Positions 1 through 40,935 of a stretch of 40,935 nucleotides of DNA are shown here, one piece after another. The DNA comes from an uncultured Lachnospiraceae bacterium (lineage in GTDB: Bacteria > Bacillota > Clostridia > Lachnospirales > Lachnospiraceae). Where the stretch lies: NCBI GenBank assembly GCA_902768735.1, contig CACXMK010000019.1:1-40935 (forward strand). Reading direction: 5' to 3'. Position 1 is the first letter of the stretch. Each line of letters starts with the position of its first letter. Both the position numbers and the translations under genes were made by a program. Below the pieces are notes generated by a model. The model was not told the DNA's origin, made no database searches, and saw only the letters and a list, made by a program, of their open reading frames with translations.

Positions 1-1104
1 CAGTTCTTCCTTGCTCATCTCCTTGCCGCCCCTCACATTCTCCGGGAATGACCTGCCAAATGCCAGGTGGCACGCCGCGTTCTCATCGTACAGCGTATTA
101 AAAAACAGGATCCCTGACTGCGAGATCGGCGAATCGTAAGGGACCAGCGCGACTTCTCCCAGGTACGATGACCCCTCGTCAAAACTCAGCAGCTGCGCCA
201 GCGCTTCTCTCTCTTTGTTCGCGTCGAACTCCACGACCTTTCCGTTCTCAAAGCGCAGCCGGAAGCCGTCTATCACTTTCCCCTGATAGTCCAGCGGCTT
301 CGACGCGTATACGACGCCGTTGACGCCTGTCCGAAGCGGCATGGTGAAGCACTCCTCCGTCGGCATGTTCGGGTCAAAAAAGACACCTTCCGGCGTTCTG
401 CATCCTCCGCCGACCCAGATATGGTCCTTCACGAGTTCGACATAGAGGTCCGTTCCCTGCCCGCCGGTGAAATGCAGCTTCTCAAAGCCGAACGCGTTCA
501 GCTTCGTAGCGTGTTCGAGCATCTCTGCGTCGTGCTTCTCCCACTCCGCAATGGGATCGTTGTCTTCCGTCACCCTTGTCACCGCAAAGATCGCGTCGCC
601 GAGCTTCTCAAACGCCTCGTCTTCGGGAAGATCCGGGAAAACGGCCTTCGCCCAGTCAGCGGAAGGCACACCGATCACACACCACTGCCCCTCATTGTTC
701 AGCGTATAGGTCATAAGGTCCGCCATTTTAGAGTAATAGGCTACGTTGGCCGCCCTGATCTTATCGCCGTCGACGCCGGCCATTGCCCCGGGCGGATCGG
801 AGAGGACCGTGATGTAACAGGACCCCTTGTCGTGCTGGTACTTCACCTTGTCATATTTCCACTGCGGCACCTCTGACAGCACTTCCACGGTCCCGTACTG
901 ATAGGCCATTTTCGACAGGTCGTTGTCGTGCCATTCGACGCTTACCGTTCCGGCTCCGGCTTCGTACGCGTATTTCGCGATCTTTTTTACAAACGCCGCC
1001 TCGCGGATGTTCGCGCTGATCACGACCGGCTGGTCTTTCTGGACGTTCGCGCCCTTTTTCACCACAAGCTCCGCAAGTTTGTCATACATCTTTTCTGAAA
1101 CCAT
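1..1104 (-). CDS. Aminopeptidase, M29 (AmpS/PepS) family, 3' end cut by window
   Basis: Cytosolic metallo-aminopeptidase that removes N-terminal residues from peptides using a two-metal centre. The ATG at 1104 is preceded by AAAGGAGAC at good spacing, and 368 codons run without a stop to the window edge. M29 enzymes are about 410 residues, so roughly the last 40 are missing. The family motif NMPTEECFTMP, whose glutamate is a metal ligand in M29 enzymes, is visible about two thirds in, followed by FNTLYDENAACHLAFG, the typical segment before the C-terminal histidines. A good sigma-70-type promoter lies just upstream. It is divergent from the TauE-like gene. Functional class is confident; substrate preference is unknown. 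Confidence 0.9.
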   Translation of the reverse strand, partial: MVSEKMYDKLAELVVKKGANVQKDQPVVISANIREAAFVKKIAKYAYEAGAGTVSVEWHDNDLSKMAYQYGTVEVLSEVPQWKYDKVKYQHDKGSCYITVLSDPPGAMAGVDGDKIRAANVAYYSKMADLMTYTLNNEGQWCVIGVPSADWAKAVFPDLPEDEAFEKLGDAIFAVTRVTEDNDPIAEWEKHDAEMLEHATKLNAFGFEKLHFTGGQGTDLYVELVKDHIWVGGGCRTPEGVFFDPNMPTEECFTMPLRTGVNGVVYASKPLDYQGKVIDGFRLRFENGKVVEFDANKEREALAQLLSFDEGSSYLGEVALVPYDSPISQSGILFFNTLYDENAACHLAFGRSFPENVRGGKEMSKEEL

Positions 1105-1139
1105 CTTTTTGTCTCCTTTATATCGGTCTGTATATTTCC

Positions 1140-1169
1140 ATTATATATTCGAACCCCCCGGTTTTTCAA
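1140..1169 (-). promoter_or_regulatory. Predicted promoter of the M29 aminopeptidase gene
   Basis: On the minus strand, TTGAAA (1169-1164) and TATAAT (1145-1140) are separated by 18 bp, and transcription would start about 30 bp before the start codon. Seen by eye only, but the -10 is perfect and correctly placed. Confidence 0.6.
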
Positions 1170-1230
1170 AGGAATAGCCGAAATTAAGTCCGCTCCGCTT
1201 AACACATACGCCTTGCTTTCAGCCCTCTGT

Positions 1231-1249
1231 ACAGGATACTATAACCTGT
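1231..1249. promoter_or_regulatory. Short inverted repeat, possible operator
   Basis: ACAGG (1231-1235) and CCTGT (1245-1249) flank ATACTATAA in the 302-bp spacer between the divergent aminopeptidase and TauE-like genes. It resembles a small regulator site, but no regulator gene is adjacent and the arms are only 5 bp. No clear promoter for the plus-strand gene was found in this spacer. Confidence 0.2.
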
Positions 1250-1292
1250 GTGGGTAATGATGAGATTTTTGTCGGTTTAACGTTTTTATTGG

Positions 1293-1335
1293 TTTGGGAT
1301 TTCGATTTGGGATTTCGATTTGGGATTTCAATTTC
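1293..1335 (+). repeat. 13-bp tandem repeat, 3.3 copies
   Basis: The unit TTTGGGATTTCGA occurs at 1293-1305, 1306-1318 and, with one change, 1319-1331, followed by a partial unit. It lies about 75 bp before the TauE-like start, in the probable promoter or leader region, so copy-number change could alter expression of that gene (inference). Confidence 0.85.
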
Positions 1336-1406
1336 ATCGCGTCATGATCTCCTGCGCACAGACACCAATGTTCAGAAATGTATAGAACGTATAGAAAGGA
1401 AAGTGT

Positions 1407-2141
1407 ATGTTCAGTTCCACTATTTTGTTTGTCATGCTCGTAGTCCTTGCCGGCTCCTGTATCCAGAGCGCTCTGGGTTTTGGCGCGACAATGATCACAA
1501 TGGGGTTTCTCCCGCTCATCATGGATTACGGAAAGGCCATGGGGCTCTCCATCGTCATGGTGAGCATCAGCACCCTGTACATCTCCGTAAAATACAGGAA
1601 TTCCATCCGATGGGGGATCATGCTCCCCTTCCTGATCCCGACCGCGGTCATCTGCGCGATCGTCAATATCCTCTCCGCCAAAGTCAGCTCAGGCGTCATG
1701 TATCTGATGCTGGGCTTCATGTTCGTGGCAGTCTCCCTCTTTTTCTTTTTCTTCTCGAACCGGGTCCACGTGGAACCGACGCCGGTCTCAGGCGCGATCC
1801 TCGGCGTGATCTGCGGGATCTGCTACGGCCTCTTCGCCTCCGGCGGGCCGACAGCAGCGCTGTACCTGCTGCCCGCCACCAAAAATAAAAAGGAATACCT
1901 GGCTACGATCCAGGCATTCCTTTTTGTCAATAATCTTGTTGTCCTCGTGATCAGTCTGGTCATGAGGCGCCTTTCGATCGGAGATCTTCCTCTCGTCGGA
2001 GCCGGCGTCGCCGCAATGTTCGCGGGAACGCTCCTCGGCCTTGTGATCCACGATAAGATCCCCGCCTCCGTATTCGGGAAGGTCATCTACGCCTTCGTCG
2101 GGATCGGCGGCGTGTGGATCATCGTAAGCCATCTGATCTAG
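1407..2141 (+). CDS. TauE/SafE-family membrane transporter (sulfite exporter type)
   Basis: Integral membrane protein of 244 residues, the usual size for TauE/SafE carriers, which export sulfite, sulfoacetate or other small organic anions. Seven to eight hydrophobic segments are visible. The N-terminal half contains the family-typical QSALGFGATM segment in helix 1 and the C-terminal half GLFASGGPTAALYLL. The start ATG follows AGAAAGGAAAG. It converges on pxpA with only 38 bp between the stops and has no plus-strand partner. Substrate cannot be read from the sequence; the neighbouring 5-oxoproline genes hint at a small carboxylate, but this is only context. Confidence 0.85.
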   Translation: MFSSTILFVMLVVLAGSCIQSALGFGATMITMGFLPLIMDYGKAMGLSIVMVSISTLYISVKYRNSIRWGIMLPFLIPTAVICAIVNILSAKVSSGVMYLMLGFMFVAVSLFFFFFSNRVHVEPTPVSGAILGVICGICYGLFASGGPTAALYLLPATKNKKEYLATIQAFLFVNNLVVLVISLVMRRLSIGDLPLVGAGVAAMFAGTLLGLVIHDKIPASVFGKVIYAFVGIGGVWIIVSHLI

Positions 2142-2179
2142 TCACAACTTCTGCTCCAAATCGCACCGGCTGCGTCAGA

Positions 2180-2935
2180 TCACACCAGCGGCGCGATCGT
2201 GACGCCTTCCGCTTCCAGCGCGCGCCTGATCTCTGTGACGAACGCGAGCGCCTTTACATTGTCCCCGTGTACACAGACCGAGTCCGGAATGATCTCGATA
2301 TCTGTCCCGTCGCAGGCTGTCACCTTGTGTTCCTTCACCATGCGGATGACCCTGGAGATCGCCAGTTCCTCGTCATGGATCACTGCGCCCTCCATCGTCC
2401 TGGGCATAAGGCTTCCGTCCGGCATGTACGCGCGGTCCGCGAACACCTCTTTCGCCACGGGAAGTCCTATATCCTCCGCCGCCTTGATGCTCTGGCTTCC
2501 GGAGAGTCCCATGAGGATCAGCGAGGGGTCAAACTCCTGCACGGCCTTCGCGATCGCAAGGGCGAGCTTGTAGTCCTTGCCCGCCATGTTATACAGTGCG
2601 CCGTGCGGCTTGACATGCTGGAGTTTTACGCCCGCACACTGCGCGAACGCATACAGAGCCCCCAGCTGATAGGTCACATACGCAGCCGCCTCGGCGGGCG
2701 ACACATTCAGATTCCGGCGGCCGAAGCCCATCAGGTCCGGAAACCCCGGATGCGCTCCGATCCCGATACCGGCTTCCTTTGCCATCGCAACGGTTTTCTT
2801 CATCACCAAAGGGTCCGAAGCGTGATAGCCGCACGCGATATTGCAGGACGAGATCAAAGGGATCACCTTTTCGTCCATTCCGATCGTATACGCACCGAAG
2901 CTCTCTCCCAGATCACAATTCAGATCGATCTTCAT
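2180..2935 (-). CDS. pxpA: 5-oxoprolinase subunit A (LamB/YcsF family)
   Basis: Catalytic partner of the three-subunit ATP-dependent 5-oxoprolinase PxpABC, which opens 5-oxo-L-proline to L-glutamate in the cytoplasm. The 251-residue product has the normal family length and begins with the hallmark LNCDLGESFG; further conserved blocks are NIACGYHASDP, GIGAHPGFPDLMGFGRR and KPHGALYN. It is the last gene of a minus-strand operon (Nramp-like, pxpB, pxpC, DUF1445, pxpA) and starts 24 bp after the DUF1445 stop, with an AGAGAGGTT ribosome binding site. The gene set equals ycsF-ycsG-ycsI-kipI-kipA of B. subtilis without the kipR regulator. Confidence 0.95.
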   Translation of the reverse strand: MKIDLNCDLGESFGAYTIGMDEKVIPLISSCNIACGYHASDPLVMKKTVAMAKEAGIGIGAHPGFPDLMGFGRRNLNVSPAEAAAYVTYQLGALYAFAQCAGVKLQHVKPHGALYNMAGKDYKLALAIAKAVQEFDPSLILMGLSGSQSIKAAEDIGLPVAKEVFADRAYMPDGSLMPRTMEGAVIHDEELAISRVIRMVKEHKVTACDGTDIEIIPDSVCVHGDNVKALAFVTEIRRALEAEGVTIAPLV

Positions 2936-2959
2936 CCTATAACCTCTCTTCTGTTTCGA

Positions 2960-3751
2960 TTATTCCTTCAGCTCCACGTTCTTGACGTCGAGCAGCAGCA
3001 TATGCCCCGGCGCGTGTGTGATCGCGAAGTCCGGCTTGACGTTCATGACCACCGACTGCGGCGTAACGCCGCAGGGCCAAAACATCGTCACTTCTCCTTC
3101 CTTGATATCGACCGGATCTCCGAATTCCGGATTGTTAATATCTTTGATCCCGATCACGGAAGGATCCCCGATGTGGATCGGGCTTCCGTGCACCTTGGGA
3201 AGCGTGGCGGTGACCGTCACTGCCTTCACGACCTGGTGCGGCGGCACAGGCCGCATCGAAACGACCATCTTTCCGGAGAAAACGCCCGCGGGCACAGTGT
3301 CGATCCCGGTGATGTACATCGGGACATTCCTGCCCATCGTGTTGTGGCGCATTTCGATCCCCGCCTCGATCATTTCCGACTCGAAGCTGAAGGAGCACCC
3401 GATCAGAAATCCCACCAGATCGTCGCGCCAGAACTGCTCCACGTCGGTGTATTCGCCGGTGCAGACGCCCTTCTCATAGATCCTGTATTTGGGGAAATCC
3501 TTGGCGATGTCGCAGTCTGTTGCCACGAACTGCGTAAACCGGCTTCCCGTGTCGAGGACCTCGAGAACAGGGCACGCCTTCGGATTGCGCTGTGCGAACA
3601 GAAGAAAATCATACGCGTGCTCCTTCGGGAGCACGATCAGGTTCGCCTGCGCATAGCCCGGGCAGAGACCGCTCGTCGGCTCCGTATATTTTCCCTCGCG
3701 GATGATATGCCGCATCTGTACAGGTGTCAGATCTTTGTACTCGCTGGTCAT
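2960..3751 (-). CDS. DUF1445 (YcsI) family putative hydro-lyase / D-glutamate cyclase-like
   Basis: A 263-residue cytosolic protein of the DUF1445 family. The mammalian relative is a D-glutamate cyclase making 5-oxo-D-proline; bacterial members are usually annotated as putative hydro-lyases. Conserved blocks are TSGLCPGYAQANLIVLP at the N-terminus, CSFSFESEMIEAG and RHNTMGRNVPMYIT in the middle, and FWPCGVTPQ and ITHAPGHM near the end. It lies between pxpC and pxpA, which fits a feeder reaction for 5-oxoproline metabolism. The start ATG at 3751 follows ATAGGAGGATAG. Family assignment is firm; the reaction in bacteria is an inference. Confidence 0.88.
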   Translation of the reverse strand: MTSEYKDLTPVQMRHIIREGKYTEPTSGLCPGYAQANLIVLPKEHAYDFLLFAQRNPKACPVLEVLDTGSRFTQFVATDCDIAKDFPKYRIYEKGVCTGEYTDVEQFWRDDLVGFLIGCSFSFESEMIEAGIEMRHNTMGRNVPMYITGIDTVPAGVFSGKMVVSMRPVPPHQVVKAVTVTATLPKVHGSPIHIGDPSVIGIKDINNPEFGDPVDIKEGEVTMFWPCGVTPQSVVMNVKPDFAITHAPGHMLLLDVKNVELKE

Positions 3752-3786
3752 CTGGTCTATCCTCCTATCTTTACATAATCTCTTCT

Positions 3787-3815
3787 CTATATATGTTTAT
3801 CCTATATATGTTTAC
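3787..3815. repeat. 15-bp tandem duplication at the pxpC stop
   Basis: CTATATATGTTTATC (3787-3801) is followed directly by a near-identical copy (3802-3815), the second of which includes the pxpC stop codon complement (3812-3814). It forms most of the AT-rich spacer between pxpC and the DUF1445 gene. Confidence 0.75.
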
Positions 3816-4879
3816 CGGCGGCCGAACCGCTTTACGGCTCCGGCCTTCCCCCTGCCGCGGCGCGTTCTTTCCTCTTCCGCTGCCGCCGCCCTTCGCTGTA
3901 TCACTTTTATCTGCGGAGGACCGCTCTCCTCGAGCTTTTGGCAGTGTTCTTTCCATTCCCTGTCCGCTTTCCGGATCAGCTCCTGCGCTTCCTGCACGGT
4001 GCATCTTTCGAACTGCACCTTCTGTCCGGGCCTTAGCTGCGCGAACAGCGGAATATCGACATTGATCAGGGACGCGATCTTGGCGTAGCCGCCGGTCGTC
4101 TGTCTGTCCGCCATCATCACTATAGGTTCTCCCGTGCCGGAGATCTGAACGCTGCCGTTCACGATCCCGTCCGAGAGGATATCGTACCCGCCCTTGGACT
4201 CGACCTTCGGTCCCGTCAGCCTGTAGCCCATCCGGTCGCTGCGGGGCGTGATCTCGTAGGTGCTTTCGTAGAAAGTACGGAGCCCTTCCTGTGTAAACAT
4301 CTCTTCCTGCGGGCCCGGGATCACGCGCACGCGGGTAATGTCCGGGTCATCCGGCGAGACGAGCCTGCGGGGAGGCATCCGGCGCCACGACATGTCCTTT
4401 AACCCGTTTTCCGGGCTTCGGAGCATGATCGTATCGCCCGCCATGAGCGCTCTTCCGCGATAGCCGCCGATCCCGCAGCGGAGATTCGTGCTCCGGCTTC
4501 CCATGACGACCGGGATATCCAGCCCGCCGCCTACGGCGATAGAGCCGTAAATGCCCACGCGCCCCGTCGTGATCCGCACGGTCGTTCCCGCGGGCACACG
4601 CACCGCCCTGTCCGCCGGGTATATCCTGCCGCCTGCGTCGATCCCGAAATCGCCGCCGCATACGGCTATGTTTACTGTTTCGTCAAAACACAGCACCGGC
4701 CCGATCAGGCAGAATTCCAGCACTGCTTCCGAGGGATCGTTGCCGACCAGTACATTGGCCATCCTGGACGCAACTCTGTCCATAAAGCCGCTCGGCGCAA
4801 AACCGCTGTTCTGATAGCCCAGCCTCCCCTTATCCTGGATCGTCGTTCGGGGGCCGGGATTTATCACATGCATTGCCAT
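3812..4879 (-). CDS. pxpC: 5-oxoprolinase subunit C (KipA, biotin-dependent carboxyltransferase-like)
   Basis: Subunit C of the PxpABC 5-oxoprolinase; KipA homologues also occur as kinase-inhibitor antagonists in B. subtilis. About 355 residues from the ATG at 4879. A GTG at 4903 in the same frame would add eight residues but overlaps pxpB; the ATG at 4879 has GGGAGGGG about 10 bp upstream and lies 5 bp after the pxpB stop, so it is preferred. Family blocks: INPGPRTTIQDKGRLGYQ, GFAPSGFMDRVASRMAN, NIAVCGGDFG and ITPRSDRMGYRLTGP. The basic C-terminal tail (RRGRGKAGAVKRFGRR) is an unusual extension. Confidence 0.93.
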   Translation of the reverse strand: MAMHVINPGPRTTIQDKGRLGYQNSGFAPSGFMDRVASRMANVLVGNDPSEAVLEFCLIGPVLCFDETVNIAVCGGDFGIDAGGRIYPADRAVRVPAGTTVRITTGRVGIYGSIAVGGGLDIPVVMGSRSTNLRCGIGGYRGRALMAGDTIMLRSPENGLKDMSWRRMPPRRLVSPDDPDITRVRVIPGPQEEMFTQEGLRTFYESTYEITPRSDRMGYRLTGPKVESKGGYDILSDGIVNGSVQISGTGEPIVMMADRQTTGGYAKIASLINVDIPLFAQLRPGQKVQFERCTVQEAQELIRKADREWKEHCQKLEESGPPQIKVIQRRAAAAEEERTRRGRGKAGAVKRFGRR

Positions 4880-4884
4880 CTTAG

Positions 4885-5610
4885 TCACCCCTCCCTGATC
4901 CACTGGTATTCATACGTTCCGTTTTCCACCTGCTTCCGGATCGCGGCATATTCTGCTTCCGTGATCGGGACAAAGCGGATGTATTCGCCCGCCTCGTACA
5001 GGATCGGTTTCTCCCTGTCGTGGTCATACAGTTTCAGAGGGGTCCGGCCGATGATCTGCCAGCCGCCCGGGGACACCAGGGGATAGATCCCCGTCTGGTC
5101 CGCCGCGATCCCGACGGAGCCCGCCTCCAGGCGCTCCCGCGGGTTCCTCAGGCGGGGCGTGCTGATCGAGCGGTCCATGCCGCCCAGATACACGAAGCCG
5201 GGCATAAAACCGAGCATATAGATCAAATAGTCCACCGCGCTGTGTCTTCTGATCACTTCCTCAGCGGATAGACCCGCGTGTTCACAGACAGTGGGCAGGT
5301 CCGGCCCGAACTCGCCGCCGTAGCAGACCGGGATCACGATCGTGTGCTTTTTCATATGGTCGCTTGTGAGGTCCATCCGCGCAAGCGCCGCATCGATCCC
5401 GGCTGCCAGTTCGTCGTATCCCACGGTGACAGGATCATAATGTACCATGAGCGTGGCGTAGGTCTGTACGTACTCGTTCACGCCCTCAATGTTTTGATTT
5501 GTGAGATAGTTCCTTGCGATCCGCACGATCCGGCTGGTCTCCGGGTCGATCTCGTTTCCGAAGACGATCGTCAGGGCAGAATCTCCCACGGGCAATATTT
5601 TGTATTCCAT
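4885..5610 (-). CDS. pxpB: 5-oxoprolinase subunit B (KipI, allophanate-hydrolase-like)
   Basis: The 241-residue partner of PxpC. Typical features are GDSALTIVFGNEID at the N-terminus, the HYDP segment near residue 55, HTIVIPVCYGGEFGPDL in the middle, and the family signature MLGFMPGFVYLGG followed by RLRNPRERLEAGSVGIA and SPGGWQIIGRTP. The start ATG follows TTTAAGGGATTTAT. It is followed by pxpC 5 bp later, so translation is probably coupled. Upstream, 146 bp containing two perfect-armed hairpins separate it from the Nramp-like gene. Confidence 0.95.
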   Translation of the reverse strand: MEYKILPVGDSALTIVFGNEIDPETSRIVRIARNYLTNQNIEGVNEYVQTYATLMVHYDPVTVGYDELAAGIDAALARMDLTSDHMKKHTIVIPVCYGGEFGPDLPTVCEHAGLSAEEVIRRHSAVDYLIYMLGFMPGFVYLGGMDRSISTPRLRNPRERLEAGSVGIAADQTGIYPLVSPGGWQIIGRTPLKLYDHDREKPILYEAGEYIRFVPITEAEYAAIRKQVENGTYEYQWIREG

Positions 5611-5647
5611 ATAAATCCCTTAAATACTATCTTATTCGCTGTTAAAA

Positions 5648-5724
5648 CCGCGGAATGGCGCTTCCGTTCCGCGGCACGGTCAAAATACGAGCTATGACCC
5701 GTAGCACGCATGCTGCGGGTCATA
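5648..5724. other. Two strong inverted repeats between the Nramp-like gene and pxpB
   Basis: Hairpin 1: CCGCGGAA (5648-5655) pairs with TTCCGCGG (5667-5674) around an 11-nt loop. Hairpin 2: TATGACCCG (5693-5701) pairs with CGGGTCATA (5716-5724), with AGCA/TGCT extending the stem to 14 bp with one wobble and a CGCA loop. Neither has a T-run on either strand, so these are not ordinary intrinsic terminators. They could be an RNA-processing or stabilising element that sets transporter versus enzyme levels, or a mobile palindrome. Confidence 0.7.
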
Positions 5725-5756
5725 ACTATAATACAGCATTTTTCGTCCGTGCGGAA

Positions 5757-7025
5757 TCAGCCTCCGATCAGCGCCTTCAGGCCGCTGATGAACGCATTCA
5801 TGTTTCTGAACGCAATGAAGAGGAAGACCGCGATGACCAGGACAACGAGGATGTTGAACCAGGTCTTGTTCTTGTATTCCTTCAGGATGTTATCGTCGTT
5901 TGAGACGATCAGAAGAAGGATACCCGTGATCGGAAGAAGCAGCGCGTTGGCCGCCTGCGCGAACAGGATGATCTGGGTAGGGCTGGCGCCCAGTGTGCAG
6001 GTCGCGAAAATACCGAACGCGAGAACGATGATCCAGAAGACCTTGAAACGGGGTTTCTTCATATCTTCGCCCCATCCGAGGATTCCGGAGGACGCGAATG
6101 CCGCCGCCAGAGGAGCGGTCAGCGTGCTCGTGATACCGGCCGCGAAAAGGCCGATCCCGAAGATAAAGGTCGCCCAGCTTCCGAGAAGAGGCGTCAGCGC
6201 CTTGGCCATATCGGCACCGGATTTGATCTCTCCGCCTGTCGCGTGGATCGTCGCTGCCGCGCAGACGATGATCGCCATAGAGATCACGCCGCCAAGGCCA
6301 ATGGAAAGGATGGAGTCGAATCTGGAGTTCGCAAGCGCGTCTTCTTTATCCTCGACATTGCCCCATTTTGTGGAGGCGGATGCCGCGTGCAGATAGATGT
6401 TGTAAGGGACAACGGTCGTTCCCATAAGGGCCGCTACGGTCATCCAGTTTCCGCCGTCCGGAACCTTGAAGCCGAACATGCCGGCAAACACAGCGCCCCA
6501 GTCGGGCTTTGCCGCAAATGCACAGATCAGGAAGATAATGCCCATCAGTACGACGAGCGCCGTCAGGATATTTTCCACGCGCTGGTAGCTGCCGGACCAC
6601 AGCAGGAAAAACGCAATGATCCCGAGGATCAGGGCGAGTACGATCTTGGCAGTGCCGTTATCCGCAGCAGGGATCGCCGCCTGAATACCGAGGATCGATC
6701 CGGTCAGGTTTCCTGTCTCATAAGCGATATTTCCGATAAAGACAGCCGCGATGACGAGGATCGCGATGAGGATCCTCGCACCTTCGCTCGTAAACTTCGC
6801 GCGGAGCGCTTCTCCGAGGCCCATCCCGGAGACAATGCCGAGCCTTGCTGCCATAGACTGCATGATGATGACTGAGATGACCGAGAGGAGCATCGCCCAG
6901 AGGAGCGTGTAGCCTGCGGTCGCGCCGGAAATGGAGCAGGATGTGACGGTTCCGGGGCCGATGAACGCCGCTGCGACGAGGGCGCCGGGACCTACGTTCT
7001 TGATACGTGTCATAAATTTGTCCAT
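5757..7025 (-). CDS. Nramp-family transporter (YcsG-type) with altered metal-site residues
   Basis: A 422-residue, roughly 11-helix membrane protein of the Nramp family, first gene of the 5-oxoprolinase operon, as ycsG is in B. subtilis. The start ATG follows GTAAAGGAGAATCACT. In classical Mn/Fe transporters helix 1 carries DPGN and helix 6 MPH as metal ligands. Here the aligned segments read IGPGTVTSCSISGA and TTVVPYNIYLHAASAS: Asp becomes Gly, Asn becomes Thr, Met becomes Val and His becomes Tyr. Divalent-metal transport is therefore doubtful. The operon suggests uptake of 5-oxoproline or a related acid, which is an inference. It ends with the cytoplasmic-facing AFISGLKALIGG tail. Confidence 0.9.
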   Translation of the reverse strand: MDKFMTRIKNVGPGALVAAAFIGPGTVTSCSISGATAGYTLLWAMLLSVISVIIMQSMAARLGIVSGMGLGEALRAKFTSEGARILIAILVIAAVFIGNIAYETGNLTGSILGIQAAIPAADNGTAKIVLALILGIIAFFLLWSGSYQRVENILTALVVLMGIIFLICAFAAKPDWGAVFAGMFGFKVPDGGNWMTVAALMGTTVVPYNIYLHAASASTKWGNVEDKEDALANSRFDSILSIGLGGVISMAIIVCAAATIHATGGEIKSGADMAKALTPLLGSWATFIFGIGLFAAGITSTLTAPLAAAFASSGILGWGEDMKKPRFKVFWIIVLAFGIFATCTLGASPTQIILFAQAANALLLPITGILLLIVSNDDNILKEYKNKTWFNILVVLVIAVFLFIAFRNMNAFISGLKALIGG

Positions 7026-7160
7026 AGTGATTCTCCTTTACTTACAAAAAGATGATTGCACACTTGAGTATTCTACAATATATAAACGATAAACGCTACA
7101 GCAATTTAACGCGAAACAGTAAAAAAGTGGCAAATTCCCCCAAAAAATATAAAAAAAAGA

Positions 7161-7216
7161 CAAAAAAAGAGCAGAGTATCTGATCAAATAGATGATCCAT
7201 AGAACCTCTCTGCTCT
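7161..7216 (-). terminator. Intrinsic terminator after tRNA-Ala
   Basis: On the minus strand AGAGCAGAG (7216-7208) pairs with CTCTGCTCT (7176-7168) and is followed immediately by TTTTTTT. It lies 9 bp after the tRNA and before the Nramp-like gene, so it should insulate the oxoproline operon from tRNA transcription. The 31-nt loop is long but has GATC-containing self-complementarity. Confidence 0.75.
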
Positions 7217-7224
7217 CTTCGAAG

Positions 7225-7297
7225 TGGAGACGGTGGGACTCGAACCCATGACCTCAACACTGCCAGTGTCGCGCTCTCCCAACTGAGCTACGCCCCC
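7225..7297 (-). tRNA. tRNA-Ala (anticodon GGC)
   Basis: A 73-nt cloverleaf on the minus strand: acceptor GGGGGCG with CGTCTCC, D-arm GCTC/GAGC, anticodon loop CTGGCAG giving GGC, and T-arm containing GGTTCGAGTCCC. The acceptor stem has the G3:U70 pair that identifies alanine tRNAs, with A73 as discriminator. CCA is not encoded and must be added post-transcriptionally. Confidence 0.96.
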
Positions 7298-7340
7298 ATG
7301 TCATATGATTTTCATTCGACAAATAGTATCTTACTGTAAA

Positions 7341-7378
7341 CAGGCGGAAAAAACAACCATTAAATTCCTTTCCGCCTG
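7341..7378. terminator. Hairpin, probable terminator of the metal-ATPase operon
   Basis: CAGGCGGAA (7341-7349) and TTCCGCCTG (7370-7378) form a perfect 9-bp stem. On minus it ends the ATPase transcript; the T-run is inside the loop rather than after the stem, so termination efficiency is uncertain. Confidence 0.45.
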
Positions 7379-7387
7379 CTATTTCCG

Positions 7388-7555
7388 TTACGGGACGCCC
7401 GTATCAAGGCCCGCGATCGCGAAGTGCTCGCCCGGTGTATCCGATCTCATCTTGTACTCATATTCCGTGCGCAGGTCGTCCCCCAATGTCTCATTGAGAG
7501 TGCCTGTCAGATCCTCGTAACTGATCTTATTCTCAGCGTCGTCATAGGCGACACG
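7388..7555 (-). pseudogene. Orphan 55-codon open frame directly after the ATPase stop
   Basis: Immediately after the ATPase TAA and in the same frame, 55 sense codons run to a TAA at 7388. The inferred residues (beginning RVAYDDAENKISYEDL and ending GEHFAIAGLDTGVP) have normal protein composition and codon use, but there is no ATG or ribosome binding site at the front; the only internal ATG is near the end. It looks like the 3' remnant of a gene whose front was lost, or an extension reached only by stop-codon readthrough. No family was recognised. Confidence 0.4.
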
Positions 7556-9553
7556 TTAAATATTCTTCACAAACAGCGCCCTCACCGCGTTCAGCACGCA
7601 TAGCACCATGACACCCACGTCCGCAAAGATCGCGAGCCACATATTGGCGATACCCAGTGCGCCCAGAATAAGGCACAGGAGCTTCACGCCGATCGCGAAA
7701 AAGATGTTCTCATACACGATCCTGATGCACTTGCGCGCGATGCGGACCGCCTTTGAGATCTTGCGCGGATCGTCGTCCATGAGGACCACATCCGCCGCTT
7801 CGATCGCCGCGTCAGAACCGAGCGCGCCCATGGCGATGCCAAGGTCCGCGATCGCGAGCACCGGCGCGTCGTTGATGCCGTCCCCGACAAAGGCCAGGGA
7901 CGCCTTCGGGCCGGCCTGGGCGCTTTTCTCTTTCATCAGTTTTTCCGCGAGGTCGACCTTGTCCTCGGGCAGGAGCTCCGCGTGGACTTCGTCGATCCCG
8001 ACCTCTTTGGCAACGCTCTCCGCCATGGACCGGATGTCTCCGGTCAGCATCACGGTCTTTACGACACCCGCATCCTTCATGGAACGGATCGCCTCCTTCG
8101 CGCCCGGCTTGATCTCGTCGGAGATCACGATATGGCCGAGGTACTCGAAAGTTCCTGCCGTCTTGTCCTCATCCGCTTTCGCGCCGGAGACCGGGTCAGC
8201 GCCTGTCACTTTTTTGGCACGCGCCACATATACGATCGTACCGACACTCCCGCAGGCGTCGCAGGACACGTCCAGCTGCTCCATCAGTTTGAGGTTGCCC
8301 GCCGCGGCCTGCACGCCGTCAACACGTGCGATGACGCCTTTTCCGCTGATCTCCTGCACATCTATGACCCTGCCTGTATCGACCGCCGCGTCGCCGGCCT
8401 CATATGCCCGCCGGATGCTCGACGCGATGGGATGCGTGGAATGGCACTCCGCGTGCGCCGCCAGTTCGAGGATCCCGGCAGCCTCCATCTGCTCGTCTTT
8501 CCCATCGTGCACTGCCGTTACCTCGAAGTTTCCCTTCGTGATCGTTCCGGTCTTGTCCATGACCACGTATTTGACGTTGGCCAGCGTCTCCATGAAGTTG
8601 GAGCCCTTGATGAGGATGCCCTGGCTGCCGGCGCCTCCGATCCCTCCAAAGAACGAGAGCGGCACGCTTACGACGATCGCGCACGGGCAGCTGATGACGA
8701 GGAATGTCAGCGCTCTGTAGATCCAGTCGGACCAGAGCGCCCAGTCCGAGGTCTTATGAAATGCCAAAACACTGATCACCGGCCCCAATACCGCCAGCGC
8801 CAGTGCGCCGTAACAGACCGCTGGTGTGTAAATTCTGGCGAACTTGGTGATGAACTGCTCCGACCTGGCCTTTCGCTCGCCGGCGTTCTCCACCAGCTCC
8901 AGGATCTTGGAAGCCGTGGACTCGTCGAACTCCTTCGTGGTCTCTACGCGCAAAAGCCCGGACATGTTCACTGAACCGCTGATGATCTCGTCTCCCGGCT
9001 TGACATCCCTTGGCAGGCTCTCGCCCGTCAGCGCGCTCGTATTCAGGGAAGAAGTCCCCTCCACAACGATGCCGTCGATCGGCACCTTCTCGCCGGGGCG
9101 GACCACGATAATGCTCCCGACTTCTACGTCGTCGGGATCGACTTTCTCCACTTCCCCGTCCTGCTCGAGATTCGCGTAATCGGGCCGGATGTCCATGAGA
9201 TCCGAGATGCTGCGCCGGCTCTTTCCCACGGCTATACTCTGGAAAAGCTCTCCGATCTGGTAAAACAGCATGACCGCCACGCCCTCAGCGTACTCCCCGA
9301 GGATCATCGCGCCGATCGTAGCCACTGCCATCAGAAAGCACTCGTCGAACACCTGCTTATTTCTGATCCCCTTCCAGGACTTTTTAAGGATGTCATGGCC
9401 GACTGTCAGGTAAGGCACCAGAAAGAGCGCGAACCGCAGCAACGGGTACTCCTTGAGCGGAAGAAGAAAAAGAATGACAAGCATACCTGCTGCCACGGCG
9501 ACGCGCAGCAGCAGGTTCTTCTGCTTCTTATTCAGATTTTCTGTCAGTTTCAT
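7556..9553 (-). CDS. Heavy-metal-translocating P-type ATPase (P1B, Zn/Cd type)
   Basis: ATP-driven efflux pump in the cytoplasmic membrane. The ATG at 9553 is chosen over an in-frame start at 9595 because GGGAGGAGG lies about 10 bp upstream and the earlier start would overlap the HMA gene. The 665-residue product has the actuator motif TGES (176-179), the metal-binding CPC in helix 6 (289-291), DKTGT with the phosphorylated Asp (333-337), the HP pair (374-375) and GDGINDAP near the C-terminus. It lacks the usual N-terminal HMA domain; that is supplied by the separate gene 23 bp upstream. CPC plus the SmtB-type regulator favour Zn, Cd or Pb as substrate. Confidence 0.95.
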   Translation of the reverse strand: MKLTENLNKKQKNLLLRVAVAAGMLVILFLLPLKEYPLLRFALFLVPYLTVGHDILKKSWKGIRNKQVFDECFLMAVATIGAMILGEYAEGVAVMLFYQIGELFQSIAVGKSRRSISDLMDIRPDYANLEQDGEVEKVDPDDVEVGSIIVVRPGEKVPIDGIVVEGTSSLNTSALTGESLPRDVKPGDEIISGSVNMSGLLRVETTKEFDESTASKILELVENAGERKARSEQFITKFARIYTPAVCYGALALAVLGPVISVLAFHKTSDWALWSDWIYRALTFLVISCPCAIVVSVPLSFFGGIGGAGSQGILIKGSNFMETLANVKYVVMDKTGTITKGNFEVTAVHDGKDEQMEAAGILELAAHAECHSTHPIASSIRRAYEAGDAAVDTGRVIDVQEISGKGVIARVDGVQAAAGNLKLMEQLDVSCDACGSVGTIVYVARAKKVTGADPVSGAKADEDKTAGTFEYLGHIVISDEIKPGAKEAIRSMKDAGVVKTVMLTGDIRSMAESVAKEVGIDEVHAELLPEDKVDLAEKLMKEKSAQAGPKASLAFVGDGINDAPVLAIADLGIAMGALGSDAAIEAADVVLMDDDPRKISKAVRIARKCIRIVYENIFFAIGVKLLCLILGALGIANMWLAIFADVGVMVLCVLNAVRALFVKNI

Positions 9554-9576
9554 AATACTCAGGCCTCCTCCCTGTT

Positions 9577-9795
9577 TTACAGGAAGATCTGGCAATCGTC
9601 CTCCACGACCTTGCAGTTGGCGAGCACGGCCTGCATGACCGCAGCGGGGTCCGCGCCGTCCTCAAATTCCACCTTCATCTTCAGCGCCATGAAGTTGACG
9701 ACCGCATCCTTCACGCCGTCTGTATTCTTCGCCGCCTGCTCCATCTTGTTCGCGCAGTTCGCGCAATCCACATCGATCTTGTATGTCTTTTTCAT
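9577..9795 (-). CDS. Free-standing HMA domain protein (metallochaperone)
   Basis: A 72-residue ferredoxin-like heavy-metal-associated domain. The metal site is DCANCANKM, with cysteines 11 and 14 near the N-terminus, and the remainder follows the beta-alpha-beta-beta-alpha-beta pattern (GVKDAVVNFMALKMKVEF). The start follows AAGGGGACAGAA. It sits between the ArsR-type repressor and the ATPase and presumably hands metal to the ATPase that lacks its own HMA domain. The acidic C-terminus EDDCQIFL carries a further cysteine. Confidence 0.93.
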   Translation of the reverse strand: MKKTYKIDVDCANCANKMEQAAKNTDGVKDAVVNFMALKMKVEFEDGADPAAVMQAVLANCKVVEDDCQIFL

Positions 9796-9862
9796 TTCTG
9801 TCCCCTTTCGTGATATGTGTATGAACGTTACTATGCGCTTCCCTCTGCGAGCGCATCACTTC

Positions 9863-10240
9863 TCACTCATTGATGTGCTCCAATCCCATCGCAATGATGG
9901 TACGCACATGGTCATCCGCCAGAAAATAAATGATCTGCTTGCCTTCCCTGCGTCCGCTCACGAGGCCTGCCTGCTTGAGGAGCCTTAGCTGATGGGAGAT
10001 CGCGGACTGTGTCATGTTCAGTGATTCCGCCAGATCGCAGACACAGATCTCCGCCTCAAAGAGCGCGAACAGGATCCGGATCCTCGTAGAATCCCCGAAA
10101 GCCTTGAAGAGTTCCGCAAGGTCATACAGCTTGTCCTCGGGAGGCATATTGTCGTGTACGAACCGGACCTTATCCTCGTGCACTTCCTTCACATCACAGC
10201 AGGGCGCGTCCGTTCTCGAATACATTTTCTCAGCGCTCAT
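9863..10240 (-). CDS. ArsR/SmtB-family metal-responsive repressor
   Basis: A winged-helix dimeric repressor of about 125 residues that leaves DNA on binding metal. Domains visible: N-terminal arm with a CC pair (SRTDAPCCDVKEVH) as in CadC/SmtB proteins, EICVCDLAESLNMTQSAISHQLRLL (helix alpha3 plus recognition helix) and a C-terminal helix DDHVRTIIAMGLEHINE carrying the D/H...H/E alpha5 zinc ligands. Starts at 10258 (GTG), 10243 and 10240 (ATG) are possible; GAAAGG fits 10240 best. It is the first gene of the operon with the HMA protein and ATPase, and an operator matching the family lies upstream, indicating autoregulation. Confidence 0.93.
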   Translation of the reverse strand: MSAEKMYSRTDAPCCDVKEVHEDKVRFVHDNMPPEDKLYDLAELFKAFGDSTRIRILFALFEAEICVCDLAESLNMTQSAISHQLRLLKQAGLVSGRREGKQIIYFLADDHVRTIIAMGLEHINE

Positions 10241-10298
10241 CATAAACCTTTCTTTCACAATTCTTTCTTCATCTATTCGTTCTTAAACCATTCTTTCA

Positions 10299-10324
10299 AA
10301 CATATGAACAATTATTCATGTGTT
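10299..10324. promoter_or_regulatory. ArsR/SmtB-type operator
   Basis: AACATATGAA and TTCATGTGTT form an imperfect palindrome around CAATTA, close to the ATGAAC-N-TTCAT operators of SmtB, ZiaR and CzrA proteins. It lies immediately after the predicted transcription start of the repressor operon, so bound repressor would block clearance. Confidence 0.75.
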
Positions 10325-10331
10325 TAATTAA

Positions 10332-10360
10332 ATACTACGCTTCTCTCCTGCTGCTGTCAA
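10332..10360 (-). promoter_or_regulatory. Promoter of the metal-resistance operon
   Basis: TTGACA (10360-10355), 17-bp spacer, TAGTAT (10337-10332) on the minus strand. The predicted start near 10325 abuts the operator. Confidence 0.75.
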
Positions 10361-10447
10361 TAGGCAGACAAAAAATCGATGTAACAAAATTGTAATTCTG
10401 ATAATTGTTTATATAAGTCTGAATTTTCAGATTATTTAAAATTCATC

Positions 10448-10475
10448 TTGATTATTATCAGAACTTTGTTATAAT
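10448..10475 (+). promoter_or_regulatory. Promoter of a small plus-strand transcript
   Basis: TTGATT (10448-10453), 16-bp spacer, TATAAT (10470-10475). A weaker alternative, TTGTAA-16-TATAAG, lies at 10390-10417, and an inverted repeat TCTGAA/TTCAGA (10418-10431) sits between them, possibly an operator. The transcript would run about 150 nt to the terminator at 10593-10633. Confidence 0.65.
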
Positions 10476-10566
10476 AGACTTAACAAAAGAAAAGAAGAGC
10501 TGATAAGCCTGATACATAATTTCAGAACAAAGGCAAGCAAAATAAAATTTAAAGGAGGTCACGTAA

Positions 10567-10593
10567 ATGAAATTGAGATTTAATTCAAAATAG
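10567..10593 (+). CDS. Eight-codon mini-ORF with a perfect ribosome binding site
   Basis: ATG at 10567 encodes MKLRFNSK and stops at TAG (10591-10593). AAAGGAGGT, a full anti-16S match, lies 7 bp upstream (10551-10559), and the stop codon runs straight into an intrinsic terminator. The layout is that of a translated leader peptide of an attenuator, or of a very small peptide gene with its own promoter and terminator. No downstream gene is obviously controlled by it: the next gene starts 214 bp later. Function unknown. Confidence 0.5.
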   Translation: MKLRFNSK

Positions 10594-10633
10594 AGGTATC
10601 CGATGACGAGAAAGTCGGATACCTCTTTTTTTT
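10593..10633 (+). terminator. Intrinsic terminator of the mini-ORF transcript
   Basis: GAGGTATCCG (10593-10602) pairs perfectly with CGGATACCTC (10616-10625), 13-nt loop, followed by eight T. Confidence 0.9.
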
Positions 10634-10710
10634 GCGCGTAAGCAATGAGCAATGCACGGATAGATCCGATTTTTCACCAAAAGTTCAAAATTCTCTCTTT
10701 CCGGTTTCGC

Positions 10711-10747
10711 TATAATGAGAATGGCATTTGTGCCATTCCTTTTTTTT
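10711..10747 (+). terminator. Second hairpin plus T-run, overlapping a TATAAT box
   Basis: GAATGGCA (10719-10726) pairs with TGCCATTC (10731-10738) around TTTG and is followed by C and a T-run to 10747. TATAAT at 10711-10716 precedes it, so the same site could be the -10 box of the Ig-like gene with a start inside the hairpin; no good -35 is present. Either a back-up terminator or a promoter with a structured 5' end. Confidence 0.5.
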
Positions 10748-10806
10748 GCAGCTTTTCTGTAATCGTTTCGATGTCGATCCGACATGGAAGTAAGAGAGGA
10801 AAATCC

Positions 10807-12054
10807 ATGAACAAAGCCTACGAGTCCGGCAATCCCCCCAGATCCGGCTACCGCTCCGCTCCCCCGGAACCCGGTTTCTTTGAGGAGCACAAAATGAGCC
10901 TCCTGATTGCCGCAGCTATATTACTGGCTGTGGTGCTTGCTGTCGCTGCCATCGTCGTAAACCCGGCGGGCAAGACGGTGGATCACATAACCGTGACCTA
11001 TAACGGAGATACCAAAGCCGGCGTCGTTCTGGATGAAAAGAATGCGGGCTTTACGGTGACTGCCTTTTTTAAAGACGGTCATAACGAGAAAGTCACCGGC
11101 TGGACCGTGGACGCACCCAGGACGCTCGAAGATACCAAGAAGACCGTCGTCACGATCACCTACCATAAAGCCAGCACGCAGTGCGCAGTACAGTGTACGA
11201 CCGGCCTGATCCAGTCGATCACCGCCGATTACGACGGCGAGACCTCCGCCGGCACCAAGATCACCGACAGCAATCCCGGCCTACACGTCTACGCGATCCG
11301 CGACGGCAGGAAGGCGCTCCTCGAACATGGCTGGCGGGTCGATAACCCCACAGTCCTTGAGAAGGATACTCTCTCCACGGTCCGCATCTCTTATGAGAAC
11401 TTCTCCTGCTCCCTTTCCATCCGGTGCACGACGAGGGCCATTTCCAGGCTGTCCGCCGCCTATATGGGCAGCACGGAAGAGGGGACCGTGATCTCCAACG
11501 GAAACGAGGACCTCACCGTCACCGCGGCCTATGCTGACGGAACAACGGAACCGGTCACCGGCTGGTCGCTCGCAGAATCCGTTACGCTCGCGCCAAAACA
11601 GCGCTACCTGCTGGAAGTTCATTACGAGGACAGCCTCTGCGCGCTGGAGGTCACCTGCACGACCCCTACGCCGGAAGAATTCCGGCAGGGCTGCATCTCC
11701 ACAGGGTATTTCTCCCTCTACTACAATCCCGCTCACTACGCGGGCTCCAATATCGCGGTAAAGGGCAGGATCCTGGACCGTCAGCCGGCTTCAGACGGAA
11801 GCGTCGAAGTCTTTCTGGAGATGGACAGCGATTTTCTTGGATTCACGAAGGGAACGCTGTGCGCCGTCTACAGCAAGGCGCTTCACGGGGAACTCCCCCC
11901 GGTCGGCACCGATGTCACGATCTATGGCATGTTCAAGGACATCGGCGAGAAAACCCTTGACGGCACTTCCCACAACATGCCTCTGATGAACGCGGAATAC
12001 GTGGTCGCCGAAGGAACCGGTTCAGAAATCGAGCCGGAGGGACAGACACTTTGA
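10807..12054 (+). CDS. Membrane-anchored protein with three Ig-like repeats and an OB-like C-terminal domain
   Basis: A 415-residue protein of unknown function. The ATG at 10807 is chosen because GAGAGGAAAA precedes it; the frame is open further upstream without a site. A short Pro-rich cytoplasmic segment is followed by one membrane helix (about residues 29-51) and then an extracellular part. Three repeats of about 75 residues each end in a similar strand with two cysteines (CAVQCTT, CSLSIRCTT, CALEVTCTT) and contain VTGWTVDAPRTLE-like strands, as in bacterial Ig-like domains. The last 110 residues (from EEFRQGCISTGYFSLYY) resemble the OB-fold domain of exported Firmicute proteins. The final codons fall within a repeat element (12031-12059). 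It is convergent with the YkgJ gene. Confidence 0.8.
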   Translation: MNKAYESGNPPRSGYRSAPPEPGFFEEHKMSLLIAAAILLAVVLAVAAIVVNPAGKTVDHITVTYNGDTKAGVVLDEKNAGFTVTAFFKDGHNEKVTGWTVDAPRTLEDTKKTVVTITYHKASTQCAVQCTTGLIQSITADYDGETSAGTKITDSNPGLHVYAIRDGRKALLEHGWRVDNPTVLEKDTLSTVRISYENFSCSLSIRCTTRAISRLSAAYMGSTEEGTVISNGNEDLTVTAAYADGTTEPVTGWSLAESVTLAPKQRYLLEVHYEDSLCALEVTCTTPTPEEFRQGCISTGYFSLYYNPAHYAGSNIAVKGRILDRQPASDGSVEVFLEMDSDFLGFTKGTLCAVYSKALHGELPPVGTDVTIYGMFKDIGEKTLDGTSHNMPLMNAEYVVAEGTGSEIEPEGQTL

Positions 12055-12059
12055 TGCAT
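12031..12059. repeat. Degenerate copy of the ACAGA-loop palindrome, overlapping the stop codon
   Basis: Aligned without gaps to 12068-12096, this 29-nt stretch matches at about 23 positions, including GAGCC, AGGGACAGAC, CTTTG and CAT. It encodes the last residues (EPEGQTL) and stop of the Ig-like protein, so the present C-terminus may have been created by insertion of the element. Confidence 0.6.
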
Positions 12060-12064
12060 TCCTT

Positions 12065-12097
12065 AATGAGCCAAAGGGACAGACCCTTTGGCTCATT
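12065..12097. terminator. 14-bp perfect hairpin with ACAGA loop (dispersed palindrome)
   Basis: AATGAGCCAAAGGG (12065-12078) pairs with CCCTTTGGCTCATT (12084-12097). It probably acts as the first terminator after the Ig-like gene, but the core with the same loop recurs at 40303-40325, so it is also a dispersed repeat. Confidence 0.75.
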
Positions 12098-12110
12098 TCA
12101 AAGCCCAAAA

Positions 12111-12134
12111 CCCCGGCAGGTCTGCCGGGGTTTC
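12111..12134. terminator. Bidirectional intrinsic terminator
   Basis: CCCCGGCAG (12111-12119) and CTGCCGGGG (12122-12130) form a near-continuous palindrome flanked by AAAA on the left and TTT on the right. It lies between the convergent Ig-like and YkgJ genes and can serve both. Confidence 0.8.
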
Positions 12135-12163
12135 TATCATGCCGTAGCTTTGCAGTTAGTTTC

Positions 12164-12823
12164 TCACAGCGCCGCGTCCGTAAACAGGACCTGCCTTCTC
12201 TCGAATTCCTCGTAAAACGCTTTCACGGAAGCGCTGGCATAGGGCTCCATATAAAACGTCCGGAGAAAATACAGATTGACATCCCTCTGCACCTGCGCCG
12301 ATCCCTCCGCTGCGAGTCTCGCTCTTAACCGGCGCACCAGTTTCATCCACTCCGCTTTATACCGCTCATAGCGCGGCAGGTTCGCGATACCGAGCCATTT
12401 GTCGATCCTGACTTTGGAGAGCCGGCCCTTCACGCATCCGTCAGGGACGATAAAGTAATACGTCCCTTCCTCGTCAAACTGCCTTCCCAGGGGAAACAGT
12501 CTGCAGATCCCGGGGCGGAACGCATGGACCGAGCACCTGCCGTCCTCTTCCAAAAAAGCGCAGACCTCCGTGTCTTCCCTCATCAAAAGGTGAGGAAGGA
12601 TGACTCCTTCCTCCACATGAAGATCCGCTTTCTCTCCAAGCAGTTCCTCAAAAGTCCTGCCGGTTCCCTCCGTCAGCTGCCACACGTCATAGGGGTCGAG
12701 CACGATCGTATCGCCCATGCCCCTGCAGCAGGCCCCGCAGCCGGCGCACTCACTGCTGCAGATCCTGACCATATCCTTTGCGCCGTACAGTTTGCGCTGC
12801 GCGCTGTCCGTCGTTTTCTCCAT
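12164..12823 (-). CDS. YkgJ-family cysteine-cluster protein
   Basis: A 219-residue member of the YkgJ (zinc/iron-chelating) family. The first cluster is CSSECAGCGACCRGMGD near residue 22, and the second comprises CAFLEEDGRCSVHAFRPGIC followed by RLFPLG and a further cysteine in VPDGCVKG. These are thought to hold a metal or Fe-S centre; no reaction is established for the family. The start ATG at 12823 follows AGAGGGCGGAG and lies 14 bp after the amidohydrolase stop, so the two are probably co-transcribed. The last 80 residues are helical and basic and are specific to longer members. Confidence 0.88.
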   Translation of the reverse strand: MEKTTDSAQRKLYGAKDMVRICSSECAGCGACCRGMGDTIVLDPYDVWQLTEGTGRTFEELLGEKADLHVEEGVILPHLLMREDTEVCAFLEEDGRCSVHAFRPGICRLFPLGRQFDEEGTYYFIVPDGCVKGRLSKVRIDKWLGIANLPRYERYKAEWMKLVRRLRARLAAEGSAQVQRDVNLYFLRTFYMEPYASASVKAFYEEFERRQVLFTDAAL

Positions 12824-12837
12824 GCACTCCGCCCTCT

Positions 12838-14325
12838 TTACAGAAGCCCGTCAAGTTCCTTGTAAGTGATCTTCCGCAGGCTGTCCAGCGCATGCTCGAT
12901 CTCCACGTCCTTTCTCAGGGCAGGATTCATGATCCTGACACCGCGCGCGACGACCATGCGAGGTTTGCGCAGCGCGCTCAGTCCCTCCAAAGGGTTCCCT
13001 GCCGTGACGAGAAAATCTGCCGCTTTGCCGACTTCTATGCTCCCCGTCTCGCCGCTGATGCCCGCGATCTCTGCGTTGCCGAGCGTCGCCGTATGGAGCG
13101 CGAACGCCTCGGAGACGCCGCAGAAGTTGTGAAAATACTGAAGCTCCCTCCACATATCATAGTGCGTTACGAGCGGACATCCTGTATCGGTGCCGAGCCC
13201 GACAGGAATGCCCTCCTCCAGCGCTTTCCGCGCGCACTCGATGATCCCGCGGAGCACAATGCCTGCGTTATATTTGTCCATGGGACGGACATGTGTCTCT
13301 TCTGTCTCAAGGAGCGCAAGGGGAAGAACCGGCGAGATCGTCGTGACAAGGGCGGAACCGTTCCCGCGGAACAGATCCATCATCTCCTCTGTCGGCATCG
13401 CGCCGTGCTCGATCGTGTCCACGCCCGCGCGGAGCGCTGCGATGACGCCTTCGGTGCTCTCAACATGCGCGGAAACGGGAAGGCCCAGGGAATGCGCCTC
13501 TTTACAGGCGGCTTCAATGATCTCCGGAGACATCTTCAGGACGCCGGGGTCTCCTTCTTTCTCCGCGTCCATGATCCCGCCTGTGACCATCAGTTTGATG
13601 AGATCCGGACGTCCGCCCGCGATCTTCCTGACATACTGCACCGCTTCTTCCGGTGTGGAGGCCTCATAGGCGAGCGACCCCGCCACATGTCCCCCGGGTA
13701 CGGAAATACCGGTGTTCCCCGCGAGGATCCTCGGGCCGGGCATCGCCATTCCCGCTTTCCCTCTCCCGAGCGCCGCGCCGAGTCCTTCCGGTGCTGCGGA
13801 ACCGATAGGGATCCGGGAGATTCCTGTCCGCACAGCGCGCAGCGGAGAATAGCTCCTTTCGGCAGCGGCAGATTTACCCGCTCTCCAGGCCTTATCCCTG
13901 AGGATGCACCCCTCCTCGATCTCATTGCGCAGCTTTCCGTCATAGTCAGCGATCCCGCCGACTGTCCGGATCGTCGTCACGCCGCTCATAAGCCCCGTGT
14001 ACGCGTATCCTCTGCTTTTTGCGCGCACGAATTCTGCTGTCAGGCGGTTCGAAGTCGCGAGTTTGACAAGGCGGACATAATCCTCCGGCGATTTCTTCCT
14101 GGCAGAGGGCTTGCCGCCGGAATTGAGATGGACATGAAGGTTGATCAGTCCGGGCATCAGATAGCAGCCCTGAAGGTTTACGATCTCGCAGCCTGAAGGC
14201 AGAAGTTCCCCCGAAGGCAACAGCGCCGTGATCCTGCCGTTCTCCACGATGACTGTCTTTCCCTTCCTCGGCACCATCTCTTTTGTGCCATCCAGTATGA
14301 TCCCACCGATATATGCTGTCTTCAT
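12838..14325 (-). CDS. Metal-dependent amidohydrolase (imidazolonepropionase/prolidase-like)
   Basis: A 495-residue cytosolic TIM-barrel hydrolase of the amidohydrolase superfamily. The N-terminal strand-rich domain leads to the metal motif LINLHVHLNSG (His 64 and 66). Further ligands are visible in IKLMVTGGIMD (Lys), PVSAHVES and DTIEHGAMP (His) and GLGTDTGCPL (Asp). The C-terminus has the usual GSIEVGKAADFLVTAGNPL strand pair. The subgroup contains Xaa-Pro dipeptidases, imidazolonepropionases and hydrolases of cyclic amides; substrate is undetermined. The start follows GGGAAGGGATACGAA. A possible promoter (TTAAAG-16-TATATT) lies 50-90 bp upstream. Confidence 0.88.
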   Translation of the reverse strand: MKTAYIGGIILDGTKEMVPRKGKTVIVENGRITALLPSGELLPSGCEIVNLQGCYLMPGLINLHVHLNSGGKPSARKKSPEDYVRLVKLATSNRLTAEFVRAKSRGYAYTGLMSGVTTIRTVGGIADYDGKLRNEIEEGCILRDKAWRAGKSAAAERSYSPLRAVRTGISRIPIGSAAPEGLGAALGRGKAGMAMPGPRILAGNTGISVPGGHVAGSLAYEASTPEEAVQYVRKIAGGRPDLIKLMVTGGIMDAEKEGDPGVLKMSPEIIEAACKEAHSLGLPVSAHVESTEGVIAALRAGVDTIEHGAMPTEEMMDLFRGNGSALVTTISPVLPLALLETEETHVRPMDKYNAGIVLRGIIECARKALEEGIPVGLGTDTGCPLVTHYDMWRELQYFHNFCGVSEAFALHTATLGNAEIAGISGETGSIEVGKAADFLVTAGNPLEGLSALRKPRMVVARGVRIMNPALRKDVEIEHALDSLRKITYKELDGLL

Positions 14326-14463
14326 TTCGTATCCCTTCCCGCCGCTGCAGGCAATTTGTTAATATATCATTACAATAGCACACTTTAACTTGTGGGGACA
14401 GCCCCCTGGTTAGTTTCAAAGGAGGTATAGAGAAGGCCGTCTATGGACCCGGCGGAACGACGC

Positions 14464-14620
14464 AATTATTCGCACCTCGCGTCCCAAATGCTTCGCATTC
14501 GGGACTGCGGGCGTCCAGAGTCGCTACGCGCCTTGTCCGCCCCGGAAGAAAATTCAAAGTCCGTCCGGTGAGCACGCTCCCCGTCCTGATTTTGAATTTT
14601 TTCCGGGGTGCTGAATAATT
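14464..14620. other. Nested inverted-repeat element (possible MITE or structured RNA)
   Basis: Outer arms AATTATTCGCACC (14464-14476) and GGTGCTGAATAATT (14607-14620) are complementary with one bulge. Inside, CCCCGGAAGAAAATTCAAA (14540-14558) pairs with TTTGAATTTTTTCCGGGG (14591-14608) as 18 bp with one bulged G. A third hairpin, GTCCCAAATGC with GCATTCGGGAC (14481-14505), lies between the left arms. No ORF is present. The whole could fold as a three-way RNA junction or represent a non-autonomous mobile element. It sits in the 511-bp gap between the amidohydrolase gene and the end of fhs. Confidence 0.75.
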
Positions 14621-14690
14621 ACAAAAAACAAAGCCCCATTCCGGGCATAAGCCTCAGAACAGAGCTCCGTTTCATAGGGGATGTAAAAAT

Positions 14691-14745
14691 GTATAGGGGG
14701 TAATGGTTGTCAGCTCTTGCTGACGATGGTTATGTTACCCGATAC
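14691..14745. other. Layered stem-loop downstream of fhs
   Basis: Three nested complementary pairs: GTAT/ATAC (14691-14694, 14742-14745), GGGTAA/TTACCC (14698-14703, 14735-14740) and GTCAGC/GCTGAC (14709-14714, 14719-14724) with a TCTT loop; internal loops separate them. It lies 92 bp after the fhs stop. No long T-run follows, so it may be a 3' UTR structure or small RNA. A weaker stem followed by TTTGTTTTTT on minus (about 14621-14635) could terminate fhs. Confidence 0.55.
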
Positions 14746-14836
14746 GCCAAAAATTTAACAGGCATGGTTTTGACACGCTTTCGGTCTTTTTTGACTTTAT
14801 TCCGATACTCCCGGAAATACTGCCGGAATGCTCTTC

Positions 14837-16522
14837 TTAAAAAAGTCCGGAGATCTTTCCATTCTCGTCCACGTCGATCTTCATAGCTGCGGGAACCTTG
14901 GGAAGGCCGGGCATGGTCATGATCTCGCCTGTCAGGGCGACAACAAAGCCTGCGCCTGCCGAAACCTTGACGCCGCGGACCGTGATATCGAAGTCCTTGG
15001 GCGCACCGAGCTTCTTCGGGTCATCCGTAAGGCTGTACTGTGTCTTCGCGACGCAGATCGGCAGGTTGCCGAAGCCGATGCTCTCGAGCTGCTTGGCCTG
15101 TTTAGCCGCGTCAGCTGTCATCACGACGCCGCGCGCGCCGTAGATCTTTGTTGCGATCTGATTCAGCTTGTCCTCGATCGTCCCCGTGAGCTCGTAGGAG
15201 TAGCGGAAATCCGAAGGCTCCTCTACGAGGCGGATGATCTCCTCCGCGAGCGCCTTGCCACCTTCACCGCCCTTTGCCCATACCTGGGAGAGGACCACGT
15301 TCACACCGAGCTCCCTGCACTTATCCTCGACCAGCTTGATCTCAGCGGGTGTGTCGGTGGGGAACTCATTGATCGCAACTACGCAGGGAAGTCCGTACAC
15401 GTCGCGGATGTTGCTGACATGCTTTAAGAGGTTCGGAAGGCCCTTCTCAACGGCCTCGAGGTTCTCTGTGCCCAGATCCGCCTTGGCAACGCCTGCGTTG
15501 TGCTTGAGGCTCCTGACAGTGCCGACGATCACGACCGCGTTGGGGCGAAGGCCCGCCATACGGCACTTGATGTCGAGGAATTTCTCCGCGCCGAGGTCAG
15601 CGCCGAAGCCTGCCTCCGTAACTGCGTAATCCGCAAGTTTCAGGGCCATCTTTGTCGCGGTGACAGAGTTGCAGCCGTGCGCGATATTGGCGAAAGGCCC
15701 GCCGTGCACGATCGCGGGAACATGCTCAAGGGTCTGCACGAGGTTGGGCTTTAAAGCGTCCTTGAGAAGCGCCGCCATAGCGCCCTGCGCGTGCAGGTCG
15801 CCTGCTGTGACGGGTTTCTGCTCGCTGACTTTTCCGTAGGTATAGCCGATGATGATCCTGGAGAGCCTCTCTTTCAGATCCGTGATATCGCTTGCAAGGC
15901 AAAGCACTGCCATGATCTCGGATGCGACCGTAATATCATATCCGTCCTCGCGGGGGGTTCCGTTGACTCTTCCTCCGAGTCCGTCGACGACGAAGCGGAG
16001 CTGGCGGTCGTTCATATCCACGCATCTTCTCCAGGTGATCTTGCGGGGATCGATATTCAGCTCATTGCCCTGGTAGATGTGGTTGTCGATCATCGCTGCC
16101 AGCAGATTGTTCGCTGCGCCGATCGCATGGAAGTCACCGGTAAAGTGAAGGTTGATGTCCTCCATCGGAACGACCTGGGCGTAGCCGCCGCCTGCCGCGC
16201 CGCCCTTGATACCGAAAACGGGTCCGAGAGAGGGCTCGCGAAGCGCGACCATTACTTTTTTGCCGAGCTTCTGGAGGCCGTCTGCCAATCCGATCGTAGT
16301 CGTTGTCTTGCCTTCTCCCGCGGGAGTGGGGTTCATCGCTGTCACAAGGATCAGTTTGCCGTTCTCGCGGTCAGAATCCTTAAGCAGTTTATAATCGATC
16401 TTGGCCTTATATTTGCCGTACTGTTCAAGGTATTCGTCATCGATCCCGGCCTTTGCCGCGATCTCGGTGATCGGAAGCATCTGACATTCCTGCGCGATCT
16501 CAATATCACTCTTGTATCCCAT
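14837..16522 (-). CDS. fhs: Formate--tetrahydrofolate ligase
   Basis: Joins formate to tetrahydrofolate with ATP hydrolysis, giving 10-formyl-THF for purines and, in acetogens, the methyl branch of the Wood-Ljungdahl pathway. The 561-residue product is of family length. The nucleotide site TPAGEGKTT is at residues 66-74, and the conserved [37 protein letters not shown] block is complete when read in two parts ([20 protein letters not shown], then [17 protein letters not shown]). The start follows GAGAGGAGATAGAAA. A ZTP riboswitch in the leader controls it. No other one-carbon genes lie nearby, so acetogenesis cannot be inferred. Confidence 0.97.
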
Positions 16523-16605
16523 TTTCTATCTCCTCTCTTGTGTTGTTGGTGGTTTGTTCTCGTGGTTTGTACTGCTTGTCCTGCGCTGTCATAAAGTTAC
16601 AGAAA

Positions 16606-16721
16606 GGGCAGTAACAACAGGTTATCATCCAAATTTCCCCTGCTCATTACTGCCCAGACGGTCGGCTTTTCAAATCTCCGGTTCCCCTGTGGTACTCCAC
16701 AAAACCCGTCAGTAACCGGAG
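16606..16721 (-). promoter_or_regulatory. ZTP (pfl) riboswitch with terminator platform upstream of fhs
   Basis: On minus, CTCCGGTTACTGACGGG opens the aptamer (from 16721), followed by the GTGG/CCAC hairpin, GGGGAACCGGAG closing P1, and the pseudoknot-forming GCCGACCGTCTGGGCA (16666-16651), matching the ZTP consensus. The terminator stem GGGCAGTAA (16655-16647) with TTACTGCCC (16614-16606) shares GGGCA with the aptamer, so ligand binding and termination are mutually exclusive: an ON switch for ZMP/ZTP, signals of 10-formyl-THF shortage. Confidence 0.92.
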
Positions 16722-16739
16722 TTTTTTATTCTTACTTTC

Positions 16740-16768
16740 TTCTTATCAAATTGCTGTGCTTATGTCAA
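16740..16768 (-). promoter_or_regulatory. Predicted fhs promoter inside the end of the Na/Pi gene
   Basis: TTGACA (16768-16763), 17-bp spacer, TAAGAA (16745-16740). It overlaps the last codons of the upstream gene and would start transcription close to the first base of the riboswitch. Confidence 0.5.
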
Positions 16769-18719
16769 CTGTTTGAACTGTACTGTTTTCTGTACTGTTT
16801 TCCGTAGTACTATCCGTACTGCCTTCTGTACTGGTCTCTGTATTGGTTTCTGTACTGATTACTGTATCGGTTTCTGTACTGTTCTCTTTACTGTTTTCCG
16901 TAGTGTTGTCAATGCTGCTCTTAATACCGCGGAAACGCTTCGCATAGCGCTCATGCGCCTCGTTGTATTCCGTATTGAATCTCTGGTCCATTCCCGAGCG
17001 CAGGGCTGAGAAATAGATATGCTCGATACCCTCCAGTTCCGGATGGACGCGCACAAGCACCGCTTCTCCGATGTTCGTGCTGATATCCGCGATCCTCTTC
17101 ATGTCTGTCATCAGGTTCTCAAAGTTGGAGTCCGCGTAAACATCGCACTCCCCTTTTCCCATTCGATCCAGATGATGCTTCTTGAGCTTGCTCAGGATCT
17201 CGCTGGAGACTTCCTGCAGCGGCTCGATCCTGAAGGCTGCATCTACGTCGCGCTTTTCAAACGCCAGATCCACCGCATCCAGGACCTCTCTGAGAAGATC
17301 CTCCATAATACGGAGCTCTTCATAAGCTTTCTTGGAAAAGCTCGTCTGTGTGCTGTGCATATGATGCATGTTGTCCGCAATGTTTACGGCATGGTCTCCG
17401 AGACGCTCGAACTCCGCAACGACTTTATAGTACTGGTTAAGGATATCGACGTGTTTTGTCTCCCTCAGATGCGGAAGGAACTCCACAATATAGCGGCTGA
17501 TCCTGTCTGTGAGATGGTCTATGATCGTCTCATCTTCCATGATCTCGTCGTATAGGCTGCCGTTATACTGCTCCGTCAGGCTGAAAGCTTTCTCGATATT
17601 TTCCCTGGACAGACGCAGCAGAGTGAGCAAAAGATCGTAACAGCTGCGAAGCGCAAGTGCGGGGGTGTCGAAGAACGCCGGATTGAGCGCGTCCAGTTTG
17701 TCTTTGTACTTGCTCTCCGGCTCCTTGTCGTCGGCAACGACTCTCCGGCTGATCCTTTCGAAAAGGGAGATAAACGGAAACAGCAGGATACTTGCGACAA
17801 TATTGAACACGGTGTTCGTATTTGCGATCACACCGGAATTGGCGACCATATTCCAGATCCCGTCCATTAAGCCGGCCTTGTGCAAAAGCGCGACGCCGAC
17901 AAGGATCAATACCATCTTGCCGATATTAAACAGGATATTGACGATACCGACCCGCTTCTGTTCCGCGCGTGCGCCTATAAAGCACACGATTCCCGTGGTC
18001 ACGCTGTCGCCGAGATAAACGCCGACGATCACAGGATACACTGCCTTGAACGTCAGCAATCCCGAGGCGGAAAACGCCTGCAGGATACCGACCGTGGCAG
18101 AGGAACTCTGCAGGATGAAGGCCACTGTCGCGCCGGTGACGTAGCCCATGACCGGATTGTTGCCGAGGCTGCTGAAAAGTCCTTCCACCATCCCCGATTC
18201 CGTAAGGACAGTGACGGCGCTCGTCATATTTAAAAGGCCGTAAAAGAGGATGCCGAAGCCGACGGCAATATTTCCCATCTGCCGCGAACTCTTAAGCCTT
18301 CTTCCGCCCATGATCATCACAATGCCGATGATCAGCGCGATCGGCGCGAGAGAAGAGGGCTTGAACAACTGCAGCCAGGACGTCGCCCCGCCGGCGTCGA
18401 GGTCAAGGAGTCTGATGATCTGGCCCGTGACGGTCGTACCGACGTTTGCGCCGATGATAATGCCCAGTGACTGGTGCAGGGTCAATAAGCCTGCGCCGAC
18501 AAGGCCTGAAGTGATGACGATCGTCGCCGTAGAAGACTGAATGATCGCCGTTACGCCAAGGCCGAGAAAGAATGCCTTGACAGGGTTGTTCGTAACGGCT
18601 TCCATTGCCTTCTTGAGCGCTCCGGAGGAGCTCTCCTTTAGGCCGTCTCCCATAAGCCGCATTCCGTACAGGAACATGGCAAGGCCGCCGAACAATGTTA
18701 AGAAATCAAATATACTCAT
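16746..18719 (-). CDS. Na+/phosphate cotransporter with PhoU-like domain and repeat tail
   Basis: A 657-residue NptA/PhoU-type protein importing phosphate with sodium. The membrane half carries the two inverted-repeat signatures IIQSSTAT (about residue 60) and ILQSSSAT (about 205). From about residue 350 a helical PhoU-like cytoplasmic domain follows (blocks EFERLGDHAVNIADNMHHM and DMKRIADISTNIGE). The last about 50 residues are a low-complexity run of TEN/TES-type units (TENSKENSTETDTVISTETN and onward), absent from ordinary family members. The start follows TCAGGAAAG. It is upstream of the fhs riboswitch but probably separately transcribed. Confidence 0.93.
   Translation of the reverse strand: MSIFDFLTLFGGLAMFLYGMRLMGDGLKESSSGALKKAMEAVTNNPVKAFFLGLGVTAIIQSSTATIVITSGLVGAGLLTLHQSLGIIIGANVGTTVTGQIIRLLDLDAGGATSWLQLFKPSSLAPIALIIGIVMIMGGRRLKSSRQMGNIAVGFGILFYGLLNMTSAVTVLTESGMVEGLFSSLGNNPVMGYVTGATVAFILQSSSATVGILQAFSASGLLTFKAVYPVIVGVYLGDSVTTGIVCFIGARAEQKRVGIVNILFNIGKMVLILVGVALLHKAGLMDGIWNMVANSGVIANTNTVFNIVASILLFPFISLFERISRRVVADDKEPESKYKDKLDALNPAFFDTPALALRSCYDLLLTLLRLSRENIEKAFSLTEQYNGSLYDEIMEDETIIDHLTDRISRYIVEFLPHLRETKHVDILNQYYKVVAEFERLGDHAVNIADNMHHMHSTQTSFSKKAYEELRIMEDLLREVLDAVDLAFEKRDVDAAFRIEPLQEVSSEILSKLKKHHLDRMGKGECDVYADSNFENLMTDMKRIADISTNIGEAVLVRVHPELEGIEHIYFSALRSGMDQRFNTEYNEAHERYAKRFRGIKSSIDNTTENSKENSTETDTVISTETNTETSTEGSTDSTTENSTENSTVQTVDISTAI
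16772..16915. repeat. Degenerate 12/6-bp in-frame tandem repeat
   Basis: Units related to TGTACTGTTTTC / TGTACTGGTCTC recur about every 12 bp and encode the Ser/Thr/Glu/Asn tail of the Na/Pi transporter. Unit length is a multiple of three, so expansions keep the frame. Confidence 0.85.
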
Positions 18720-18908
18720 AAACTTTCCTGAATTCCAACTTCCTTACTTTCAACAAATGAAATAGCAACGGATCAAAACTCTGCCAAAATATCATGTCTA
18801 AACAAACGTTCTCAGAATTGAATTCTAAAGAAGGTTCTTAAGAATTGCAATGAGCAAAACAGCGAAAATGATAACGATTACAGCGCCTCTCATCAGCAAA
18901 AGAACCGT

Positions 18909-18948
18909 AAAAAAAGAGAGCGCGCAGCCGGGCAGAATGCGCGTTCTC
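18909..18948 (-). terminator. Intrinsic terminator of the exported-protein operon
   Basis: On minus GAGAACGCGCA (18948-18938) pairs with TGCGCGCTCTC (18926-18916; one G-T wobble) and is followed by seven T (18915-18909). It ends the operon 21500-19014. The rest of the spacer 18720-18900 is AT-rich with no ORF; no convincing promoter for the Na/Pi gene was identified. Confidence 0.85.
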
Positions 18949-19013
18949 TACATTTGAAAAGCCCAATATCAACTCTTTACAGTCTCTTTACTTCGTCCGT
19001 TTAAAAAAGGGGA

Positions 19014-20612
19014 TCAGTCGTCTCTGCGTATTTTGTTATATTCGACCTGTTCCTGTCCGGACTGTCCTGTTCCGAGCATAAGGTACAGGTCCTCATCGTC
19101 CGCGCGATACAGGATTTCTTTTCCTCCGGGGCCGGCCTCTTTAAAGATGCCGTCCCTGCAGTGCCAGATGATCTCCGTGTCTCCGACAGTGCCGGTGTGA
19201 TCCCGGTTCAGCATGACCGCTTGCGGATAGTTGCTCGCGTCGCTGCTAAGGACTTTGTCGTTGAGAGCATATCTGCCGGGAAGATCTTCGTATTCCCTCT
19301 GCGGATCGTGGTTCGAGAACAGGAACGAGCAGGCGGTCTGTCTGAGCGCTTTCTCTCTTAAAGAATCTCCGTCCCCGTCAGAGTACCAGTCCACAAGAAG
19401 CGTGCCGTCATTGTGTTCCGCCGCCGTGTAGATCCTCCGCATCCCGTCTCCTTTGTCCGGCGCGGGAACGGAGATGGTAAAGCCCCAGTCCTCGCGGCTT
19501 CCGCCAAAATACCACTCGCTCCGCAGGATCTGGTCAGAATCGTAGTCTTCCTCGATATCTTCGAGCACATCCTCTGTCGAATCATCGTCGTAATAGCGGA
19601 CTCTGAGCTTATCCGTATCCTCCCCGGCGTCCCCGTAAGTGAACACGACCTCTCTGTAGCCCTCCTTCACGGAAACCAGCGAATTGTCGAAGTAGGCGAG
19701 CCATCCCTCGTCGTTCTCATAGGCCCTGAAAGACGCGGGGATCCGGCTGACCGCCGCCTTGCCGTCCGCACTGTCTGTATCGTCGGACACCTTGCGGTAT
19801 TCGACCCTCGTACCGTCCATCTGCAAAAACAGAGACTCGCTCATGATCGTGAAGAACCGGACCTCTCCGCCCGCGGTATCTTCTTTGATCAGCCCGTCGC
19901 GGCTAAGCCACACGATATCCGTCATCTCCTGCCCGCCGATCCGGCCGGTGTGGTCTTCCGAAAGTACGATCTCAGCCGGATACTCCGTCTGTCCGTCAGC
20001 CGGAAGCTCCTCCCTGAGCACATACGTACCGGGAATGTAATCGTATTCTGTCTGCGGGCGGTGATCTGTCAGTTCGACGCTGTCAAGGATATCCGCCAGC
20101 GTATCGTCGATCCGTTTTTCCCGCTCCTCGTCGTTCTCGACGCTGCCCGTCCGCTCGATCAAAAGGACGCCGCCGTTGTGCTCCACTGCCGTGTACGCAA
20201 GCGTCGATCCCCAGCCGTTCCGGACCACATCGACATGGAAGGCCCAAATGTCTGCTCTCCCGGCAAAATACCCCTCGCTCCATTCCAGCCAGGAACCGCT
20301 GTAATCCTCCACCTCCTCCGCAAGGAGGATATCTGTGGAGGTGTACGGCAGGTAGCGGAACCGCAGCTTATTGACTCTGTTCTGTTCTCCGGTATAGGAA
20401 AACTCCGTGCCGTTCCAGACTTCCCGGACGTCAATGAGATCGCTGTCATACCGGGCGGACCAGCCGTCCTCGCTCTCGTATGTCTCCAGCGGCGTACTGC
20501 TCAGCTCGCTGGCGCCGGTGTTTTCGGCCGCTGCCGCTCTTTGGACGGAGCTTCCAAACACCGCCGCAAAGACAGCCAGGCACACAAGCACGGCCAGATA
20601 TCGATTCTTCAT
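19014..20612 (-). CDS. Exported protein with two copies of an unknown domain
   Basis: A 532-residue secreted protein with a Sec signal peptide (AVLVCLAVFAAVFGSSVQRA, cleavage after AAA near 28). The mature part is an internal duplication: each half starts with YESEDGWSARYDSDLIDVRE or YENDEGWLAYFDNSLVSVKE, continues through a F-Y-G-G/A-G-R-x-D-W-x-F/W segment (GYFAGRADIWAFHVDV; WYFGGSREDWGFTISV), a TAVEHNGGVLLIE/TAAEHNDGTLLVD strand, a short PGTYVLREEL/PGRYALNDKV linker and an SEDHTGRIGG/NRDHTGTVGD C-terminal beta unit. The same unit occurs once in the lipoprotein at 21500-22465. No catalytic motif is evident; a surface or ligand-binding role is only a guess. Confidence 0.85.
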   Translation of the reverse strand: MKNRYLAVLVCLAVFAAVFGSSVQRAAAAENTGASELSSTPLETYESEDGWSARYDSDLIDVREVWNGTEFSYTGEQNRVNKLRFRYLPYTSTDILLAEEVEDYSGSWLEWSEGYFAGRADIWAFHVDVVRNGWGSTLAYTAVEHNGGVLLIERTGSVENDEEREKRIDDTLADILDSVELTDHRPQTEYDYIPGTYVLREELPADGQTEYPAEIVLSEDHTGRIGGQEMTDIVWLSRDGLIKEDTAGGEVRFFTIMSESLFLQMDGTRVEYRKVSDDTDSADGKAAVSRIPASFRAYENDEGWLAYFDNSLVSVKEGYREVVFTYGDAGEDTDKLRVRYYDDDSTEDVLEDIEEDYDSDQILRSEWYFGGSREDWGFTISVPAPDKGDGMRRIYTAAEHNDGTLLVDWYSDGDGDSLREKALRQTACSFLFSNHDPQREYEDLPGRYALNDKVLSSDASNYPQAVMLNRDHTGTVGDTEIIWHCRDGIFKEAGPGGKEILYRADDEDLYLMLGTGQSGQEQVEYNKIRRDD

Positions 20613-20677
20613 TTCCCCAACTCCCTCAGCTTTCCCTCGTAATCTTTAACTGCTTCGCGAATTTTACGCGGCTGCGT

Positions 20678-21460
20678 TTATGACCCTGCTTTTTTCTTCT
20701 GTACCATGTAGTTGATGCGCGTCGACAGGTGCTCCCCCAGAAGGTGTGATCCCACAACGACCGCTTTCATCTTGCCGCCCGGAATGACGATCATCTTTCC
20801 CTTGAGCGCGCCTTCCACGCCTTCCCGCGCGGCCTGCTTCGCCGTGATCTGTTTCCCGGAGACCGCCACACCCGCGTTGTCGTTGAACGCCGTGTCCACC
20901 GGACCCGGGCAGAGGCAGCACACCTTCACGGGGCTCTTCGCCTGACGCAGTTCTTCGTGGATCGCTTCCGTGAGCCTTACCACATAGTTCTTGGACGCGT
21001 AATAGCTCGAGAAGGTGGGGCCGGATGTAAATCCCGCGCAGGAGCCGACGTTCAGCAGTACGCCGTGTCCGTTCTTCACCATCTCCCTCAAAAAGAGCTT
21101 TGACAGAATATGGACTGACGTCACGTTCAGGTCGATCAGCGTCAGTTCCTTCTCGAGGTCCGTCTCAAGAAAGAGCCCGTAAACGCCCATTCCCGCATTG
21201 TTGACGACGAAATCGATATTCCGGCTGCCGGCCTGCGCGCAGGACTCCTCAAAGAGGCGCACGCACTCCTCCCTTTTCGAGAGGTCTGCCGGGATCACGA
21301 GGACCTTTCTGTCGGGATATTTTGACAGGATCTGCCCGCGCAGTTTGTTCAGGCGGTCCTCCCGGCGCGCCGTAAGGATCAGGTCATATCCCCTGACCGC
21401 GAGGTCCTTTGCGATCTCCATTCCGATGCCGGCGCTGGCGCCGGTCACTAATGCATACAT
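20678..21460 (-). CDS. Short-chain dehydrogenase/reductase (SDR)
   Basis: A 260-residue NAD(P)-dependent oxidoreductase with Rossmann fold. The cofactor motif TGASAGIG is at residues 6-13 and ARRE after strand 2 suggests NADP preference. NNAGMGVYG follows strand 4, the catalytic Ser is in NVGSCAGFTS, and the Tyr-Lys pair is YYASK. The C-terminal PGGKMKAVVVGSHLLGEH resembles DltE-like SDRs. The start follows GAGGGAAG. It is the middle gene of a three-gene minus-strand operon (39 bp after the lipoprotein, 65 bp before the two-domain exported protein). Substrate unknown. Confidence 0.92.
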   Translation of the reverse strand: MYALVTGASAGIGMEIAKDLAVRGYDLILTARREDRLNKLRGQILSKYPDRKVLVIPADLSKREECVRLFEESCAQAGSRNIDFVVNNAGMGVYGLFLETDLEKELTLIDLNVTSVHILSKLFLREMVKNGHGVLLNVGSCAGFTSGPTFSSYYASKNYVVRLTEAIHEELRQAKSPVKVCCLCPGPVDTAFNDNAGVAVSGKQITAKQAAREGVEGALKGKMIVIPGGKMKAVVVGSHLLGEHLSTRINYMVQKKKAGS

Positions 21461-21499
21461 ATGCTTCCCTCACTCTTTCCCGAACCCGACTATGCGTTT

Positions 21500-22465
21500 T
21501 CACTCTTTCTCAAATTCGAAGACGGCGGGCTCATCGCCATCCGTTTCTTCGATCAGGATCAAAGAATTGCCCTCGATCACATACTCGTAGATCTGCTCTC
21601 CGGTCTCCGCGTTCAGGAGGATCCCCTCGCGGCTGTACCAGATGACCGGAACTTCGTCCTGGAAGCTGATAACGCCCGTGTGGTCTTCCTTAAGTTCGAC
21701 GAAATACTCCGCCGTCACTTTTTGTCCATCGATCTCCTCTTCGTATTTCTGCACGTACTTTCCGGGCACATACTCGGAATAGGTCTGCGGTTCATGATCT
21801 GTAAACTCAAAGGAATCCAGGATGGCCGAGATCGTATCGGAGATACTCATGCCTGTCGCCTCATCCGCTTCCTTATGAGAGTCGATCTGGACGAGCAGCG
21901 TGCCGCCGTTGTGCTCAACCGCGATGAACTCCTGGGAATCATCAGATCCCTCTTCGGGCGTGACCGCCACTCTCATGGACCACACGTCCTCTCTTCCGGC
22001 AAAATACCCCTCGCTCCTTGTATGCTCCGGAAGCCCGTCCTCATTCGCGATCGCGTCGTAGAGGACTTCGTCGGGCATCCTGTTCATAAAATAGTAAAAG
22101 CCGACAGAGTTGATCCCGGAGCTCTTACCGGTATAAGTGAAGTTCACTCCCTTCTCCGTCTTCTCCATCTCGACCAGGTTGCTGTCGTACCTGACAAACC
22201 AGCCGTCTTCGCTCTCGTATTTTCCGTCAAGCTCCCCGGAAGCTTCGCTGTTTTGACCCGCCTCAGCTTCTGCCGGGGCTGCTTCGCTCTGGGTCGCTTC
22301 TGCCGGAGCTGCCTCTGTAGGAGCCGCCTCTGCCGGAGCTGCCTCTGTAGGAGCCGCCTCTGCCGTGGCTGCCTGTTCCTTCGGTGCCGCTGTCTGGCCG
22401 GCGCAGCCCGCCGTCACCATCGCCGCCGCAAGAAGGATCGCTGCTAATGCCTTATATTTCTTCAT
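21500..22465 (-). CDS. Lipoprotein with one copy of the YESEDGW domain
   Basis: A 321-residue lipoprotein: signal peptide with lipobox VTAGC (Cys 21), then a 55-residue Ala/Pro/Glu/Thr linker built of repeated EAAPTEAAPAEA units that should span the cell wall, then one copy of the domain duplicated in the 532-residue protein (YESEDGWFVRYDSNLVEME, SEGYFAGREDVWSMRV, IAVEHNGGTLLVQ, EYVPGKYVQ, LKEDHTGVI). It is the first gene of the operon, and the start follows AAAAGGAGGC. Function unknown. Confidence 0.88.
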   Translation of the reverse strand: MKKYKALAAILLAAAMVTAGCAGQTAAPKEQAATAEAAPTEAAPAEAAPTEAAPAEATQSEAAPAEAEAGQNSEASGELDGKYESEDGWFVRYDSNLVEMEKTEKGVNFTYTGKSSGINSVGFYYFMNRMPDEVLYDAIANEDGLPEHTRSEGYFAGREDVWSMRVAVTPEEGSDDSQEFIAVEHNGGTLLVQIDSHKEADEATGMSISDTISAILDSFEFTDHEPQTYSEYVPGKYVQKYEEEIDGQKVTAEYFVELKEDHTGVISFQDEVPVIWYSREGILLNAETGEQIYEYVIEGNSLILIEETDGDEPAVFEFEKE

Positions 22466-22713
22466 AAATCAATGCCTCCTTTTATGTGTGTCTGTTTTCG
22501 TGTCGATACTTATTTTATAATTATAATAACTATAATCATATATCCTTTCTATGTTTGCTTCCGTATCGATGTATTATGATATACCTGTTTGTTCGGCGCT
22601 GTCGAGAAAAATTTTTCTTTCCGCGTGGATAATCTCAGTGGAGGGAGTATATAAAGACATAGAACGGAATTTCAAACGCAGACAAACTGCTATTTAAAAA
22701 AAGGAGAATCACA

Positions 22714-23016
22714 ATGAGCGAAATGATGGAAAACAAACTGACCGCTGATGAACTCGATGCTGTATCCGGCGGTGTTGGCAGACCGGAACTTAATGTAATC
22801 TCGATCACCCCTTACTGGGTAAAGGTTACCGCTTCCACCCTGAACTGCAGATATACCCCGAACGGCCCGAAGATCAAGTCCTTTGAATACGGCCACAAAC
22901 TGAAAGTCGACGGGATCACGGATGACGGCCAGTGGTACAGGCTTCTTGTCAACGACACCAAGCACGGCGGCCAGATCTACGGCTTCATCTTCAAGGCTTA
23001 TACCGAGAGGCTTTGA
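22714..23016 (+). CDS. Double-glycine leader peptide fused to an SH3b domain
   Basis: A 100-residue protein. Residues 1-20 end in LTADELDAVSGG, a classical double-glycine leader cut by C39-peptidase ABC exporters during bacteriocin and peptide secretion. The remaining 80 residues form a bacterial SH3 domain: VKVTASTLNCRYTPNGPKI, then KLKVDGITDDGQWYRLLV and GQIYGFIFKAYTERL. GG leaders normally precede small bacteriocins or modified peptides, not a folded wall-binding domain. AAAAGGAGAATCACA gives a strong ribosome binding site and a terminator follows at 23111. No exporter, immunity or modification gene is in the window, so it is an orphan here. It is divergent from the lipoprotein operon; the 248-bp spacer is AT-rich with TCGATAC/GTATCGA arms. 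Confidence 0.8.
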   Translation: MSEMMENKLTADELDAVSGGVGRPELNVISITPYWVKVTASTLNCRYTPNGPKIKSFEYGHKLKVDGITDDGQWYRLLVNDTKHGGQIYGFIFKAYTERL

Positions 23017-23038
23017 CCGGGATCCGATCTGATTGAGA

Positions 23039-23296
23039 TTAGATAGTAAATAGTAAACAATTAAGTATTAAACAGTAAATAACACGTGCGCCGCAGCGCG
23101 CACATAGCGACTGCCCCGCAGATCCCTCAAGGGACCTGCGGGGCAGTTTTTTTGTCCTCCGCTCTGACCATTTGCCACAAAGTACCTCTCCCTTATGGCG
23201 TTCTGAAAAGCCCGATCCGCACCCGCACAGGATTCCCACAGCCAGCGCTGCCGCCGCGATCACGTTTCCGGTATTTCTGATCCATCTTTTAAACAC
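23039..23296 (-). CDS. Possible small lipoprotein, doubtful
   Basis: A GTG at 23296, 10-15 bp after TTAGGAGAG, opens an 85-codon frame. The first 30 residues look like a lipoprotein signal (MFKRWIRNTGNVIAAAALAV, then GILCGCGSG), but the later part runs through the plus-strand terminator and has no protein-like character. It may be a decayed gene. Nothing else was seen in the 368-bp gap 23017-23384 apart from the terminator. Confidence 0.25.
   Translation of the reverse strand: MFKRWIRNTGNVIAAAALAVGILCGCGSGFSERHKGEVLCGKWSERRTKKLPRRSLEGSAGQSLCARCGARVIYCLILNCLLFTI
23111..23153 (+). terminator. Intrinsic terminator of the SH3b gene
   Basis: CTGCCCCGCAG (23111-23121) pairs with CTGCGGGGCAG (23136-23146), with inner TCCCT/AGGGA extending the stem, followed by seven T. 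Confidence 0.92.
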
Positions 23297-23384
23297 TCTG
23301 GTTTTACTCTCCTAACTGGTTTTTGGCATATTCTAGCACATGTTGTTAGTCCTGTAAAACCTCTTTGATGGCTCTTAGCATGTA

Positions 23385-25076
23385 TCAAAACCTCCACACC
23401 TGCGCCTCATACGGCTTCAGGCGGCCGAGGACTCCGGCTTCCGCTGACAGCTCCCCCTCCGGGATATAATTGTCGATGAGGAGCTTCGCTCCGGAAGCGT
23501 TATAACCCTTCGGCAAACAATAGGAGAACTCCTCTGAGGAGAAAGAGCAGATCACAAGGATCCTCTCCTCCGGCCCGCCGTCATACTTCCTCTCATACAT
23601 AAATACTCTCTTGCTGTGAGGATAATACTCCCGGTACGTCCCAAAAAGAAGCGTCTTGCTGCTCTTTCGAAGGGCCAGGCACCGCCGGTAGAAGTTCAGG
23701 ATGCTCAGCGGGTCCTTCTCCTCCGCCTCCGCGTTTATGAAAGTGTGGTTCGGGTTGACGTAGAACCACGGCTTGCCCGTGGTAAAGCCGGCGTTCGGAC
23801 CGCCCGTCCACTGGACCGGCGTCCTTGCTGAATCCCGCGTGTAGACATGGATCCTCTCGAGCCGGCGCTCCACCGGGTCATTTAAAAAGTAGGAATTGTA
23901 TGCGTTCTTCGCCGCCACATCGATGTATTTGTCGATCGAATTGAGGGCGATGTTGGTCATGCCGAGTTCCTGCCCCTGGTACAGGAACGGCGTCCCCCGC
24001 TGCAGAATGTAGCACGCCGCGAGCATCGAGCCCGACGCGCGCCAGTGCGCAAGGCTCCCGTAGCGGTTCACCACGCGCGGGTGGTCGTGATTCTCAAGGT
24101 ACAGCGCGAACCAGGCTTTCCCCTGCAGGCCATACTGCCACCTGCGGAACGCACGCTTTAACTTCCTTAGCCGGAATCCGTGGTAGATGTACTCCGAAAA
24201 GTAGCAGTCCGCGAACATCGTGTCGAACTGGATCAGCATGTCGAGCACGCGCCGCCGGCCGCCGATATAAGTGAGCGCTGTTTTGACATTGGTAAACGGC
24301 GCCTCTCCGATCTGGATCGCTCCGTATTCCATGGCGACTTTGCGGAACTGCCGCAGATACCTGTGCAGGTTCGGCCCGTCCTTGTAAAAAGGCATGCCGT
24401 TGATCGCCGGTACAAAGGACCATCCGTTGGGCATTTCCGGGGCTTTGGAGATGAAGTTTATGACGTCCTCGCGGAAACCGTCCACCCCCATGTCCAGCCA
24501 GAACCGCATGATCCCCTCCACCTCTTTTCGGACTTTGGGGTTGTCCATGTTGAGGTCGGGCTGTTTTTTGGCAAAAACGTGCAGGTAGTACTGTCCTCTC
24601 TGCTCGTTATATTCCCACGCAAGGCCCTCGAACTGGCTGTACCAGTTGTTGGGCGGTAGTTTCTCCTCTCCCTTAAAGCGCGGATCGCGCCAGATGTAAT
24701 AGTCGCTGTAAGGGTTATCGCGGCCCTTACAGCTCTCGATGAACCAAGGGTGCTCGTCGGACGTGTGGTTGATCACCAGGTCGAGCAGCACTTTCATCCC
24801 CAGCTCGTGAGCGCGGTCCAGCACCTTTTTGAACTGCTCCAGCGTGCCGTAGTCAGGGTGGATGTTTTTGTAGTCGGAAATGTCGTAGCCGTAGTCAGCG
24901 TTGGGAGAAGGGTAGATCGGGCTGAACCAGATCCCGTCCACGCCGAGTGCCTTAATATAGGGGAGCTTGTCGTAGACACCGTACAGGTCGCCGATCCCGT
25001 CCCCGTTCCCGTCGCAGAAGCTCCGGGTCCAGATCTGGTAGAAGGACATCTTCCGAAAATCATACTGTTTTTTCAT
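23385..25076 (-). CDS. GH13 alpha-glucosidase (oligo-1,6-glucosidase type)
   Basis: Cytosolic exo-acting alpha-glucosidase of 563 residues with the full GH13 set: region I DLVINHTSD (99-107), region II GVDGFREDVINF with nucleophile Asp 204, region III QIGEAP with acid/base Glu 258, and region IV ENHDHPR with Asp 331. QPDLNMDNP (172-180) is typical of the oligo-1,6-glucosidase, trehalose-6-phosphate hydrolase and related subfamilies. There is no signal peptide. It starts 42 bp after the GT4 gene and is likely co-transcribed. Linkage preference cannot be set from sequence; the VINH segment (Val) points to alpha-1,6 oligosaccharides. Confidence 0.94.
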   Translation of the reverse strand: MKKQYDFRKMSFYQIWTRSFCDGNGDGIGDLYGVYDKLPYIKALGVDGIWFSPIYPSPNADYGYDISDYKNIHPDYGTLEQFKKVLDRAHELGMKVLLDLVINHTSDEHPWFIESCKGRDNPYSDYYIWRDPRFKGEEKLPPNNWYSQFEGLAWEYNEQRGQYYLHVFAKKQPDLNMDNPKVRKEVEGIMRFWLDMGVDGFREDVINFISKAPEMPNGWSFVPAINGMPFYKDGPNLHRYLRQFRKVAMEYGAIQIGEAPFTNVKTALTYIGGRRRVLDMLIQFDTMFADCYFSEYIYHGFRLRKLKRAFRRWQYGLQGKAWFALYLENHDHPRVVNRYGSLAHWRASGSMLAACYILQRGTPFLYQGQELGMTNIALNSIDKYIDVAAKNAYNSYFLNDPVERRLERIHVYTRDSARTPVQWTGGPNAGFTTGKPWFYVNPNHTFINAEAEEKDPLSILNFYRRCLALRKSSKTLLFGTYREYYPHSKRVFMYERKYDGGPEERILVICSFSSEEFSYCLPKGYNASGAKLLIDNYIPEGELSAEAGVLGRLKPYEAQVWRF

Positions 25077-25118
25077 GTTTCCGGCGCTCCTTAGCTTCGC
25101 CGCGGTCAGACTGCCGAT

Positions 25119-26576
25119 TTACGGCTGCCAAAAATCCTCCAGCTCGCCCCAGAGATCTTCACTGATCTCATTCCAGTGGATCCTGGCCGCGTCTTTCGCC
25201 GCCTGCGTGCTCTCCGCTAAGGCGATCGCCCTGCCACGGATCTCCCGGGACAGATCCGATATTCTTCTGTCGAACTTCTCCTTTTCTTCCTGGTTTATTT
25301 TTCGGACTCTGTCCGTCTCTTCCATGGTCTTCGCCGCAATTTCGACCATATAGTCCGTGAACTGTTTTTTCCGGTGCGGCATCGCGCCGACACGTTTTTT
25401 CGCCTGGACGTGCTGGTACCGCTCGTACGCCTTCCCCACACAATCCTTCCAGGAGAGGTAGATCTCGTCCATCGCGTGCTGCCCTACATCGTGCACATGG
25501 TCCATGTCTTTAGAGACCTTTTTAAGGAGCTCCGCCATGTCCTCCGCTGATTCACCGATGATGAACCCGTTCCGATCGTCCGTGATGCCTTCCGCGGCAC
25601 AGGAATCCCTGACAAGCACGCTCGCCAGCCCGCAGGCTGCCGCTTCGCGCACCACAAGCCCGTTCGTGTCGAATGTGGACGGGAACAGAAACAGGTCCGC
25701 CCTCGTATTCCATGCGCGAAGATTGTCGCGGTTGTAGATCGGGCCGGTAAAGAATACTTTGGCGCCGCTTCCTTCCCTGCCGTCTTCCCCCATAAGGCCC
25801 AGTTCCGCTGCCTTCTGTTTGAGGACTTCTTCGTCCGGCCCTTTTCCGATAAAGACCATCCGGAAATCCTGCCCGCTGTCAGCCAGGATCCTGAGCGCGT
25901 CCAGGATCAGAGGAAGATTCTTGTAGTTGATGAGGCGCCCCACATAGAGGAACATCGGAACGTCCTCCGGCAGATCGTACCCGGCTGTGACTTTTGCCAC
26001 GGTCTCTTTGTCCACTCTGCCCTTCGCGAAGTCGACACCGTTGTTCATCACGCGGTAATCGCCCTGATATCCCAGCTCCTTGAGCGACTTTCCCGCGCCG
26101 TCACTGACGACCCAGACTTCATCGCAGGCCTCGATGTTCCCGACCATTGCCTTGATGGCTTCGTCTGCGATCAGTTCTGACCCGACCGCGCGCCGGATAT
26201 CGATGTCATACTTCGTGTGATAGGTGAAGATAATGGGAGCGCCCGTCATCTCCCGCATAAGACGCGCTACGATCGTGGCGGTCGCCGGACAATGCGAATG
26301 GATGATGTCCGGTTTAAACTCCGCAAGCTGCGCGACAGCGTTTCCGATGAGCGGATTCCCTGTGCGGTATCCGTTCGTTATATCCGCCGTATCGAGACTG
26401 GGATACGCGACGACCGGATACGGATAGTCATCGTACTTTCCGCCGGGATACTCGGGCGTCCCGACTTCGACCTGCGCGCCGTAGTCACTCCTTAAGTAAT
26501 TCGCGTAATTCATCATCACGTTGACGACGCCGTCGATGACAGGCGGGAACGATTCGTTCAGCAGACATACTCTCAA
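25119..26576 (-). CDS. GT4-family glycosyltransferase with helical C-terminal extension
   Basis: A 485-residue GT-B-fold transferase. N-terminal half: MRVCLLNESFPPVIDGV and IIHSHCPATATIVAR; C-terminal half: FLYVGRLINYKNLPLILDAL, FIGKGPDEEVLKQKA and the E-x7-E-like donor segment PSTFDTNGLVVREAAACG. It resembles diacylglycerol glucosyltransferases and other GT4 enzymes. The start is TTG at 26576, 8 bp after TTTTGGAGGA, as no ATG fits. The last about 100 residues are charged and helical, longer than usual, possibly for membrane or partner contact. It lies between paaK and the GH13 gene. Acceptor unknown. Confidence 0.9.
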   Translation of the reverse strand: MRVCLLNESFPPVIDGVVNVMMNYANYLRSDYGAQVEVGTPEYPGGKYDDYPYPVVAYPSLDTADITNGYRTGNPLIGNAVAQLAEFKPDIIHSHCPATATIVARLMREMTGAPIIFTYHTKYDIDIRRAVGSELIADEAIKAMVGNIEACDEVWVVSDGAGKSLKELGYQGDYRVMNNGVDFAKGRVDKETVAKVTAGYDLPEDVPMFLYVGRLINYKNLPLILDALRILADSGQDFRMVFIGKGPDEEVLKQKAAELGLMGEDGREGSGAKVFFTGPIYNRDNLRAWNTRADLFLFPSTFDTNGLVVREAAACGLASVLVRDSCAAEGITDDRNGFIIGESAEDMAELLKKVSKDMDHVHDVGQHAMDEIYLSWKDCVGKAYERYQHVQAKKRVGAMPHRKKQFTDYMVEIAAKTMEETDRVRKINQEEKEKFDRRISDLSREIRGRAIALAESTQAAKDAARIHWNEISEDLWGELEDFWQP

Positions 26577-26596
26577 TGTTTTGTTCCTCCAAAAGC

Positions 26597-26621
26597 TGAC
26601 AGGGGGAAATCCCCCCTGTCA
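26597..26621. other. 10-bp hairpin between paaK and GT4
   Basis: TGACAGGGGG (26597-26606) pairs with CCCCCTGTCA (26612-26621) around AAATC. On minus it is followed by GCTTTTGG, a weak T-run, so it may partly terminate the ior-paaK transcript or separate it from the sugar genes. Confidence 0.6.
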
Positions 26622-26633
26622 ATCGATCAATTT

Positions 26634-27869
26634 TTACTGGAATCTCTCGTCGATGACTCTCTTGGATTTCTTCTCGCTCCGGGGCAGGAAACCAAGTTCC
26701 ACGACGTAGACGATCGGGGTGAAACCGATCTTGCTCTTGACCGCCGCAGCGACCTTCTGCTGCAGGGCCTTGAAATCGCTGCTTCCGCTCGCTTCCACGT
26801 AGATACGCATACTGTCTTTTCCATCCAGATGGGAGATGCGGATCTGGTACTCGCTGGAGAGCTCGGGGAAAGCCGCCAGGACTTCTTCGATCTGTTTCGG
26901 GAACACGTTGACGCCCTTGATCTTCATCATGTCGTCGCTTCGACCGGAGATCACGTCGATGCGCGGATAGCTGCTGCCGCAGGGACACTCGCCCGGGATG
27001 ATCCTGGAGAGGTCGTGTGTGCGGAAGCGGATGAGGGGCGCGCCTTCCTTGACAAGCGTCGTGATGACGATCTCGCCCCACTCGCCGTCGGGCACATTCC
27101 TGCCGGTCGCAGGGTCGATGATCTCGAGATACAGATAGTCATCCCAGATATGCATGCCCGTGTCATATTTGCAGTTGATGCCGATGCCGGGGCCGTAGAT
27201 CTCCGTCAGTCCGTAGATGTCGTACAGCTCGATACCGAGCTCGGTCGAAATGCGCTGGCGCATTTTCTCGCCCCATCTCTCGGAGCCGATGACGCCCTTT
27301 TTCAGGCAGATCTTATCCCCGATGCCGCGCTTCTCGATCTCCTCCGCCAGAAGGAGCGCGTAAGAAGACGTCGCGCACAGGACTGTCGACTTCAGGTCCA
27401 TCATCATCTGCAGCTGTTTGTCGGTATTGCCGGGTCCCATCGGGATCGCCATCGCGCCGAGTTTCTCGCAGCCGTTCTGGAAACCGATTCCCGCCGTCCA
27501 CAGGCCGTAGCCGGGCGTGATGTGGATGCGGTCCTTATTCGTGATCCCCGCGAACTCATAGCAGCGCTTGAACATCTCTCCCCAGTCGTCCACGTCTTTG
27601 GCGGTATAGGGGATGATGACGGGCTTTCCGGTCGTACCGGAAGAAGAATGGATCCTGACGATCTCCTCCTCTTTACAGGTCATCAGTCCCAGGGGATACG
27701 CGTCGCGGAGATCCTCTTTCTCCGAGAACGGGAGCGCCAGAAACTCTTCCACGGTGCTGACATGATCGATCCCCGCCTCTTTGAGGCGCTTGCCGTAGAA
27801 ATTATCGGCGGCGATCAGCCGCTGGATCTGATTGTTTACCTGTGACAGCTGCTTTTCATTGATCTGCAT
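26634..27869 (-). CDS. paaK: Phenylacetate/aryl-acetate--CoA ligase
   Basis: Adenylate-forming enzyme of the PaaK family, interconverting aryl-acetate and aryl-acetyl-CoA with ATP. The ATG at 27869, after AAGGAG at 7-bp spacing, gives 411 residues; an upstream in-frame start would overlap iorB and is rejected. The P-loop SSSGTTGKP is at 75-83, YGLTEIYGPG marks the adenylate motif, and RTHDLSRI with a C-terminal GRSDDMMKIKGVNVFP hinge follows. It comes 16 bp after iorB, so the ligase probably runs on the aryl-acetyl-CoA made by IorAB, in the ATP-producing direction known from anaerobes that ferment aromatic amino acids. Confidence 0.93.
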   Translation of the reverse strand: MQINEKQLSQVNNQIQRLIAADNFYGKRLKEAGIDHVSTVEEFLALPFSEKEDLRDAYPLGLMTCKEEEIVRIHSSSGTTGKPVIIPYTAKDVDDWGEMFKRCYEFAGITNKDRIHITPGYGLWTAGIGFQNGCEKLGAMAIPMGPGNTDKQLQMMMDLKSTVLCATSSYALLLAEEIEKRGIGDKICLKKGVIGSERWGEKMRQRISTELGIELYDIYGLTEIYGPGIGINCKYDTGMHIWDDYLYLEIIDPATGRNVPDGEWGEIVITTLVKEGAPLIRFRTHDLSRIIPGECPCGSSYPRIDVISGRSDDMMKIKGVNVFPKQIEEVLAAFPELSSEYQIRISHLDGKDSMRIYVEASGSSDFKALQQKVAAAVKSKIGFTPIVYVVELGFLPRSEKKSKRVIDERFQ

Positions 27870-27885
27870 ATCTATACTCCTTATC

Positions 27886-28473
27886 TTACCGGCTCCAGGC
27901 CAGCGCTTTTTTGTTGAGCTCCAGGAATTTCTCCGGAACCTTCTCCCTGATCGCGTTTTCAAGGTCCGCTTCGTCCAGGCCAAGCTCTCCGCTCCGAAGC
28001 GCGGCGCCAAGGAGCACCACGTTCAGTGTTTTGGCAGAGCCGAGGTCTGCCGCGGCCCGGTCCGCGTCCACAATGGTGAGGCGCGTGACGTTCGCCTTCA
28101 GGTATTCGATCATCTGCGCCGCGTCATAAGAAGCCTTTCCGATCATCGCGCTCACCGGCATCACCGGCCTGCTGCTGACGACGACCGCTCCGCCCTTTTT
28201 GAGGAACGGGAGCTGGCGGACCGTCTCGCCGGGCTCAAAGCCGATGATCAGGTCTGCTTCGCCCTTGCCCATCAGCGGCGAGTTCGTGCCTTCGCCCAGA
28301 CGCAGGTGGCTGAAAACGCTGCCCCCGCGCTGCGCCATGCCGATGGTCTCAGCGGTCCTGATCGGGATGTCCTTGTCCATCGCCGCCGTGGCGATGAGCC
28401 TTGACGCAAGGATCGTGCCCTGGCCGCCTACGCCGCACAGGATAATGCTTTTATTCAGATCATTTTTACACAT
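27886..28473 (-). CDS. iorB: Indolepyruvate oxidoreductase subunit beta
   Basis: The 195-residue gamma-type subunit of the 2-oxoacid:ferredoxin oxidoreductase. Its N-terminus SIILCGVGGQGTILASRLIA and the ETIGMAQRGGSVFSHLRLG block are characteristic. It overlaps the iorA stop by 8 bp (shared ATGTGTAA), indicating translational coupling, and is followed by paaK. Confidence 0.96.
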   Translation of the reverse strand: MCKNDLNKSIILCGVGGQGTILASRLIATAAMDKDIPIRTAETIGMAQRGGSVFSHLRLGEGTNSPLMGKGEADLIIGFEPGETVRQLPFLKKGGAVVVSSRPVMPVSAMIGKASYDAAQMIEYLKANVTRLTIVDADRAAADLGSAKTLNVVLLGAALRSGELGLDEADLENAIREKVPEKFLELNKKALAWSR

Positions 28474-30373
28474 GGCAGCCTCCCTTCCCGGGATCTGTTC
28501 CCGCCGCCGTGTCGTTCTTTGCGCCTCCCGAAATTGCCTTCACCGGGCAGATCTGCTCGCACAGCGTGCAGCCGGTGCACAGGGAAGTGTCTATTTTGGC
28601 CTTTTTGCCGTCGCTGTCCAGAATGATCGCGGGGCATCCGAGCTCGCGGATGCACTTGCCGCAGGCGATGCATTTGGCGGCGTCAACACCGGAGCGGCCC
28701 TTCGGCTTTGTGACCGCGATACAGGGAGACCTGAAGATGATGGCCTTCACTCCGGGCTCCGCTGCAACGCGCTTGACTGTCTCCACGGACAGTTTGTGGT
28801 CCAGCGGATCCACCGTCTCGACCACTGTAAGGCCAATGGCGCGCAGTACTCTCTCGATGCTCACCTTCTCTACGGCTTGTCCCATCACGGTGCGGCCGGT
28901 GCCGGGATGCGGCTGGTGGCCGGTCATCGCGGTCGTCGAGTTGTCGAGGACGACCAGCGTCATGTCCGCCTGATTGTAGAACGCGTTCACTGTGCCCGTG
29001 ATGCCGGAAGCAAAGAACGTCGAATCGCCGACGAACGCGAAGCATTTCGTGTCGGGCTCCATATGCATAACGCCCTGCGCGATGCCGATCCCCGCGCCCA
29101 TGCACAGACAGGTGTCGCACATGTCAAGCGGCGCCGCGTTTCCGAGTGTATAGCAGCCGATATCGCCGCAGTAGATCGTTTTAAGCCCTTTCATCGCGCA
29201 CTTAACGGCGTAGAAGGACGCCCTGTGGGGACATCCCGCGCACAGGACCGGCGGCCTGACGGGAAGTGCGGGCGGCTGGGGCAGCGCGTCCGGCATCTGC
29301 TCCGGGCGCTCTCCCTGCTCCCCTGTAAAAGCAGTGATCGCCTTGTCCACGATCTCCATCGAATTCTCTCCCGAGAGCGGGATATCTCCGGTGAGCTTGC
29401 CGCGGATCTTCACGCTGAGTCCGTACTTTCCGCAGACATAGGTGAGGGCGCGCTCGATCACGGGATCCAGTTCTTCGATGCAGAGGACTTCGTCGAGTCC
29501 CTCCATGAACTCCAGCGCGAGTTTTTCAGGGAACGGGAACGGCGTCGCCACCCGCAGGACCCTCACATTTCTGCCGCGCAGGCTGTCCAGCGTATACATG
29601 AAATTGACGCCCTGGGTCGCGATGCCTATGCGGCAGGCCCTCTGCGCCTGCGCGCCTTCCGGCTTCGCCGCAGTTCCGGGCTCCGCCACGATCTGATTGC
29701 GGGGATATGAGGAGAAGACATCCTTCAGTTCCGCGTTCCTCTTCTCGATCAGCGCGTGGTTCTTCACAGACAGTCTGGGGAAGATGACCCATCGGGAAGG
29801 ATCCTTTACGAATCCCTCGTAGCTGTTCACATAGTATTCCTCCGGGTCCTTGACTTCCACCGCCTCATAGCCGTGGTCGACGCGGGTCGTCGCGCGAAAG
29901 AAAACGGGCGTTTTATATTTTGACGAAAACTCGAAGGCCTCCTGGATCATTTCGTACGCCTCGGCAACAGATGCCGGGTCAAAGACCGGCACCTTGGAGA
30001 ACATGCCGAAGGTGCGGGTGTCCTGCTCCGTCTGCGAGGAGATCGGTCCGGGATCATCCGCCACAAGGACGACCATGCCGCCTTTGACGCCGATGTATTC
30101 CAGGCTCATCAAAGGATCCGAGGCGACGTTGAGTCCGACCTGCTTCATCGTAACAAGCGCCCGCGCACCCGTGTACGCCGCGCCGGCCGCCACTTCCATG
30201 CCGGCCTTCTCATTGATCGACCACTCAACATAGACATTGCCCGGGTTTCTCTTCGCGATCGTCTCGAGCACTTCTGTCGAAGGCGTCCCGGGATACCCGG
30301 CGACGAGATTGACGCCCGCCGCGAGGGCGCCGAGGGCGATCGCCTCATTCCCCATCAAAAATTCTTTATGCAT
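28466..30373 (-). CDS. iorA: Indolepyruvate:ferredoxin oxidoreductase subunit alpha
   Basis: A 635-residue catalytic subunit that oxidatively decarboxylates indolepyruvate, phenylpyruvate and related aryl 2-oxoacids to aryl-acetyl-CoA, reducing ferredoxin; oxygen-sensitive. The N-terminal domain has GYPGTPSTEV, VEWSINEKAGMEVA and FFRATTRVDHG. The TPP domain has CAGCPHRASFYAV, DIGCYTLG, MGAGIGIAQG and FVGDSTFF. The C-terminus carries two 4Fe-4S ferredoxin clusters (CIACGKCIRELGCP; CTGCTLCEQICP). The start ATG follows AGAGGAACTTTT. It is co-transcribed with iorB and paaK and probably preceded by the lipoprotein gene 43 bp upstream. Confidence 0.97.
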   Translation of the reverse strand: MHKEFLMGNEAIALGALAAGVNLVAGYPGTPSTEVLETIAKRNPGNVYVEWSINEKAGMEVAAGAAYTGARALVTMKQVGLNVASDPLMSLEYIGVKGGMVVLVADDPGPISSQTEQDTRTFGMFSKVPVFDPASVAEAYEMIQEAFEFSSKYKTPVFFRATTRVDHGYEAVEVKDPEEYYVNSYEGFVKDPSRWVIFPRLSVKNHALIEKRNAELKDVFSSYPRNQIVAEPGTAAKPEGAQAQRACRIGIATQGVNFMYTLDSLRGRNVRVLRVATPFPFPEKLALEFMEGLDEVLCIEELDPVIERALTYVCGKYGLSVKIRGKLTGDIPLSGENSMEIVDKAITAFTGEQGERPEQMPDALPQPPALPVRPPVLCAGCPHRASFYAVKCAMKGLKTIYCGDIGCYTLGNAAPLDMCDTCLCMGAGIGIAQGVMHMEPDTKCFAFVGDSTFFASGITGTVNAFYNQADMTLVVLDNSTTAMTGHQPHPGTGRTVMGQAVEKVSIERVLRAIGLTVVETVDPLDHKLSVETVKRVAAEPGVKAIIFRSPCIAVTKPKGRSGVDAAKCIACGKCIRELGCPAIILDSDGKKAKIDTSLCTGCTLCEQICPVKAISGGAKNDTAAGTDPGKGGCHV

Positions 30374-30416
30374 AAAAGTTCCTCTTATTACGTATTGTAT
30401 GCTGCGGCCAGCGTCC

Positions 30417-31769
30417 TTACTGGTGGTCCTCCCCGGTTATGTAGCGGATGAACGCCGGATTCACATAGACCTTATATGGACTTATCTCCAGTTTCGGCGC
30501 GATCTCCGTGACCTTGTTCACAACAGCGGCAGCGTCCTGCGGGAGCGTGAACGTGTGGATGGAATACTTTCCGGTCTTGTCATAGACCACGTTGTCGATC
30601 ATCTCCTGGAACTCGCGGTTCTGCATTGGCGTTCCGGAGCTGTAGAGCGGCTGCCACCAGGACTCCGCAAGAAGTTTCTCAGTGGCGTTTCCGTTCTCGT
30701 CGACCCTGTCGTCATATTTCTTGGCGTAGGTCTCGATCACGCTGTGGAACTTCTCCTTGGCCTCCTCCGAATCGAATTCGATCATCAGATCGTATTCAAT
30801 GCTGTAGCACAGGTAGCGGCCCTCTTCCGTCTGCTGGACCGCGTATGTCGGCGAAGGGATCGGGGGCGTTCCCCACTCCTTCAGGTATTCATAGATGGAG
30901 ACCTTCGGTTCGATCTGAATGTACGCGTCCATTCCCTCGCTTCGAAGAAGTCCGACGAGCTGTACCGCATGCTGGTAATCGCTGTGGCTGTATTTGAGCG
31001 TATAGGGATCCAGGAAGCGGGCGTCGTAGCCGGAATACTTCAGGCCGTAGCCGGTGACCGTGCCGTCAATGACGAGCTTGGTCCCCACTTCGCTCAGTTC
31101 CCAGTTGTCGAAGATGCTCATGCTGTCGAGCACCGCGCGAAGTTCCTCCATCAGGTCCGCGTCGCTGACGCGGCCGATATAGCGGCGTCCTTTTCCGGCG
31201 ATCTCCATGCACCTGTAGAAGAAGGTCTCAATATCAAAGGCCTTTCTGTTCGCGTACAGGTCGAGGTCCACCGCACAGGCAACGTACGGCGCGTACTGGG
31301 GCTCTGTCGAAAGGCCGTGCGCCGTCAGTACTTTGGTGGCTTTATCAGGCGCGGCGCTGTTCACATACGTCTGCGCCAGCTCGTCGAGCCCGGCGATCTT
31401 GATCCCGGCTTTTATGATCGCGGCGTCCGACAGATCGTCTGCCTCGATCTCTTCGCCGCCAAGGGCCCTTATCATTCCGTTGATATTTTCGAGCGTCTCT
31501 TCCTGGTCAGGCTCTATTCCGTAATAATCAAAAAGATACTCGGCCGCTTTCTCATAATTGAAGGCGGCGATCTTCTTTCTGACCGTCGGCTTCGTCTCTT
31601 CAGGCGTTTCCGCCTCCGCTTCTGCCAAAGAGGCACTCTCTGTGCTGCTCTCCGTCACGGTTTCGGGCTTGTTTTCCACCGGCTCGCTGCCGCAGCCCGT
31701 CAGAAGGCTGAGGATCATTCCCGCGAGGAGCAATATGGTTACAGGGGTTCTTTTTCTCTTATTTCGCAT
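30417..31769 (-). CDS. Lipoprotein of unknown function
   Basis: A 450-residue lipoprotein with signal peptide and lipobox LLTGC (Cys 26), then a Glu/Thr/Ser linker of about 40 residues. The mature part has no recognised family. A central block, YSHSDYQHAVQLVGLLRSEG, followed by MDAYIQIEPKVSIYEYL, recalls exported papain/transglutaminase-like folds but lacks a catalytic cysteine there, so this is not proposed. The start follows GGAGGAAAA. It has its own good promoter (31818-31846) and may read into iorA. Likely surface-exposed. Confidence 0.75.
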   Translation of the reverse strand: MRNKRKRTPVTILLLAGMILSLLTGCGSEPVENKPETVTESSTESASLAEAEAETPEETKPTVRKKIAAFNYEKAAEYLFDYYGIEPDQEETLENINGMIRALGGEEIEADDLSDAAIIKAGIKIAGLDELAQTYVNSAAPDKATKVLTAHGLSTEPQYAPYVACAVDLDLYANRKAFDIETFFYRCMEIAGKGRRYIGRVSDADLMEELRAVLDSMSIFDNWELSEVGTKLVIDGTVTGYGLKYSGYDARFLDPYTLKYSHSDYQHAVQLVGLLRSEGMDAYIQIEPKVSIYEYLKEWGTPPIPSPTYAVQQTEEGRYLCYSIEYDLMIEFDSEEAKEKFHSVIETYAKKYDDRVDENGNATEKLLAESWWQPLYSSGTPMQNREFQEMIDNVVYDKTGKYSIHTFTLPQDAAAVVNKVTEIAPKLEISPYKVYVNPAFIRYITGEDHQ

Positions 31770-31817
31770 TTTTCCTCCATTCCATGAATGGGTGATACAG
31801 GTTCACTATCAGACCCC

Positions 31818-31846
31818 ATTATACTAAAGGTCAAAAAACAGTACAA
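31818..31846 (-). promoter_or_regulatory. Promoter of the lipoprotein gene
   Basis: TTGTAC (31846-31841), exactly 17 bp, TATAAT (31823-31818) on minus, about 50 bp before the start codon. Confidence 0.75.
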
Positions 31847-31869
31847 TAAGCCTTTTTGGACAGAACGAC

Positions 31870-31898
31870 AAAGGGGCCCCTTCTCTTTTGGCCCCTTT
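31870..31898. terminator. Hairpin after the DUF362 gene, probable terminator
   Basis: AAAGGGGCC (31870-31878) pairs with GGCCCCTTT (31890-31898). It lies between the DUF362 stop and the lipoprotein promoter; on minus the following T-run is poor (GTCGTTCTG), so efficiency is uncertain. Confidence 0.45.
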
Positions 31899-31941
31899 GA
31901 TCCTTATCTTTTTCACTTTTTGTCTTTATTACTTTTTTTCT

Positions 31942-33063
31942 TTATTTCTTTTTTAATATGTACGCCTTCAGTTCCTCGTAGATCTTATCCTCTTCCGGCG
32001 GACATCCCATGATGCACACGTCGAAGTCCTTCGTACACCGGCCCACGCCGAGGCGGCCCTTCTTTCCCTGCATTCCCTGGCCGATGCCGATCGGCTCATG
32101 CAGTTTGTCTAAAAGCCCCTCCTCGCGGAGCCTGAAGAGCGCTCCCACAAGGCTTGCATAGCAGGCGCTGCAGGAATCCACTTCGTTGACGGCATAAGAG
32201 ACTTCCAGGAGTTTCCTTTCCCTGGGCAGATCCTTCTGCATCTCTTTGCCCGCGTAGCCTTCGAACCCGCCTAAGTTAATGATCTCCGCCTTCGTAAGAT
32301 CCGCCGTCCCGACGCCGAGCTTCTCCGCCATCCTGACGTACGGCACGTCATCCGGCGTGTAGTGCAGCAGGGAACACGCGTAGCTGTCCACGAGCACCGG
32401 GTCCAGCGCCGCCATCACGCAGTTGCGGACGACGGGGTTTCCTCCCTCTTCAAAGTCCAGATCGCCGCAGATGTGGTCGATCACGATGAAGTCCTGACGG
32501 ACCCCTTTCTGCAGATGCGCGATCGGCTTGTGGAGCCCCATCCGGTGGAACCGGGATTTCTCCGTGTTCGGAAGCAGCCCCTTGAGGTTCTTGAGCGCGC
32601 AGGTCATTTTGGTCTGGCAGTGGCCCTTGATCACCGGCACGTTGATCAGAAAGTCGATCTGATCCACCGTATCGATGACGTTGAGCTTCATGCCGGCGCA
32701 GTCAACTGAGTGCCATTTCTGCTTCTGGCCGTCCACAAAGGGCACTTTGTACATTTCGCAGAGCTCTTTGTATCCGCAGTACCTGTACGCGTCGGCCGTG
32801 CGGTCTCCCACCCAGGACCCCTCTACGATGGTAATGCTCTCGAACCGGTTCTCCTGCAGGTATTCCACGATGCCCGCAACGACCTCGGGGTGCGTCGTGC
32901 CCCCGTACTCCGCCGGAGAAGCTACTACCAGGTTCGGTTTGATGCCGATCCGGGCCTTCCGGTCGCCGATGAGGGCCGCGAGCTCGGTCTCCTCAAGAAG
33001 TTTCTTCGTCATTTTCAGGTATTCTTTTCCGTACATCTTCCAGATCTGGTTTCGCTGGATCAT
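31942..33063 (-). CDS. DUF362 family protein
   Basis: A 373-residue member of DUF362, a family of uncharacterised proteins often linked to Fe-S or anaerobic metabolism. Conserved parts: IGIKPNLVVASPAEYGGTTH near the N-terminus, the INVPVIKGHCQTKMTCALKN block mid-protein, and DPVLVDSYACSLLHYTPDDV. C-terminal cysteines (DSCSACYASL and GRCTKDFDVCIMGCPP) could bind a cluster or metal. The start follows AAGGAGGAAT. It lies 26 bp after the GH1 gene and is probably co-transcribed. Function unknown. Confidence 0.85.
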   Translation of the reverse strand: MIQRNQIWKMYGKEYLKMTKKLLEETELAALIGDRKARIGIKPNLVVASPAEYGGTTHPEVVAGIVEYLQENRFESITIVEGSWVGDRTADAYRYCGYKELCEMYKVPFVDGQKQKWHSVDCAGMKLNVIDTVDQIDFLINVPVIKGHCQTKMTCALKNLKGLLPNTEKSRFHRMGLHKPIAHLQKGVRQDFIVIDHICGDLDFEEGGNPVVRNCVMAALDPVLVDSYACSLLHYTPDDVPYVRMAEKLGVGTADLTKAEIINLGGFEGYAGKEMQKDLPRERKLLEVSYAVNEVDSCSACYASLVGALFRLREEGLLDKLHEPIGIGQGMQGKKGRLGVGRCTKDFDVCIMGCPPEEDKIYEELKAYILKKK

Positions 33064-33089
33064 ATTCCTCCTTTAGCGCAAAGGGCTGT

Positions 33090-34581
<1,492 letters not shown>

Positions 34582-34592
<11 letters not shown>

Positions 34593-34989
34593 TTTCCGAT
34601 TTAAAGACCACGGTTTTCTGTACATAATAGCTTACCACGAACAGGGCCGTATCCACAATCATCTTGAGCACCACCTCCCGCGCGGAGGGCAAAAGGCTTT
34701 TGGCGCCGGTGACCAGCGCGGCGGAAAGTACCACCTTTACGACCGCGACGATCCCGTACTTTGTACCTGCCGTCCGCACTTTCTCGGCGCTGTGAAAGAC
34801 CAGCCTGTGGTTCAGCGCATAGTTGAAGCAGGCGGACAGGATGCGGGCGGCCACAGTAGCTACCGCGATATACGCGCGCACTTTTCCGCTCAGCAGCCGG
34901 CACAGGACCTCGAAAACCAGCAGGTCGACGCCGGCTGAAGTCAGCGACGAGGCGCTGAACTTTATAAATCGCTTTATCTCAACGTTCAT
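34582..34989 (-). CDS. GtrA-family membrane protein
   Basis: A 135-residue protein with four membrane helices, as in GtrA flippase-like proteins that move lipid-linked sugars across the membrane for wall or surface glycan glycosylation. Typical are FIKFSASSLTSAGVDLLVF at the N-terminus, NYALNHRLVF between helices 2 and 3, and a final SYYVQKTVVF. The ribosome binding site (CGGGAAACGA) is modest. Its normal partners (a GT2 polyprenyl-phosphate transferase and a membrane glycosyltransferase) are not adjacent. Confidence 0.88.
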
Positions 34990-35051
34990 TTTTTATCGTT
35001 TCCCGGTTTTTGTTTCCCGCCTCATGCTGCCGGCTTTTCCGGCACAGAACC

Positions 35052-38000
35052 TCATCTGAGCTGCTGCAGGATGTAAGGATCTTTGATCTTATGATCCTCC
35101 GCGAGCAGCAGGATCTTCGAGAGGATCTCCGCCGTCTTGGGGTCTTCATCGATGAACGGAAGGAAGATCTTCCCCCTCTGCTGCGAGTGCACGGGCAAAA
35201 TATTCACCATTCCGCCGCTCTCCTTGTGGATCACGCCGCTTCCGAGCTGGATGTTGTAGTTGTTCAGCGTTCCTTTTATAAAGGCATGTGTTCCTTCGAA
35301 GGTAACGTTCTTTATGCCGAACAGTTCCATGTTGAACTCGAAGATCACGCGGCGCATCTCGATCGTCGAGTGGCTGGTCTCGGGATCCACGCCGCCCACA
35401 TGGGCCACGCTGACCGCAAGGTCCACGTCCCGCATGACTTCCGAATAGAGGATATCCGGCACCTCCGAGAGCTTCTTCTGTTTATAGGTCTTCCTGTCGT
35501 AGAACGACACAAATTCGAGCGTCGGGCTCTCCGTGTCCGCGGGCGAGAACCAGTCCGCGAGCGCGTAGATCGTCGCCGCGATGTCCTGCTTAAAGAAGAT
35601 CTTCTGCAGGCCCTCGTCGTAGTCGGCCACCCATCTGCGGCCTCTGAGTGCCGCGATGGTCTTCTTCGGCTGGATCTGGTAACCTGCAAAGAGCCTTGAG
35701 TCGAGCGCGTCCGCCTCCTCCTCGAGCTTAGGATAGAACTCCCTGAAGACCTGCTTGAACGGCTGCTTTGTGCCGTCCGCCTGCTGCTTTTCAAAGAACA
35801 GGCGCTGGTACTTCGGCAGGACGCCCAGCCTGTAGAGCGTGATCGGATGCGCCACGAAAAGTTTCGTCTCCGGCGCGGCCTCTGCCGCCTTCAGTTCCTC
35901 TATTGTGCCGATGAGGGTCCCCTCTTCGCTGACGAACACCAGCCTTGCGAGGATCCCTGCCGTCACCGGATTGCGGCACAGTTCCAGCAGCTCCCCGTAA
36001 CTGTATGCGTCTTCCTCTTCCATCGCGCGCTCGAACATTGCGGCGCAGCGTGAATACTGCTCTTTGAGCTTCGTCGCGAACGCTTTGATCTCGAGAAACG
36101 CCTCGTCTTTTTTGAGCGCCGCGGGCACGGATTTGAGGGCCTTTCCGCCCGCTCCCTTCGACAGGACAAGCTCCGATTTGCCGTCCGCGTCCACCAGGAT
36201 CCGCGCTGTATACTCCCCGATCGATGTTCCGTCAAAATACTGCTGATTCGACGTCACAAGTTCCGTCTCCATGGCCAGCGTCAGCCGCAGCTCATCGGCG
36301 TATCCCGCCGTCGTCGCCATGTTCTTCAGGGCATACTGCACGCTCTGCGCCTCGCTCTGTCTGCGCTGCGCGCCGAACTGTTTGCTCTCCTTGAGGAACT
36401 TCTGCAGGAACCCGTAGCGGTGCAGCGCGTCCTGCCTGTCCTTCATCGGGATCAGGCCGTAGCTCATGAGAAGGTCCTTGTTGCGCTTGTCGGCGATCGT
36501 CTTCTCGAGTTCGTCCCTGTCAACTTTTCCGGTCGCCGCGTCCGCGTACTTTCTCGCGCGCGTGTGCTTGCTTCCGTCCGCGATATACTTCGCCGCTTTA
36601 TAGAGCATCGCGAAGTTCTTTTCGCCGAGCTTCTCATACACTTCAAAGAACCAGTTCGTGTCAAAACACCCATTGTTGAGCTCCTCGGGCGAGAGCGGCG
36701 TGTATCTCGCGATCACCGCCTTCTTGCGGTCGTCGAACCGCTCGTTCATGTGCGCCATGAAGTAATAGCAGCCGCTCTTAAAGCCGTCCATGCCAAGGAC
36801 TTCCTCCGCAAGGTCAAGCCACTGCGGCGCGTACATGGCAACTTCGATCAGTCTGTCTTTTGACACCTTGTTCTCTTTGACCGCCTTCGAAAGGTCCTTC
36901 GCCGTCTCTTCGGCGCGCGGCCAGGACACCTTGAGCAGATGGCTCAGGCTCTCCTTTTTGCTCGTCCCGCCGGTATAGGAATAGTAAGTGTTCCTGTCCA
37001 GCGTATCGCTCCCCAGCGCGCGCAGGACTTCCATAAGGCGCAGAATGCCCTCGATCCTTGAGATGCGGGAGACCGCGTCAGAGAACAGCGTCGGAGAATC
37101 GCCGCGCTTAAGCTCCACGTCCAGGACCAGGTCGACCAGCTTCCGGTACATCTCATCGCACAGTTTATAGAATCCGCACGACGTGTCGACCGTCCTCTTG
37201 TCGAGGTCCACCGGCATGTACTCCTTCAGGTTCCTCAGCGTGTAGATCGTAATACCCGGCCTGAACAGTTCTCCCAGTTCACCGACCGCGTATTTGAGCC
37301 CGATCATCTCAAAGGCCGCCTTGTACAGATAATCCTTTGTGATGATCCCCAGCTCGCAGGCCTTCACATAGGAGAAGGCCGAGAGGATATTCTTCGTGCT
37401 GCCGCCGTAGCTCGCGGCCGGTTCATGGGCATCGAACTGGTAGACCTTGTCCACCCGGTACAGCAGAGGAAATACGCCCTTAAACTCCTCGTCGTTCTCA
37501 TAGTGGCAAGCGCGCGACAGGATCCCGCGGAATTTATTCGAGCGCATAAAGCAGAGAGGCCGCTGCGCATAGTAAGACTGATACTTGGACGGCGCTCTCT
37601 CCATCCAGCGGATCTCCTCCGGAAGCTCGATCGCCGCAAGGACTGCGGCCTGCGCGATCTCCGCGGGCAGGACCAGGTGCTGCTGGCTCGCGATGATCTC
37701 GAGGATCGTCTGGTAAATGCTGTGGCCGCCGTAGCTGCTCCTGTATTTGGGATCTTTATAGTAGTACCCCGAGTAGGCCTCGCCGAAGATCGTCTTCTCC
37801 GCCTTGCGGTACGCCTCAACGTCTTTCACATCGGTCTCGGTATAGCCCTGCAGGATAGCGTAGTACAGGTTGAAGAGCACCTTCGGGTCCTTAATGATCG
37901 TCTTGTAGACCTCGATCCACAGTTCCGGGAACGGATAGCGCGTCTCGATCGGTCCGGTGTAATTATAGCTGAGAATGAAAAGCCCGTTCTCCAGGAGCTG

Positions 38001-40286
38001 CTTTTCGCCGTTCACGCTGGTATACTCGAGCTTTCCGTGTTCTATGACGAACGCGCGGATCCTGTCAAAATACTGATCCATCTCTTTCGCCCGCAGGCTG
38101 AAGTAGTCCTGCAGGAGCTTTGTTCCCTCTTTCTTCCCCAGCGCGCCTTTTAAAAGAGACAGGCCTTTACTGATGCCCGACGCTTTCTTCGCTGCGCCGC
38201 CCTGTGCTGACCCTGCGCCAAGGTCCGGGTCATAAGATGCCTTCGGGTCATAGAGCCCGTACCCCTCCGTGTTCAGGATGCTGCCCGCGCCTTCGCTTCC
38301 CGCGATCTCGTCGTACAGGACTTTCTCTTTGTCCGTGAGGCTCCCGCTGTCCGGAAGGACCTCGTGAAGGAGCCGGGCACTCTCTTTTTTGGCTTCTTCG
38401 CCCGTCTCGCTCCGGCGCTTTAACATGTCGAGGCCCGCGAGGCGGATCTGTTCCTGGCTTGAGCCAAGGAGCCGCCGGATGCTCTCATCGGTCTTAGGCT
38501 TCTCCTGCCGCTCTAAGAGCTCGATGACAAAGCGCCTGGTATCCTCGTTCTTGAGGCGCAGGTGCTTCTCCAGCTGCATGTAGTCGTCTTCCGTGAGCGG
38601 GCGCTTCTTCAGGATCTGGTAAGCTGCCGTCCTTGTGTAACCTTCCTTGTCCGCCACATAGCTAAGAAGCGCGTCCTTCTGTACTTTCGTCTTCGGGTCG
38701 TGCAGGAGGAGCCGCAGGTAGTAATAGCGGGTATTGTAATAGGAATCCGTAATGTCCGGCAGGCGGACGCAGGTCTCGTCGAGCAGCGCCTCATCCTGCA
38801 GCGCATAGGCAATGAGGGCCATCCTCTCCGTGAGGTCGCTCTTGTCGAGGGCCGCGCCGTACCAGGGGAAGATCATGGGGAAGAACTCTATTTTGCGCTT
38901 TTTCATGCTGTCCGCGAGGTTTTTCAGGATCCCGTAATGGAGGAGAGCCTGCTCCCTGCTGTCAAACAGCTCGCTGAGTTCCAGCGGAAGGTAGTGAAGA
39001 TCCGCGTCACTTAAGTTGTAGACGATCTTGTCCTTATCGTCGCGGATGCAGTTCCTGGCCATGGTGTCCGTCGCGTCCAGATACGTCGGCATAAAGGCCG
39101 CCGCCATCTCCTGGTCCCCGGGATAGATCTCAAGGATCTTTTTCGCCGCCTTCTCGCTGTACTCGGAGAACTGCATGTAGCGGTTGTAATAGGAGATGGT
39201 CAGGCGCTGGTTCTTCGTGCCGTTTTCCGCGATCTCCATCATGCGGTCCACCGCGTCCTGCGCCTCGTAAAAGCCCATCGCCCACAGACCCGTGACGATC
39301 TGCACGCTGTCGTCGGTCTGTGTCATCTCCTCCGCTTTCTTCCTGTCGCGGACCGCTTCGCCGATGCCTGCAAGAAGCTTTGCGGAGACCCTGTCCACGG
39401 AATCGAGGTTGCAGATGCCCGTCCAGGTGGCGATCGCGCGTTTTACCGACGAGAACCGGAGCAGGTCGTTGTCTTCGATCGTCCCCAGGATCGTCAGGAA
39501 CGCTTCTGCCCTTCCGCAGTCGGCGTTCTCGCAGACCGCCTGCCGCACACCCTCCTGGAGCCTTGCGGCCAAAAGGAACTTAGAAAGAAGGTCATGGAGC
39601 TCCGTGTTGCGGGACTTCACGATCCCCCTGATCAGGGGAACCGTGACGATCACCGTGTTGTTATCGCTCAGGATCGCCTCCTTGACAGCGTCGATCACCG
39701 CTGTGTCACCGCGGTCGATCCGCGCCGCAAGGATGTCGTCGAACTGCACCATGTGGAGCTCTCTGGCAAACGTGTCGTTGCGCTTGAAGTCGAGAAACTC
39801 CTCATCCAGGCTATCGCCTGCCGCGTTCCTCTCCGTCAGGTATTCCAGCGGCGTCAAGCCGTAGATAGAAAGGACCTTATACCCCTGCATCAGGCCGAAA
39901 GCGTCCACGAGATGCGCCGTCGGATCCGAAGTTCTCACTGTAGGCCTGAACAGCGCCCTCGAATACTGGTAGTCCGCGAACTGCTCCAGCAAGTGATCGA
40001 AGTCCTCCCTGTACTGCGCCGGCACCAGGATATCCATGATCTCCGGGCAGCCCTCATACAGGATCTCCTTCAGGGTGCGCTTGTCCGCGCCCTGCCTTAT
40101 GAGCTCCCTCCTCCACTTATTGATCACAGGATACCCGCAGTGCGGATAGTTGCTGAAGCAGTGCACCTCGTCAAAAAGCTCCCGCTGCTTTTTCGAGAGC
40201 CCTTCGATCTGTTTCCGGTGCGCTTTATCCCACTCGTCCAGCCTTGTCTTCTCCCATTTCGTCCTGGAATTGTAATCGAATGCCAT
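35052..40286 (-). CDS. Very large DUF4132-family protein with HEAT-like repeats
   Basis: A 1744-residue cytosolic protein. The ATG at 40286 is preferred to one at 40307 because GAGGGAGGCGGCT lies upstream of it. The N-terminal 1000 residues are alpha-helical with HEAT-like pairs, clearest near RRFVIELLERQEKPKTDESI and IRLAGLDMLKRRSE. The C-terminal 450 residues are the DUF4132 region: QPFKQVFREFYPKLEEEADA, SRLFAGYQIQPKKT, LYSEVMRDVDLAVSVAHVGG, and the closing module NIQLGSGVIHKESGG with IFLPFIDEDPKTAEILSKIL. E. coli relatives (MolR/YehI type) have no firm function; related genes have been noted in predicted NTP-dependent conflict systems. No WGR domain was seen. A small conserved gene lies just upstream. 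Confidence 0.88.
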   Translation of the reverse strand: MAFDYNSRTKWEKTRLDEWDKAHRKQIEGLSKKQRELFDEVHCFSNYPHCGYPVINKWRRELIRQGADKRTLKEILYEGCPEIMDILVPAQYREDFDHLLEQFADYQYSRALFRPTVRTSDPTAHLVDAFGLMQGYKVLSIYGLTPLEYLTERNAAGDSLDEEFLDFKRNDTFARELHMVQFDDILAARIDRGDTAVIDAVKEAILSDNNTVIVTVPLIRGIVKSRNTELHDLLSKFLLAARLQEGVRQAVCENADCGRAEAFLTILGTIEDNDLLRFSSVKRAIATWTGICNLDSVDRVSAKLLAGIGEAVRDRKKAEEMTQTDDSVQIVTGLWAMGFYEAQDAVDRMMEIAENGTKNQRLTISYYNRYMQFSEYSEKAAKKILEIYPGDQEMAAAFMPTYLDATDTMARNCIRDDKDKIVYNLSDADLHYLPLELSELFDSREQALLHYGILKNLADSMKKRKIEFFPMIFPWYGAALDKSDLTERMALIAYALQDEALLDETCVRLPDITDSYYNTRYYYLRLLLHDPKTKVQKDALLSYVADKEGYTRTAAYQILKKRPLTEDDYMQLEKHLRLKNEDTRRFVIELLERQEKPKTDESIRRLLGSSQEQIRLAGLDMLKRRSETGEEAKKESARLLHEVLPDSGSLTDKEKVLYDEIAGSEGAGSILNTEGYGLYDPKASYDPDLGAGSAQGGAAKKASGISKGLSLLKGALGKKEGTKLLQDYFSLRAKEMDQYFDRIRAFVIEHGKLEYTSVNGEKQLLENGLFILSYNYTGPIETRYPFPELWIEVYKTIIKDPKVLFNLYYAILQGYTETDVKDVEAYRKAEKTIFGEAYSGYYYKDPKYRSSYGGHSIYQTILEIIASQQHLVLPAEIAQAAVLAAIELPEEIRWMERAPSKYQSYYAQRPLCFMRSNKFRGILSRACHYENDEEFKGVFPLLYRVDKVYQFDAHEPAASYGGSTKNILSAFSYVKACELGIITKDYLYKAAFEMIGLKYAVGELGELFRPGITIYTLRNLKEYMPVDLDKRTVDTSCGFYKLCDEMYRKLVDLVLDVELKRGDSPTLFSDAVSRISRIEGILRLMEVLRALGSDTLDRNTYYSYTGGTSKKESLSHLLKVSWPRAEETAKDLSKAVKENKVSKDRLIEVAMYAPQWLDLAEEVLGMDGFKSGCYYFMAHMNERFDDRKKAVIARYTPLSPEELNNGCFDTNWFFEVYEKLGEKNFAMLYKAAKYIADGSKHTRARKYADAATGKVDRDELEKTIADKRNKDLLMSYGLIPMKDRQDALHRYGFLQKFLKESKQFGAQRRQSEAQSVQYALKNMATTAGYADELRLTLAMETELVTSNQQYFDGTSIGEYTARILVDADGKSELVLSKGAGGKALKSVPAALKKDEAFLEIKAFATKLKEQYSRCAAMFERAMEEEDAYSYGELLELCRNPVTAGILARLVFVSEEGTLIGTIEELKAAEAAPETKLFVAHPITLYRLGVLPKYQRLFFEKQQADGTKQPFKQVFREFYPKLEEEADALDSRLFAGYQIQPKKTIAALRGRRWVADYDEGLQKIFFKQDIAATIYALADWFSPADTESPTLEFVSFYDRKTYKQKKLSEVPDILYSEVMRDVDLAVSVAHVGGVDPETSHSTIEMRRVIFEFNMELFGIKNVTFEGTHAFIKGTLNNYNIQLGSGVIHKESGGMVNILPVHSQQRGKIFLPFIDEDPKTAEILSKILLLAEDHKIKDPYILQQLR

Positions 40287-40302
40287 AGCCGCCTCCCTCT
40301 GC

Positions 40303-40325
40303 GCCAAAGGGACAGACCCTTTGGC
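40303..40325. repeat. Second site of the ACAGA-loop palindrome
   Basis: GCCAAAGGG (40303-40311), ACAGA, CCCTTTGGC (40317-40325), followed by TCAC. It is identical to 12070-12092 including the loop and the asymmetric CTCA that follows. It lies between the small upstream gene and the DUF4132 gene, 17 bp from the latter's start, so it is not a terminator in any obvious sense. Confidence 0.85.
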
Positions 40326-40351
40326 TCACTTCCCGCACAGAGCCGCGGGAG

Positions 40352-40858
40352 TCACCACATCCGTCCCGCAAGAAACGTGAGCCTTACGAACGTCACTTCG
40401 CTCTGTTCCTTCAGCGGGATCTGTTCCTTCCTGTCTGTATACCGCGCGCCGTCCGCAAACAGCGCGACAATACCGTCGTCAAAACACTGCAGCGCGTTTT
40501 TAACTGCCTTCTCCGCATTGGCTTTCCTGCCGTCCATGGGATCCCCGTACGCCACCTTGCCGGCGGCCGCCCCGGCCTCGAGCCGCTCCTCAAAAGCTTT
40601 CTCAACAGACGCGCTGTCCTTTGCGCCGGTCTTCGGCAGCTTCTCAGCTTTCTCAGCGGATCCTTTCCCCGGTGTTCCTTCGAAAAGATGCAGCAGCTCC
40701 GCCGCGTCCTTCCGCTCGTTGTACTCCGCGACAGTCATCCTGACCGTCTCCGCCAGAAACTCCTCAACGGTCATCTGCCTGTCCGGATACTCCCGGACCA
40801 TTTGTACGACCGAAGCTTTTCTTCGGGACGCGCCCTTGACATTGATCTTGATCTTCAT
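40352..40858 (-). CDS. Small conserved-looking protein upstream of DUF4132
   Basis: A 168-residue protein with no recognised family. The N-terminus MKIKINVKGASRRKA is a beta strand, followed by an amphipathic helix (TVEEFLAETVRMTVAEYNER), a low-complexity Gly/Ala/Lys middle, and a C-terminal module with ALQCFDDGIVALFADG, then EVTFVRLTFLAGRMW. The order of strands around a helix is reminiscent of a beta-grasp fold, which is only a guess. The start follows AAGAGGACAGACGG. Separated from the DUF4132 start by 65 bp containing the ACAGA palindrome; co-transcription is likely. Confidence 0.7.
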   Translation of the reverse strand: MKIKINVKGASRRKASVVQMVREYPDRQMTVEEFLAETVRMTVAEYNERKDAAELLHLFEGTPGKGSAEKAEKLPKTGAKDSASVEKAFEERLEAGAAAGKVAYGDPMDGRKANAEKAVKNALQCFDDGIVALFADGARYTDRKEQIPLKEQSEVTFVRLTFLAGRMW

Positions 40859-40890
40859 CCGTCTGTCCTCTTGGTTCCCTGCCCGCGCCT

Positions 40891-40935
40891 TTATAAGACC
40901 TCGCGCAGCCCTATCTTGCCTCCAGGTCTAACGCG
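40891..40935 (-). CDS. C-terminal end of an upstream gene
   Basis: The last 14 codons (RVRPGGKIGLREVL) and stop TAA (40893-40891) of a gene continuing past the window edge. It ends 32 bp before the small gene and is probably the next member of the same operon. Too short to identify. Confidence 0.4.
   Translation of the reverse strand, partial: RVRPGGKIGLREVL

Follow-up and report, generated by a model that had tools for sequence, protein, structure and literature searches.

A double-glycine leader before an SH3b domain: a small, probably exported protein of an uncultured Lachnospiraceae bacterium

Introduction

Among described systems, MAM of Faecalibacterium comes close to the protein reported here. 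In the available text of PMC12184118, MAM has a short leader with the same double-glycine (GG) consensus, it is proposed to be exported by a peptidase-containing ABC transporter, and its cargo is found in the cell envelope. The NHLM/NHLP and Nif11 systems are also alike in that they combine an exporter of family TIGR03796, a GG cleavage motif and several precursors per genome. As the available part of PMC2887384 describes them, their precursors have a long leader, which is related to nitrile hydratase or Nif11, in front of a short and variable core, and the systems often include modification enzymes. SH3b domains of the same predicted fold as our protein occur in lysostaphin, ALE-1 and phage lysins, but there they lie within larger enzymes.

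Here we analyse a gene, SH3-GG, that encodes a GG leader followed by a single SH3b domain in a 40,935-nucleotide stretch of DNA from an uncultured Lachnospiraceae bacterium (the whole stretch is called the window below). The protein departs from each of these systems. The MAM cargo is helical and without a known domain, and its transporter gene is nearby, whereas the window protein carries an SH3b domain and its gene is remote from an NHLM-type transporter; SH3-GG also has several paralogues, unlike MAM as far as the same text presents it (PMC12184118). Unlike the NHLP/Nif11 precursors, the protein has a leader of 20 residues and a conserved folded cargo, and the leader models TIGR03793 and TIGR03798 are not among its three NCBIfam matches up to E 5. 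Residues 8-22 weakly match the class II bacteriocin leader of the lactobin A/cerein 7B family (TIGR03949; E 0.16, below cut-off), but the window protein differs from these bacteriocins in its SH3b cargo and in that neither an immunity gene nor a gene for a partner peptide was seen next to its own. Finally, the SH3b domain stands alone behind a GG leader, unlike those of lysostaphin, ALE-1 and the lysins. Our searches of the open-access literature did not turn up a paper connecting an SH3 cargo with a GG leader or a C39 exporter.

Results

The gene and its leader

SH3-GG is a 100-aa open reading frame with an ATG start at 22714-23016 on the plus strand, as read from the list of open reading frames and the sequence (Table 1). 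An earlier note on this DNA had given the gene a strong ribosome-binding site and a terminator of its own. The site, AAAGGAG, is there, and so is the terminator, but the latter begins about 95 nt 3' of the stop; its hairpin is absent from the output of a simple terminator scan of the window. By eye, the flanking open reading frames are lipoprotein and amylase genes. Two similar secreted or lipoprotein-like proteins with the motif YESEDGW..RYDS are encoded on the minus strand (19014-20612 and 21500-22465), one of them directly divergent from SH3-GG.

Table 1. Features of the SH3-GG gene in the window, and loci of exporter-linked type-B genes and Cys4 GG proteins in related genomes.
Feature	Location	Strand	Remarks
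Promoter-like element GTGGA-N17-GTATA	22625-22651	+	also before other SH3-GG genes; sole match in window
Ribosome-binding site AAAGGAG	22700-22706	+	7 nt 5' of the ATG; seen in sequence
Double-glycine leader MSEMMENKLTADELDAVSGG, 20 residues	22714-22773	+	C39 consensus, GG conservation, low pLDDT
Cargo, residues 21-100, and stop: short linker, then predicted SH3b barrel	22774-23016	+	Pfam, model, fold matches
Intrinsic terminator	23109-23154	+	hairpin then T run; -34.3 kcal/mol, z -6.58
Type-B exporter-linked regions	L124, L125, L126, L127, L130, L156, L159, L161		
Cys4 GG proteins	L124:12568-13038, L125:518-859, L126:897-1319, L127:7186-7494, L130:13067-13480, L136:3453-3776, L141:14433-14825		adjoining the SH3-GG gene in L124, L125, L126, L127 and L130

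The leader, MSEMMENKLTADELDAVSGG, fits all six positions of the consensus for substrates of C39 exporters (PCATs), as the available text of PMC12184118 and PMC6363468 gives it: L(-12), E(-8), L(-7), V(-4), G(-2) and G(-1). We searched the window and the fetched loci for this GG-leader pattern near an N-terminal Met and found it in 48 of 5820 distinct open reading frames of 50-200 aa, a proportion that is no rate because the loci were selected for such genes. Residue shuffles of the same set gave 0.2 matches per round. Inspected by eye, each of the 48 is a precursor of GG type (36 with SH3 cargo, 9 Nif11-like and 3 with a Cys4 motif), and the number of background frames that matched is zero.

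Is the leader a constant part of the family? When relatives were sought with the cargo alone as query, a GG leader was present in 45 of 46 distinct frames, and the GG leader on an SH3b domain that the earlier note had proposed at 22714-23016 is confirmed as real. Homologues without a conserved GG leader, the outcome that the note had set against its own claim, were not found: the sole GG-less frame is a broken type-A copy on contig C148 of the same genome (L034:1172-1487). This search supersedes, as evidence of conservation, a first family alignment of 23 members in which Gly19, Gly20 and Leu14 are invariant (GG 23/23), the rows of which are not independent because most came from a GG-filtered list. 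Counted against export, Glu(-8) is kept in about two thirds of the 45 related leaders; in 16 a different residue stands there.

Of the seven matches that a leader-pattern scan gave in the window's own genome, two are real leaders, those of the window gene and of the broken C148 copy; the remaining five were rejected as wrong frames, long frames or frames without a start. The pattern missed both paralogues on contig C22, which have Asp before the GG. In a relative's locus, two adjacent genes (L164:32-307 and 366-638) have near-identical GG leaders and different SH3-like bodies, as if shuffled.

The cargo

Pfam SH3_3 matches residues 50-97 with E 1.3e-5 and 25.7 bits, below the gathering score of 27, and one sister protein of type B (described below) exceeds that cut-off with 30.4 bits. 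An AlphaFold model of the window protein forms an SH3-like barrel with strands from residue 28. In the model, residues 1-10 and 13-22 have pLDDT below 50 and a short helix spans residues 11-17; the leader lies outside the modelled fold, and burial of this segment in the fold, the other outcome that had been set against the claim, was not found. The fold starts about 7 residues after the GG; the proposed SH3b fold stands, but the proposed direct joining of leader and domain does not. The best PDB matches of the model include SH3b domains of lysins, ALE-1 and lysostaphin, none with E <0.001. This likeness of fold by itself suggests that residues 21-100 may bind peptidoglycan. An alignment shows that the second cysteine, present in nearly all relatives, is missing from the window protein.

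Three other loci (L168, L191, L192) encode SH3b domains of the same YLALR type in tandem, behind what by eye looks like a Sec signal peptide. Perhaps the YLALR-type SH3b domain is sent out by two routes, GG and Sec.

Distribution of the family

We searched 62 genomes of one uncultured genus of rumen Lachnospiraceae, and 19 of them gave a total of 52 matches to the window protein. An alignment-based search finds 20 of the 62, but the match in the additional genome, G015, is weak (26.7 bits) and lies in a frame of 261 aa; this genome is not counted among the 19. The loci from named genomes, mostly metagenome assemblies, belong to Lachnospiraceae (38/39) and Eubacteriales bacteria (1/39); one pair of loci is of roe-deer omasum origin, and the RUG-series genomes we take to be from rumen. 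Contig C22 of the window's own genome carries two further members, one of type A and one of the related type B. A profile alignment of the two types spans both leader and cargo (probability 96.3%, E 1.8e-9).

Beyond the genus, in 299 genomes of the wider Lachnospiraceae, type-A searches matched 15 genomes and type-B searches 18. Outside the own genome, no full type-A relative was found among the 299, only parts of frames of at least 268 aa. Leader and SH3 domain occur together in just four of them: the own genome, G071, G142 and G287.

An NHLM-type exporter on another contig

The earlier note had advised a search of the genome for a C39 ABC exporter, and we found one, of NHLM/NHLP type. It is the sole C39 match, and it lies on contig C7, another contig than SH3-GG; further C39 exporters could be missing because the genome is 85.5% complete. 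The transporter, encoded at L032:9020-11212 with its C39 domain in about residues 1-150, is an NHLM_micro_ABC1 (TIGR03796) with 896.6 bits against a cut-off of 853.3. Its ABC2 partner (TIGR03797) falls just under the cut-off (707.7 vs 709.4), and a short HlyD-like protein nearby (TIGR03794) scores 62.1 against 156.2. A STAS protein and a SpoIIE-like phosphatase are encoded close by; reading the list of open reading frames around the exporter by eye revealed no modification enzyme.

Across the genus, a C39 domain is present in 19/19 genomes with SH3-GG and in 16/43 without it (Fisher p 9.5e-7, with kinship ignored). NHLM ABC1 itself is found in 18/19 of the former and 14/43 of the latter; in the nineteenth, G010, the C39 match lies in a 554-aa frame. 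Two observations count against export: (i) a type-A match and an exporter never shared one contig across the genus genomes searched; and (ii) no C39 match was obtained in G071 (93% complete), which holds two SH3-GG genes. If export takes place in trans, this would account for the lack of an exporter next to the window gene.

The sister type B behaves differently. We read 40 exporter regions of 5 to 20 kb (the 39 ABC1 places of the genus other than the own one, and that of G010) and found a type-B GG-SH3b gene within 1 kb of NHLM exporter genes in eight of them. The earlier remark that no exporter is nearby is therefore right for the window gene but not for its sister type. In G287, of another genus, a GG-SH3b gene (L206) follows the end of an NHLM ABC2-like gene (tail 205 bits, best fit). 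In G142 the trans arrangement of the window recurs: its single C39 exporter lies apart from seven type-B loci, which are spread over six other contigs. Contig ends cut two of these loci, and two have an identical protein.

Several further genes were seen in these regions. GG proteins with a C-terminal, zinc-ribbon-like Cys4 motif form a second unusual cargo type in NHLM regions, and in five of the eight type-B regions one adjoins the SH3-GG gene (Table 1); the one Cys4 GG protein scanned had no Pfam match over cut-off. GG cargo proteins of 93 and 97 aa lie beside NHLM exporter genes in two other genera (L208:7500-7781 and L206:6250-6543), likewise with no Pfam match. Fourteen GG precursors, Nif11-like by eye, surround the NHLM exporter of G015 (L123:2188-13355). 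STAS, HATPase or SpoIIE-like phosphatase genes occur in NHLM regions L032:6225-8257, L124, L125, L127, L128 and L132; read mostly by eye, such genes at NHLM exporters appear to be placed as in partner-switching control.

A shared promoter-like element

The element GTGGA-N15/17-GTATA lies upstream of 23 of 49 SH3-GG genes, which are not independent because the genes are related; shuffles gave a mean of 0.05 and a maximum of 1 in 500 rounds. The other 26 lack it. All 49 genes were counted, including some with upstream stretches <160 nt and two of type B (L029, L030) that start at a Met later than is likely. A narrower pattern fits 21 of the elements, and most of these have the form CGTGGAT and [CA]GTATAT.

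In the own genome, the element matched 12 times, as often as a reversed-pattern control (12). Five of the 12 matches lie before genes: three before the intact SH3-GG genes, one before a gene for a PepSY protein and one before a lipoprotein gene. One of the five, on contig C59, is also inside an opposite-strand 191-aa frame; the remaining seven of the 12 fall inside frames >150 aa. Support for the element from the own genome consists solely of its place before all three intact SH3-GG genes. Five relatives gave 28 matches against 10 for the control, with a pattern that excluded the window gene's 17-base spacing; these matches are not independent because two of the genomes, G007 and G016, share several. 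Twelve of the 28 precede genes (7 SH3-GG, 3 lipoprotein, 1 PrsW and 1 YccF) and 16 lie inside frames. Ten of the twelve were assigned by script, and two, L248 and L252, were flagged as inside frames but lie before SH3-GG genes according to the upstream scan. By eye, the three lipoproteins of the relatives resemble that of the own genome, while PepSY, PrsW and YccF each follow the element in one genome only. The PepSY, lipoprotein, PrsW and YccF genes behind an element (L227:1501, L228:1527, L243:1527, L246:1501) make up a candidate envelope regulon.

What might read this element? A simple scan found no sigma-70 site upstream of SH3-GG on the same strand. The -35 half differs from that of sigma-W (TGAAAC), and the -10 half resembles that of sigma-W. 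No copy of the element was found at the exporter of the own genome. From these letters, it may be the promoter of a putative ECF-like envelope regulon.

What could the protein do if exported?

The earlier note had suggested an antagonistic or competence-like factor, and the evidence on selection and gene context does not support that suggestion. Among five orthologues, the window gene left out, the cargo has a dN of 0.01-0.03 and a dS of 0.19-0.46, which indicates purifying selection. No immunity, partner-peptide or receptor gene was seen by eye in the frames beside SH3-GG. In 8 related genomes the amylase gene is likewise the neighbour, in those of L039, L040 and L042 it is not, and the promoter-like element is also found before a few envelope-type genes. 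Conservation of the cargo, the fact that no immunity gene was seen beside it and the envelope-type genes behind the same element fit envelope maintenance better than competence or antagonism; similarly, purifying selection and the kept amylase neighbourhood are more in keeping with a surface role than with an arms race.

The same evidence bears on a bacteriocin-like antagonist, the exported SH3b domain of which would bind and harm the walls of competitors. The exporter is of the NHLM bacteriocin type, SH3b domains target lysostaphin and lysins to walls, and genomes hold several SH3-GG paralogues, all of which would suit such a role. We nevertheless consider it unlikely: a Pfam scan of the window protein found no catalytic domain, its cargo is conserved and not diversified, no immunity gene was seen by eye beside it, and the stable amylase neighbour and the envelope-type genes behind the element also speak against such a role.

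Alternatively, the protein could be a secreted signal or a regulator of the cell's own wall enzymes, in a competence- or quorum-like manner. Several exporter regions do encode STAS, HATPase or phosphatase proteins, a combination reminiscent of partner switching, and pheromones use the GG/C39 route according to the available text of PMC6363468. Set against this, no receptor gene was seen by eye beside SH3-GG and nothing ties the protein to a sensor. The known GG pheromones are, to our knowledge, smaller than about 80 folded residues, which we also count against a signal, and we judge this role to be quite improbable.

That the leader is a relic or coincidence on a cytoplasmic SH3 protein would agree with the absence of an exporter from the window and with the SH3-GG genes of G071, which lack a detected C39 exporter, but it is highly improbable given a GG leader in 45/46 frames found by cargo alone (far above shuffles), the near-identical leaders before different SH3 bodies in L164, and the confinement of SH3-GG within the genus to C39-bearing genomes.

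Discussion

Our preferred reading is that SH3-GG probably encodes a small cell-envelope protein, exported by a C39 NHLM/NHLP ABC transporter that is encoded elsewhere in the genome. From the sequences we infer cleavage, export, peptidoglycan binding, ECF control and an envelope role, as follows. The C39 domain would recognise the leader helix and cut after Gly20. Residues 21-100 would then be passed out by the NHLM-type transporter in trans and fold as a single SH3b domain, which would stay in or on the peptidoglycan of the producer. The window gene is one of several scattered SH3-GG genes with a common promoter-like element, at which an ECF-type sigma factor serving the cell envelope may perhaps act.

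A broader proposal can be advanced only tentatively: a bacteriocin exporter may have turned into a general route for wall proteins, with an ECF-type regulon, several SH3b proteins and one NHLM exporter in trans that together coat or reinforce the cell's own peptidoglycan.

The usual view of GG/C39 exporters is that they serve bacteriocins or pheromones, and genome mining therefore counts them as antimicrobial clusters. Here, the likely cargo of an NHLM-type exporter is a group of conserved domains that probably bind the wall; their genes lie far from that of the exporter and are partly linked by a common promoter-like element. A GG leader combined with an SH3b domain provides a search rule for further cases. 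Together with MAM, these proteins suggest that GG/C39 exporters may have a second job in gut Firmicutes, that of supplying the cell surface.
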